DNA of 49,188 bases, taken from Marivita sp. (GTDB lineage: Bacteria > Pseudomonadota > Alphaproteobacteria > Rhodobacterales > Rhodobacteraceae). The DNA is taken from contig NZ_JAEPMO010000009.1 in NCBI RefSeq assembly GCF_017643905.1, positions 1-49,188 of the forward strand, written 5' to 3'. The translations under genes were made by a program, and so were the position numbers. Under the pieces are notes generated by a model. The model was given only the letters and a program-made list of their open reading frames with translations, searched no databases and was not told the origin of the DNA. Shown here piece after piece: positions 1-49,188 of the stretch; positions within the stretch are counted from its first letter, which is position 1, and the number at the start of each line of letters is the position of its first letter.

Positions 1-86
1 CTCTCATGCTGACCTGCGCCATCCAATACCATTCGCACGGCACGCTCGCGCACTTCTGGTGAATACTTGTTCGTTGTCTTCGTCAT
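1..86 (-). mobile_element. IS3-family transposase OrfA, N-terminal fragment running off the window edge
   Basis: Minus strand from 86 reads MTKTTNKYSPEVRERAVRMVLDGAGQHE, a typical IS3-family OrfA N-terminus. Confidence 0.85.
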
Positions 87-139
87 AATGCTCCATCCTA
101 CTCATGAGTTGAAGCCTCCGGCAAACCCGGCGCGGTTCA
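87..139 (-). mobile_element. IS3-family element terminal region (inverted-repeat end)
   Basis: Minus-strand TGAACCGCGCCGGGTTTGCCGGAGGCTTC... just upstream of OrfA resembles an IS3-family terminus; outer end placed at about 139. Confidence 0.6.
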
Positions 140-480
140 GAACGAGAGCGCTGACAGGTAGAAACAAGACCCCTACCAGAACGGGTGAAAAGGGTGTTGC
201 GGGAGTGCTCCCCTTCTGTTCGTCGTGCGCGGCCGTTAGACCCGCCATCATCCGGGCGGAGACGCCCGTATCGCTCCACCGCATCCAGCGATTGTAGAGC
301 GTCTTGTGCGGGCCATAGGCAGCAGGTGCGTTACGCCAACTTAAGTCATTGCAGTTGATGAAGATAATCCCGCTCACCAAATGCCGATCGGTCATCGACG
401 CGTGGCTTGCCGTGGGACTTCGAAACGAAAGGCCCAAAACGAATCATCTACGTCTCAGTCAGCCAGAAAAGATCAGACAT
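140..480 (-). pseudogene. IS5-family transposase remnant
   Basis: ATG at 480 gives MSDLFWLTET*MIRFGPFVSKSHGKPRVDDR, then a frameshift to ..VSGIIFINCNDLSWRNAPAAYGPHKTLYNRWMRWSDTGVSARMMAGL; premature stop plus frameshift, truncated by the IS3 end. Confidence 0.85.
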
Positions 481-558
481 GGTTACCGCTCGGTTTTCGA
501 ACCGTGAATCTCGCTGTCAGCCCGAGATCAACGGGTCCTGAGCTAAGAGCATCCTGCG

Positions 559-1035
559 CTAATTGCACGCAGCGACCCCGTGCCGGATGAGTTCTTTCCC
601 GAGAACGGTGTGATAGCCATTCGTTCTGTGCCGTGCACGATCAAGGAACCATTGCCGCACCGCGGGCGGGTAATGCGATGCCAGAACTTCTGACCAGTAG
701 TCAAAGTGGACGGGCAAGAGGGGTTGGCCATAATAGCTTGGGCCATGAAACCCGAACCGGGTCTCGGGGCTGACGCAGACGTTGCCAGCGCCAAGATACA
801 TCGTACAGGACGACAGGCAAATGCCTCCGCGGATTTCGACACGTCTGTTTTCGGCCTTTAACTGCAGCACTTCCTGCGCTCGAGTCCCGATCACACCACC
901 TCGATCATTGCCGACAATGAGCGCCGCGGACTGAGCCGCGGACGGTTGTGCGAGAAAGGCAAAAAATGCAGCCGAGACAAAGGCCAAAGGGATTTTATTG
1001 CGCAGGCATGGCTGCGCATTTGGCAAAAGAGCCAT
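559..1035 (-). CDS. secreted/periplasmic hypothetical protein (COG3904-like, ClpP/crotonase-like fold)
   Basis: 158 aa ORF with signal-like N-terminus (AFVSAAFFAFLAQPSAAQ) and GGICLSSCTMYLGAGNVCVSPETRFGFHGP motif. Confidence 0.65.
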   Translation of the reverse strand: MALLPNAQPCLRNKIPLAFVSAAFFAFLAQPSAAQSAALIVGNDRGGVIGTRAQEVLQLKAENRRVEIRGGICLSSCTMYLGAGNVCVSPETRFGFHGPSYYGQPLLPVHFDYWSEVLASHYPPAVRQWFLDRARHRTNGYHTVLGKELIRHGVAACN

Positions 1036-1137
1036 TGGAGTACCTCAATGTTCGATATTCATCACCAAGGCGTGCTCTTCTGAGCCCGCCCACCACGCGC
1101 CCAACAAAACAGCGGGTTGTTAAAAGCGGGTTGAGAA

Positions 1138-1167
1138 TTGAATTTTCCTAAACTCGGAAAAATTCAA
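1138..1167 (-). terminator. inverted repeat downstream of livF, candidate terminator
   Basis: ttgaattttcc-taaactc-ggaaaaattcaa (one bulge) just after the livF stop. Confidence 0.5.
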
Positions 1168-1198
1168 ATCGCTCCATTATTGGCGGATATGCCCGGCG

Positions 1199-1885
1199 TC
1201 AGACGCCGACATAGGTTTCCGACACGTCCGGTGTCATGTCTGCGAACGCGCCCGACCACACGGTTTCGCCACGGGCAAGGATCACCGCCCGGTCCGACAC
1301 CTGCGCCAGTTCGCGCACTGATTTGTCAATGAGCAGGATTGCGGTTCCGGTCTCTCGTTTCAGGCGTGCGATGGCGGCCCAGATTTCCTGTCGGATGATC
1401 GGGGCAAGACCCTCGGTCGCCTCGTCAAGAATCAACAGGCGTGGGTTGGTCATAAGCGCACGCCCTATGGCCAGCATCTGCTGTTCGCCGCCGGACAGGG
1501 ACGCGGCGCGCTGGGTGCGGCGCTCCCCAAGGCGCGGAAACAGGTCCGCAATGGTCTTGAGGGTCCAATCGCCTGGTTGGGCGGCGGCAATAAGGTTTTC
1601 CTCCACCGTCAGATCGCGGAAACAGCGCCGTCCCTCGGGGGCGAGGCCGACTCCCAACCGCGCCACCTTGTGGCTGGGCAGTCCGTGTAGCGATTGCCCG
1701 GCAAAGCTCAGCTCGCCGTCGGACGCGATCATCCGGCAGATCGCCTTGACGGTCGTCGTCTTGCCCATGCCGTTACGGCCCATGAGTGCGACGACCTCAC
1801 CTTCAGCCACGTCCAGTGTCACACCGAACAGCACCTGTGCCACGCCATAGCGGGCGGTCAGGTTTTCGACCGACAGCAGCGTCAC
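1199..1885 (-). CDS. livF: branched-chain amino acid-type ABC transporter ATP-binding protein
   Basis: Walker A GRNGMGKTT, signature LSGGEQQMLAIGRALM; liv operon context. Confidence 0.93.
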   Translation of the reverse strand: MTLLSVENLTARYGVAQVLFGVTLDVAEGEVVALMGRNGMGKTTTVKAICRMIASDGELSFAGQSLHGLPSHKVARLGVGLAPEGRRCFRDLTVEENLIAAAQPGDWTLKTIADLFPRLGERRTQRAASLSGGEQQMLAIGRALMTNPRLLILDEATEGLAPIIRQEIWAAIARLKRETGTAILLIDKSVRELAQVSDRAVILARGETVWSGAFADMTPDVSETYVGV

Positions 1886-2631
1886 GCCTCTTCCCCCAGA
1901 TAGGCCTCGCGCACGGCGCGGCTCGACTTGATCTCCTCGACAGTTCCGGACGCGATCACCTGCCCGTAAACCAGCACGCTGATCCGGTCGGCGAGGGCAA
2001 AGACCGCATCCATGTCGTGTTCCACCAGCAGGATCGGGGCTTCAGCGCGCAGTTGGTCAAGGAACCCGGTCAGCAGCTTTGATCCTTCCGCCCCAAGCCC
2101 GGCCATTGGTTCGTCCATGACAAAGGCCTTGGGCGACAGGGTCAGGGCCACTGCGACCTCAAGTTGGCGGCGTTGCCCGTGTGACAGCTCGGCACAGCGG
2201 GTGTGTCGCTGTTCGATCAGCCCGACACGCTCCAACGCCGCTTCGGCCTTGGCGGTCAGCGACGTGTCCGAGAGCGCCCGCGACCAGAACCGCCACGGAT
2301 TGCCTGACGCGCCCAAAGCCCCCAACACGACGTTTTCGAGAACGCTGTCTTCCATCGCCAGTGCCGAGATCTGGAACGTGCGTCCCAATCCGGCTTGCGC
2401 GCGCGCCTGCGTGCTGTCCTGCGTCACGTCGCGCCCCAAAAGGTGCACCGAGCCTGAATCTGGCCTGAGCCCCCCGCAGATCTGCGCGATCAGTGTCGAC
2501 TTGCCCGCGCCATTGGGACCGATGATGGCGTGGATTTCCCCTGCGCGCAGGTCGATGGACACATCGTCTGTTGCGGCCAAAGCGCCGAAATTCTTGCGCA
2601 GATTGCGTGTGGCAAGGATTAGCTCAGACAT
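1882..2631 (-). CDS. livG: branched-chain amino acid-type ABC transporter ATP-binding protein
   Basis: Walker A GPNGAGKST, LSHGQRRQLEVAVAL, VEHDMDAVFALADRISVL. Confidence 0.93.
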   Translation of the reverse strand: MSELILATRNLRKNFGALAATDDVSIDLRAGEIHAIIGPNGAGKSTLIAQICGGLRPDSGSVHLLGRDVTQDSTQARAQAGLGRTFQISALAMEDSVLENVVLGALGASGNPWRFWSRALSDTSLTAKAEAALERVGLIEQRHTRCAELSHGQRRQLEVAVALTLSPKAFVMDEPMAGLGAEGSKLLTGFLDQLRAEAPILLVEHDMDAVFALADRISVLVYGQVIASGTVEEIKSSRAVREAYLGEEA

Positions 2632-3607
2632 GCGCGCCTTCCTTGCCGGTCAATAGACCGATGATCCCACCACGGGCAAACAGCACGATCGCGAGCAGGA
2701 TCAGGCCCAGATAGATGTGCCAGAACTCGGTCAGCGCCCCCAGCCAATGCTCCAGCGCCACGAAGAGACAAGCGCCGACCACGGGGCCATAAAGCCGCCC
2801 AACCCCGCCGATGATGATCAACACGATCAATTCGCCCGAAAGCTGCCAACTGAACATGGTCGGCGACACGAACCGGTTGAGATCGGCAAAAAGCGCCCCC
2901 GCCAGCCCCGTAATTGCGCCCGAGATCACAAACGCGACCAGCTTGAGCCGCATCGGGTTCAGGCCGACCGTCTCAACCCGCGTCGGGACCTGTCGGGCAG
3001 CGTTCAACGCCAGCCCGAAAGGCGCGTTCTGGAGCCTCGCGTTCAGGAACAGCACAATGCAGAGCAGCACAAAGCACAGTCCGAAAAACTGGATTGGCAC
3101 CAGCGTGTTCAGTCCGGGAAAGCCGTTGCGCACATAGATCGACAGCCCGTCTTCGCCGCCATAAGTGCTCCAGGAAATGGCGAAGTAGTAGAACATCTGC
3201 CCGAAGGCGAGGGTGATCATGATGAAATAGACACCCGAGGTGCGCAGGCTCAGCAGCCCGATGATCCACGCGGCAAGGGCGGACATGACCACCGCCACCA
3301 GCCAGATGATTGGCATGGACTTGGTTCCCGCCAGGCTCATCCCGAAGAGATCGAGCGACGTGTAGGTTTGCGCATGGTAGGCGAGGATGCCCATCGCATA
3401 GCCGCCCAGACCGAAGAACACCGCATGCCCAAGGCTGACCAGCCCGCCGATGCCAAGCGCGATGTTCAGACCCACGGCGGCAATCGCAAGGATCACGGCG
3501 CGGGTGACAAGGGTGATTGTGAACGGCTCGTCGACGACAATGGCCCAGAGAGGCACCGCCAGAAGACCCGCGAACACGACCCAGTTGACCAGACGTTCGG
3601 GGATCAT
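2624..3607 (-). CDS. livM: branched-chain amino acid-type ABC transporter permease
   Basis: 327 aa polytopic membrane protein, LNIALGIGGLVSLGHAVFFGLGGYAMG motif. Confidence 0.92.
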   Translation of the reverse strand: MIPERLVNWVVFAGLLAVPLWAIVVDEPFTITLVTRAVILAIAAVGLNIALGIGGLVSLGHAVFFGLGGYAMGILAYHAQTYTSLDLFGMSLAGTKSMPIIWLVAVVMSALAAWIIGLLSLRTSGVYFIMITLAFGQMFYYFAISWSTYGGEDGLSIYVRNGFPGLNTLVPIQFFGLCFVLLCIVLFLNARLQNAPFGLALNAARQVPTRVETVGLNPMRLKLVAFVISGAITGLAGALFADLNRFVSPTMFSWQLSGELIVLIIIGGVGRLYGPVVGACLFVALEHWLGALTEFWHIYLGLILLAIVLFARGGIIGLLTGKEGAHV

Positions 3608-4524
3608 GCGCGCGCTCCGAACAAGCCGGTGGGCCGCCAGATCAGGACAAGGCTCATCAGGATGTAGATCGCCATGGAGGCCAGCGCAGATCCGGTCTGT
3701 GTGGCAGCCCCCGGCTCCATGAACAGTTTGAACAGTTCCGGCAGGAAGATCCCGCCCAGCGTGTCGGTCAGCCCCACCAGCAAAGCGCCGATGAACGCGC
3801 CTTTGATCGACCCGATGCCGCCGATCACGATCACCACGAAGGCTAGGATCAGCACGGGTTCGCCCATGCCCACCTGAACCGACTGGATCGCACCCACCAA
3901 TGCACCCGCCAACCCCGCGAGTGCAGCGCCGATGGCAAAGACCAGCGTGTAGAGCAGCCGGATATCGACACCCAATGCGGCGATCATCTCGCGGTCATTC
4001 TCGCCCGCGCGGATTTGGATGCCGATGCGCGTGCGTTCGATCAAGAGCCACAGACCCAGCCCAACCAACAGCCCGACGGCAATCAGCGTCAGACGGTAGA
4101 GCGGATACTGGATTCCGCCGGGCAGGGTGACCGGGCCAGAGAGGTAATCCGAAATGTCGAGGAACAGCGGGAAAGAGCCAAAGAGCCACCGTGTGCCTTC
4201 GGAAAAGATCAGGATCAGCGCGAAGGTCGCCAGCACCTGATCCAGATGCGCCTTGCCGTAAAGCCGTCGGATCACCGTCATCTCGATCAGCGCCCCCGCG
4301 ATGGCCGCCACAGCCAAAGCGGCACCCAGAGCCAGCACAAATGATCCCGTCGCACCCGCCACAGCGGCGGCAGCAAACGCGCCGATCATGTAGAGCGATC
4401 CGTGCGCGAGGTTGATCAGACCCATCACGCCAAAGATCAGCGTCAGCCCCGCTGCCATGAGAAACAGCATGACGCCGAATTGCAGTCCGTTGAGGACCTG
4501 CTCGATGATCAGAAGTGTCGACAT
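3604..4524 (-). CDS. livH: branched-chain amino acid-type ABC transporter permease
   Basis: 306 aa, LNGLQFGVMLFLMAAGLTLIFGVMGLINLAHGSLYMIGAF typical LivH N-terminus. Confidence 0.93.
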   Translation of the reverse strand: MSTLLIIEQVLNGLQFGVMLFLMAAGLTLIFGVMGLINLAHGSLYMIGAFAAAAVAGATGSFVLALGAALAVAAIAGALIEMTVIRRLYGKAHLDQVLATFALILIFSEGTRWLFGSFPLFLDISDYLSGPVTLPGGIQYPLYRLTLIAVGLLVGLGLWLLIERTRIGIQIRAGENDREMIAALGVDIRLLYTLVFAIGAALAGLAGALVGAIQSVQVGMGEPVLILAFVVIVIGGIGSIKGAFIGALLVGLTDTLGGIFLPELFKLFMEPGAATQTGSALASMAIYILMSLVLIWRPTGLFGARA

Positions 4525-4542
4525 GCCTGCCCGAAATCCGAT

Positions 4543-4565
4543 GTGCCGGGGCAGGACCCCGGCAC
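4543..4565 (-). terminator. intercistronic hairpin between livK and livH
   Basis: Perfect 9-bp stem GTGCCGGGG-CAGGA-CCCCGGCAC. Confidence 0.6.
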
Positions 4566-4578
4566 GCCGTGAGATGTC

Positions 4579-5709
4579 TTACATCTTGCAGTCGGCGGCG
4601 TAGACGTCGCCGTGGTTCTCAAGGGCGGTGCCGATGATCTTGTTGGTGAAGACATCGCCTTCCTTGATGACTTCGCGGGCGTAGATCGTCTGGATCGGGT
4701 GATGGTTCGGCCCGAACTTGAACGCGCCCCGGGTGCTGTCGAAATCGGCAGCCCGAAGCGCCTCGCGGAAGGCATCGGCGTCTGACACTTCGGCTTTCTC
4801 AAGCGCCGACAGGATCAAGTTCGCCGTGTCAAAGCCCTGGCTCGCGTAAAGCGACGGCAAACGCCCATATTCCGCCTGGAAGCTCTCGACAAAGGCAGCG
4901 TTGGTCGGGTTGTCGATGTCCTTGTTCCACTGGCTCGTGTTCACCACGCCAAGCGCCGCATCGCCCACCGCTTGCAGGATGCCCTGATCAAAGCTGAAGG
5001 CCGGGCCCACGACGGGCAGATCGACACCGCTGTCGGCATATTGCTTGAGGAAGGAAATCCCCATCCCGCCGGGCAGGAAGAAGAACACGCTGTCGGCACC
5101 GGAGGCGCGGATCTGCGCGATCTCGGCGGCATAGTCGGTCTGACCAAGCTGGGTGTAAACCTCGCCCGCCAGTTCGCCCTTGAACATGCGCTTGAACCCG
5201 GTCAGCGCGTCCTGACCCGCCGGGTAGTTGGGCGCAAGGATGAAGGTGTTGGAAAAGCCTGCGGATGTCGCATAAGCGCCCGCCGCTTCGTGCAGGTTGT
5301 CGTTCTGCCATGCCACGTTGAAATAGTTTTGATGACAGCCCTGTCCCGCGAGCGCCGAGGGCCCCGCGTTCGGGGACAGGTAGAACTTGCCCTGTGCGGT
5401 GACGCTCGGGATCACGGCCATGGCAAGGTTCGACCAGATAATCCCGGTCAGGATGTCGACGCGTTCGGACTGGACCATCTTGTCGGCCAGTTGCACGGCG
5501 ATGTCGGGCTTTTGCTGGTCGTCCTCGATCACGACTTCGATGTCATCCCGGCCCGACTGGCCGATGGCCAGCATGAAGCCATCCCGAACGTCAATGCCAA
5601 GGCCCGCGCCGCCGCCGGACAGGGTGGTGATCATGCCGATCTTCGTTTCGGCAAAGGCGGATGTCGCGCCGATTGCCAAGGCCGCTGTGGCCATCAATAG
5701 CTTTTTCAT
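4579..5709 (-). CDS. ABC transporter periplasmic substrate-binding protein (LivK-like)
   Basis: MKKLLMATAALAIGATSAFAETKIGMITTLSGGGAGLGIDVRDGFMLA; signal peptide and Peripla_BP_6-like sequence; upstream of liv genes. Confidence 0.9.
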   Translation of the reverse strand: MKKLLMATAALAIGATSAFAETKIGMITTLSGGGAGLGIDVRDGFMLAIGQSGRDDIEVVIEDDQQKPDIAVQLADKMVQSERVDILTGIIWSNLAMAVIPSVTAQGKFYLSPNAGPSALAGQGCHQNYFNVAWQNDNLHEAAGAYATSAGFSNTFILAPNYPAGQDALTGFKRMFKGELAGEVYTQLGQTDYAAEIAQIRASGADSVFFFLPGGMGISFLKQYADSGVDLPVVGPAFSFDQGILQAVGDAALGVVNTSQWNKDIDNPTNAAFVESFQAEYGRLPSLYASQGFDTANLILSALEKAEVSDADAFREALRAADFDSTRGAFKFGPNHHPIQTIYAREVIKEGDVFTNKIIGTALENHGDVYAADCKM

Positions 5710-5954
5710 GTGGTTCTCCCCGTTGTGATCGCTCTGTTTGAACGACGCGTTCTGTCCGCCGTATTGGCGGTGCACGTCTGATCCAGAACATTTTATTCTT
5801 AAATGTGTTGAACAAAGCGCACCGAAAAACAAGACAGCAGAGCGAATAACTTGCGTCGTGCCGATGCTAATTGCGCGCCGGAACGATCGCTGGAGGCAAA
5901 GAAATCGGGCCGCTGGCTATAGCGACTTGGGATCAACGGCAAATGACCGGGTGG

Positions 5955-7109
5955 TCAGTCCTTGAAGGACCACCCGGATGTCCGCACCTGTTCAGTATGT
6001 GCACCAAGCTTGGGTGCGGTCCGTTCCAGCGAAAGCTCTGACGTGCTGAAGGTGATGGGTGTGCGCACCCCCGGAACACCTTCAGGCGTGATCTTCATCC
6101 CACGATGGATGATCTGAGGATCGTCGAATACTTCGCCAACGGTGTTGATCGGGGATGACGCCACTTGCTTGGCCTTCAAGGCCTCAAGCAAATCCGCCTT
6201 GGTCATCTTCGCCGTTTCGGCTTTGAGCACCGCAATCAGCTCGTCGCGGTGCTGCACGCGCTGGGCGTTGGTCCGGTACTCCGGGTTCTCGCCAATGTCC
6301 GGTCGCCCCACGATCTCGCACAGACCTTGAAACTGGCGGTCATTGCCAGACGCGATGATGATGTCGCCATCCGAAGCCGGGAAGACCTCGTAAGGCACGA
6401 TATTGGGGTGCTGGTTGCCCATGCGATTGGGGGACTCGCCCGTCACAAGGAAATTCATCGCCTGATTGACCAGACACCCGGTGCCCGCATCGAGCAGGCT
6501 CATGTCGATATGCTGGCCCTGTCCCGTCTTGTCGCGTTCGCGCAGAGCCGCTTGAATACCTATTACTGCATAAAGCCCGGTGTAAATGTCGGTGACCGCG
6601 ACGCCCACCTTTTGCGGCTCTCCCTTGGGGTCGCCCGTGATCGACATCAGTCCGGACAGCCCTTGCACAAGGTAGTCATAACCTGCGCGTTCGGCGTAGG
6701 GACCGGTTTGGCCGAAGCCGGTGATTGAACAGTAGATCAGACCGGGATTGGCCGCAGACAGGCTAGCATAGTCGAGCCCGTACTTGGTCAGCCCGCCCAC
6801 CTTGAAGTTCTCGATCAGCACATCCGCCTCGCGGGCGAGGTCTTGCACAAAGGCGCGGCCTTCCTCGGTCGTCAGATCCGCCGTGACCGAGTATTTGCCC
6901 CGGTTGCAACTGTAGAAATACGCCGCTGACGGCGTGTCCTCGCCTTCGCGTTCAATGAACGGAGGCCCCCAAGTGCGGGTGTCGTCGCCCTTGGGGCTTT
7001 CCACCTTGATAACGGTTGCGCCAAGGTCGGCCAGCGTCTGACCGACAATTGGCCCGGCAAGGATGCGGGCCAATTCAAGAACTTTCAAACCTTCCAGCGG
7101 TGCTGACAT
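5955..7109 (-). CDS. CaiB/BaiF family CoA-transferase (family III)
   Basis: LKVLELARILAGPIVGQTLADLGATVIKVESPKGDDTRTWGPP; 4-bp-type overlap junction with the dehydrogenase. Confidence 0.93.
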   Translation of the reverse strand: MSAPLEGLKVLELARILAGPIVGQTLADLGATVIKVESPKGDDTRTWGPPFIEREGEDTPSAAYFYSCNRGKYSVTADLTTEEGRAFVQDLAREADVLIENFKVGGLTKYGLDYASLSAANPGLIYCSITGFGQTGPYAERAGYDYLVQGLSGLMSITGDPKGEPQKVGVAVTDIYTGLYAVIGIQAALRERDKTGQGQHIDMSLLDAGTGCLVNQAMNFLVTGESPNRMGNQHPNIVPYEVFPASDGDIIIASGNDRQFQGLCEIVGRPDIGENPEYRTNAQRVQHRDELIAVLKAETAKMTKADLLEALKAKQVASSPINTVGEVFDDPQIIHRGMKITPEGVPGVRTPITFSTSELSLERTAPKLGAHTEQVRTSGWSFKD

Positions 7110-8329
7110 CAGAAGAACGCCTGCAACCCTGTCTGTGCCCGGCCAAGGATGAGGGCGTGCACGTCATGCGTGCCCTCGTAGGTGTTGACCGTTTCAAGGT
7201 TCTGTGCGTGGCGCATGACATGGTACTCGGCCATGATCCCGTTACCGCCATGCATGTCGCGGGCATTGCGCGCGATGTCCAAAGCCTTGCCACAATTGTT
7301 GCGCTTGATCAGGCTGATCGCCTCGGGCGCTGCGGTGCCGGCGTCGAGCATTCGGCCCACCTGCAACGCCGCGTGCAGGCCCAGCGTGATCTCGGTCTGC
7401 ATGTCGGCGAGTTTCTTCTGGAAAAGCTGCGTCTGCGCGAGCGGCTTTCCAAATTGCGTCCGGTCCAAACCGTACTGACGTGCGCGGTGCCAGCTGTCCT
7501 CAGCCGCCCCCATCACGCCCCAAGCGATGCCATAGCGCGCGCGGTTCAGACAGCCGAACGGACCTTTCAGGCCCTCGACGCCCGGCAGCAATGCGTCCTC
7601 ACCAACCTCAACGTCCTTCATCACGATCTCGCCGGTGATCGACGCGCGCAGCGACAGCTTGCCGTTGATCTTGGGTGCGCTGAGACCTTTCATGCCTTTC
7701 TCAAGGACGAAGCCCCGGATCGCGCCGCCATGCGCTTCGGACTTGGCCCAGACGACGAACACATCCGCGATCGGACTGTTCGAAATCCACATCTTGGCGC
7801 CATTGATGAGGTAGCCGCCGTCGGTTTTCTTGGCGATGGTCTTCATGCCCGCAGGGTCGGATCCGGCATCGGGTTCGGTCAGTCCAAAGCAGCCGATCAG
7901 CGCGCCTGCAGCCAGACCCGGCAGGTATTTCTTGCGCTGCTCGTCGCTTCCATAGGCGTGGATCGGATACATGACCAAGGAGCTTTGTACGCTCATCATC
8001 GACCGATACCCGCTGTCGATGCGTTCGACTTCGCGGGCAACAAGACCATAGCTCACATAGCCCGCACCCAGACCGCCGAACTCTTCAGGGATGGTCACAC
8101 CTAACAGACCCATCTCGCCCATCTCGGCGAAAATCTCGGGCGCCACACCTTCGTTCAGATACATGTCCGTCACGCGCGGCAGCAGCTTGTCTTTTGCGTA
8201 CGCCGCAGCGCTGTCCGCGATCATGCGCTCTTCCTCTGACAGAGCCGCGCTCAGGCCCAGAGGGTCCTGCCAGTCGAATTTGGCGAGTGAGGGTCCGTGA
8301 CCCGCGTGTGACGCATCAAGCATGTCCAT
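7109..8329 (-). CDS. gcdH: acyl-CoA dehydrogenase, glutaryl-CoA dehydrogenase-like
   Basis: [87 protein letters not shown] as in GcdH. Confidence 0.85.
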
Positions 8330-9707
8330 GCTCCTCTTTCATGTCATTGGCGGCAGCCGATCCGGCGATATGCCCCAGAACCGTCGCTGCCAGCAGCCCA
8401 TTGCCGGATAGATAACCGCTATCACCGGAACCTGAAACACCCACCGCAGCACCTCCTGCCGCAAAGAGGTTTTTCAACACGCCACCGTCGATTTTGCAGA
8501 CGCGGGCGTCTTGATCGACGCGCAAACCACCCTGCGTGTGGAACAAGGCTCCGGTCACCTTCACCGCACAGTAAGGCGGTTTGAGCGGTTCGCCAAGGAA
8601 GCTGCGTCCAAAAACGTCAGGCCCGTCGGTGGGCATGCGGGTGATCGTCTGCGTCAACGCGTCTTTCGGCAGGCCCGTGACCTCGGCCAGTTCAGTCAAA
8701 GTGTCGGCGGTGCGGATTGCGCCGATGGCCTCGGCATCCTTGAAGTCCTGAAACTGCCGCGCGATGCCTGCGATGCGGCTGTCAAAGATCGTCCAGGCGA
8801 TGCCCTCGGGTTGGGCCAACACCGCACGAGCGGCCTCGGAATAGCCCTGGCTTTCGTCCCAAAACCGCGCGCCGTTCAGGTTCACCTGCACCCCGCCTTG
8901 GGTGATCACCGCCCAGGTGATCAGGATGCCCTGCGGATGCGCGACATTCCCGTGGCCCTGATACGCACCCAGATGCAGCGTCTCTGCGCCTAGCGCCACG
9001 CCCCAGGTCACGGCATCGCCCTGATTGTAGTCATGCCCGAACCAGACCGCGTTTTCGATCTCTGGCATGAATTGGCGCACCATGTTGCGATTGCCGCCAT
9101 AGCCGTTGCAGGCAAGGATCAGCGCCCCGCAGCCCACATCTTCCGTACCGTTCGGCCCCTCCAACCGTACGCCTTTGACGATGTCGCACTCCGCAAAGAG
9201 AGATGTCGCGCGGCGGTTGCAGATGATGTCGATCCCCTGCGCCTCACAGGCGGTGCGCAGCCTGTCGATCAATTCGCGCCCTGCGCGGGTGGGCAGCCCG
9301 TGCATCCGCCTGCGGGAATGGCCGGGATAGTCGAAATCGGTGACGACCGAGAAGGGAAGGTCGAACTTGTCCGCCAGCCATTCGATCACTGTGCCCGACT
9401 TTTCTGCCAGCAGATCGACAAGATCCTGCGGGTTCTCACCCATGGCCTTCTTCTGGATGTCCTGTGCGAACAACTCCGGAGTGTCCTCGATCCCAGCCTC
9501 CCGCTGAAACCGCGTGCCCGCTGCAGGGATCAAACCGGCAGACAGAGCGGTAGAGCCCGAGGGTGCGGCATCTGCCTCAACCACCAGAACCTCGGCTCCG
9601 GCATCGTTGGCGGTCAGGGCTGCAACCAGCCCACAGGCACCCGCGCCGACGATCAGGATCGGCACCTCCAGATCGAATCCGGCGGCGGGGGGCGGCAGGA
9701 TCGACAT
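8316..9707 (-). CDS. FAD-dependent oxidoreductase (fumarate reductase/succinate dehydrogenase flavoprotein-like)
   Basis: N-terminal [30 protein letters not shown] dinucleotide fold; C-terminal [38 protein letters not shown]. Confidence 0.88.
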
Positions 9708-9710
9708 GGC

Positions 9711-10580
9711 TCAGTCGCGCCCGCCAGTTTCGTAGCGTTTTCCCAAGGCCAGCATCTCGTCCGTGCCAAGGCGGTCGTTCAGCCCGCCGAAATCGAACAT
9801 TCGGTCGGCAAAAGCACGGTTGCTGCCAGTAGCCATCAGGCTTTGGTAATAGCTTTCCGCCGTATGCGCCAAGGCGCGCACGATCCCACCCGGGAAGATC
9901 ACGATGGAGAACCCAAGGTCGTTCAGGAAAGCCGCATTCTGGATCGGTGTCGCGCCGCCTTCGACCATGTTGACCAACAGCGGCACACGATCCTCGAACC
10001 GCTCTGTCACGGTTTTCATCTCGTCCACCGACCGCAGCGCTTCGATGAACAGCGCATCGGCCCCAGCCTCGACATAGGCCTCGGCCCGGTCGATGGCGGC
10101 CTCAAACCCTTCGACAGCCACCGCATCGGTGCGGGCAATGATCAGGGTCTCATCGCTGGTTCGCGCATCCGCCATCGCGGCGATCTTGCCGACCATTTCG
10201 GTCGTCGGGATGATGGACTTCTCGGCCAGATGCCCGCAGCGTTTCGGATAGGTCTGATCCTCGACCTGCAACGCATTGGCCCCCGCGCGTTCGTAAAGCC
10301 GCATCGTCCGCTGCGCGTTCAACGCGTTGCCGAACCCAGTGTCAGCGTCGATAATGACCGGAATGTTCACGCGGTCGCGGATCAGGGCCATCGTGTCGGT
10401 CATCTCGCTGACCGAGGTCAGGCCAATGTCCGGGCGACCGAGCCGCGTGTAGGCGACCGCCGCACCGCTGAGGTACAAGGCTTCAAACCCGGCTTGCGCC
10501 GCAAGCGCCGCTGTCAGGGCATCGTAGACACCCGGCGCGACAAGGATCTCGTCAGAGGCAAGGCGGGTTTTCAGGCTCAT
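9711..10580 (-). CDS. isocitrate lyase/PEP mutase superfamily protein (methylisocitrate/dimethylmalate lyase-like)
   Basis: IDADTGFGNALNAQRTMRLYERAGANALQVEDQTYPKRCGHL; KRCGH catalytic-Cys lyase motif. Confidence 0.88.
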   Translation of the reverse strand: MSLKTRLASDEILVAPGVYDALTAALAAQAGFEALYLSGAAVAYTRLGRPDIGLTSVSEMTDTMALIRDRVNIPVIIDADTGFGNALNAQRTMRLYERAGANALQVEDQTYPKRCGHLAEKSIIPTTEMVGKIAAMADARTSDETLIIARTDAVAVEGFEAAIDRAEAYVEAGADALFIEALRSVDEMKTVTERFEDRVPLLVNMVEGGATPIQNAAFLNDLGFSIVIFPGGIVRALAHTAESYYQSLMATGSNRAFADRMFDFGGLNDRLGTDEMLALGKRYETGGRD

Positions 10581-11182
10581 GTCAGGGTTTCCAGCATCTC
10601 GGCGCAGGTCACATTCGGGCAGACCGACGCAAGGGACAACAGCGTGGCGTCGTGCACCTCCTGTTTGAAGGCGGCACAGCCATCGGACAGCAGGATCGTG
10701 TGCAGGTTCCGCAGATGTGCGTCACGCACCGTGCTGGCGACCCCGCCATTGGTTACGATCCCGCCGATGATCAGCGTGTCGATATCCAGCGCGCGCAGGA
10801 TGTATTCCAACCGCGTCTGGTAGAGCGCGGAATAGGCGACCTTTTCGATGGTATAATCCGCTGGCGCCAGAGCATCGACCAAACCATGACCAAACTTGCC
10901 GGGAGCGAAATCCCCTTTGCCAAGGAACGGCCGTAATTCTTTCAGGTGCGGTGCGATAAGCGGTTCATCATTCGGCCCCGGCACCAGCGTGAACTGCGCG
11001 CTGATATAGGTGCCGCCCTTGGCGCGGAGCGCGTCCACAACGGGCTTGATCCGGGCGGGCAGGGCGGTGATCGCCTCGGCCGTCTGTCCGGCGCGGCCAT
11101 AGGCACCTTCGGGGTGCAGAAAGTCGTTCTGCAGGTCGATGGTCAGAAGGGCCGTGCGGTTTGGATCGATGGAGTGTGCCAT
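10577..11182 (-). CDS. isochorismatase-family cysteine hydrolase (amidase-like)
   Basis: ALLTIDLQNDFLHPEGAYGRAG, IEKVAYSALYQTRLEYILRALDIDTLIIGGIVTNGGVASTVRDA. Confidence 0.88.
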   Translation of the reverse strand: MAHSIDPNRTALLTIDLQNDFLHPEGAYGRAGQTAEAITALPARIKPVVDALRAKGGTYISAQFTLVPGPNDEPLIAPHLKELRPFLGKGDFAPGKFGHGLVDALAPADYTIEKVAYSALYQTRLEYILRALDIDTLIIGGIVTNGGVASTVRDAHLRNLHTILLSDGCAAFKQEVHDATLLSLASVCPNVTCAEMLETLT

Positions 11183-11185
11183 GTC

Positions 11186-13243
11186 TCAGTCCTCGTCCCG
11201 TGTGATGATGGTGTTGCCGCAGGTGTCGACCTTGGCGGTCAGGCCGGGATCGACCAGCACGGTCGTGTCCGGCTGTACAAGGATCGCCGGGCCTTTGATC
11301 TCGGCCCCGACGGGCAGGGCAAGGCGGTTGAAGATCGCGGTGCCGAACCACGTATCGCCAAAATGCACCTTGCGGCTTCCGGTATGGGCGGCCTCGACGG
11401 ACCCGCCTTTGGGGGCCAGCGTGGTCAGATCGAACTTGGGCCGCCGCCCGATCACGGCGGTGCGCAGATTCATCACCCGGCGCGTGCCGTTCTTCAGGAG
11501 CCGCCCATAGGTGGCTTGGTAGGCCGCATCAAACGCGGCTTCGACCTCGGTAATCGTGGGCGCTGTCACAGTGGTGCCTTCGACCTTGATCGGTAGGGGC
11601 ATAGCGACGGTATGGGTCTGTCCGACATAGGCCATGTCCAATTCGACCAAGATATCGCGCGCCTCGAACCGGGATTGCGCAGCATCGAGCAGGACCATCC
11701 CGTCGTCGATATGTTTCTGCATCACCTCGCGCAGCGCGTCGGTGTCGAGCGTTGCGGTCAGAGAGTTGATCGTCTGCACGAAATCCTGCCGCATGTCGGC
11801 AATCACACAACCCATCGCGCTGGTCACACCGGGATAGCGCGGGACAATCGCGCTGCCGATGCCGACCTCTTTCAGGATCGCGCTAGTGTGCAAAGCGCCA
11901 CCGCCGCCGAATGGCATGAAGGCGAACCGCTTAGGATCGAACCCGCGTTCGATGCTGACCAGACGGATTGCGCCCGCCATGCGTGAATTGGCGACGCGCA
12001 GGATGGCCTCGGCGGCCTCGATGGTGGTCAGGCCAAGCTTTGATCCGACATGGATGTCGATGGCCTTGGCAGCCGCGTCCACATCCAGACGGTCGAGCTT
12101 GCCGCCAATGGGATTGTCGGGGTCGATGCGGCCCAGCACGACATTCGCATCGGTCACGGTCGGGCGGTCATTGCCCTGACCATAGGCCACCGGGCCGGGT
12201 GTCGATCCGGCGCTTTCCGGGCCGATGTTCAAGAGGCCACCCTTGTCGACCCATGCGATGGAGCCGCCACCGGCACCAATCGTCGTGATCTCGATCATCG
12301 GGTTGCGCACCACCATGCCGAAATCGATGGAGGTCTGCGGCGACAGCATGGACTGCCCCTTGGCAATCAGCGCCACGTCAAAGCTGGTGCCGCCCATGTC
12401 GCCAGTGATCACGTTCTCGAACCCCGCTGTCGTGGCGATATGACCAGCCGCGATCACGCCAGCAGCGGGGCCGGACAGGGCCGTGCGGATGGGCAGGCGG
12501 CAGGCGGTGTCGGTGCCCATGACGCCGCCGTTGGACTGTACGATCATGAACTCACCGCCGAACCCGCCTTTGGTCAGGGCTTGGTCCAAGCGGTTGATAT
12601 AGCCTGACACTTCGGGTTGCAGGTAGGCGTTCAGCGCGGTGGTCGAGAAACGTTCGAACTCGCGGATCTCCGGCAGGATTTGCGACGAACAGCTCACATG
12701 GTCATTGGGCCACATGGCGCGGACCGCCTCAACAGCCTTGGCCTCGTTCTCGGCATTGGCATAGGCGTTCGCGAAGAGGATCGCGACGGCCAGACAGCCT
12801 TCGTCGATCAACTGTTGGGCGGCGACCCTGACCGCGTCCAGATCGACGGGCGTGCGGATCGTGCCATCGGCCAGCGTCCGTTCCGGCACCTCAAGGCGCA
12901 GATTGCGCGGGACAACGGGCTCGAAATCGCCGCGCAGGCCCCAGGTGCGGGGCCTGTCGCGGCGGCGCATTTCAAGAACGTCGCGGAGTCCGTGAGTGGT
13001 GATCACGCCGATCTTTGCGCCTTTGCGCTCGAGCAGAGCATTGGTTCCGGCGGTGGTGCCATGCACAACCGCCGCGACGGTAGAAAGGTCTTCGACCTGC
13101 TGGCCGATCCCATCCAAAAAACCGCCCGACTGGTCGGGACGGGTCGTGGGCACCTTGGCGACGGTCGCAGTGCCGGTGGCTTCGTCCAGCACGAACACGT
13201 CGGTGAAGGTGCCGCCGACATCGACGCCGATCATCTTGCTCAT
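11186..13243 (-). CDS. hydantoinase/oxoprolinase family protein, HyuA subunit
   Basis: MSKMIGVDVGGTFTDVFVLDE start at 13243; GDMGGTSFDVALI; adjacent HyuB. Confidence 0.92.
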   Translation of the reverse strand: MSKMIGVDVGGTFTDVFVLDEATGTATVAKVPTTRPDQSGGFLDGIGQQVEDLSTVAAVVHGTTAGTNALLERKGAKIGVITTHGLRDVLEMRRRDRPRTWGLRGDFEPVVPRNLRLEVPERTLADGTIRTPVDLDAVRVAAQQLIDEGCLAVAILFANAYANAENEAKAVEAVRAMWPNDHVSCSSQILPEIREFERFSTTALNAYLQPEVSGYINRLDQALTKGGFGGEFMIVQSNGGVMGTDTACRLPIRTALSGPAAGVIAAGHIATTAGFENVITGDMGGTSFDVALIAKGQSMLSPQTSIDFGMVVRNPMIEITTIGAGGGSIAWVDKGGLLNIGPESAGSTPGPVAYGQGNDRPTVTDANVVLGRIDPDNPIGGKLDRLDVDAAAKAIDIHVGSKLGLTTIEAAEAILRVANSRMAGAIRLVSIERGFDPKRFAFMPFGGGGALHTSAILKEVGIGSAIVPRYPGVTSAMGCVIADMRQDFVQTINSLTATLDTDALREVMQKHIDDGMVLLDAAQSRFEARDILVELDMAYVGQTHTVAMPLPIKVEGTTVTAPTITEVEAAFDAAYQATYGRLLKNGTRRVMNLRTAVIGRRPKFDLTTLAPKGGSVEAAHTGSRKVHFGDTWFGTAIFNRLALPVGAEIKGPAILVQPDTTVLVDPGLTAKVDTCGNTIITRDED

Positions 13244-14934
13244 GCCGCGACCTCTTTCCATGCGGGGCCGTAAAGTTCGGTCGCTTTGTCCGGTGTCAGG
13301 TATCCCAGTGCCACGTCGCGGGCGACCGCGCTTGCATCCCGGTCCGACGCCGCGCCGTAACCACCCCCACCGGGGGTGTCGAGGCGCACCGCCTGGCCTT
13401 TGGTCAGCTTGATCCCGAGCATTTTCGACGCCAGCGGCGGGGTCTTCCACCCATCCGCCTGTTCGTAGTGAAACACGTTCATCGCACCTGTGCCGCCGCC
13501 CTGCACACCCTGCGGTGCGAACCGACCGCGTTCGCCAAAGAGGAACGCCTCGGCGTTTTCCTCCAGTACTTCGATCTCGTAAGTCGCGCCCAGCCCGCCG
13601 CGATGCGCACCCGCGCCCGCACTGTCAGGGCGGAGCGCCCATTGACGGAACATCACCGGATAGGCGGCTTCAAGTATCTCCATCGGCGGGATCGTTGCTG
13701 TGGAAATCGGTGCGTTGCCGTGGTTGAGGCCGTCCGATTCACTGCTGCCGCCATGCCCGCCGCCGTAGAAGCTGAACATCACCCAGCGCTGGCCGTTCGC
13801 CCGCTTGCCTGCAATCGACAGCGCATTGATCGTGCCATAGGCATTGGCGACGACGCGGTCGGGCGCGGCCTGCGACGCGGCGCTGAAGATCACGTCGATC
13901 ATGCGCAGGATGGTTTCGGTATAGCCGCCGACCGGTGCGGGGAATTCGGCAGAGAGCAGCGACCCGTCCGGCACGCGCACATCAATCGGGCGCATAACGC
14001 CTGCATTGGCGGGCAGGTCGGGGAAGATATGTTTGATCGCGACATAGGCAGTCGCCACAGCGGTCGGGTAGGCGATGTTGACCGGGCCAGCGGTCACAGG
14101 GGCCGTGCCTTCGAAGTCGAGCGCCATCCGGTCGCCGGTGATTTCGAGCGCAACCTTGATCGGCAGGGCCTTGTCAGTGATCCCGTCATTGTCGAGATAG
14201 TCCACCGCCTCCCAGCGCCCGTCCGGCAGACCGGACAGTTCCGACCGCATCAGCGTTTCGGCCCGGTCGCCCAATGCGTCGAGGGCCGCAGAGACGGTCT
14301 CGGCTCCGTATTCGTCCAGCAATTCGTCCAGTCGCTTCACACCGAGGTCCAAAGCGCCCAACTGCCCGTTCAGATCACCCATTGCCGATTGCGGTAGGCG
14401 GGTGTTGCGCAAGAGGATGTCGATGATGTCCTGCTGGATCACGCCTGCACGCGCCAGCTTGACCGGCGGCAGGATGAACGCCTCTTGAAAGGCTTCGGTG
14501 GCAGAGGGGTTGTAATTTCCGGGAACGGCACCGCCGACATCGTGCCAGTGGCCGACACTGGCGAGGTAGCAGAACAGTTCCCCGTCGCGGAAATACGGGC
14601 GCACCAGCCGCATGTCGGACAGGTGCGTGCCGCCCAGATGCGCGTCGTTGAAGATGTAGATGTCGCCATCCGCCAGATCACCGGCTTCGGCGGCCTTGTC
14701 GATCACTGCCTTCACGGCAAAGGCCATGACCCCGACAAAGATCGGCAGACCGGATTTGCCCTGCACCAGCGTGTCGCCGGACGTGGCGTGGTAAAAACCG
14801 TGCGAGGCATCATGCGCCTCGGCGATGATCGGGTTGAACGCGGCGCGGAACAGGGTCGCGTCCATCTCGTCGGCGATCTGCTCCATCCGTCCAGCCAGAA
14901 CGGCAAGGGTGATCGGGTCGATGGCGGCACTCAT
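13240..14934 (-). CDS. hydantoinase B/oxoprolinase family protein, HyuB subunit
   Basis: MSAAIDPITLAVLAGRMEQIADEMDATLFRAAFNPIIAEAHDASHGFYH; GGGHGGSSESDG; TPGGGGYG C-terminus. Confidence 0.92.
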   Translation of the reverse strand: MSAAIDPITLAVLAGRMEQIADEMDATLFRAAFNPIIAEAHDASHGFYHATSGDTLVQGKSGLPIFVGVMAFAVKAVIDKAAEAGDLADGDIYIFNDAHLGGTHLSDMRLVRPYFRDGELFCYLASVGHWHDVGGAVPGNYNPSATEAFQEAFILPPVKLARAGVIQQDIIDILLRNTRLPQSAMGDLNGQLGALDLGVKRLDELLDEYGAETVSAALDALGDRAETLMRSELSGLPDGRWEAVDYLDNDGITDKALPIKVALEITGDRMALDFEGTAPVTAGPVNIAYPTAVATAYVAIKHIFPDLPANAGVMRPIDVRVPDGSLLSAEFPAPVGGYTETILRMIDVIFSAASQAAPDRVVANAYGTINALSIAGKRANGQRWVMFSFYGGGHGGSSESDGLNHGNAPISTATIPPMEILEAAYPVMFRQWALRPDSAGAGAHRGGLGATYEIEVLEENAEAFLFGERGRFAPQGVQGGGTGAMNVFHYEQADGWKTPPLASKMLGIKLTKGQAVRLDTPGGGGYGAASDRDASAVARDVALGYLTPDKATELYGPAWKEVAA

Positions 14935-15491
14935 TTCGCGCGCACCTCTGCCATGTCGTTCCAGACGTCCTGACGCACGATCTTGCCTCCGGAAATTTCG
15001 AAACGGTCGATGAAACGGATGCCCTCGAACGGGGTACCGTCCATCCATTCACCGTAAAGCGTGCCGCGCGCGTAGACGACCGAAACACCGCCGCTGTGCA
15101 TCGCATCGAACCCGTCATAGGTTTTTTTGACGAACCTGTAGCGGCCCTTGGACCAGTCGATCAGTTCGGACAATTGCGTCATCGGCTGGGTCGCGGGGAA
15201 CACCATCTGGAATCCGTCGCCCAGCATCCCTTGAGCGGTGTCCAGATCGCGGGCTTCCATCGCGGCAAGGTAATCGCGCACGACCTGAGCGGGATCGGGC
15301 AGCGCGGGGGCAGGTTGGCGGTGCTGGCCGCCACGGGCATAGGCCTCGGACGGATATTCGTGCAGCATCGCGGTGATGGCTTCATCGGGAGCGGGAACGA
15401 CAAAACGAATCGCGTCCGTGAGGGCCGAAGTCAGGCGGGATTTCTCGGTGGGGCTGTATCCTTGAAGGATGTGCGCTTCCACGATTGGCAT
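14931..15491 (-). CDS. fusion: 4-oxalocrotonate tautomerase-like domain (Pro-1) plus SnoaL-like domain
   Basis: MPIVEAHILQGYSPTEKSRLTSALTDAI, then VRDYLAAMEARDLDTAQGMLGDGFQMVFP..FEGIRFIDRFEISGGKIVRQDVW. Confidence 0.8.
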   Translation of the reverse strand: MPIVEAHILQGYSPTEKSRLTSALTDAIRFVVPAPDEAITAMLHEYPSEAYARGGQHRQPAPALPDPAQVVRDYLAAMEARDLDTAQGMLGDGFQMVFPATQPMTQLSELIDWSKGRYRFVKKTYDGFDAMHSGGVSVVYARGTLYGEWMDGTPFEGIRFIDRFEISGGKIVRQDVWNDMAEVRAK

Positions 15492-15520
15492 ATGACCCTC
15501 CCCAAAATCTGCACTTTTCA

Positions 15521-15539
15521 TATAACAGGTTTTGGTATA
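15521..15539. promoter_or_regulatory. candidate GntR-family operator in the divergent intergenic region
   Basis: Imperfect palindrome TATAACA-ggttt-TGGTATA between the divergent catabolic operon and gntR. Confidence 0.45.
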
Positions 15540-15620
15540 TTGAAAGACCAACAAATGAAGAATCTTCGCCGGATCATCCACTGGCCGCGAGGATCGCCAA
15601 CCAACAGGGGCCGCGCTGCC

Positions 15621-16415
15621 GTGACATTGAACGCGCATTCCGGACTTCCAGAAGGCGGTAAGGCCCGCAGGGTTTACCTGTTGCTGCGCGACGAAATTTC
15701 AAATGGCGTTTTCAAAGACGGATCGCGCCTGCCCGGCGAGCATAGGCTGGCCGAACAGTTCGACGTATCCCGCATCACCATCCGTCGCGCGCTTGAGGCT
15801 TTGGCTGCTGATGGCTGGATCGAGAAAAAGACGGGTGCCGGCTCGGTCGTGCGCGCGCAGGAGCAGGTCGGTCATCGCCTGTCGGCCGATTTCGCAACTC
15901 TGATCCCGCATCTGGTCGAGATGGACCGCAAGACTACCGCGCGGCTGTTGTCCTTTTCCTACGACAGCGCGCCTGCTGCCGTTGCCGAGGCGTTGGGCAT
16001 CCCCGAAGGTGCAGATGTGCAAAAGGCGGTGCGGGTCCGCTCGTCGGGCGGTCAGCCGTTTTCGCACCTCACAACGTATGTGCCCAAAGAAATCGCCGTC
16101 AGCTACGACGAAGCTGACCTTGCAACGCAGCCGCTTTTCCGTCTGCTCGAACGCAGCGGCGTGAGCGTCAGCAGCGCCCACCAGACGGTGACCGCAGCTC
16201 TTGCCACGCCCGATGTGGCGGACGCCTTGGAGGTCTCGGTCGGATCGCCGCTCTTATTCGTGCAGCGCATCGTGCGCGATGCAAACGGGCAGGGGGTCGA
16301 ACACCTGTCAGCGCTCTACCGGCCTGATCTGTTCCGGCTCGAAATGAGCCTCGCGCGGGTCGGTGCAGGTGAAGCGCGGCATTGGGAACCGGTGATCGGA
16401 GGGGCATCGAAATGA
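15621..16415 (+). CDS. GntR-family transcriptional regulator (HutC/UTRA subfamily)
   Basis: KARRVYLLLRDEISNGVFKDGSRLPGEHRLAEQFDVSRITIRRALEALAADGWIEKKTGAGSVV; UTRA-like C-terminus; start (GTG 15621) inferred. Confidence 0.9.
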   Translation: MTLNAHSGLPEGGKARRVYLLLRDEISNGVFKDGSRLPGEHRLAEQFDVSRITIRRALEALAADGWIEKKTGAGSVVRAQEQVGHRLSADFATLIPHLVEMDRKTTARLLSFSYDSAPAAVAEALGIPEGADVQKAVRVRSSGGQPFSHLTTYVPKEIAVSYDEADLATQPLFRLLERSGVSVSSAHQTVTAALATPDVADALEVSVGSPLLFVQRIVRDANGQGVEHLSALYRPDLFRLEMSLARVGAGEARHWEPVIGGASK

Positions 16416-17812
16416 GCGCCCGCCGTCTTCTCGACAAGCTTTGGGAAAGCCACGAAATCCTGCGCCGCGAAGACGGGACAAGCCTTCTGTGGGTCGACCG
16501 CCATCTGGTCCACGAAGGCTCGCACCACGCCTTTGCCAAGATCGTAGAGCGGGGTGTGCCGGTGGCGGAACCTGGCCTGACCTTTGGTGTGGCCGATCAC
16601 TACGCGCCGACGCGCGGTGCGCCTGCGACGGACGCGATTGCGCGGATGATCGCGACGCTGGCGGCAAACACCGAGAAGCATGGGATCACCTGCTTTGGCC
16701 TCGACGATCCGCGTCAGGGCATTGTGCATGTGATCGGACCGGAGCAGGGGCTGACGCTCCCGGGGCTGCTGATCAATTGCGGTGACAGCCATACGTCCAC
16801 CCACGGGGCTTTCGGGGCCCTGGCCTTTGGCATCGGCGCGACCGAAGTGGCCCACGTGCTGGCGACGCAGACGGTCTGGCAGAAGAAGCCCAAGGCGATG
16901 CGGATTAACGTGACCGGGCGGCTTGGGCCGGGAGTTGGCGCTAAGGATCTTGCTCTCGCTTGGATTGCCAAGCTGGGCGCGGATGGCGCGCGGGGGCATG
17001 CCATCGAATATACCGGGCCTGCGGTGCGCTACTTATCGATGGAAGGGCGCATGACGCTTTGCAACCTCTCCATCGAAGGTGGAGCCCGGTTCGGGATGAT
17101 CGCGCCGGATGAGACTACCTTTGCCTATGTCAAAGGGCGTCCCTTCGCGCCCAGCGGAGACGATTGGGATCGGGCAGTCGACCTTTGGTCCGAACTGCCG
17201 TCGGACGCGGATGCGAAGTTCGAAACCGAAGTGACGATGGACGCGTCCGAGATCGCGCCCATCGTGACGTGGGGCACAACGCCGGAAGACGCGTTGCCGG
17301 TGACAGCCACCATTCCCGACCCCGCACGCATGCAAGGCAGCGCCGCGGAACGCGCGCGCAATGCGCTGGACTACATGGGCCTGACACCGGGTCGCAAGCT
17401 GACCGAGATCGCTGTGGATCAGGTATTTATCGGATCCTGCACCAATGCCCGCATCGAAGACCTGCGTGCGGCGGCGGCGGTTCTGGCCGGGCGACGGGCC
17501 AAGGTTCCGGGGATCGTCTCACCCGGATCGCAACTGGTCAAAGCTCATGCCGAAGCCGAAGGTCTGGACCGCATCTTCATCGATGCAGGCCTTGATTGGG
17601 TCGGGTCTAGCTGTTCGATGTGTGTTGCGATGAACGGCGACCTTGTAGAGCCGGGCAAGCGATGCGCCTCGACCACCAACCGCAATTTCCGAGGGCGTCA
17701 AGGGCGCGGGGCGCGGACGCATCTCATGTCGCCCGCGATGGTGGCGGCAGCGGCGGTGACGGGGCATCTGACCGATGTGCGTGAGCTTCTGAAAGAGCGG
17801 GAGGTCGCATGA
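16412..17812 (+). CDS. 3-isopropylmalate dehydratase large subunit-like (aconitase family)
   Basis: LLINCGDSHTSTHGAFGALAFGIGATEVAHVLATQ; FIGSCTNARIEDLR; SSCSMCVAMNGD Fe-S ligands; overlaps the gntR stop. Confidence 0.92.
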   Translation: MSARRLLDKLWESHEILRREDGTSLLWVDRHLVHEGSHHAFAKIVERGVPVAEPGLTFGVADHYAPTRGAPATDAIARMIATLAANTEKHGITCFGLDDPRQGIVHVIGPEQGLTLPGLLINCGDSHTSTHGAFGALAFGIGATEVAHVLATQTVWQKKPKAMRINVTGRLGPGVGAKDLALAWIAKLGADGARGHAIEYTGPAVRYLSMEGRMTLCNLSIEGGARFGMIAPDETTFAYVKGRPFAPSGDDWDRAVDLWSELPSDADAKFETEVTMDASEIAPIVTWGTTPEDALPVTATIPDPARMQGSAAERARNALDYMGLTPGRKLTEIAVDQVFIGSCTNARIEDLRAAAAVLAGRRAKVPGIVSPGSQLVKAHAEAEGLDRIFIDAGLDWVGSSCSMCVAMNGDLVEPGKRCASTTNRNFRGRQGRGARTHLMSPAMVAAAAVTGHLTDVRELLKEREVA

Positions 17813-18456
17813 GCGGATGGCGCAAACATAGCGGTCTTGCCGTCGCTTTGGACCGCGAGAACGTGGACACGGATCAGTTGATCCCCGCGCGGTTCATGTC
17901 CACGCCCCGGTCTGCAGGCTATGGCGATTTCCTGCTGCACGACATGCGCAAGGACAGCAACGGCACACCTGTGCCCGACTTCCCACTGAACGTCGTTCCG
18001 AACGCCAGCGTCCTGATCTCACGCCGGAATTTCGGTAGCGGGTCGTCGCGCGAGGCGGCGGTTTATGCACTGGTCGATTTCGGCATCCGCGTCGTCATCG
18101 CCCCCAGCTTTGGCGACATCTTCGCGAGCAACTCGGTAAACAACGGCCTTCTGCCCGCCCGCGTTTCAGAGGCAGAGGTCGATGCGGCCATGGCCACCTT
18201 GGCGGTCGGCGCAAAAGAGGTGACGGTTGACCTGACCGACAAGACAATTCGTCTGGGCAACACCACAATCGAGTTCACGCTGGATGATGTCTGGCAGCAG
18301 AAACTTATCAACGGTTGGGACGATATCGACCTGACCCAAAACCACCAACAGGCCATCTTGGCATTCCGCGCGCAACACGTGGCGGGCATGCCGTGGGCCA
18401 TACCAGTCCAACAGAACGACTTCAGGAGCGCGGGGCGGGACACCGTTTCGCAGTAA
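17809..18456 (+). CDS. 3-isopropylmalate dehydratase small subunit-like
   Basis: ALDRENVDTDQLIPARF; LISRRNFGSGSSREAAVYAL; LeuD family. Confidence 0.92.
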   Translation: MSGWRKHSGLAVALDRENVDTDQLIPARFMSTPRSAGYGDFLLHDMRKDSNGTPVPDFPLNVVPNASVLISRRNFGSGSSREAAVYALVDFGIRVVIAPSFGDIFASNSVNNGLLPARVSEAEVDAAMATLAVGAKEVTVDLTDKTIRLGNTTIEFTLDDVWQQKLINGWDDIDLTQNHQQAILAFRAQHVAGMPWAIPVQQNDFRSAGRDTVSQ

Positions 18457-18497
18457 CACAGGCCATGACAGGCCGAAGGGTGTAGGAGGAACTATCC

Positions 18498-19511
18498 ATG
18501 ACTATCAATCTTTTGAAAGGCTGCGTCGCCGGTGGCGTCATGCTGGGTACAGTGGCGCAGGCGCAGGAAACGATCACGGCGGTGCACGCGTTTCCCGAAA
18601 CGCTGATCTACACGCAAAGCTTTCTGTCCTTCGTGGACAAGGTGAATGCGGCGGGTGAAGGCGTGATCCAGATCGAAGTGCGCGGCGGCCCCGAAGCCAT
18701 CGGCATGTTCCAGCAACCCGACGCGGTACGCGACGGCATCGTGGACATGGTCTATACGCCGGGATCGTTTTACGGCGGCGCGCTGCCCGAGAAAGATGCG
18801 CTTGTGGCGTCGAACCTGACAGCGGTCGAGACTCGCGAAAACGGCGGGATCGAACTGATCGACCGTATCCATCAGGAACGCATGGGCCTCAAGTATCTCG
18901 GCTGGTTCGACAGCGGTGTTTGCTACAACCTCTGGACCCGCGATGAGCCGTCCTTTGACGCGGATGGCAACCTCGAAGTGGACGGCCTGCGCCTGCGCGG
19001 CAACGCAGTCTACAACGCGTTCTTCACCAACTACCTTCAGGCTCAGGTGATCGACCTGCCGACAGGCGAAGTCTACTCGGCGCTTCAGAACGGCGTGGTG
19101 GACGCGACCGGCTGGACCCAGATCGGTCTGATCGACCTCAAGTGGAACGAATTCCTGAACTACCGGATCGAACCCTGCTTCTTCTCGACTGACCTTGGGG
19201 TGATCGTGAACCAGGAAACATGGGACGGGCTGAGCGACGAGGCCAAGACCATCCTTCAGGACACCGCAATCCAGCACGAGATCGACAGCGTGAACGCGCT
19301 GCGCACCAAGCGGGACGAAGATTTCGCTGCGCTTGATGCTGCTGGGATGAAGGTCGTCTCGCTCGAAGGGGAGGCGAAAGCCAACTACCTTGCCGCTGCC
19401 CGTGAAACCACATGGGCGCGTATGAAAGAACTGATGGAAGCCGAGCCGCAGTCGGTGGCGAGCTATGACGATCTGATCGCGAAGTTCTACGATCCGGCCG
19501 CAGACAACTAA
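18498..19511 (+). CDS. dctP: TRAP transporter substrate-binding protein
   Basis: Signal-peptide-like start, DctP-like sequence (FQQPDAVRDGIVDMVYTPGSFYGG..), followed by DctQ and DctM. Confidence 0.87.
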   Translation: MTINLLKGCVAGGVMLGTVAQAQETITAVHAFPETLIYTQSFLSFVDKVNAAGEGVIQIEVRGGPEAIGMFQQPDAVRDGIVDMVYTPGSFYGGALPEKDALVASNLTAVETRENGGIELIDRIHQERMGLKYLGWFDSGVCYNLWTRDEPSFDADGNLEVDGLRLRGNAVYNAFFTNYLQAQVIDLPTGEVYSALQNGVVDATGWTQIGLIDLKWNEFLNYRIEPCFFSTDLGVIVNQETWDGLSDEAKTILQDTAIQHEIDSVNALRTKRDEDFAALDAAGMKVVSLEGEAKANYLAAARETTWARMKELMEAEPQSVASYDDLIAKFYDPAADN

Positions 19512-19519
19512 GACCAAAG

Positions 19520-19543
19520 GGCCGGGTGTTTGGACTCCCGGCC
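19520..19543 (+). terminator. intercistronic hairpin between dctP and dctQ
   Basis: ggccggg-tgtttggact-cccggcc right after the dctP stop. Confidence 0.55.
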
Positions 19544-19567
19544 GACCTTTCTGAATCGGATGACCCC

Positions 19568-20074
19568 ATGCGCGCCGTGATCCGCGTCTATGACGCTCTG
19601 CTTTACACGATGGCTTTCATCGCAGCCGTGACGCTGGTCTGGCTGATGGTGTCGGTGGTGGTGTCCGTGCTGATGCGCAATCTGGGGCTTCAGCCCTTTG
19701 CATGGCTGTTCACGTCAGCCGAATACGGCATTCTTTACATGACCATGCTCGGCGCGCCGTGGCTGGTGCGCGAAAAGGGGCATGTGCATATCGAACTGGT
19801 CACCGCCGCCCTGCCGCCTGCCTTGCGACGCTTCGTGAGCCGAATGGTGGCGGCACTATGTGTGCTGGTCTGCGTGATTCTTGCTTGGTACGGGCTGCAG
19901 CTTTTCCTGACCAATATCGAGCGCAACAACTACGATGTGCGCGCCTATTACTATCCCCGTTGGCTGCTGACCGTGACCTTTCCCATCGCCTTTTCGGTGA
20001 TGGCGATCGAATTCTCGCGGTTCGTGTTCGGGTCTGACCTCATGCACTCGGGTGAAGCGGGGATTCACGAATAA
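19568..20074 (+). CDS. dctQ: TRAP transporter small permease
   Basis: About 168 aa, four hydrophobic segments, between dctP and dctM. Confidence 0.88.
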   Translation: MRAVIRVYDALLYTMAFIAAVTLVWLMVSVVVSVLMRNLGLQPFAWLFTSAEYGILYMTMLGAPWLVREKGHVHIELVTAALPPALRRFVSRMVAALCVLVCVILAWYGLQLFLTNIERNNYDVRAYYYPRWLLTVTFPIAFSVMAIEFSRFVFGSDLMHSGEAGIHE

Positions 20075-21384
20075 TGGAATGGTTCGAAGCGCTTGGTCTG
20101 CTGGTTGGCAGCATCATGCTCCTTATGGCGATCGGCATGCCCGTCGCGCTGGCTTTCCTTGCCGCCAATATCATCGGCGCATGGGTGTTCATGGGGGGCG
20201 ACCGTGGGGTTGTCGCGCTCTTGAACAACGGGTGGGGCGCGCTGACAATCTTTGCGCTGGTGCCGATCCCGCTGTTCCTGCTCATGGGCGAGATCTTTTT
20301 CCAGACGGGCTTGGGCAGTCGCATGTTCTCTGCCATCGACAAGCTGCTGGGGCGGCTGCCGGGGCGTCTGAGCTATGTCACCGTTCTGGGCGGCACCGGG
20401 TTTTCGACGCTGTCTGGATCGTCGATGGGATCTACCGCGCTGCTCGGGTCATTGATGGTGCCCGAGATGAACCGCCGCGGCTACAAGAGCCACATGTCCA
20501 TTGGTCCGATCCTTGGGACTGGCGGCCTGGCGATCATCATTCCACCCTCTGCGCTGGCGGTGCTGCTGGCGACACTGGCCAAGATCGACGTAGGCGCGTT
20601 GCTGATCGCGGGCGTGATCCCCGGTCTGATCCTTGCCGGCTTTTACGTTGCGACAATCTACATCCAGACCCGGATCGACCCCGAAGCGGCTCCCGCCTAT
20701 GACGTGGAGCCGATGACCGCTGGCGAAAAAATCGGCATTCTGATGCGCGACGTGGTGCCGATGATCGGTCTGATGGTGGTCATTGTCATCATGATGATCA
20801 ACGGCATCGTCACCCCTTCGGAAGCCGCTGCATTTGGGGCGCTGGGCGTGCTGATCCTTGCCGCGCTGTATCGCTGTCTGACATGGGACTCGATCAAGAA
20901 ATCCGTCCGTGGCGCGCTGCGTGTGACCCTGATGGCCTATCTGATCGTTTTCGGGTCCGCGACCTTCAGCCAGCTTCTGGCTTTTTCCGGGGCGTCGAAA
21001 GGCCTGATTAACTGGGCGACAGGTTTTGACCTCGACCCGACGCTGATGCTCTTGGTGATGTTCGGGGTGCTCCTGCTTCTTGGCATGTTCATGGAGCAGA
21101 TCTCGATCATGCTACTGACCGTGCCGATCTTTTTCCCGCTCGCGCAGACGCTGGGATTCGATCCGATCTGGTTCGGACTGATCATGCTCCTCTCGCTCGA
21201 GATTAGCTTTACGACGCCGCCGTTTGGTCTGCTGCTTTTCGTGATGAAGGGCGTGGCCCCGCCAAATACGACGATGCGCGAGATCTACCGCGCCGCGTTT
21301 CCATTCATCCTGTGCTCGCTGATGGTCGTTGCGCTGCTGATCCTTTTCCCGCATCTGGCGACATGGTTGCCGGGACTCGGTTAG
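20074..21384 (+). CDS. dctM: TRAP transporter large permease
   Basis: 436 aa polytopic; GSSMGSTALLGSLMVPEMNRRGY, PPSALAVLLATLAKIDVGALLIAGVIPGL. Confidence 0.93.
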   Translation: MEWFEALGLLVGSIMLLMAIGMPVALAFLAANIIGAWVFMGGDRGVVALLNNGWGALTIFALVPIPLFLLMGEIFFQTGLGSRMFSAIDKLLGRLPGRLSYVTVLGGTGFSTLSGSSMGSTALLGSLMVPEMNRRGYKSHMSIGPILGTGGLAIIIPPSALAVLLATLAKIDVGALLIAGVIPGLILAGFYVATIYIQTRIDPEAAPAYDVEPMTAGEKIGILMRDVVPMIGLMVVIVIMMINGIVTPSEAAAFGALGVLILAALYRCLTWDSIKKSVRGALRVTLMAYLIVFGSATFSQLLAFSGASKGLINWATGFDLDPTLMLLVMFGVLLLLGMFMEQISIMLLTVPIFFPLAQTLGFDPIWFGLIMLLSLEISFTTPPFGLLLFVMKGVAPPNTTMREIYRAAFPFILCSLMVVALLILFPHLATWLPGLG

Positions 21385-21602
21385 AGGCGCTGGTCCTTCC
21401 CGAAAAGCAGAGTGCTGTTGGGCTGAACAAAGCACCGACGGCTGTACTTTTGGGCAACCGCAATCGGTGTTGTGAAGTTCCGGATGATCAGCAGGGACAT
21501 CAATCGTCTAATAAATGGGCATTTGGCAAGATTTTTGTGCGGTGAGGCGCGGGAAGCGTTGCTGTGCCTTGCACTCCGACCGGCGCTGCGCAAGCTTGAG
21601 CC

Positions 21603-23027
21603 ATGTCTGAACACTCTGTCTTCGATGAAATGTGGGGCCGTGATGCGCAGCTTCGCGCACCCTACCAAAATTTTTTCGATTGGTTCGATCAGGAAGATCC
21701 CAAGCGATTGCGCGCAAAAAACCGCGAGGCGGAAGACCTGTTCCGCCTGACGGGCATCACTTTCAACGTTTATGGACGATCCGAAGCCGAAGAGCGTCTG
21801 ATCCCCTTCGACATCATCCCGCGGATCATTTCAGGCTCCGAATGGGCCAAACTGTCTCGCGGGATCGAACAGCGGGTACGGGCGATCAACGCCTTTCTGC
21901 ATGACATCTACCATACCCAGGAAATCCTGAAGGCCGGGCGCATCCCGCGTGAGATGATCTCACAGAACGAAGCATTCCAGCCCAAGATGATCGGCGTCGA
22001 CGTGCCGGGCGGAGTCTATACCCATATCGTTGGCATCGACCTTGTCTGCACCGGACCGGGGGAGTTCTACGTTCTCGAAGACAACGCCCGCACCCCGTCG
22101 GGTGTGAGCTACATGCTCGAAAACCGGGAAACCATGTTGCAGATGTTCCCCGAACTTTTCTCGAAGAACCGGGTTCAACCCGTGCAGCAATACCCGATTG
22201 ACTTGCGTCGGTCGCTGGCCGCCTGCGCACCGAACATGACGGATGCAGAGCCAACCGTCGCCGTGCTGACACCGGGGATCTACAACTCGGCCTACTTCGA
22301 ACACGCGTTCCTTGCCGATCAGATGGGCGTCGAACTTGTCGAAGGGCATGACCTTCGCGTGGTGGACGGGCGTGTCGCGATGCGCACGACGAACGGGTAC
22401 AAACCCATCGACGTTCTGTATCGTCGCGTGGATGATGATTTCCTCGATCCGCTGAACTTCAATCCCGAAAGCCAGCTTGGTGTGCCAGGGATCATGGATG
22501 TCTACCGCGCCGGTGGGATCACCATCGCCAACGCGCCGGGCACTGGGATTTCCGACGACAAGGCGATCTATTCCTACATGCCGGAAATTGTCGAATTCTA
22601 TACTGGCGAACGGCCATTGCTGCAGAATGTCCCGACATGGCGGTGTTCGGAGCCCGACTCGCTGGCTCATGTCCTCGACAATCTTGAAGACCTTGTCGTG
22701 AAAGAGGTGCATGGGTCAGGCGGCTACGGCATGCTGATCGGTCCGACTGCGACGAAGAAAGAGATATCGGCTTTCCGCAAGAAGCTCAAAGCGCGTCCGA
22801 AAAACTATATCGCGCAACCCACGCTCAGCCTGTCCACTGTTCCGATTTTCGCCAAGGCGGGTCTGACCCCGCGCCATGTCGATCTGCGTCCCTATTTGCT
22901 GGTCAGCCCGGAAGGAATCAAGATCACGCCCGGTGGCCTGACGCGGGTAGCACTCAAGAAGGGGTCCTTGGTGGTGAACTCGTCGCAAGGCGGCGGCACG
23001 AAAGACACCTGGGTTCTGGAGGAATAG
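21603..23027 (+). CDS. circularly permuted ATP-grasp type 2 protein (DUF404/DUF407)
   Basis: FDIIPRIISGSEWAKLSRGIEQRVRAINAFLHDIYHTQEIL; KEVHGSGGYGMLIGPTAT. Confidence 0.92.
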   Translation: MSEHSVFDEMWGRDAQLRAPYQNFFDWFDQEDPKRLRAKNREAEDLFRLTGITFNVYGRSEAEERLIPFDIIPRIISGSEWAKLSRGIEQRVRAINAFLHDIYHTQEILKAGRIPREMISQNEAFQPKMIGVDVPGGVYTHIVGIDLVCTGPGEFYVLEDNARTPSGVSYMLENRETMLQMFPELFSKNRVQPVQQYPIDLRRSLAACAPNMTDAEPTVAVLTPGIYNSAYFEHAFLADQMGVELVEGHDLRVVDGRVAMRTTNGYKPIDVLYRRVDDDFLDPLNFNPESQLGVPGIMDVYRAGGITIANAPGTGISDDKAIYSYMPEIVEFYTGERPLLQNVPTWRCSEPDSLAHVLDNLEDLVVKEVHGSGGYGMLIGPTATKKEISAFRKKLKARPKNYIAQPTLSLSTVPIFAKAGLTPRHVDLRPYLLVSPEGIKITPGGLTRVALKKGSLVVNSSQGGGTKDTWVLEE

Positions 23028-23031
23028 CGGC

Positions 23032-23973
23032 ATGCTGGGAAAAACCGCAAATGGCCTCTTCTGGATGTACCGTTACATGGAGAGGGCCGAGAACACCGCG
23101 CGTCTGATCGAAACGGGGCAACGGATTGCGCTGACACGGCTCAACCAAACCGATGACGAATGGGCTTCCGTGTTGCAGTCCGCCGATTGTCTCTATGGTT
23201 TTCGCGCAGCCCATGACGAGATGTCCCGCGATCTGGCCGTCGACTGGATGCTGCGCAGCAAGGACAACCCGTCGTCGATCCTGTCGAGCGTGAATGCCGC
23301 ACGTCAGAACGCGCGTCTGGTGCGGACGGCGATAACCGGCGAAGTCTGGGAGGCCGTGAACTCGGCTTACATGGCGCTGAAAACGGCACTGGCCCGTAAG
23401 GTATCAGAGCGCGATCTGCCCAGCACGTTGCGCCTGATCCGCCATCATGCGGCCTTGGTGCGCGGTGTGACCCACGGCACGATGCTGCGCAACGACATCT
23501 ACGACTTCGCGCGTCTGGGCACATTCCTGGAACGTGCGGACAACACCGCCCGTATCCTTGACGTGAAATACTATGTCCTGCTGCCGTCGGCGCGTGCCGT
23601 CGGAACGTCACTCGACAATGTGCAGTGGGAATCGATCCTGCGGTCTGTCTCGGCGCGCGGCGGGTTTCGCATGGAATACGGCGCAGGAGGTGGACCAAGA
23701 GAAATCGCTGCGTTCCTGATCCTTGACAAGCGTATGCCCCGGTCCCTTGCGTTCTGTGCGGGCAAGCTGAGTGACAACCTCAACTATCTGGCAAACGAGG
23801 AAGATGCAGGAGCGGCTTCCCGCGCACGGGTTGGTGCATTGGAAAACGGGCTGTTGTCCCAGAGTATTGATGATATCTTCGACTTCGGATTGCACGAGTT
23901 CCTCCAGAAAACCCTTGAGGAACTGTCAAGCATCTCGCGCCAGATCGAACAGGATTTCCGGTTTTATGCCTAG
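23032..23973 (+). CDS. alpha-E domain-containing protein (DUF403)
   Basis: MLGKTANGLFWMYRYMERAENTARLIETGQRIAL; FLERADNTARILDVKYYVLLPS. Confidence 0.92.
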   Translation: MLGKTANGLFWMYRYMERAENTARLIETGQRIALTRLNQTDDEWASVLQSADCLYGFRAAHDEMSRDLAVDWMLRSKDNPSSILSSVNAARQNARLVRTAITGEVWEAVNSAYMALKTALARKVSERDLPSTLRLIRHHAALVRGVTHGTMLRNDIYDFARLGTFLERADNTARILDVKYYVLLPSARAVGTSLDNVQWESILRSVSARGGFRMEYGAGGGPREIAAFLILDKRMPRSLAFCAGKLSDNLNYLANEEDAGAASRARVGALENGLLSQSIDDIFDFGLHEFLQKTLEELSSISRQIEQDFRFYA

Positions 23974-23994
23974 GCCATACCAAGACTGCACGGC

Positions 23995-24792
23995 ATGCGC
24001 CTGAAGATCGACCACACGACGGTGTATCGGTTCGAAACGCCGGTGGTTTACGGTTTGCAGCAACTGCGCAAAACGCCGAAATCGTCGTACAATCAGTCAG
24101 TTCTTGGATGGGATACCCGCATTGAAGGTGGCCGCAAGGAAGTCACGTTTGAGGATCATCACCATAACACGACCGAACTGATCAGCTTTGATCCCAACAT
24201 TACCGAATTGTCGGTTTCAAGCGCGGGTGAGGTCGAGATCACGGACAACGCCGGTGTTCTGGGGCCGCATCACGGTATGACTCCACTCTGGCTTTATCAG
24301 ATGAACACATCCCTCACCGAAGCCGGACCGGGAACGCGGGCTCTGGTCAAGGGGATGACCGCCGACGCGGGGATATCTGAACTTCACGAGTTGTCCGATC
24401 GCATCCGCACGCAGGTGCCCTATACCCTCGGCGCGTCTGCCCCGGACTGGAGCGCGGAAGACGCAATCGCGGCAGGGCAGGGTGTGTGTCAGGACCACAC
24501 CCACATCATGATCGCCTGCGCCCGCGCGCTGAAACTGCCGACGCGCTATGCCAGTGGCTATCTGATGCTGAACGAAACTACGATCCAGGACGCGATGCAT
24601 GCCTGGGCCGAAGTGCATGTGGAAGGACTGGGTTGGGTCGGGTTCGATGTGTCGAACGGTGTTTCGCCTGACACACGCTATGTGCGCGTCGCAACAGGGC
24701 TGGACTATTCCGATGCTGCGCCGATAACTGGTACGCGGATTGGCGGAGTGAACGAAGAGTTGCACGTCAGCATCCACGTGGTTCAGCAGTAA
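23995..24792 (+). CDS. transglutaminase-like cysteine peptidase family protein
   Basis: MRLKIDHTTVYRFETPVVYGLQQLRKTPKS; AAGQGVCQDHTHIMIACARAL; DAMHAWAEVHVEGLGWVGFDVSNG. Confidence 0.93.
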   Translation: MRLKIDHTTVYRFETPVVYGLQQLRKTPKSSYNQSVLGWDTRIEGGRKEVTFEDHHHNTTELISFDPNITELSVSSAGEVEITDNAGVLGPHHGMTPLWLYQMNTSLTEAGPGTRALVKGMTADAGISELHELSDRIRTQVPYTLGASAPDWSAEDAIAAGQGVCQDHTHIMIACARALKLPTRYASGYLMLNETTIQDAMHAWAEVHVEGLGWVGFDVSNGVSPDTRYVRVATGLDYSDAAPITGTRIGGVNEELHVSIHVVQQ

Positions 24793-24805
24793 AGGCACGC
24801 CTCAA

Positions 24806-25546
24806 GTGACATATTGCGTTGGAATGATGCTTCGCAGCGGTCTGGTGTTCATGTCGGACACGCGCACCAATGCCGGGTTGGACAACATCTCGACCTTCAA
24901 GAAGATGACCATCTGGGAAGAACCGGGCGAGCGCGTTCTGACCCTCATGTCCGCGGGCAATCTTGCGACCACGCAAGCTGTCGTCAGTCTTCTGGACGAA
25001 CGCAGCAAACATCCCGAGGACCGTACGCCGTCGCTGATGCGGGCCCCATCGATGTTTCAGGCCGCCTGCATGGTCGGCGACACGCTGCGCGAGGTCATCA
25101 AGGGGCTGCGCGATGGCGGGCAACGCGCGGAAACCAGCTTTGAGGCAACGCTGATCCTTGGCGGCCAGATTGCCGGAAACCCGCCACGCCTGTTCCTGAT
25201 CTACCCGCAGGGCAATTTCATCGAGGCAGGGGAAGACACGCCGTTCTTCCAGATCGGTGAGATCAAGTATGGGCGCCCGATCCTTGTCCGGGCCTATGAT
25301 CCCGATATCACCTTTGCCGAGGCATTGAAGCTGCTGCTCGTCAGTTTCGACTCCACGCTTAAAGCGAACCTGTCCGTGGGCGCGCCGCTCGATTACTTTT
25401 GCTACAAGACGGACAGCCTTGAGAAAAAGCACGTCGGTCGTGTCGAAGCCGACAACCCGGAGTTTCAGGCGATCTCGACTCAATGGGGCAATGCGCTTAA
25501 GCAGGCGCTTGATACGTTGCCCGACGTTCATCTGAACACGAACTGA
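24806..25546 (+). CDS. proteasome-type protease (Anbu / bacterial proteasome-like beta subunit)
   Basis: GTG start; M/V-TYCVGMMLRSGLVFMSDTRTNAGLDNISTFKKM with Thr-2 as candidate nucleophile; co-located with the ATP-grasp/alpha-E/transglutaminase trio. Confidence 0.9.
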   Translation: MTYCVGMMLRSGLVFMSDTRTNAGLDNISTFKKMTIWEEPGERVLTLMSAGNLATTQAVVSLLDERSKHPEDRTPSLMRAPSMFQAACMVGDTLREVIKGLRDGGQRAETSFEATLILGGQIAGNPPRLFLIYPQGNFIEAGEDTPFFQIGEIKYGRPILVRAYDPDITFAEALKLLLVSFDSTLKANLSVGAPLDYFCYKTDSLEKKHVGRVEADNPEFQAISTQWGNALKQALDTLPDVHLNTN

Positions 25547-25569
25547 ACCAAAAAGCCGAGAGTCCTGTC

Positions 25570-26523
25570 ATGCCCATGAGCCCCGTTATCTGCGTCGGCG
25601 GTGAAAACCTCATTGATCACGTCACCCGGGATGGAGAGATCTCGGCCCTTGCCGGTGGATCGCCGTTCAACGTCGCCATGGCGCTGGGGCGGCAACAGGC
25701 CGACGTGCATTACCTGACGCCGATCTCGACCGATTCCTGGGGCGATATTCTGGCCGATACGCTGATCGCCTCCGGCGTGACGCTCGCCGGTGGCCGTGTC
25801 GATGCGCCGACAACCATTGCCCGCGTGACCGTGACGAAAGGCATTCCGTCCTACGTGTTCGAACGTGATGGCACCGCAGAGCGCAGCGTCACCGCCGCAT
25901 CGCTCGCCGCCGCCATGCCCGGAGCCACCCGTGCCTTGCACAACGGGTCTTTGGCGTTGACCGATGGGGCCGATGCCGATGCTTGGGAAGAGACCTGCAC
26001 AGGGGCCTACGCCTCTGGAACGCTGGTCTCGCTCGACCCTAATGTGCGCCTGTCCGTCATCACCGACATCGACACCTACCGTGCGCGTATTTTCCGCATG
26101 ATGAAAGCCACACATGTTCTGAAACTCAGTGATGAAGACCTCGAAGGTCTGTGTCCTGACATGCCGCAGGACCAAGCACTCGCCCATGTGCGCAGCCAGA
26201 CATCCGCATCCCTTTTGGTGATGACCAAAGGTCCCGAAGGCGCCATCGCGATGCGTGGCGATCAGACTGTCACGATCCCAGCGCCTCCGGTGCCGGGTCT
26301 TGTTGATACGGTCGGGGCAGGTGACACGTTCATGGCAACTCTGCTGGCCGGTCTGGCACGGACCGATGCACTTGCGCCCGACGCACTGGATCATCTCGAT
26401 GCCGCGCAGGTTGAGGCCCTGATCCGCCGCGCAGGTATGGCCGCTGCCATCAATTGCAGCCGCGCCGGATGCAACCCGCCCACTCTGCAAGAGCTTGACG
26501 CGGCAATGGCATCTGCGGCCTGA
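25570..26523 (+). CDS. PfkB-family carbohydrate kinase (fructokinase-like)
   Basis: CVGGENLIDHV..GGSPFNVAMALGRQQADVHYLTPISTDSWGD; DTVGAGDTFMATLLAGL. Confidence 0.92.
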   Translation: MPMSPVICVGGENLIDHVTRDGEISALAGGSPFNVAMALGRQQADVHYLTPISTDSWGDILADTLIASGVTLAGGRVDAPTTIARVTVTKGIPSYVFERDGTAERSVTAASLAAAMPGATRALHNGSLALTDGADADAWEETCTGAYASGTLVSLDPNVRLSVITDIDTYRARIFRMMKATHVLKLSDEDLEGLCPDMPQDQALAHVRSQTSASLLVMTKGPEGAIAMRGDQTVTIPAPPVPGLVDTVGAGDTFMATLLAGLARTDALAPDALDHLDAAQVEALIRRAGMAAAINCSRAGCNPPTLQELDAAMASAA

Positions 26524-26527
26524 ACCA

Positions 26528-27187
26528 ATGGACCTCTATCTCGATACCGCGGACCAGGACGCTTGGGCAGACCTTATGCCCAGCGGTCTTTTCCGGGGCA
26601 TCACAACCAACCCGCTGCTCGCCCACCGCGCGGGTCTGACCTATCCGACGATCAACTGGGCCGACATGGCGCACCGCGCCCGTGACCTGGGCGCGCAAGA
26701 GCTGCACGCGCAGGTCTTTGGCCCGGTGGAAACCTATCTCGATTGGGCCAGCCGCCTTTACGAAGCTGGAGCTACTGCAGGGCTGCGCACCGTCGTCAAG
26801 ATCCCGATGACACCCGATGCTCTGAAGGCGGTGCCTGCTGTTCGGGCGCTGGGTGGTCCGATCCTCCTGACAGCCGTCTATGACCCCAAACAGGTGATCG
26901 TCGCCAAGGCGTTGGTCGCCGATTTCGTGGCCCCTTATTTCGGGCGGATGCAGGAGGCAGGTTTGCCCGCCCTTGACCACCTGTCCAAGATGCAGGCGAT
27001 CGTTGGCGGGACCCCCCGCATCCTTGTCGCATCCCTGAGGACCAGCGACCAGATGGTGTCCCTCGCCGCCTTGGGTCTCGACTGCTTTACTTTGGCCCCG
27101 GACATTGCGCGCAGTCTCCTCTCCGATCCGATGACCGAACAGGCGACCGCCGCATTCGAAGCCGCGGCGGCGGGACGCGATCTATAA
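26528..27187 (+). CDS. transaldolase family protein (fructose-6-phosphate aldolase-like)
   Basis: MDLYLDTADQDAWADLMPSGLFRGITTNPLL; VVKIPMTPDALKAV. Confidence 0.85.
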   Translation: MDLYLDTADQDAWADLMPSGLFRGITTNPLLAHRAGLTYPTINWADMAHRARDLGAQELHAQVFGPVETYLDWASRLYEAGATAGLRTVVKIPMTPDALKAVPAVRALGGPILLTAVYDPKQVIVAKALVADFVAPYFGRMQEAGLPALDHLSKMQAIVGGTPRILVASLRTSDQMVSLAALGLDCFTLAPDIARSLLSDPMTEQATAAFEAAAAGRDL

Positions 27188-27484
27188 AGACAGCCGTCGC
27201 TCCTTTGCTCCACCTCTCCGGCGTGGCTTCGGCAGCGCCAGTTCAAGCGGTGTGAGCGGCGCGTCCAACGACGCCTTCAACAGCGCACAGAATTCTGCAA
27301 CCGCCGGATCGGTCTCCCGAAATGGCGTGGCAGCCATATAGGCACAGGTGGCTTCGGTCAGGTAACAGGCTTGCGCCGGCAAGCTTCCAAGCCATTGCAT
27401 GTAGCCCAATTGCCCGATTTCCCGCGCCCGTTCTGCCGTGCGGGGATTGACCTGCAACTGGGTCAGTGTTCGTTCGATAGACAT
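27182..27484 (-). CDS. small hypothetical protein (100 aa) downstream of a cobalamin riboswitch
   Basis: MSIERTLTQLQVNPRTAERAREIGQLGYMQWLGSLPAQACYLTEATCAYMAATPFRETD...; ATG at 27484 preceded by GGAGG. Confidence 0.7.
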   Translation of the reverse strand: MSIERTLTQLQVNPRTAERAREIGQLGYMQWLGSLPAQACYLTEATCAYMAATPFRETDPAVAEFCALLKASLDAPLTPLELALPKPRRRGGAKERRLSL

Positions 27485-27597
27485 AAAAGCGCCCTCCGCG
27501 CTGGGACGGGTCGCATTGAGGCCGCACGCATGTTTTGCGCGTTTCGGGCGCAAGGCATCTCGACCTCCGGTGCACCCCGCCCGGGTTCAGTTCACGT

Positions 27598-27780
27598 AAG
27601 ATGGCAGGTCTCCTGACTCGCGGGTCATCGTGCGGCTCGCACCTTCCCAGACCAAACGGTCCAGTGGTTTTGCGCGAAGCACTCACCGCTTACAGTTGCG
27701 GGGGCAGTCACGGATTTTCACCGTATTCCCTATTCGGACAGCGCATCACACGCTGCCCACCATCAAAATTCACTGTCACA
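27598..27780 (-). promoter_or_regulatory. cobalamin (AdoCbl) riboswitch
   Basis: Minus strand: GGGAATACGGTGAAAATCCGTGACTGCCCCCGCAACTGTAAGCGGTGAGT...CCACTGG...GGGAAGGTGCGAG...GAGTCAGGAGACCTGCCAT; hallmark B12-box elements; 5' boundary approximate. Confidence 0.95.
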
Positions 27781-28012
27781 GATCATGCGAGTCCAATCAA
27801 TCTACATTGTGGGAATATCTCCAATTCGATGCAATCGTCGGTAACGGCACACCGGTTGTTAAGACTTCGGTGCCAGAACAGGGCAGCACTTGGGCGGTAT
27901 GGCCCAATTCACTTGGAATGGGCCCTGTCCGATGCTCCTAGCCGCCATGTTTCGACTGCTCTGGCACTGCTCGATTGATGTCTTGTGCGGTGACGCGGCC
28001 CGTGCGGGATCA

Positions 28013-31000
28013 TCACATGACAAAGGGCTGGTCGGCGACCCCGACCAACTGCATCAGGAAGCCGTCGCGCGTGCCACCAACGATATCGGCATGCAGATTG
28101 TCGCTTTGCAGGCGCCCGGCCTCAAGACTGCTGTCCGATCCGTCGAAACTTTGCATCACGATATGCGCGGCGGGCAGGTCCGACAGGCCAAGCGTCACGG
28201 CAAAATGACCACCCAGCAGCACCTTGTTGCCCAGATATGCGGCGTCCGCAGGCCCACCCGTTTCCGCCTTCGCCCCTTCCAGAATGGCGCGAATGAACTG
28301 CGACGGCGCCAGCCCGGCCTCATCCTCAAGCGCGTCCAACCAGAATGCCATGCCCGTCGCATCCGGCGCGCGCCCCAAAACATTTTCGTAGACCGCGGTG
28401 ACGAAGGACGGCATGTCCTCCAAAGCACCGTACAAGTTGCGGGTTTCCGGCTGGTCGAAGAAATACCCTGCGATCTCACGCAGGCTCATGCCATCGGCAA
28501 GCTGGTTGCCCCAGAAGTAAAGCCCGACTGCGTCCGGCGCGCGGTTGAAATAGGCGATGTAAAGCTCGGTCAAGGCTTCCATTGCTTCGCCGTCCAGCCG
28601 GGCCATGCCATCGAACATGTCAATCGAGATGCCGGTGGTCGAAAATGGGTGCACTTCCCGCTCGAAATCGACCTGTTCTATGCTTCTCAATTGCAGCGGC
28701 GTTGCGCCCGCCACGCGGTTTTCGATCCGGATCTCGTCTCCGGAAAACCGCAACGAATAGCTGCTTTGATCACCATTCAAAAATACAGTATCGAACCCGT
28801 CTCCCCCGTCGATCAGAACCTCACCTGTCTGCGGGCTGAACACATCGTCGCCACTGGTGGCCCCTGGTGTGGGGCTCGGTCCATCGTCTTGCACCCGATC
28901 GCCGGACCTTTCCGTAAATGGTCCAACCAGTGGTTTGGGCAATCCAAGCCCGATCTGCTCTCCCACCCACTCGACGATCTGTTGGTAGTTTTGAGCGACG
29001 GTTGGATGGATTGTGTTTGGGATTTGGATGTTTTGCGGGGGTGTTGTTCCGGTGAGTGTTGTGTAGTGGAGGAGGGATGCGAGGAAGGCGAGTGTTGGGG
29101 TGGCGTGGCCTTCGTCGTCGAGGAAGAGGTCGCGTGCGGAGAGGCGTGTGAGGCCAATCTCGGGTGTGTCGAGCATGTCGGCGATGCGGGGTCCGACGCT
29201 GATGAGGCGGACGTCGAGGTTGGGGCGGGCCTGCTGGATCATCTCGGTGAGGTCGACCCACCAGCCGTGCCAGTCGCCGGTCATGAGATCGGTCCATGCG
29301 GCGAAGGCGGCCGGGCTGGAGGGGAAGCCATCCATTTCGGGCCAGGTCTCGTAGATGTTGACGGCAGCGCCGGGGGCGCGGGCCTGGGTCCAGTCGATGA
29401 TGCGCAGCGCGGCTTCCAGCGGCGAGGTTGCGGGCTCGTGCCAATAGGGGCTGTCGGGGGACTGGTCCTGCACGAAGTTGACCGCCGAGAGGGTGATCTG
29501 GGTGAAGCCGGCCTCGGCAAAGCTCTGGCCGCTTTCCGGGTCCCAGACGGAGTCGACTCCATCGAGCCAGAGATGCGGGTTCGGCGGCAGGTCGTCATGC
29601 CGGGTCAGCATGCCGGTCTGGATGTCGACGGCATAGGAGGTGCCGGCAGCCTCGGCCAGCATATCGGTCCAGTAGGGCACGGAGGCTTCGGGATCGCCAT
29701 TGCCCCAGGCGAAGAGATCATTGCCGAAGACATATTCGCGGACCGCGTCCACCGGCTGCGGTGCCGGGGTCGGCGTGACGTCCGGTTCGGGCTCTGGCTG
29801 GGGGTCCGGCTCAGGCAGCGGTGTCGGTTCGGGTTGCGGCTCCGGGCGGGGCTGGGGGGTGACGACCGGAGCGTCGTCGTCCTCGTCCTCCTGCGGTGCG
29901 GGCGCGGGGGCGGTGCCGAAGTCGAAATCGGCATTGCCCGTGATCCCGTCCTTCATCGTGGCGGGGGCGGGATGGCTGTCCATGAACGCCACCACGGCGT
30001 CATGGCGCGCGGTGCTGTCCTGCAGGTGGCGCAGCGACCCCCAGCTGCCCCACTGGCTGGGCTCGGAGACATCGACGAAGACGTTGAACAGCGTGCCACC
30101 GGCCGTTTCCCAACCCGCGAGCAGCTCGGTGTAGAGCTGGCCCATGCCGGCGGAATAGTTGAGATGGGTGAAGAACTCGGTGAGCAGGTCGTTGTTGACC
30201 CAGGACCCGACACCGACCACATGGGTGCCGCCCTCGTACATCACCAGATCGAGGCCATGCGCATCGGCCACCGCCTTGTGATAGCGGAAGAGCTCGAACA
30301 TGCCCTGCAGGGAATCCTCGGCATTGCCGGTGACGGAGCCGTCGCGCAGCTCGCGCACGGCCAGAGCGAAGCGGTGCTGGGCGACATAGGCCTGGGCGGC
30401 AGTCCCGCTCAGCCCCTGGGCCTGCGCCTCCTGGCGGGCCTGCGCCTCGCTCTGGGCGATCCAGTCGAGCACGGCGGGGGCTTTCTCGTCGGTGCCGAGG
30501 CTGTTGCCGAAATAGCCGGTGATCGCATAGGTGTCGAAGGAGAGATAGGGCGCATCATTGGCCGGGCTGAGGGCCTGCCAGGCCGGGGCGTCCAGAAGGG
30601 ACTCCTCGAGACCGGGCCAGTAGGTGTGGGTCGCGATGACCTTGACCAGTCGATCCTCGTTGCCGGCATAGACGCTGTCGAGCACGCGGGCCATCTCGGC
30701 GGAGCGGGCGCCGTATTCCTGCATCCAGCCATCGCCAAGGTCCTGACCAAAGCGCGCTTCTGCGGCGGTCACGGCCTCGCGGGCCTGTTCGAACATCCAG
30801 TTCCAGACCTCGTTGGACATCTCGATATGGGCGCGCAGATCGGGGTCGAGATTGTCGCGCACATAGGTAGCGAAGTTGCGGATATAGGTCTCGTCGGCAT
30901 TCCAGGGGATGTTGAACCAGGGCTCGGTGCCGGTGGCATTGGCCAGCGCCACCATGACCTCGAGGGGCACACCCTCGGAATAGGTGTAGGTGCTGGGTGT

Positions 31001-31633
31001 GGGGCGGTCGGACCAGCTGCGGATGGTGGATTCGTTGGTCTCCTGCCAATCCATGAAGCGCAGACCCTGGGCGTCGTTGATGACCTCGAGCCAGAGCGGG
31101 TTGAAAAGCGCGCCCGCCTCGAAGGCGGGGATGTACTCTTGTTTGACCACCTCGATATTGCGCAGGTAGTCGCCGGTGTTCTGCGGATCGGTGGCGGAGA
31201 TGGAAACGACGACCATGCCTTCGCCGGTGGGGGTGTAGTTGAACCAGATCTCGCCATCGGATTGCGACACGATCTCGGCGCCGTAAACGGAAATCTCGCC
31301 CGCGCCGTCATAGCTCAGCCGGTAGGTGCCCGCCGTATAGAGCGCCTCCGCCGGCATCTCGGTCAGGATGAAGGTCTCGACCCGGTCGACACCCGCAGGC
31401 AGATCGGTGATCCAGCCATTGGCATCCAGAACACCCATCGCCTCAAGATCCTCGGCCATATAGGCGCCCCACTGGCTCTCGGTATGCGCGTGCCACGCCC
31501 GCGCCGTCTTGAACACGTCCAGAAACGGCTGCTGCACACTCCAGTCAACAATCCCCCGCAACCCAAACGAAAGACCCGCCGCAGACGTCTGCGTCCCGAA
31601 TACATCAACCAAAGGTTCCATACCCCACTCCAT
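28013..31633 (-). CDS. large modular secreted protein: clan GH-A-like glycosidase domain, Pro/Glu-rich linker, SGNH-like domain, RTX-like segment, DUF4214-like C-terminus
   Basis: 1206 aa; HIEMSNEVWNWMFEQ and DLVMYEGGTH candidate catalytic Glu motifs; PQPRPEPQPEPTPLPEPDPQPEPEP linker; GDDVF..DGGDGFDTVFLNG; LYIAYFNRAPDAVGLYFWGNQLADGMSLREIAGYFFDQPE; no N-terminal signal peptide. Confidence 0.85.
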   Translation of the reverse strand: MEWGMEPLVDVFGTQTSAAGLSFGLRGIVDWSVQQPFLDVFKTARAWHAHTESQWGAYMAEDLEAMGVLDANGWITDLPAGVDRVETFILTEMPAEALYTAGTYRLSYDGAGEISVYGAEIVSQSDGEIWFNYTPTGEGMVVVSISATDPQNTGDYLRNIEVVKQEYIPAFEAGALFNPLWLEVINDAQGLRFMDWQETNESTIRSWSDRPTPSTYTYSEGVPLEVMVALANATGTEPWFNIPWNADETYIRNFATYVRDNLDPDLRAHIEMSNEVWNWMFEQAREAVTAAEARFGQDLGDGWMQEYGARSAEMARVLDSVYAGNEDRLVKVIATHTYWPGLEESLLDAPAWQALSPANDAPYLSFDTYAITGYFGNSLGTDEKAPAVLDWIAQSEAQARQEAQAQGLSGTAAQAYVAQHRFALAVRELRDGSVTGNAEDSLQGMFELFRYHKAVADAHGLDLVMYEGGTHVVGVGSWVNNDLLTEFFTHLNYSAGMGQLYTELLAGWETAGGTLFNVFVDVSEPSQWGSWGSLRHLQDSTARHDAVVAFMDSHPAPATMKDGITGNADFDFGTAPAPAPQEDEDDDAPVVTPQPRPEPQPEPTPLPEPDPQPEPEPDVTPTPAPQPVDAVREYVFGNDLFAWGNGDPEASVPYWTDMLAEAAGTSYAVDIQTGMLTRHDDLPPNPHLWLDGVDSVWDPESGQSFAEAGFTQITLSAVNFVQDQSPDSPYWHEPATSPLEAALRIIDWTQARAPGAAVNIYETWPEMDGFPSSPAAFAAWTDLMTGDWHGWWVDLTEMIQQARPNLDVRLISVGPRIADMLDTPEIGLTRLSARDLFLDDEGHATPTLAFLASLLHYTTLTGTTPPQNIQIPNTIHPTVAQNYQQIVEWVGEQIGLGLPKPLVGPFTERSGDRVQDDGPSPTPGATSGDDVFSPQTGEVLIDGGDGFDTVFLNGDQSSYSLRFSGDEIRIENRVAGATPLQLRSIEQVDFEREVHPFSTTGISIDMFDGMARLDGEAMEALTELYIAYFNRAPDAVGLYFWGNQLADGMSLREIAGYFFDQPETRNLYGALEDMPSFVTAVYENVLGRAPDATGMAFWLDALEDEAGLAPSQFIRAILEGAKAETGGPADAAYLGNKVLLGGHFAVTLGLSDLPAAHIVMQSFDGSDSSLEAGRLQSDNLHADIVGGTRDGFLMQLVGVADQPFVM

Positions 31634-31792
31634 TCATCCAAAACGCCCCCGCGAAAGGGGATGGCAGGACAGGAGTGAACACGGTCTTAAAGGGCCAATT
31701 TTCCGAAAAATCTATTGTTTTGAGTGGCTTGTGTTGATGTCGGCAAAGGGCGGATAGGTGAAGAAGGAACCGTGCAAATCCAAGGTCTTATG

Positions 31793-31832
31793 CCCGTCAG
31801 GTACGATGCGCAAAGCTCGCGGACCTGACGGG
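31793..31832. repeat. perfect 10-bp inverted repeat (hairpin)
   Basis: cccgtcaggt ... acctgacggg with a 20-nt loop, intergenic. Confidence 0.6.
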
Positions 31833-31951
31833 GTGCGAAATGGCTAGAATTTTAGGCGATCGGTCCAAAGCGGTGGAACGCGCGTGCGGAGCAAGGCAAG
31901 CGAGGATGTCGCCGACTTTGCTTCCTACGCGCGCCAGCTGAATGACGGAGT

Positions 31952-32368
31952 TCAGGTCCGGCGCAGCTTGATCACGACGTTGACACTGGAAATCTCTGCC
32001 CCTTCCGGCGGACCGGGAATACGGGCGATTTCAAGTTCGTCCGCAGGTGCATCCGTCAGACGCCCTTCGTCTTCCCAGAAGAAATGCGGATGGTCATGGG
32101 TATTGGTGTCGAAGTAGCTGCGTGCGCCATCGACCGTGACTTCCTGCATCAAACCGGCTTCGCAGAATGCGCGAAGGGTGTTGTACACAGTTGCTAGCGA
32201 CACCTGTTCGCCAGTGGATTGCGCGGCGGCAAACAGGCTTTCAGCGGTGACATGGCGGTTCTTGCCATCGCCGACCAGCAGAGATGCCAACGCGACACGT
32301 TGCCGTGTGGGGCGCACGCCACCCTTGGTCAGCCATTCCGTTCCGCGGTCGATGGATTGTGAAGACAT
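31952..32368 (-). CDS. irr: Fur-family iron response regulator
   Basis: [80 protein letters not shown]; divergent from fabA. Confidence 0.92.
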
Positions 32369-32541
32369 GCCAACTTCGCTCCTTGATACCTGTGTATATA
32401 GGGTGCGAAACGCGCGCAGTTCAATTAAATTTCTTGCAACAACTTGTCTCAGGCGCTGCGGCCCGGTGGGCTTGCACGCGCGGCGGGCAGGGTGCTAGAG
32501 GGGGCAGGATTTTGCCAATCACACCGGGAGCCTTGTCCACC

Positions 32542-33051
32542 ATGTCCGAATTTCCTCGCAGTTTCGACCGTGACGATCTCTTGAAATGTGCGCGTGGTGA
32601 GCTGTTCGGACCCGGAAATGCACAGCTTCCTGAACCGCCGATGCTGATGATGGATCGGATCACCGATATCTCTGGCGATGGCGGAGAACATGGCAAAGGC
32701 CATGTTGTGGCCGAGTTCGATATCACGCCGGACCTGTGGTTTTTTGACTGCCACTTCCCCGGAAACCCGATCATGCCGGGCTGTCTGGGCCTTGATGGAC
32801 TTTGGCAATTGACCGGTTTCAACCTGGGCTGGCGCGGCTGGCAGGGACGCGGCTATGCGTTGGGTGTGGGCGAGGTCAAGCTGACCGGCATGGTGCGTCC
32901 GGATCGCAGGATGCTGACCTATTACGTCGATTTCACCAAGGCGATCCAGACGCGACGCCTGACGATGGGTGTTGCCGACGGCCGGGTCGAGGCGGATGGC
33001 GAAACCATCTATGTCGTCAAGGACATGAAGGTCGCTCTGTCGGAAAGCTGA
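32542..33051 (+). CDS. fabA: 3-hydroxydecanoyl-ACP dehydratase/isomerase
   Basis: [43 protein letters not shown]. Confidence 0.96.
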
Positions 33052-33077
33052 TAGCGCGCGCCATTGGCACGACCGAG

Positions 33078-33740
33078 CTATTTCTTAGGGCCGGGGCTGA
33101 AGACCATTTTCTGGTTCGCCTGCTTGTCCCGCGCACCGGTCCACGCGTAACACAAAAGCGCGGGGTTCTGATCTACGACCGTGATACGGTGCCGCTGCTC
33201 GGGCGGGTTGAAGATCAGCGATCCCGGCGCATACACGCCCTGATCGTTTTCCGACACGGCGCCTGACAGGCAGATATAGCTTTCGGAAATGCCGTCATGC
33301 GCATGGGCCGGATAGGTACAGCCCGGCGCAAAAAGAACGAGCCCGAGGATCACTTCGTCTGTGATCACAGGTCCGGTGGGACCGACCAGTTCGGCATAGG
33401 CATAGGTCCGTTCCAGTCCGCGTGGCACTTTTTCGTAGCCGTATTGCCAGACCAGATGGGCCTGCACGCTTTCCAACGCGCGAATGAACGGCGCGTGGCG
33501 TTCCATCCGGCCGTTGTCGAGCGCACGGCGCCAATGGGCTGTGACTGGCTTGGACACGGGGTCATGTTCATGCACTTCGGCATTTGCCTTGATCACCCGA
33601 CTGATCCCGTCGCGGACGGTTTTCTGGTGGCTGCGGATCTTGGCGCTGCCTCCGGCAGACAGACGCCGGTAGAGCTCGTAGTAGTCGCGCAGAAGGTAAA
33701 GCCAGTCCGGGCGGTCCTGAAGACGGGGTTGGTCTGGCAT
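33078..33740 (-). CDS. dddL: dimethylsulfoniopropionate (DMSP) lyase DddL
   Basis: DRPDWLYLLRDYYELYRRLSAGGSAKIRSHQ; VLFAPGCTYPAHAHDGISESYICLSGAVSENDQGVYAPGSLIFNPPEQRHRI; cupin and DddL signature. Confidence 0.9.
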   Translation of the reverse strand: MPDQPRLQDRPDWLYLLRDYYELYRRLSAGGSAKIRSHQKTVRDGISRVIKANAEVHEHDPVSKPVTAHWRRALDNGRMERHAPFIRALESVQAHLVWQYGYEKVPRGLERTYAYAELVGPTGPVITDEVILGLVLFAPGCTYPAHAHDGISESYICLSGAVSENDQGVYAPGSLIFNPPEQRHRITVVDQNPALLCYAWTGARDKQANQKMVFSPGPKK

Positions 33741-34012
33741 GGTTGTATCCTGTCTGGCGCGGGCGATTTTGCCGCTGTGTCGCGATTCAGGGCGACGGGT
33801 TCAAGCCCGAACTGTCCCGGCGGTAGCTCGCAGAGGCGCATAATCCAAAGGTTTTTCGCATTTTGTGCCCGATGGGCGCTCTTCTGCCGCCTATCGTGGC
33901 AGTTTCTGATCTGCCGTGGGCCGTCACCGGAAGCCATCCACTGTGTCCAATCTGCTTGCTCCTTCCCCCCACCTTCCCCTACACACGCATGCAACAATTG
34001 TAAGGAGCCGTG

Positions 34013-35242
34013 ATGCGCCGTGTTGTCGTGACAGGATTGGGGATTGTTTCATCGATCGGGAACAATGCCGAAGAGGTGGCCGCGAGTCTGAAGGCAGGCC
34101 GCTCGGGGATCACCGCAAATGCCGATATGGCCGAACATGGGTTCCGGTCGCAGGTTGCCGGGGCCATCGATCTGAACGTGGCCGACCATGTCGACAAGCG
34201 TACGTTACGGTTCATGGGGCCGGGTGCGGCCTATGCGCATATCGCGATGGGTCAGGCGATTGCCGATGCGGGGCTGACACCGGACGAGGTGGTGAACCCC
34301 ATGACAGGCCTGATCGCGGGATCGGGCGGGCCGTCGACCAGCGCCATGCTGGCCGCGCATCAGTCTGTACTGAGCACCGGGGCGACCAAGCGGATCGGGC
34401 CGTTTGCGGTGCCCAAGACGATGTCGTCGACGGTCAGCGCCAACCTTGCGACGGCCTACCAGATTAAGGGCATGAATTTCTCGATCACCTCGGCTTGTTC
34501 GACCTCGTTGCATTGCATCGGCATGGCGGCGCAGCAGGTGGCTTTGGGCATGCAGGATGTGATGTTCGCAGGCGGTGGCGAAGAACTCGATTGGACGCTG
34601 TCCTGTCTGTTCGACGCGATGGGTGCGATGTCGTCGAAATACAACGACACGCCCGAGAAAGCGTCGCGCGCGTTTGACGCCGGTCGCGATGGCTTTGTGA
34701 TCTCGGGCGGCGGCGCAATCGTGGTGCTGGAACCGCTGGAACGGGCCTTGGCGCGCGGTGCCACGATCTATGCTGAAGTTACCGGGTTTTCGGCCACGTC
34801 GGACGGCGCTGACATGGTGGCGCCATCGGGCGAAGGCGGCGAACGGGCGATGCGTGGCGCTCTGAAAACGCTGCCAGGGGGGCGCAACGTGAGCTACATC
34901 AACGCACATGGCACCTCGACACCTGTGGGCGATGTTGGTGAGATCGAAGCCGTGCGGCGTGTCTTTGGCGAGGGCAGCACACCCCCGGTAAGCTCCACCA
35001 AGTCGATGACCGGCCACAGCCAAGGTGCGACGGGTGCGCAGGAGGCAATCTACTGCCTGCTCGCGCTGCGGGACGATTTCATCATTCCGTCGATCAACGT
35101 GGAAACACTCGACCCGGCGCTGAAACCGGAAGAGATCGCCACGGAATTGGTGGAAAACGCAGGGCTTGATACGGTGATGACCAATTCTTTCGGGTTCGGC
35201 GGCACCAACGGGTCGATGTTGTTGTCTAAGTACGTAGGTTGA
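34013..35242 (+). CDS. fabB: beta-ketoacyl-ACP synthase I
   Basis: [57 protein letters not shown]. Confidence 0.95.
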
Positions 35243-35244
35243 AG

Positions 35245-36036
35245 ATGTCGGGACAGTTGCAGGGCAAACGCGGGCTTATCATGGGCGTCGCCAATGAACG
35301 CTCCATCGCGTGGGGGATCGCCAAAGCGATGGCCGAAGCGGGCGCAGAGCTTGCCTTCACCTATCAGGGCGAAGCGTTCGGCAAGCGGCTGGAGCCTCTG
35401 GCGGCAAGTGTCGGGTCGGATTTTATGGTCGATGTCGACGTGACCGATGATGCGTCACTCGATACCGCGTTCGAACAGCTCGCCGCGCGCTGGCCGACGA
35501 TTGATTTCCTTGTCCACGCCATCGCGTTTTCCGACAAGTCTGAACTTCAGGGGCGGATCCTCAACACCAGCCGCGCCAACTTCAAGAATTCGCTGGATAT
35601 TTCGGCCTACAGCTTCATCGACGTGGCGCGCCGGGCGCACCCGTTGATGGTGGAGAACGGCGGCACGCTTCTGACGCTGACCTACATGGGCTCGACCCGC
35701 GTGACGCCCAGCTACAATGTCATGGGCGTGGCCAAGGCCGCATTGGAAGCCTCTGTGCGCTATCTGGCGAACGATCTTGGTCCCGAAGGGATCCGCGTCA
35801 ACGCGATCAGCCCGGGTCCGATGAAGACGCTCGCAGGCGCGGCCATCGGCGGCGCGCGCAAGACGTACAAGCACACGGACATGAACGCGCCTCTGCGGTC
35901 GAATGCGACGCTCGAGGCAGTTGGTGGGACAGCGGTGTATCTTGCGTCGGATGCCGGTGCCTGCACCACGGGCGAGATCATTCGCGTCGATGGTGGGTTC
36001 CATGTTTTGGGCATGCCGCAGTACGAGCATCTTTGA
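35245..36036 (+). CDS. fabI: enoyl-ACP reductase (NADH)
   Basis: GKRGLIMGVANERSIAWGIAKAMAEAGAELAFTYQGE; SPGPMKTLAGAAIGG. Confidence 0.95.
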   Translation: MSGQLQGKRGLIMGVANERSIAWGIAKAMAEAGAELAFTYQGEAFGKRLEPLAASVGSDFMVDVDVTDDASLDTAFEQLAARWPTIDFLVHAIAFSDKSELQGRILNTSRANFKNSLDISAYSFIDVARRAHPLMVENGGTLLTLTYMGSTRVTPSYNVMGVAKAALEASVRYLANDLGPEGIRVNAISPGPMKTLAGAAIGGARKTYKHTDMNAPLRSNATLEAVGGTAVYLASDAGACTTGEIIRVDGGFHVLGMPQYEHL

Positions 36037-36094
36037 CGCAGTCGGGAACTCTGCCCTGAGTTGACCGTTGTTTCCTGCAAAGGAGACACGTCAA

Positions 36095-36769
36095 ATGACA
36101 TACACGCTGACGCTGCAAAGCATCGAAGCCGTAACGCATGACACGCACCATTTGGTGTTCAACAAACCCGATGGTTACGACTACACACCGGGTCAGGCCT
36201 GCGATTTTGCGCTCGCCAAAGATGGCTGGCGCGATCAGCAGCGTCCCTTCACCTTTACCGGTTTGCCCACTGACTCGACGCTGGAATTTGTCATCAAGTC
36301 TTATCCCGACCACGATGGCGTCACCGAACAGATCGCCAAGATGCAGATGGCAGATCAGGTTGAGATCAGCGATCCGTGGGGCGCCATCGAAGATAAGGGT
36401 CCGGGTGTGTTCATCGCGGGCGGGGCTGGAATTACACCGTTCATCGCCGTGCTGAAACGCCGTTTGCAGACTCATGGATCGCTGGCCGATTGCCACCTGG
36501 TCTTTTCCAACAAGACCGAGAAAGACATCATCTTGCGTGACGCTTTCACGTCGATGTCCGGTCTGAATTGCCACTTTGTTGTAACAGATGAACCCGAAAG
36601 TGAATTGTCACGGGGTCAGATCGACTCGGAATACCTTGCCCCGATCGTCACCCAGACGGATGGCCCGATCTATATCTGCGGGCCGGAACCGATGATCGAC
36701 GACATGTCCAAATGTCTCCGGGACTTGGACGTGTCCGAGCAGCGGATTGTCACCGAAGACCTGAACTGA
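36095..36769 (+). CDS. FAD/NAD(P)-binding flavodoxin/ferredoxin reductase-like protein
   Basis: YTPGQACDFAL, RPFTFTGLPTDSTLEFVIKSY, FIAGGAGITPFIAVLK, ICGPEPMIDDM. Confidence 0.88.
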   Translation: MTYTLTLQSIEAVTHDTHHLVFNKPDGYDYTPGQACDFALAKDGWRDQQRPFTFTGLPTDSTLEFVIKSYPDHDGVTEQIAKMQMADQVEISDPWGAIEDKGPGVFIAGGAGITPFIAVLKRRLQTHGSLADCHLVFSNKTEKDIILRDAFTSMSGLNCHFVVTDEPESELSRGQIDSEYLAPIVTQTDGPIYICGPEPMIDDMSKCLRDLDVSEQRIVTEDLN

Positions 36770-36795
36770 ACCGTCACCAGAAAATTTAAGATCGT

Positions 36796-36814
36796 CCGCC
36801 GAACCGTTCGGCGG
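36796..36814 (+). terminator. hairpin between reductase and LOV kinase genes
   Basis: ccgccgaa-ccg-ttcggcgg perfect 8-bp stem; no clear U-tract. Confidence 0.45.
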
Positions 36815-36872
36815 GCGTTCGTCACACGAGTGCGCTGTGGGCAGGACCACAGGCGCAATGAGGTAAGTCACG

Positions 36873-37895
36873 ATGGACCGAGAAGTGTCTTTTCAACCGG
36901 GCGACATAAGCAATGAGGATGCGACTGCGATCTTCAGCTCGTCCACAGTCTCCATGGTTCTGACCAATCCCCGTTTGCCCGACAATCCGATTGTATACGT
37001 GAATCGCGCGTTCGAACGGCTGACCGGCTACACGTCAGACATGGCGCTGGGCCGCAATTGCCGATTTCTGCAGGGCGAGCAAACCTCTGCTTCGGCGGTG
37101 AAGGACCTGCGAAACGCTATCGAGAAGCGCGCGGAAATCTCGACCGTTTTGACGAACATCCGCGCAAATGGTGAGCCGTTCCTGAACGCGCTTCTGATTT
37201 CGCCGGTCGTCGATGACACCGGAGAGCTGGTGTACTTTGTGGGGCTCCAAAGCGAAGTCGCCAACGACAAACAGGCGGAACGGCTCAAGCAGTTCGAAAC
37301 CGTCATGGCCGAGATTCAGCACCGCGTTAAAAACCACCTGTCGATGATCCTTGGCCTCATCCGAATGAAGGCGCGCAAAAGCAAAGCGCCTGAGGAATAC
37401 AAAGACCTGTCCCGCCGGATCGAAAGCCTGCAATTGCTCTATGAGGAAATGTCGGCGGCGACGCTGGAACGCAATGACGGCAAGATCAAGCTGGGTGCGT
37501 ATCTCGGCCGTGTCGCCAACGCGATCGCCTATCTCGACAGTCGTCCCGGCGTGCGCATGAACATCCATGTCGAACCGCTCATGGTGGACACGGAAACCGC
37601 TGTGCGGATCGGGTTGATCCTGTCAGAGGTTCTGACCAACGCGATGCAACACGCGTTCCGGGATCAGAAGTCCGGTCTGGTTGAATTGCGGGTGATGCGC
37701 ACGGACAATGGCGGGATGCGCGCAATGGTCACGGACGACGGGGTTGGTCTTCCAGTAGGTGTGACTTGGCCCAATTCGGACGGTTTGGGAGGGCGCATCG
37801 TACAAGGACTCTGCGAGGGTCTGGAGGCTACTCTTCAGGTCACACGGGGCGCCGTGGGAACCATCGTCACATTGGACGTTCCCGTCGCGGATTGA
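36873..37895 (+). CDS. LOV-domain (blue-light) histidine kinase, HisKA_2/HWE type
   Basis: LOV motif GRNCRFLQGEQT plus FLNALLISPVVDDTG; EIQHRVKNHLSMILGLIRMKAR; HATPase region LILSEVLTNAMQHAF. Confidence 0.92.
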   Translation: MDREVSFQPGDISNEDATAIFSSSTVSMVLTNPRLPDNPIVYVNRAFERLTGYTSDMALGRNCRFLQGEQTSASAVKDLRNAIEKRAEISTVLTNIRANGEPFLNALLISPVVDDTGELVYFVGLQSEVANDKQAERLKQFETVMAEIQHRVKNHLSMILGLIRMKARKSKAPEEYKDLSRRIESLQLLYEEMSAATLERNDGKIKLGAYLGRVANAIAYLDSRPGVRMNIHVEPLMVDTETAVRIGLILSEVLTNAMQHAFRDQKSGLVELRVMRTDNGGMRAMVTDDGVGLPVGVTWPNSDGLGGRIVQGLCEGLEATLQVTRGAVGTIVTLDVPVAD

Positions 37896-37901
37896 CCCCG
37901 C

Positions 37902-38768
37902 CTAGAACCACTGGCCTGATTCCATCAGCCCCAAATCCAGCAATTGCCGCGAATGCCATTCGAACGGCACCGAATTGTGCCATCGGAAGGTTTCGATCTC
38001 AAACGCCGATCCCGGATTGCGCTTCAGCGCCTTTGCCGTGCGGAACGTTGCAACCGCCGCCGTGAGGTTGTTGTGCCACGGGCAGGCATAGGTGTTGTAT
38101 TCCTCATCGTTGAACGTGTGATCCGGTCGCAGCTCAAGTTCGGGCTTCGCACGGAACAACGCGATGCGGTCGATCTTTCGGCGCTCCGGCGGAACATGCT
38201 CTTCATAGCGCCACCGCAACCCGCCAAAGAAATCCAATTGCCGTTCCTTGGGATAGTTCGTTGCGGGATCGTTGCGCCCCAGCGCGTAATATCCTGATCG
38301 GTCCATATACGCGTCGTCGATACTGACAGCATTGGGATGGGCCTCAAGATCGCCAGCATAGAGGTCGATGGCATAACACAGCATCGCATCACGGCGCTCT
38401 TCGGTGTGGAAGGCCAGCAATTCACCGATGGTGCGCGTCTCGCAGAATGGAAAGAACAGGTATTCGGCGTTGTAGCATACATAGATCCACACGCCCGGAG
38501 CCTTGGCGATGATGCTGTTTACGATCTCTTCTCGATTGCCTTTTCGGGTGATCTCGCTGTCCACACGAATGACCTTTTCCGCGATATCGCCGGCAAGGTC
38601 GAATTCGCTTGGCATGAAGACAATGTTGGATTTGAAGCCCAAATGAATGTTGTGGCGCAGTGTCGTGTCAATCTCGATCGCGTCCTCCACAAACACCAAT
38701 GCAATCGGCCCCTTGGCCAATGCGCCTGGCGCTTGGGAAAGAAGTTCAGTGATACCTGTGTAACGCAT
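37902..38768 (-). CDS. hypothetical protein, possible glycosyltransferase family 2-like
   Basis: 288 aa ORF MRYTGITELLSQAPGALAKGPIALVFVEDAIEIDTTLRHNIHLGF...; weak recall of glycosyltransferase-like proteins near miaB. Confidence 0.55.
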   Translation of the reverse strand: MRYTGITELLSQAPGALAKGPIALVFVEDAIEIDTTLRHNIHLGFKSNIVFMPSEFDLAGDIAEKVIRVDSEITRKGNREEIVNSIIAKAPGVWIYVCYNAEYLFFPFCETRTIGELLAFHTEERRDAMLCYAIDLYAGDLEAHPNAVSIDDAYMDRSGYYALGRNDPATNYPKERQLDFFGGLRWRYEEHVPPERRKIDRIALFRAKPELELRPDHTFNDEEYNTYACPWHNNLTAAVATFRTAKALKRNPGSAFEIETFRWHNSVPFEWHSRQLLDLGLMESGQWF

Positions 38769-38881
38769 GAGGGGCCCTCTGCGGGTGTTTTGCACAGAGT
38801 CGGTGAAAAAACCGTGCATTGCAAGATGGGGGTGACATGCGCTATCGCCACGCCCTGAACCCTGCCCCGGAGGATTGGCCC

Positions 38882-40222
38882 ATGTCCGAACCGAAGAAGC
38901 TCTTTATCAAGACCTATGGCTGTCAGATGAACGTGTATGACAGCGAACGTATGGCCGAAGCGCTGGGCGGGCAGGGCTATGTCGAAACGCAGTCGCCCGA
39001 TGACGCGGATATGATCCTGCTCAACACTTGTCACATCCGCGAAAAGGCGGCGGAAAAGGTCTATTCCGAACTGGGCCGGTACAAGGGTCTGAAGGCGGCC
39101 AAGCCCGACCTCAAGATCGGGGTCGCGGGCTGTGTCGCGCAGGCTGAGGGTGAAGAGATCATGCGCCGCCAGCCGATGGTCGATCTGGTGGTCGGTCCGC
39201 AAAGCTATCACCGCCTGCCCGAGCTTGAGGCCAAAACCCGCAACGGCGAAAAGGCGCTCGACACCGATTTCCCCGAAGAGGACAAGTTCGAGGTTCTCAA
39301 GAACCGGCCAAAGGCCAAGCGCGGCCCGACGGCGTTCCTCACGGTACAGGAGGGCTGCGACAAGTTCTGCGCCTTCTGTGTCGTGCCCTATACGCGCGGT
39401 GCCGAGGTCAGCCGCCCCGCCGATCGCATCCTGACCGAAGCGCGTGATCTGGTGGAACGCGGTGTGCGCGAGATCACCCTTCTCGGCCAGAACGTGAACG
39501 CCTATCATGGTTCGGCCCCGAAGGGGACGAACGGGGAGGGTGGTGACTGGTCGCTTGCCCGCCTGATTTGGGCGCTCAACGATATCGACGGGCTGGAACG
39601 CATCCGCTTCACCACCAGCCATCCCAACGACATGACCGATGACCTGATCGAGGCTCACGGCACCTGCCCGAAACTGATGCCCTACCTGCACCTGCCCGTG
39701 CAGTCCGGCTCAGACCGCATCCTCAAGCGGATGAACCGTCAGCACACCGCCGAAAGCTACCTCGCCATCATCGAGAAACTGCGCGCGGCCCGGCCCGACC
39801 TTCTTCTTTCTGGAGACTTCATTGTCGGGTTCCCCGAAGAGACCGAGGAAGATTTCCAGGCAACGCTCGATATCATCCGCGCGTCGAATTACGGCTATGC
39901 CTACAGCTTCAAATACTCCACCCGTCCGGGCACTCCGGCGGCGGAACGCGACCAACTGCCAGAAGACGTCAAGGATGACCGCCTGCAACGCCTGCAAGCG
40001 CTGATCACCGAGCAGCAGAAGGCTGCGCAGGACGCCATGGTCGGTAAAGAGGTCGGCGTTCTGTTCGAAAAGCCGGGCCGCCTGCCGGGCCAGATGGTGG
40101 GCAAATCCGACCATCTTCACGCAGTCCATGTCGAGGCTGACGGACTGACCCCAGGCGACCTGCGCCGCGTCAGGATCATCGACTCCGGGCGTAATTCTCT
40201 TAAGGGGGCGTTGGTCGAATGA
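38882..40222 (+). CDS. miaB: tRNA-2-methylthio-N6-dimethylallyladenosine synthase
   Basis: [36 protein letters not shown] radical-SAM motif; C-terminal TRAM region. Confidence 0.96.
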
Positions 40223-40351
40223 CACATCATCTACGGGGATGCCGCGATATATAGAGGTTTGGTCTTTCCTGAACCGCAGTCTTTGGTAGTATGAAATGAA
40301 TCGGACGCCCTTTCCCAGGATGAGGCGTCGCCACAGCCGGGGGATGCGGGA

Positions 40352-40882
40352 ATGATAGGGCGGTTGTCCGCATTGGTGGTGAGTATCGCGTTGGCCATGA
40401 CGCAAGGGGCATCGGCCCAGCAAAGCGAACGCTATGTTCCGGGCATTTGGATCGACCCCGACGGGTGCGAACACTGGGTTATGGATGATGGCGCCGAAGG
40501 CTTCATGAGCCCGCATCTGCGCCGCAACGGCACGCCCGTATGCCACAAGGTCAGCCGCTGTGCGATTGTGCCCACAGACACGATGTTCGCCACCGGCAGC
40601 GCGGCAATTGCGCCCGGTGGCGCAGCCAGCCTGCGCAGTTTCTTTGCCGCCAATCCCTCAAATGGCTTCGTGATCGAAGGCCACACCGACAGCCGTGCGT
40701 CCGCCGCGTCGAACATGGCGCTCAGCGAACGCCGCGCCCGCGCGGTCGCTCAGGTCGCCCAGCAGGCCGGTGCACGCATTTATTCGGTGCGGGGTTTCGG
40801 CGAAAGCCGACCTGTCGCGACCAACACAACCGCCGCCGGAATGGCCGAAAATCGCCGGGTGGAAATCCTGTGCCTGCGCTGA
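40352..40882 (+). CDS. OmpA-family protein with N-terminal WIDPxGC module
   Basis: Signal peptide; GIWIDPDGCEHWVMDDGAEGFMSPHLRRNGTPVC; OmpA core VIEGHTDSRASAASNMALSERRARAV. Confidence 0.88.
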   Translation: MIGRLSALVVSIALAMTQGASAQQSERYVPGIWIDPDGCEHWVMDDGAEGFMSPHLRRNGTPVCHKVSRCAIVPTDTMFATGSAAIAPGGAASLRSFFAANPSNGFVIEGHTDSRASAASNMALSERRARAVAQVAQQAGARIYSVRGFGESRPVATNTTAAGMAENRRVEILCLR

Positions 40883-40893
40883 GGAGACCCGCC

Positions 40894-41190
40894 ATGATCC
40901 GTGTTGTTGCTCTTGCCGGACTCTGCGTTGCGCTTGCCGGATGCGAAGCCGTCGGCGACGACAAAAGCTTTGATCGGGGCATTGACAGCAAACCGCTCAG
41001 CCAGCTTCAGGCAGGCATCTGGATTGACCCCAATGGCTGCGATCACTGGATCATCGACGATGGCGTCGAAGGCTATCTCTCGCCGCGGCTGAACCCGAAT
41101 GGGACGCCTGTCTGCTCCGGCAATGCAGATGAGCGGAATACCGCGATAGGTGACTTCAAAGGTGGCTCCTCGTTTGGGGACGTATTGTGA
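40894..41190 (+). CDS. lipoprotein carrying the same WIDPxGC module
   Basis: MIRVVALAGLCVALAGCEAVG lipobox; GIWIDPNGCDHWIIDDGVEGYLSPRLNPNGTPVC matches the upstream OmpA protein. Confidence 0.8.
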   Translation: MIRVVALAGLCVALAGCEAVGDDKSFDRGIDSKPLSQLQAGIWIDPNGCDHWIIDDGVEGYLSPRLNPNGTPVCSGNADERNTAIGDFKGGSSFGDVL

Positions 41191-41265
41191 CGGAAAGGGT
41201 GACCGCTTGCACTGCGTGATGGAACTTGACACCCTGTTCTTGACACCCTTGCACCGGAGACCCGC

Positions 41266-42243
41266 GTGACCACAGACACCTTGTCAGAAGCGCTTGTAGA
41301 ATTCCCAGATAACCGTTTACTCATCGACCTTTGCGGCGAATACGACCGCAACCTCACCGAAATCGAGACCCGCCTTGGGGTTCAGATTCTCCGCCGTGGG
41401 AATCTGTTGGCCATCCACGGCGAACCCGAGGCGCAGTCTGAAGCGCGCGGTGTGCTGATGGCACTCTATCAGCGGCTTGAGCAGGGGCGCAGCGTGTCAC
41501 CAGGCGACATCGACCGCGAATTCCGCATGGCCCCGGACGATGTCGGCCCAGACGCGCAGATCGAAATGTTCGAAGGCGGCCCGGTCGAAATCAAGACCCG
41601 CAAGAAACTGGTGGAGCCGCGCACCGACGCGCAAAAGGCCTATGTCCGGTCGCTCTTCGAACACGAACTGGCCTTTGGCATTGGCCCGGCTGGCACCGGC
41701 AAGACCTATCTTGCGGTTGCCGTCGGCGTGAACATGTTCATCACCGGTCAGGTCGACAAGATCATCCTCAGCCGCCCCGCGGTCGAGGCGGGTGAAAAGC
41801 TGGGTTATCTGCCGGGCGACATGAAAGACAAGGTCGATCCCTACATGCAGCCACTTTACGACGCGCTGAACGATTTTCTGCCGGGCAAGCAGCTGGCCAA
41901 GATGATCGAGGAAAAGGTGATCGAAATCGCGCCTTTGGCCTTCATGCGCGGCCGCACGCTGTCCAATGCCTTTGTCGTTCTCGACGAAGCGCAGAACGCA
42001 ACCTCCATGCAGATGAAGATGTTCCTGACCCGCCTCGGCGAAGGATCGCGCATGGTGATCACCGGCGACCGCACCCAGATCGACCTGCCGCGCGGTGTCG
42101 CCTCGGGGCTTGCGGATGCGGAACGCTTGCTCAAGACGATCCCGAAGATCAGTTTCAACTACTTCACATCGAAGGACGTGGTGCGCCACCCGCTTGTCGC
42201 GGCGATCATCGAAGCCTACGAAAAAGACACGGAAACGCCCTGA
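41266..42243 (+). CDS. PhoH-like ATPase
   Basis: GPAGTGKTYLAVAVGVNM; ILSRPAVEAGEKLGYLPGDMKDKVDPYMQPLYDAL; GDRTQIDLP; GTG start. Confidence 0.94.
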   Translation: MTTDTLSEALVEFPDNRLLIDLCGEYDRNLTEIETRLGVQILRRGNLLAIHGEPEAQSEARGVLMALYQRLEQGRSVSPGDIDREFRMAPDDVGPDAQIEMFEGGPVEIKTRKKLVEPRTDAQKAYVRSLFEHELAFGIGPAGTGKTYLAVAVGVNMFITGQVDKIILSRPAVEAGEKLGYLPGDMKDKVDPYMQPLYDALNDFLPGKQLAKMIEEKVIEIAPLAFMRGRTLSNAFVVLDEAQNATSMQMKMFLTRLGEGSRMVITGDRTQIDLPRGVASGLADAERLLKTIPKISFNYFTSKDVVRHPLVAAIIEAYEKDTETP

Positions 42244-42265
42244 TCTTCATCTTGCCGAATAAACT

Positions 42266-42291
42266 CCGGGGGTTCGGGGGCAGAGCCCCCG
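42266..42291. repeat. GC-rich hairpin (candidate dispersed intergenic repeat/terminator)
   Basis: ccgggggtt-cgggggc-aga-gcccccg between phoH and ybeY. Confidence 0.5.
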
Positions 42292-42302
42292 ATGATTAAG
42301 CA

Positions 42303-42812
42303 TTGACAACTCTGACCGACATCGTGATCGAAGACCCCCGCTGGGAAGAGGCGGGGCTTGACGCGCTGGCCGAACTTGCTGCGGCCAACACGCTGGAATA
42401 TCTGGATGTTCCCGTCGAAGGCTACGAAATCGCGATCCTCGCCTGCGATGATGCGCGAATTGCCGAACTGAACGCTGAATTCCGCGACAAACCGACGCCG
42501 ACCAATGTGCTCAGCTGGCCCAGCTATGATCTCGCGGCGGACGAAGACGGGGCGACACCCCACCCCCTTCCATCCCCCGATCCGATGATGGGCGAAAGCC
42601 TTGGTGACATCGCCATCGCCTATGACACCTGCCTGCGCGAGGCCGAGACTGCGGGCAAAGACATGAGCCATCACGTCACCCATTTGATTGTTCACGGAGT
42701 GTTACATCTTCTGGGCTATGATCATGTTCGTGACCGCGATGCCACGCTGATGGAAGGGTTGGAGACGAAGATACTTGGCAAAATGGGTATTGCGGACCCA
42801 TATAAGGGCTAG
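42303..42812 (+). CDS. ybeY: endoribonuclease/rRNA maturation factor
   Basis: HHVTHLIVHGVLHLLGYDHVRDRDATLME metal-binding motif; TTG start inferred. Confidence 0.94.
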   Translation: MTTLTDIVIEDPRWEEAGLDALAELAAANTLEYLDVPVEGYEIAILACDDARIAELNAEFRDKPTPTNVLSWPSYDLAADEDGATPHPLPSPDPMMGESLGDIAIAYDTCLREAETAGKDMSHHVTHLIVHGVLHLLGYDHVRDRDATLMEGLETKILGKMGIADPYKG

Positions 42813-42847
42813 TACGGGCCAATTGGCCACCACCGGAACAGGAAAAA

Positions 42848-43789
42848 ATGGGCGACAACGACGACTCGTCTAACGCAGCGCATCGCGCGCACGAGACGAC
42901 AGATACTCAACCGGGACGTGGGCTGCTATCCCGTCTGCGCAGCTGGTTCGGCGGAACCGCACAGGCGGAGGATACAACGGCACCGCAATTAGTCACTCGG
43001 TCATTGTCTCCGATTGATGGCATGATGAACCTGCGGCGCATGCGTGTGGACGATGTGTCCGTGCCGCGTGCCGATATCGTGTCCGTGCCGGATACCATCA
43101 CCAAAGCCGAGCTTGTAAACGTCTTCCGCGAAAGCGGCCTGACGCGTTTGCCGGTCTATACCGGGACGCTCGACACGCCGATTGGCATGGCGCATCTCAA
43201 GGATCTGGCTCTCAAACATGGCTTTAACGGCAAGAGTGCCGATTTCGACCTGAAACAGATGCTCCGCCCCTTGCTCTTTGTGCCGCCATCCATGCCCATT
43301 GGCGTGTTGCTGGCCAAGATGCAGACGGAACGGCGGCACATGGCGCTGGTGATCGACGAATATGGCGGTGTCGACGGATTGGTGACCATCGAAGACCTGA
43401 TCGAACAGGTAATCGGGGAAATCGAGGACGAACACGACCTCGACGAAGGTACGAATTTCTCACGCGAAAAGCCGGGCGTCTATCTCGCTTTCGCCCGCAC
43501 CCCGCTTGAGGAATTCGAGGCGGAAATCGGTCTCAACCTCACCGATCATGACGACATTGATGGTGAGGAAATCGACACCTTGGGCGGTCTGGTCTTCATG
43601 CTGGCCGGTCACGTACCAGCACGCGGCGAAGTCGTGCCCCATCCCGAAGGGCCAGAGTTCGAGGTGATCGACGCCGACCCGCGACGCATCAAGCGTATGC
43701 GCGTGCGCCTCAAGGCGACGGCTGCCGGCGATGCCGCCCGCGCCCGCGAACTTGCCGAGGCTGCAACAGCCGCCGCGCGCTCAGCCTGA
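42848..43789 (+). CDS. CorC/HlyC-type CBS-domain transporter-associated protein
   Basis: MNLRRMRVDDVSVPRADIVSV; HMALVIDEYGGVDGLVTIEDLIEQVIGEIEDEHD. Confidence 0.92.
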   Translation: MGDNDDSSNAAHRAHETTDTQPGRGLLSRLRSWFGGTAQAEDTTAPQLVTRSLSPIDGMMNLRRMRVDDVSVPRADIVSVPDTITKAELVNVFRESGLTRLPVYTGTLDTPIGMAHLKDLALKHGFNGKSADFDLKQMLRPLLFVPPSMPIGVLLAKMQTERRHMALVIDEYGGVDGLVTIEDLIEQVIGEIEDEHDLDEGTNFSREKPGVYLAFARTPLEEFEAEIGLNLTDHDDIDGEEIDTLGGLVFMLAGHVPARGEVVPHPEGPEFEVIDADPRRIKRMRVRLKATAAGDAARARELAEAATAAARSA

Positions 43790-43793
43790 TCCA

Positions 43794-45281
43794 ATGCTGG
43801 TGGCCCGCCGTCTTGGCGCATTCTGTCTTGGCGCGATCTTTGCGCTGGGGCAGGCCCCGTTCGACCTTTGGGCGCTGGCGCTTGTTGCCCTTGTCGGTGT
43901 CCTGCGTCTGGTGCGGTTGGACACCAGTGCCAGATCCACGGGTTGGACAGGCTGGTTCTTCGGGACCGGATACTTCGCCGTGTCGATGCACTGGATTCTT
44001 GAGCCGTTTCAGGTGGACGCCGCCACAACAGGCTGGATGGCGCCCTTTGCGCTGGTTGGACTGGCAGCCGGACTGGCGCTGCTCTGGGCCGTTGCATTCT
44101 GGGCAGGTCGCCGCATGCACCCCGGTCCGGTCGGAATCGCGCTCTGCTGGGCGGGGATTGAACTTGCGCGCGCCTATATCCTCACGGGCTTTCCGTGGGG
44201 ATTGGTGGGATATGTCTGGGCACCGACCCCCGTGGCCCAATGGCATTCCCTCATTGGACCGCATGGGCTTACGCTGCTGACCCTTTTGCTCGCAGCACTG
44301 GCAGCAGGGGTGACCAAGGCGCGAACCGTCAAATTCGGATTGATCGCTTTGGCCGGGATCGTCGGTATGTGGGGTGGCGGCTCGGCCATGGCCCCGCCGG
44401 TGCAAGACCTGACCGGTCGCCCCATCGTGCGCCTCATCCAGCCAAACGCGCCGCAGCACCAGAAATGGGACCGCGACTTCATCCCCGTTTTCTTCAACCG
44501 TCAGGTCGATTTCACCGCGCAGCTGCCCAAGCCGGATCTGATTGTCTGGCCGGAAACTGCGGTGCCCAACCTGCTCGACAATGCGGGGCCGGCGCTCGAA
44601 GTGATTGCGGACGCCGCGGCTGGCACGCCAGTGGTTCTTGGCATCCAGCGTGAACAAGAAGGGCGCTACTACAATTCGCTGATCACGCTCGATGCCGCTG
44701 GGCAGGTGGGTGATCTCTACGACAAGCACCACCTCGTGCCTTTTGGGGAATACATGCCTGCCGCATCGTTCTTTGCGCGGTTCAACATTCTTGGCCTCGC
44801 CGCACGTGCCGAAGCGGGATATTCCTCAGGCCCCGGTCCTGCGCTCATTGACCTTGGCACCGTGGGCAGAGCATTGCCGCTGATCTGTTACGAGGCGGTT
44901 TTCCCGCAGGATGTAAATGGCGCGCCCACGCGTCCGGACATGCTGCTCCAGATCACCAACGATGCCTGGTTCGGCATCAATGCCGGTCCACAACAGCACC
45001 TTGCGCAAGCCCGTCTGCGTGCCATCGAACAGGGCCTGCCGATGATCCGCGTCGCCAATACCGGCATTTCGGCAATGATCGACCCGGCGGGCCGGACTGT
45101 TGGCGCGATCCCGCTTGGTCGGGCGGGGTTCCTGGATGTGCCGCTGCCGTCCAAACGCGCGCCGACGCTCTACAGTCGCACGGGTGATTGGTTCGCCTTT
45201 GCGGCGCTGATCGTGGCATTTGCGACTTTGCTCATACGGAAACGCCGCAACTCCATTGACCGCGACGCGCTGGGCGCGTAA
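43794..45281 (+). CDS. lnt: apolipoprotein N-acyltransferase
   Basis: LIVWPETAVPNLLDN; YDKHHLVPFGEYMPA; LLQITNDAWFGINAGPQQHLAQARLRAIEQGLPMIRVANTG. Confidence 0.94.
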   Translation: MLVARRLGAFCLGAIFALGQAPFDLWALALVALVGVLRLVRLDTSARSTGWTGWFFGTGYFAVSMHWILEPFQVDAATTGWMAPFALVGLAAGLALLWAVAFWAGRRMHPGPVGIALCWAGIELARAYILTGFPWGLVGYVWAPTPVAQWHSLIGPHGLTLLTLLLAALAAGVTKARTVKFGLIALAGIVGMWGGGSAMAPPVQDLTGRPIVRLIQPNAPQHQKWDRDFIPVFFNRQVDFTAQLPKPDLIVWPETAVPNLLDNAGPALEVIADAAAGTPVVLGIQREQEGRYYNSLITLDAAGQVGDLYDKHHLVPFGEYMPAASFFARFNILGLAARAEAGYSSGPGPALIDLGTVGRALPLICYEAVFPQDVNGAPTRPDMLLQITNDAWFGINAGPQQHLAQARLRAIEQGLPMIRVANTGISAMIDPAGRTVGAIPLGRAGFLDVPLPSKRAPTLYSRTGDWFAFAALIVAFATLLIRKRRNSIDRDALGA

Positions 45282-45296
45282 CCCAAACCATCATTC

Positions 45297-45341
45297 CCGT
45301 CACAACGGCTTCCTGACGTGACGGCAGACCCTAATGGAGCA
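45297..45341 (+). promoter_or_regulatory. SAM/SAH riboswitch upstream of metK
   Basis: CCGTCACAACGGCTTCCTGACGTGACGGCAGACCCTAATGGAGCA; matches the SAM-SAH motif including the pseudoknotted GGAG. Confidence 0.94.
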
Positions 45342-45344
45342 CTT

Positions 45345-46526
45345 ATGTCCCGACAGAATTATATCTTCACCTCGGAATCCGTGTCCGAGGGCCACCCGGA
45401 TAAGGTCTGCGACCGTATCTCGGACGCGATCCTCGACGCCTTTCTTTCCGAAGAACCCGAAGCGCGGGTCGCCTGCGAAACCTTTGCCACGACCAACCGG
45501 GTCGTGATCGGTGGAGAGGTGGGGCTGTCGGACCAGAACCGTCTTGCCACCTATATGGACCGGGTCCCGGACATCGCCCGTACCTGTATCAAGGACATCG
45601 GCTACGAGCAGGACAAGTTCCACCACGCCACCTGTGAGATCACCAATCTGCTGCACCAGCAATCCGCTCATATCGCGCAGGGCGTGAATGCCAGCGACAA
45701 CAAGGACGAAGGTGCAGGCGATCAGGGCATCATGTTCGGCTACGCCACGAATGAAACAGACGCGCTCATGCCCGCGCCGATCCAGTTCAGCCACGCCATC
45801 CTGCGTCGTCTGGCAGAGGTGCGCAAATCGGGTCAGGAACCGCTGCTGCGCCCCGATGCGAAATCGCAAATCTCTGTCCGCTACGAAAACGGCAAGCCGG
45901 TGGGCGTGACCTCGATCGTTCTGTCGACACAGCACGCCGACGAAAGCCAAAGCTCTGCCGACATCCGTGCGATTGTCGAACCCTATATCCGCGAAGTCCT
46001 GCCCGATGGCTGGATCACCGACGCCACCGAATGGTGGGTCAATCCGACCGGCACGTTCGTAATTGGCGGTCCTGATGGCGACGCCGGTCTCACGGGCCGC
46101 AAGATCATTGTTGACACCTATGGCGGTGCGGCCCCGCATGGTGGCGGTGCGTTCTCCGGCAAAGATCCGACCAAGGTGGACCGCTCGGCCGCCTATGCAG
46201 CGCGCTATTTGGCGAAAAACGTCGTGGCGGCAGGCATGGCCGACCGCTGCACGATCCAGTTGTCCTATGCCATCGGTGTGTCCAAACCGCTGTCGATCTA
46301 TGCTGACACCCATGGCACAGGCGATGTCGATGCCGCCGCCATCGAAGCGGCGATCCCCAAGGTGATGGACCTCACCCCACGCGGCATCCGCACACACCTT
46401 CAACTGAACAAGCCGATCTATGAACGCACGGCGGCTTATGGCCACTTTGGCCGCGCACCCGAAGCGGATGGTGGGTTCAGCTGGGAACGCACCGATCTGG
46501 TGGATGCTCTCAAGGCGTCTGTCTAA
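45345..46526 (+). CDS. metK: S-adenosylmethionine synthetase
   Basis: [59 protein letters not shown]. Confidence 0.97.
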
Positions 46527-46531
46527 GGCAT

Positions 46532-46559
46532 TCGGGCCGGGTGCCATAGCCCGGCCCGA
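46532..46559 (+). terminator. metK terminator hairpin
   Basis: tcgggccggg-tgccatag-cccggcccga followed by TTTCCC, just after the metK stop. Confidence 0.75.
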
Positions 46560-46617
46560 TTTCCCTTTCGCGACCAAGGCCTATGTCCCGAGGTGAGTTC
46601 ACCAACAGGGGCAGGGC

Positions 46618-47157
46618 ATGCTGAAACATCTTCTTTTTCTGATCCTGATGCTGCCGGGTGCAGCACTTGCCAATGATTGGGAGGCGCTCGACACCCCCGG
46701 TGCATTTGCCATCATGCGCCACGCGCTGGCCCCCGGCACCGGTGATCCCGCCAATCTGACCGTTGGCGATTGCAGCACCCAACGGAACCTAAGCCAGCAG
46801 GGCAGGGATCAGGCCACCCGCATCGGTCAGGCGTTCCGGGATCGCGGCCATCGCTTTGACATCGTGCTAAGCAGCCAATGGTGCCGCTGCCGCGACACGG
46901 CAGAGCTTCTGAACCTTGGCCCGGTGGAAGAGGTGCCAGCCTTCAATTCCTTCTTTCAGGATTTCTCGACTCGCGACAGCCAGACAGCCGAGGCGCTGAC
47001 CCATCTGGCGGATCGCTCGGACCGTCCGTTCATCGTCACCCATCAGGTCAACATTCGGGCCCTCACCGGCCAGACCACCCGATCCGGCGAAGTCCTGATC
47101 GTGCGCCATGCGGGCGACACGCTCGACGTGCTGGGATCAATCCTGATCGACCCGTAG
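46618..47157 (+). CDS. secreted histidine phosphatase family protein
   Basis: Signal peptide; FAIMRHALAPG; VLSSQWCRCRDTAELL; FIVTHQVNIRALTG. Confidence 0.87.
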   Translation: MLKHLLFLILMLPGAALANDWEALDTPGAFAIMRHALAPGTGDPANLTVGDCSTQRNLSQQGRDQATRIGQAFRDRGHRFDIVLSSQWCRCRDTAELLNLGPVEEVPAFNSFFQDFSTRDSQTAEALTHLADRSDRPFIVTHQVNIRALTGQTTRSGEVLIVRHAGDTLDVLGSILIDP

Positions 47158-47217
47158 CCCCGACAAATTCGCAGACCTCCGTTGCGAGTGGCCGACGCAA
47201 TCGCTAAACCGCGCGCC

Positions 47218-47934
47218 ATGACTGACACCAAACATCCCTCAGGCGCGCCCTGGCGCAACTTTTATGGCCGGTTCAGGGGCAAGACCCTGCGACCGAACCA
47301 GAAGGATTACCTCGAACATGACCTTGACGCGCTCAGCCCCGGTGCCGTGTCTTGGGAGGAAAACCCGGAGCGAGAGCCGCTCGATCTGACCGCGATCTTC
47401 GGGGACAAGCCGCTCTGGGTCGAGATTGGGTTTGGCGGGGGTGAACACCTTGTGCATCAGGCGCAGACCTATCCGGATGTGGGCATCATCGGGTGCGAGC
47501 CGTTCATCAATGGCGTTGCGATGCTGTTGGGCAAGATCCGCGATGCAGGTGTAACCAATCTGCGGGTTCATCCCGGCGATGCGCGCAACCTTTTTGACGT
47601 TTTGCCCGCCGGTTCTGTCGAGAAGGCGTTTCTGCTCTACCCCGACCCTTGGCCCAAGAAACGCCACCACCGCCGCCGCTTTGTCACGCAAGAGCATTTG
47701 GAGCCACTTTTTCAGGTTCTCAAACCCGGCGCAGAGTTCCGTGTCGCCACAGATATTCCCGATTACGTGCGTCAGACCCTGATCGAAGTGCCCAAAGCCG
47801 GGTTCGACTGGCTGGCCGAAGGGCCAAGCGACTGGCGGCACCCGTGGGATGATTGGTATTCGACCCGGTATGAGATGAAAGCACTGCGCGAGGGTCGGAT
47901 GCCCCATTACCTGACCTTCCGGAAACCGGCATGA
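47218..47934 (+). CDS. trmB: tRNA (guanine-N7)-methyltransferase
   Basis: [35 protein letters not shown]. Confidence 0.95.
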
Positions 47935-48548
47935 TGGCCCCGTTTACAGTTGCCATTGATGGCCCTGCTGCTGCCGGCAAAGGCACGATCAGCAGGGCCG
48001 TTGCGGCGCATTTCGGCTTGGCACATCTGGACACCGGGCTGCTTTATCGTGCTGTCGGTGCGCGGATGTTGCTGGGCGAAGACCCGATTGCAGCCGCGCA
48101 AAGCCTTGTGGCGGGGGATCTTGAAAACCCCGATCTGCGCACCGCTGATGTGGCGCAAGCCGCCTCCAAGGTTGCCGTCATCCCCGAGGTCCGTGCAGCC
48201 CTTCTTGATTTTCAGCGCGCCTTTGCGCGCCGCTCTGGTGGAGCGGTTCTGGATGGGCGCGACATCGGTACGGTCATTTGCCCTCAGGCCGAGGTCAAAC
48301 TCTTTGTCACCGCCAGTGCCGAAGTGCGGGCGCAGCGCCGCTTGGCCGAACTGGCCGAACGCGGGTTCGAGACCGATTTCGAGACCGTTCTGGCCGATGT
48401 CAAAACCCGTGACGACCGCGACATGAACCGCGCCGACGCGCCGCTGAAACCGGCCGAGGATGCGGAAACCATCGACACGTCTGAATTGGATGTGGATGCG
48501 GCCATCGCTGCGGCCATCTCGATTGTGGGTGACCGCAAAGCAGACTGA
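47931..48548 (+). CDS. cmk: cytidylate kinase
   Basis: [63 protein letters not shown]. Confidence 0.96.
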
Positions 48549-48680
48549 GTCCACAAAGAAGCGTTCAACCGTGTCAATCCTGGGCGGCAAATGCGCTCCG
48601 GTCTTGCGCTGTATCACACGCTCTGCTATGGCCCGCGCGTCGCTAGAAGGCAAACAATGCCGCAGACGAAGATCGAGCAG

Positions 48681-48710
48681 GGGTCGGCACACACCGGCCC
48701 TCTTTGTTTT
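48681..48710 (+). terminator. candidate intrinsic terminator after cmk
   Basis: gggtcgg-cacaca-ccggccc followed by tctttgtttt. Confidence 0.65.
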
Positions 48711-48819
48711 GCGGACGCCTTGACCAATCCCGTTCGCCGCAAGTGCGGACACCACCCCAGACCGGCGGAGACAACCGCTCGGCCAGAAAAATGATACGTG
48801 TAAAGGAAACAGACGCCAC

Positions 48820-49188
48820 ATGGCTATGAACGCATCTATGGAAGAATTCGAAGCGCTTTTGAATGAAAGCCTCGAAATGGACACACCGGACGAAGGGTCC
48901 GTTGTCAAAGGCAAGGTCATCGCAATCGAAGCGGGCCAGGCCATCATCGACGTCGGCTACAAAATGGAAGGCCGCGTTGATCTCAAGGAATTTGCAAACC
49001 CCGGCGAAGCGCCCGACCTGGCTGTCGGCGACGAAGTCGAGGTGTTTCTGCGCTCTGCAGAAAACGCGCGCGGTGAAGCGGTCATCTCCCGCGAAATGGC
49101 GCGTCGTGAAGAAGCATGGGATCGCCTTGAAAAGGCATATGCTGACGACGCCCGCGTCGATGGCGCGATCTTCGGCCGTGTCAAAGGC
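48820..49188 (+). CDS. rpsA: 30S ribosomal protein S1 (partial, runs off window)
   Basis: MAMNASMEEFEALLNESLEMDTPDEGSVVKGKVIAIEAGQAIIDVGYKMEGRVDLKEFANP; S1 repeat. Confidence 0.96.
   Translation, partial: MAMNASMEEFEALLNESLEMDTPDEGSVVKGKVIAIEAGQAIIDVGYKMEGRVDLKEFANPGEAPDLAVGDEVEVFLRSAENARGEAVISREMARREEAWDRLEKAYADDARVDGAIFGRVKG

Follow-up and report, generated by a model that had tools for sequence, protein, structure and literature searches.

What does a cobalamin riboswitch control when all that follows it is one short open reading frame (ORF)? Such an arrangement occupies the minus strand of the window, the 49,188-nucleotide stretch of a Marivita sp. contig that was analyzed here as a whole. 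Ocean food webs are shaped by the B12 uptake of marine Rhodobacterales, many of which must import the vitamin or share it with algae. The initial annotation had described a clear B12 riboswitch leading to a single 100-amino-acid ORF of unknown family, positioned tail to tail with a transaldolase gene, and had proposed a new B12-responsive factor that could serve as a transport accessory, a B12-sparing protein or a chaperone.

The riboswitch, its leader and the 100-codon ORF

The features of the locus, listed in the direction of minus-strand transcription, are as follows.
27586–27779, minus strand: complete cobalamin riboswitch aptamer (RF00174; cmscan 134.7 bits, E = 7.7e-34, model positions 1–189 of 189)
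27485–27585, minus strand: leader, or expression platform, from the aptamer to the start codon (101 nt)
27489–27503, minus strand: Shine–Dalgarno hairpin AGCGC-GGAGG-GCGCT, directly 5' of the ATG
27182–27484, minus strand: orphan protein P0001 (100 amino acids, ATG start, TAG stop), with four predicted helices and the Arg-rich tail RRRGGAKERR; candidate new family
26531–27187, plus strand: convergent gene of the TAL_FSA (transaldolase/fructose-6-phosphate aldolase) family (Pfam TAL_FSA, E = 1.6e-21)

The RF00174 match covers the whole aptamer including the B12 box, with a score of 134.7 bits compared to a gathering score of 31.5 bits, and the description of a clear minus-strand riboswitch is thereby confirmed. 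Across 44 loci in which cmscan matches were combined with gene starts, the aptamer-to-start spacing was 96–129 nt in nearly all homologs (full range, 38–129 nt). The GGAGG of the leader forms the loop of the hairpin, which is present in the minimum free energy fold. Among the scanned homologs, the four-base core stem around GGAGG was GCGC/GCGC in 48 loci, GTGC/GCAC, compensated on both sides, in two and a G-T-containing form in another two. The same scan applied to the leaders of the other two cobalamin riboswitches of the source genome found no such hairpin. The leader thus carries what is looked for in an RF00174 expression platform, a Shine–Dalgarno hairpin beside a same-strand ORF with compensatory changes in homologs, and the hairpin is probably a regulated ribosome-binding element. 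Its position suggests that it is P13-like and would exert translational control in the manner of the P13 element. With a riboswitch of this class and a hairpin at the ribosome-binding site, adenosylcobalamin (AdoCbl) would be expected to repress the orphan gene: when AdoCbl is scarce, the hairpin would be free and the protein made; when it is plentiful, the aptamer would close the hairpin and the protein would not be made. The locus shares a complete aptamer, a leader of ~100 nt and a hairpin ribosome-binding site before the start with the RF00174 units of btuB, btuCDF, nrdAB and metE, but its product falls in no known family of B12 transport, synthesis, salvage or B12-independent enzymes.

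The 100-amino-acid ORF was found on the minus strand behind the riboswitch and tail to tail with the aldolase gene, as had been claimed. A longer in-frame alternative starting from TTG at 27553 exists; the ATG is preferred because the conserved hairpin and the starts of the homologs favor it. The ORF and the convergent gene share 6 nt at their 3' ends. The naming of that neighbor as a transaldolase holds at the level of TAL_FSA family membership and not for a more exact identity, as the protein scored below every NCBIfam equivalog cut-off; the gene is outside the B12 unit. No B12 gene lies downstream of the orphan on the minus strand, where the next ORF is antisense to the aldolase gene, in agreement with the statement that no cobalamin biosynthesis or transport gene follows. 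The description of a single gene is correct for Marivita and does not extend to the family, since a co-directional gene follows the orphan within ~250 nt in at least 17 loci.

The ORF has a median dN/dS of 0.073 over 16 Marivita-type sequences (120 pairs), with values of 0.03–0.13 for the window-centered pairs, and all 59 of the homologous ORFs compared were intact. By these comparative measures, the orphan ORF is shown to be a real gene under purifying selection, and the reading that it is not translated, which the initial annotation had tied to dN/dS, is not supported.

The protein family and its linkage to the riboswitch

P0001 matched nothing in Pfam or NCBIfam even at E = 1, and 30 family members gave only scattered chance matches to Pfam. 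An hmmsearch against PDB sequences returned nothing at E = 1, and a Foldseek search of PDB with the AlphaFold2 model, which has four helices and a basic tail at a mean pLDDT of 84.8, found no match (best E = 1.2). The assignment to an unknown family therefore stands, and by its absence from the databases searched P0001 appears to represent an undescribed protein family. The 33 divergent members compared share nine invariant residues (L10, G27, W31, A45, A48, F65, R89, G92 and R96), and 30 of them have Cys66. Across the same 33 members, no His, Cys, Asp or Glu is invariant, and columns of His, Asp, Glu or Lys all stay below 75% conservation. This pattern suggests a non-enzymatic protein that lacks conserved catalytic or metal-binding residues.

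Among 85,462 species genomes scanned, 42 loci held a homolog with 44–99% identity. In the source family, a profile search detected the gene in 19 of 249 genomes, and in a class-wide sample it was present in 2 of 385 Alphaproteobacteria. Searches of plasmids and public genomes added homologs from Cereibacter, and from Hoeflea, Oricola and a few other non-Rhodobacterales, respectively. From the 2/385 and 19/249 counts and the few outsiders, it follows that the gene is accessory rather than core. A wider profile search for fusions and remote relatives in the 385 Alphaproteobacteria returned only genome G327 and genome G368; the latter match was rejected, as it has a chance-level score and contains stops.

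The homolog search and linkage check called for by the initial annotation yielded 59 homologous loci, of which 58 are informative; L001 was left out of the count because its contig ends before the expected riboswitch place. An RF00174 match of 109–144 bits lies directly upstream on the same strand in 56 of these 58. In L027, RF00174 heads an operon that holds the orphan homolog and a ZnuA-type metal transporter, and the remote homolog in G327 is the only informative one without a cobalamin riboswitch. Four remote members found at E values of 1e-6 to 1e-8 (L077–L080) are also riboswitch-linked. With only one to eight cobalamin riboswitches per genome in the source family, chance does not account for the linkage, though the loci do share common descent. 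Homologs thus retain both the start region and the riboswitch, the absence of which had been named as grounds for rejecting the gene. Conservation, riboswitch linkage and the lack of a known family together give good support to the proposal of a new B12-responsive factor, and the linkage marks the orphan as a putative undescribed part of the bacterial response to B12 shortage. There is nothing unusual in the riboswitch itself or in finding it at a gene for B12 shortage; the new part, relative to the libraries searched, would be the protein family. Searches of the open-access literature found no paper that links a small alphaproteobacterial protein of unknown function to a cobalamin riboswitch.

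The B12 regulon of the source genome and the neighbors in relatives

Three RF00174 sites were found in the source genome: one before the orphan, one at btuB-btuF and one at btuC-btuD-exbB...tonB. Uptake genes and the orphan thus make up all of the B12 regulon that could be detected, which places the orphan in the same regulon as the uptake genes in its own genome, as would be looked for in an uptake accessory. In this assembly, which is 95% complete, there was no match to the class I ribonucleotide reductase (RNR) small subunit (PF00268) or to the MetH activation domain (PF02965). Matches to the CobN model have a two-peaked distribution, and the best one in the source genome (1.4e-91) belongs to the low group; the low-group matches were taken as probable BchH-type proteins and CobN as probably absent. 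Because class I RNR and MetH were not found and CobN is probably missing, the source species probably depends on B12 and imports it. Auxotrophy was rejected as the driver of gene carriage, as CobN is not depleted in carriers (~10–11 of 19, compared to 168 of 249 overall).

Among the genes that follow the orphan in relatives are those for a cytosolic BtuF-like protein, DUF1289-DUF6925, the N-terminal part of a split MetH and a homocysteine methyltransferase. The BtuF-like gene lies directly downstream in ten loci (L022, L025, L026, L029, L034, L038, L040, L068, L073 and L074), and the junctions mostly overlap, often by 1–4 nt, or lie within 20 nt. The encoded protein (PF01497) starts directly at the first strand of the domain and has no signal peptide; its identity to the reference is 62–90% over 22 members. 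The model (pLDDT 93.4) has a BtuF-class fold that matches Vibrio cholerae BtuF (E = 4e-17) and Escherichia coli BtuF (E = 1.5e-14), and also haem- and iron-binding proteins; with such proteins among the matches, corrinoid binding by the cytosolic protein is at most putative. Elsewhere, the BtuF-like gene follows btuD or cbiZ, and in some genomes it lies inside a btuB...btuC-btuD...exbB-exbD-tonB operon. It is present in 33 of the 249 family genomes, the orphan in 19 and both in 6, a modest co-occurrence by a test that ignores relatedness (Fisher p = 0.026); 27 of the 33 genomes with the BtuF-like gene lack the orphan. In G327, it co-occurs with the riboswitch-less homolog. An obligatory partnership was rejected, as the cytosolic BtuF-like gene is missing from the source genome. 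The copy at L026 5312–6091, of BtuF class, highly conserved and without a signal peptide, itself appears to be undescribed.

Several genomes have DUF1289-DUF6925 genes behind either the orphan or the BtuF-like gene; no paper that joins DUF1289 with cobalamin was found in the open-access literature. On a Cereibacter plasmid, cob and cobalt-transport genes flank the orphan. On Cereibacter azotoformans plasmids, loci L084 and L085 combine genes for cobalamin and cobalt with four to six cobalamin riboswitches inside 20 kb, and the DUF1289 gene after the orphan in L085 appears broken.

Candidate roles of the orphan protein

We favor, at a probability of roughly 45%, the reading that the locus is a single-gene unit of the B12 regulon encoding a small cytosolic, AdoCbl-repressed and non-enzymatic accessory of corrinoid uptake or salvage, acting as an adaptor. 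The adaptor would hold another macromolecule through its helices and basic tail and act on the inner side of a BtuCD/BtuF-type import route; in some relatives, it would pair with the BtuF-like protein encoded next to it, which lacks a signal peptide. This biochemical role is drawn from the company that the gene keeps, namely the regulon of its own genome, the coupling to the BtuF-like gene and the coupling of that gene to btuD and cbiZ. On the same grounds (the btuB-btuF and btuCD-exbB-tonB regulon and the BtuF-like coupling), a transport accessory is the best of the three roles offered by the initial annotation, at the level of genomic context. Counted against the uptake role are the split MetH, NrdAB, GbcAB-like, core MetE and BHMT-like neighbors, which point to B12-dependent or B12-sparing enzymes, the lack of enrichment for CobN absence among carriers and the fact that no fold or sequence relative offers a mechanism.

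Known uptake and salvage systems offer partial likenesses. The orphan shares a regulon with the BtuCD-F importer in the source genome and is co-encoded with a BtuF-class protein in relatives, but it is no binding protein, permease or ATPase itself, and the co-encoded protein differs from BtuF in lacking a signal peptide. The salvage genes DUF71-B12 and CbiZ were recognized by their clustering with B12 uptake genes (PMC3541065). The cytosolic BtuF-like gene that accompanies the orphan is also coupled to CbiZ; neither salvage protein is related to P0001 in sequence, and CbiZ is here an amidohydrolase of ~215 amino acids, whereas the orphan has no conserved catalytic residues. A bolder version of the favored role, in which the orphan and the cytosolic BtuF-class protein, sometimes with DUF1289-DUF6925 and CbiZ, would form an inner-side module for corrinoid capture and hand-over, a B12-uptake step without an assigned protein in these bacteria, served by a family almost obligatorily under riboswitch control, is speculative and on balance doubtful.

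The strongest rival, owing to the Arg-rich tail, is a nucleic-acid-binding regulator: the tail would bind RNA or DNA and tune other B12-responsive transcripts at low B12. The basic C-terminal RR-G-G-x-x-RR motif, which includes the invariant R89, G92 and R96, is the best conserved part in remote members; the tail has a net charge of about +5 and family members a median pI of 9.8. The lack of conserved catalytic residues and the stand-alone placement in many genomes would also suit a trans-acting factor. No helix-turn-helix, KH, ribbon or other nucleic-acid-binding family or fold was matched, however, and the overlapping downstream genes encode a binding protein rather than regulatory targets, which leaves this reading unlikely.

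Somewhat less likely again is a role in sparing B12 or in assisting B12-dependent or alternative enzymes of methionine synthesis, betaine demethylation or ribonucleotide reduction. Neighborhoods in some genomes argue for it. In Hoeflea alexandrii (L021), 10 kb labeled here as a B12-sparing island hold nrdA-nrdB, the orphan and GbcAB-like, flavin-reductase-like and core-MetE-type genes with three cobalamin riboswitches. GbcAB-like genes adjoin the orphan in L018, L020, L030 and L039/L126, a split MetH follows it in L032, L037, L071 and L072, and a homocysteine S-methyltransferase (BHMT-like) gene follows it in Vannielia litorea (L041). MtgBCD is a cobalamin-dependent betaine demethylase of marine bacteria without GbcAB (PMC12478193), and the core methionine synthase MesD is independent of B12 (PMC7857596); B12 control of such neighbor genes is understandable from this background, which is no test of the orphan. 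MesD/MesX and the GbcAB and MtgBCD systems neighbor the orphan in some genomes, several with their own cobalamin riboswitch, but the orphan resembles none of them. The reading is weakened because the client enzymes tested are absent from the source genome and from most carriers (PF02965 in 6 of 19, PF00268 in 3 of 19), and an accessory of class I RNR or MetH was rejected on this basis. No single enzyme is common to all carriers, and many of these enzyme units have a riboswitch of their own. The B12-sparing role proposed by the initial annotation thus draws on neighborhoods in some genomes and finds no counterpart in the source genome.

The third proposed role is improbable; as a cytosolic chaperone, the protein would have to bind corrinoids (cobamides or cobinamide) directly and pass them on to enzymes. 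Expression at B12 shortage would be expected from the riboswitch, and the conserved aromatics W31, Y/F28 and F65 could line a pocket, but the family has no invariant His for lower-ligand coordination, no conserved DXHXXG histidine and no match to a known B12-binding Pfam domain, and P0001 is very small for a cobamide-binding domain. That the ORF is spurious or encodes a translated leader peptide, as a short ORF directly behind a riboswitch and alone on its strand in Marivita might suggest, is ruled out to near certainty by the dN/dS of ~0.07 and the 59 intact ORFs, together with the confidence of the helical model, the conservation seen in homologs of as little as 25–50% identity and the absence in Marivita of any gene downstream that it could regulate.

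Because it is linked to the riboswitch almost without exception, the orphan is a sound candidate for a missing piece of corrinoid handling, and the BtuF-class protein without a signal peptide, found in 33 of 249 family genomes, offers a second target for the same question.

Several minor observations were made along the way. In Rhodobacter calidifons (L126, 473–6757, minus strand), a GbcA/GbcB-like Rieske system lies in line with a split MetH behind a cobalamin riboswitch, a layout that suggests B12 control of betaine demethylation. In L041, a SAH riboswitch (4955–5030, plus strand) is located between the orphan and the BHMT-like gene. The window also encodes a 1,206-amino-acid protein with DUF4214 domains (28013–31633, minus strand), and a second DUF4214-like protein of 737 amino acids, noted by eye, adjoins the btuB riboswitch in the source genome (L082 7358–9571). 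A SAM-SAH riboswitch at window positions 45294–45341 (plus strand; 59.7 bits, gathering score 40) lies directly before metK (ORF 45318–46526) and overlaps its start region, an arrangement ordinary for the group.
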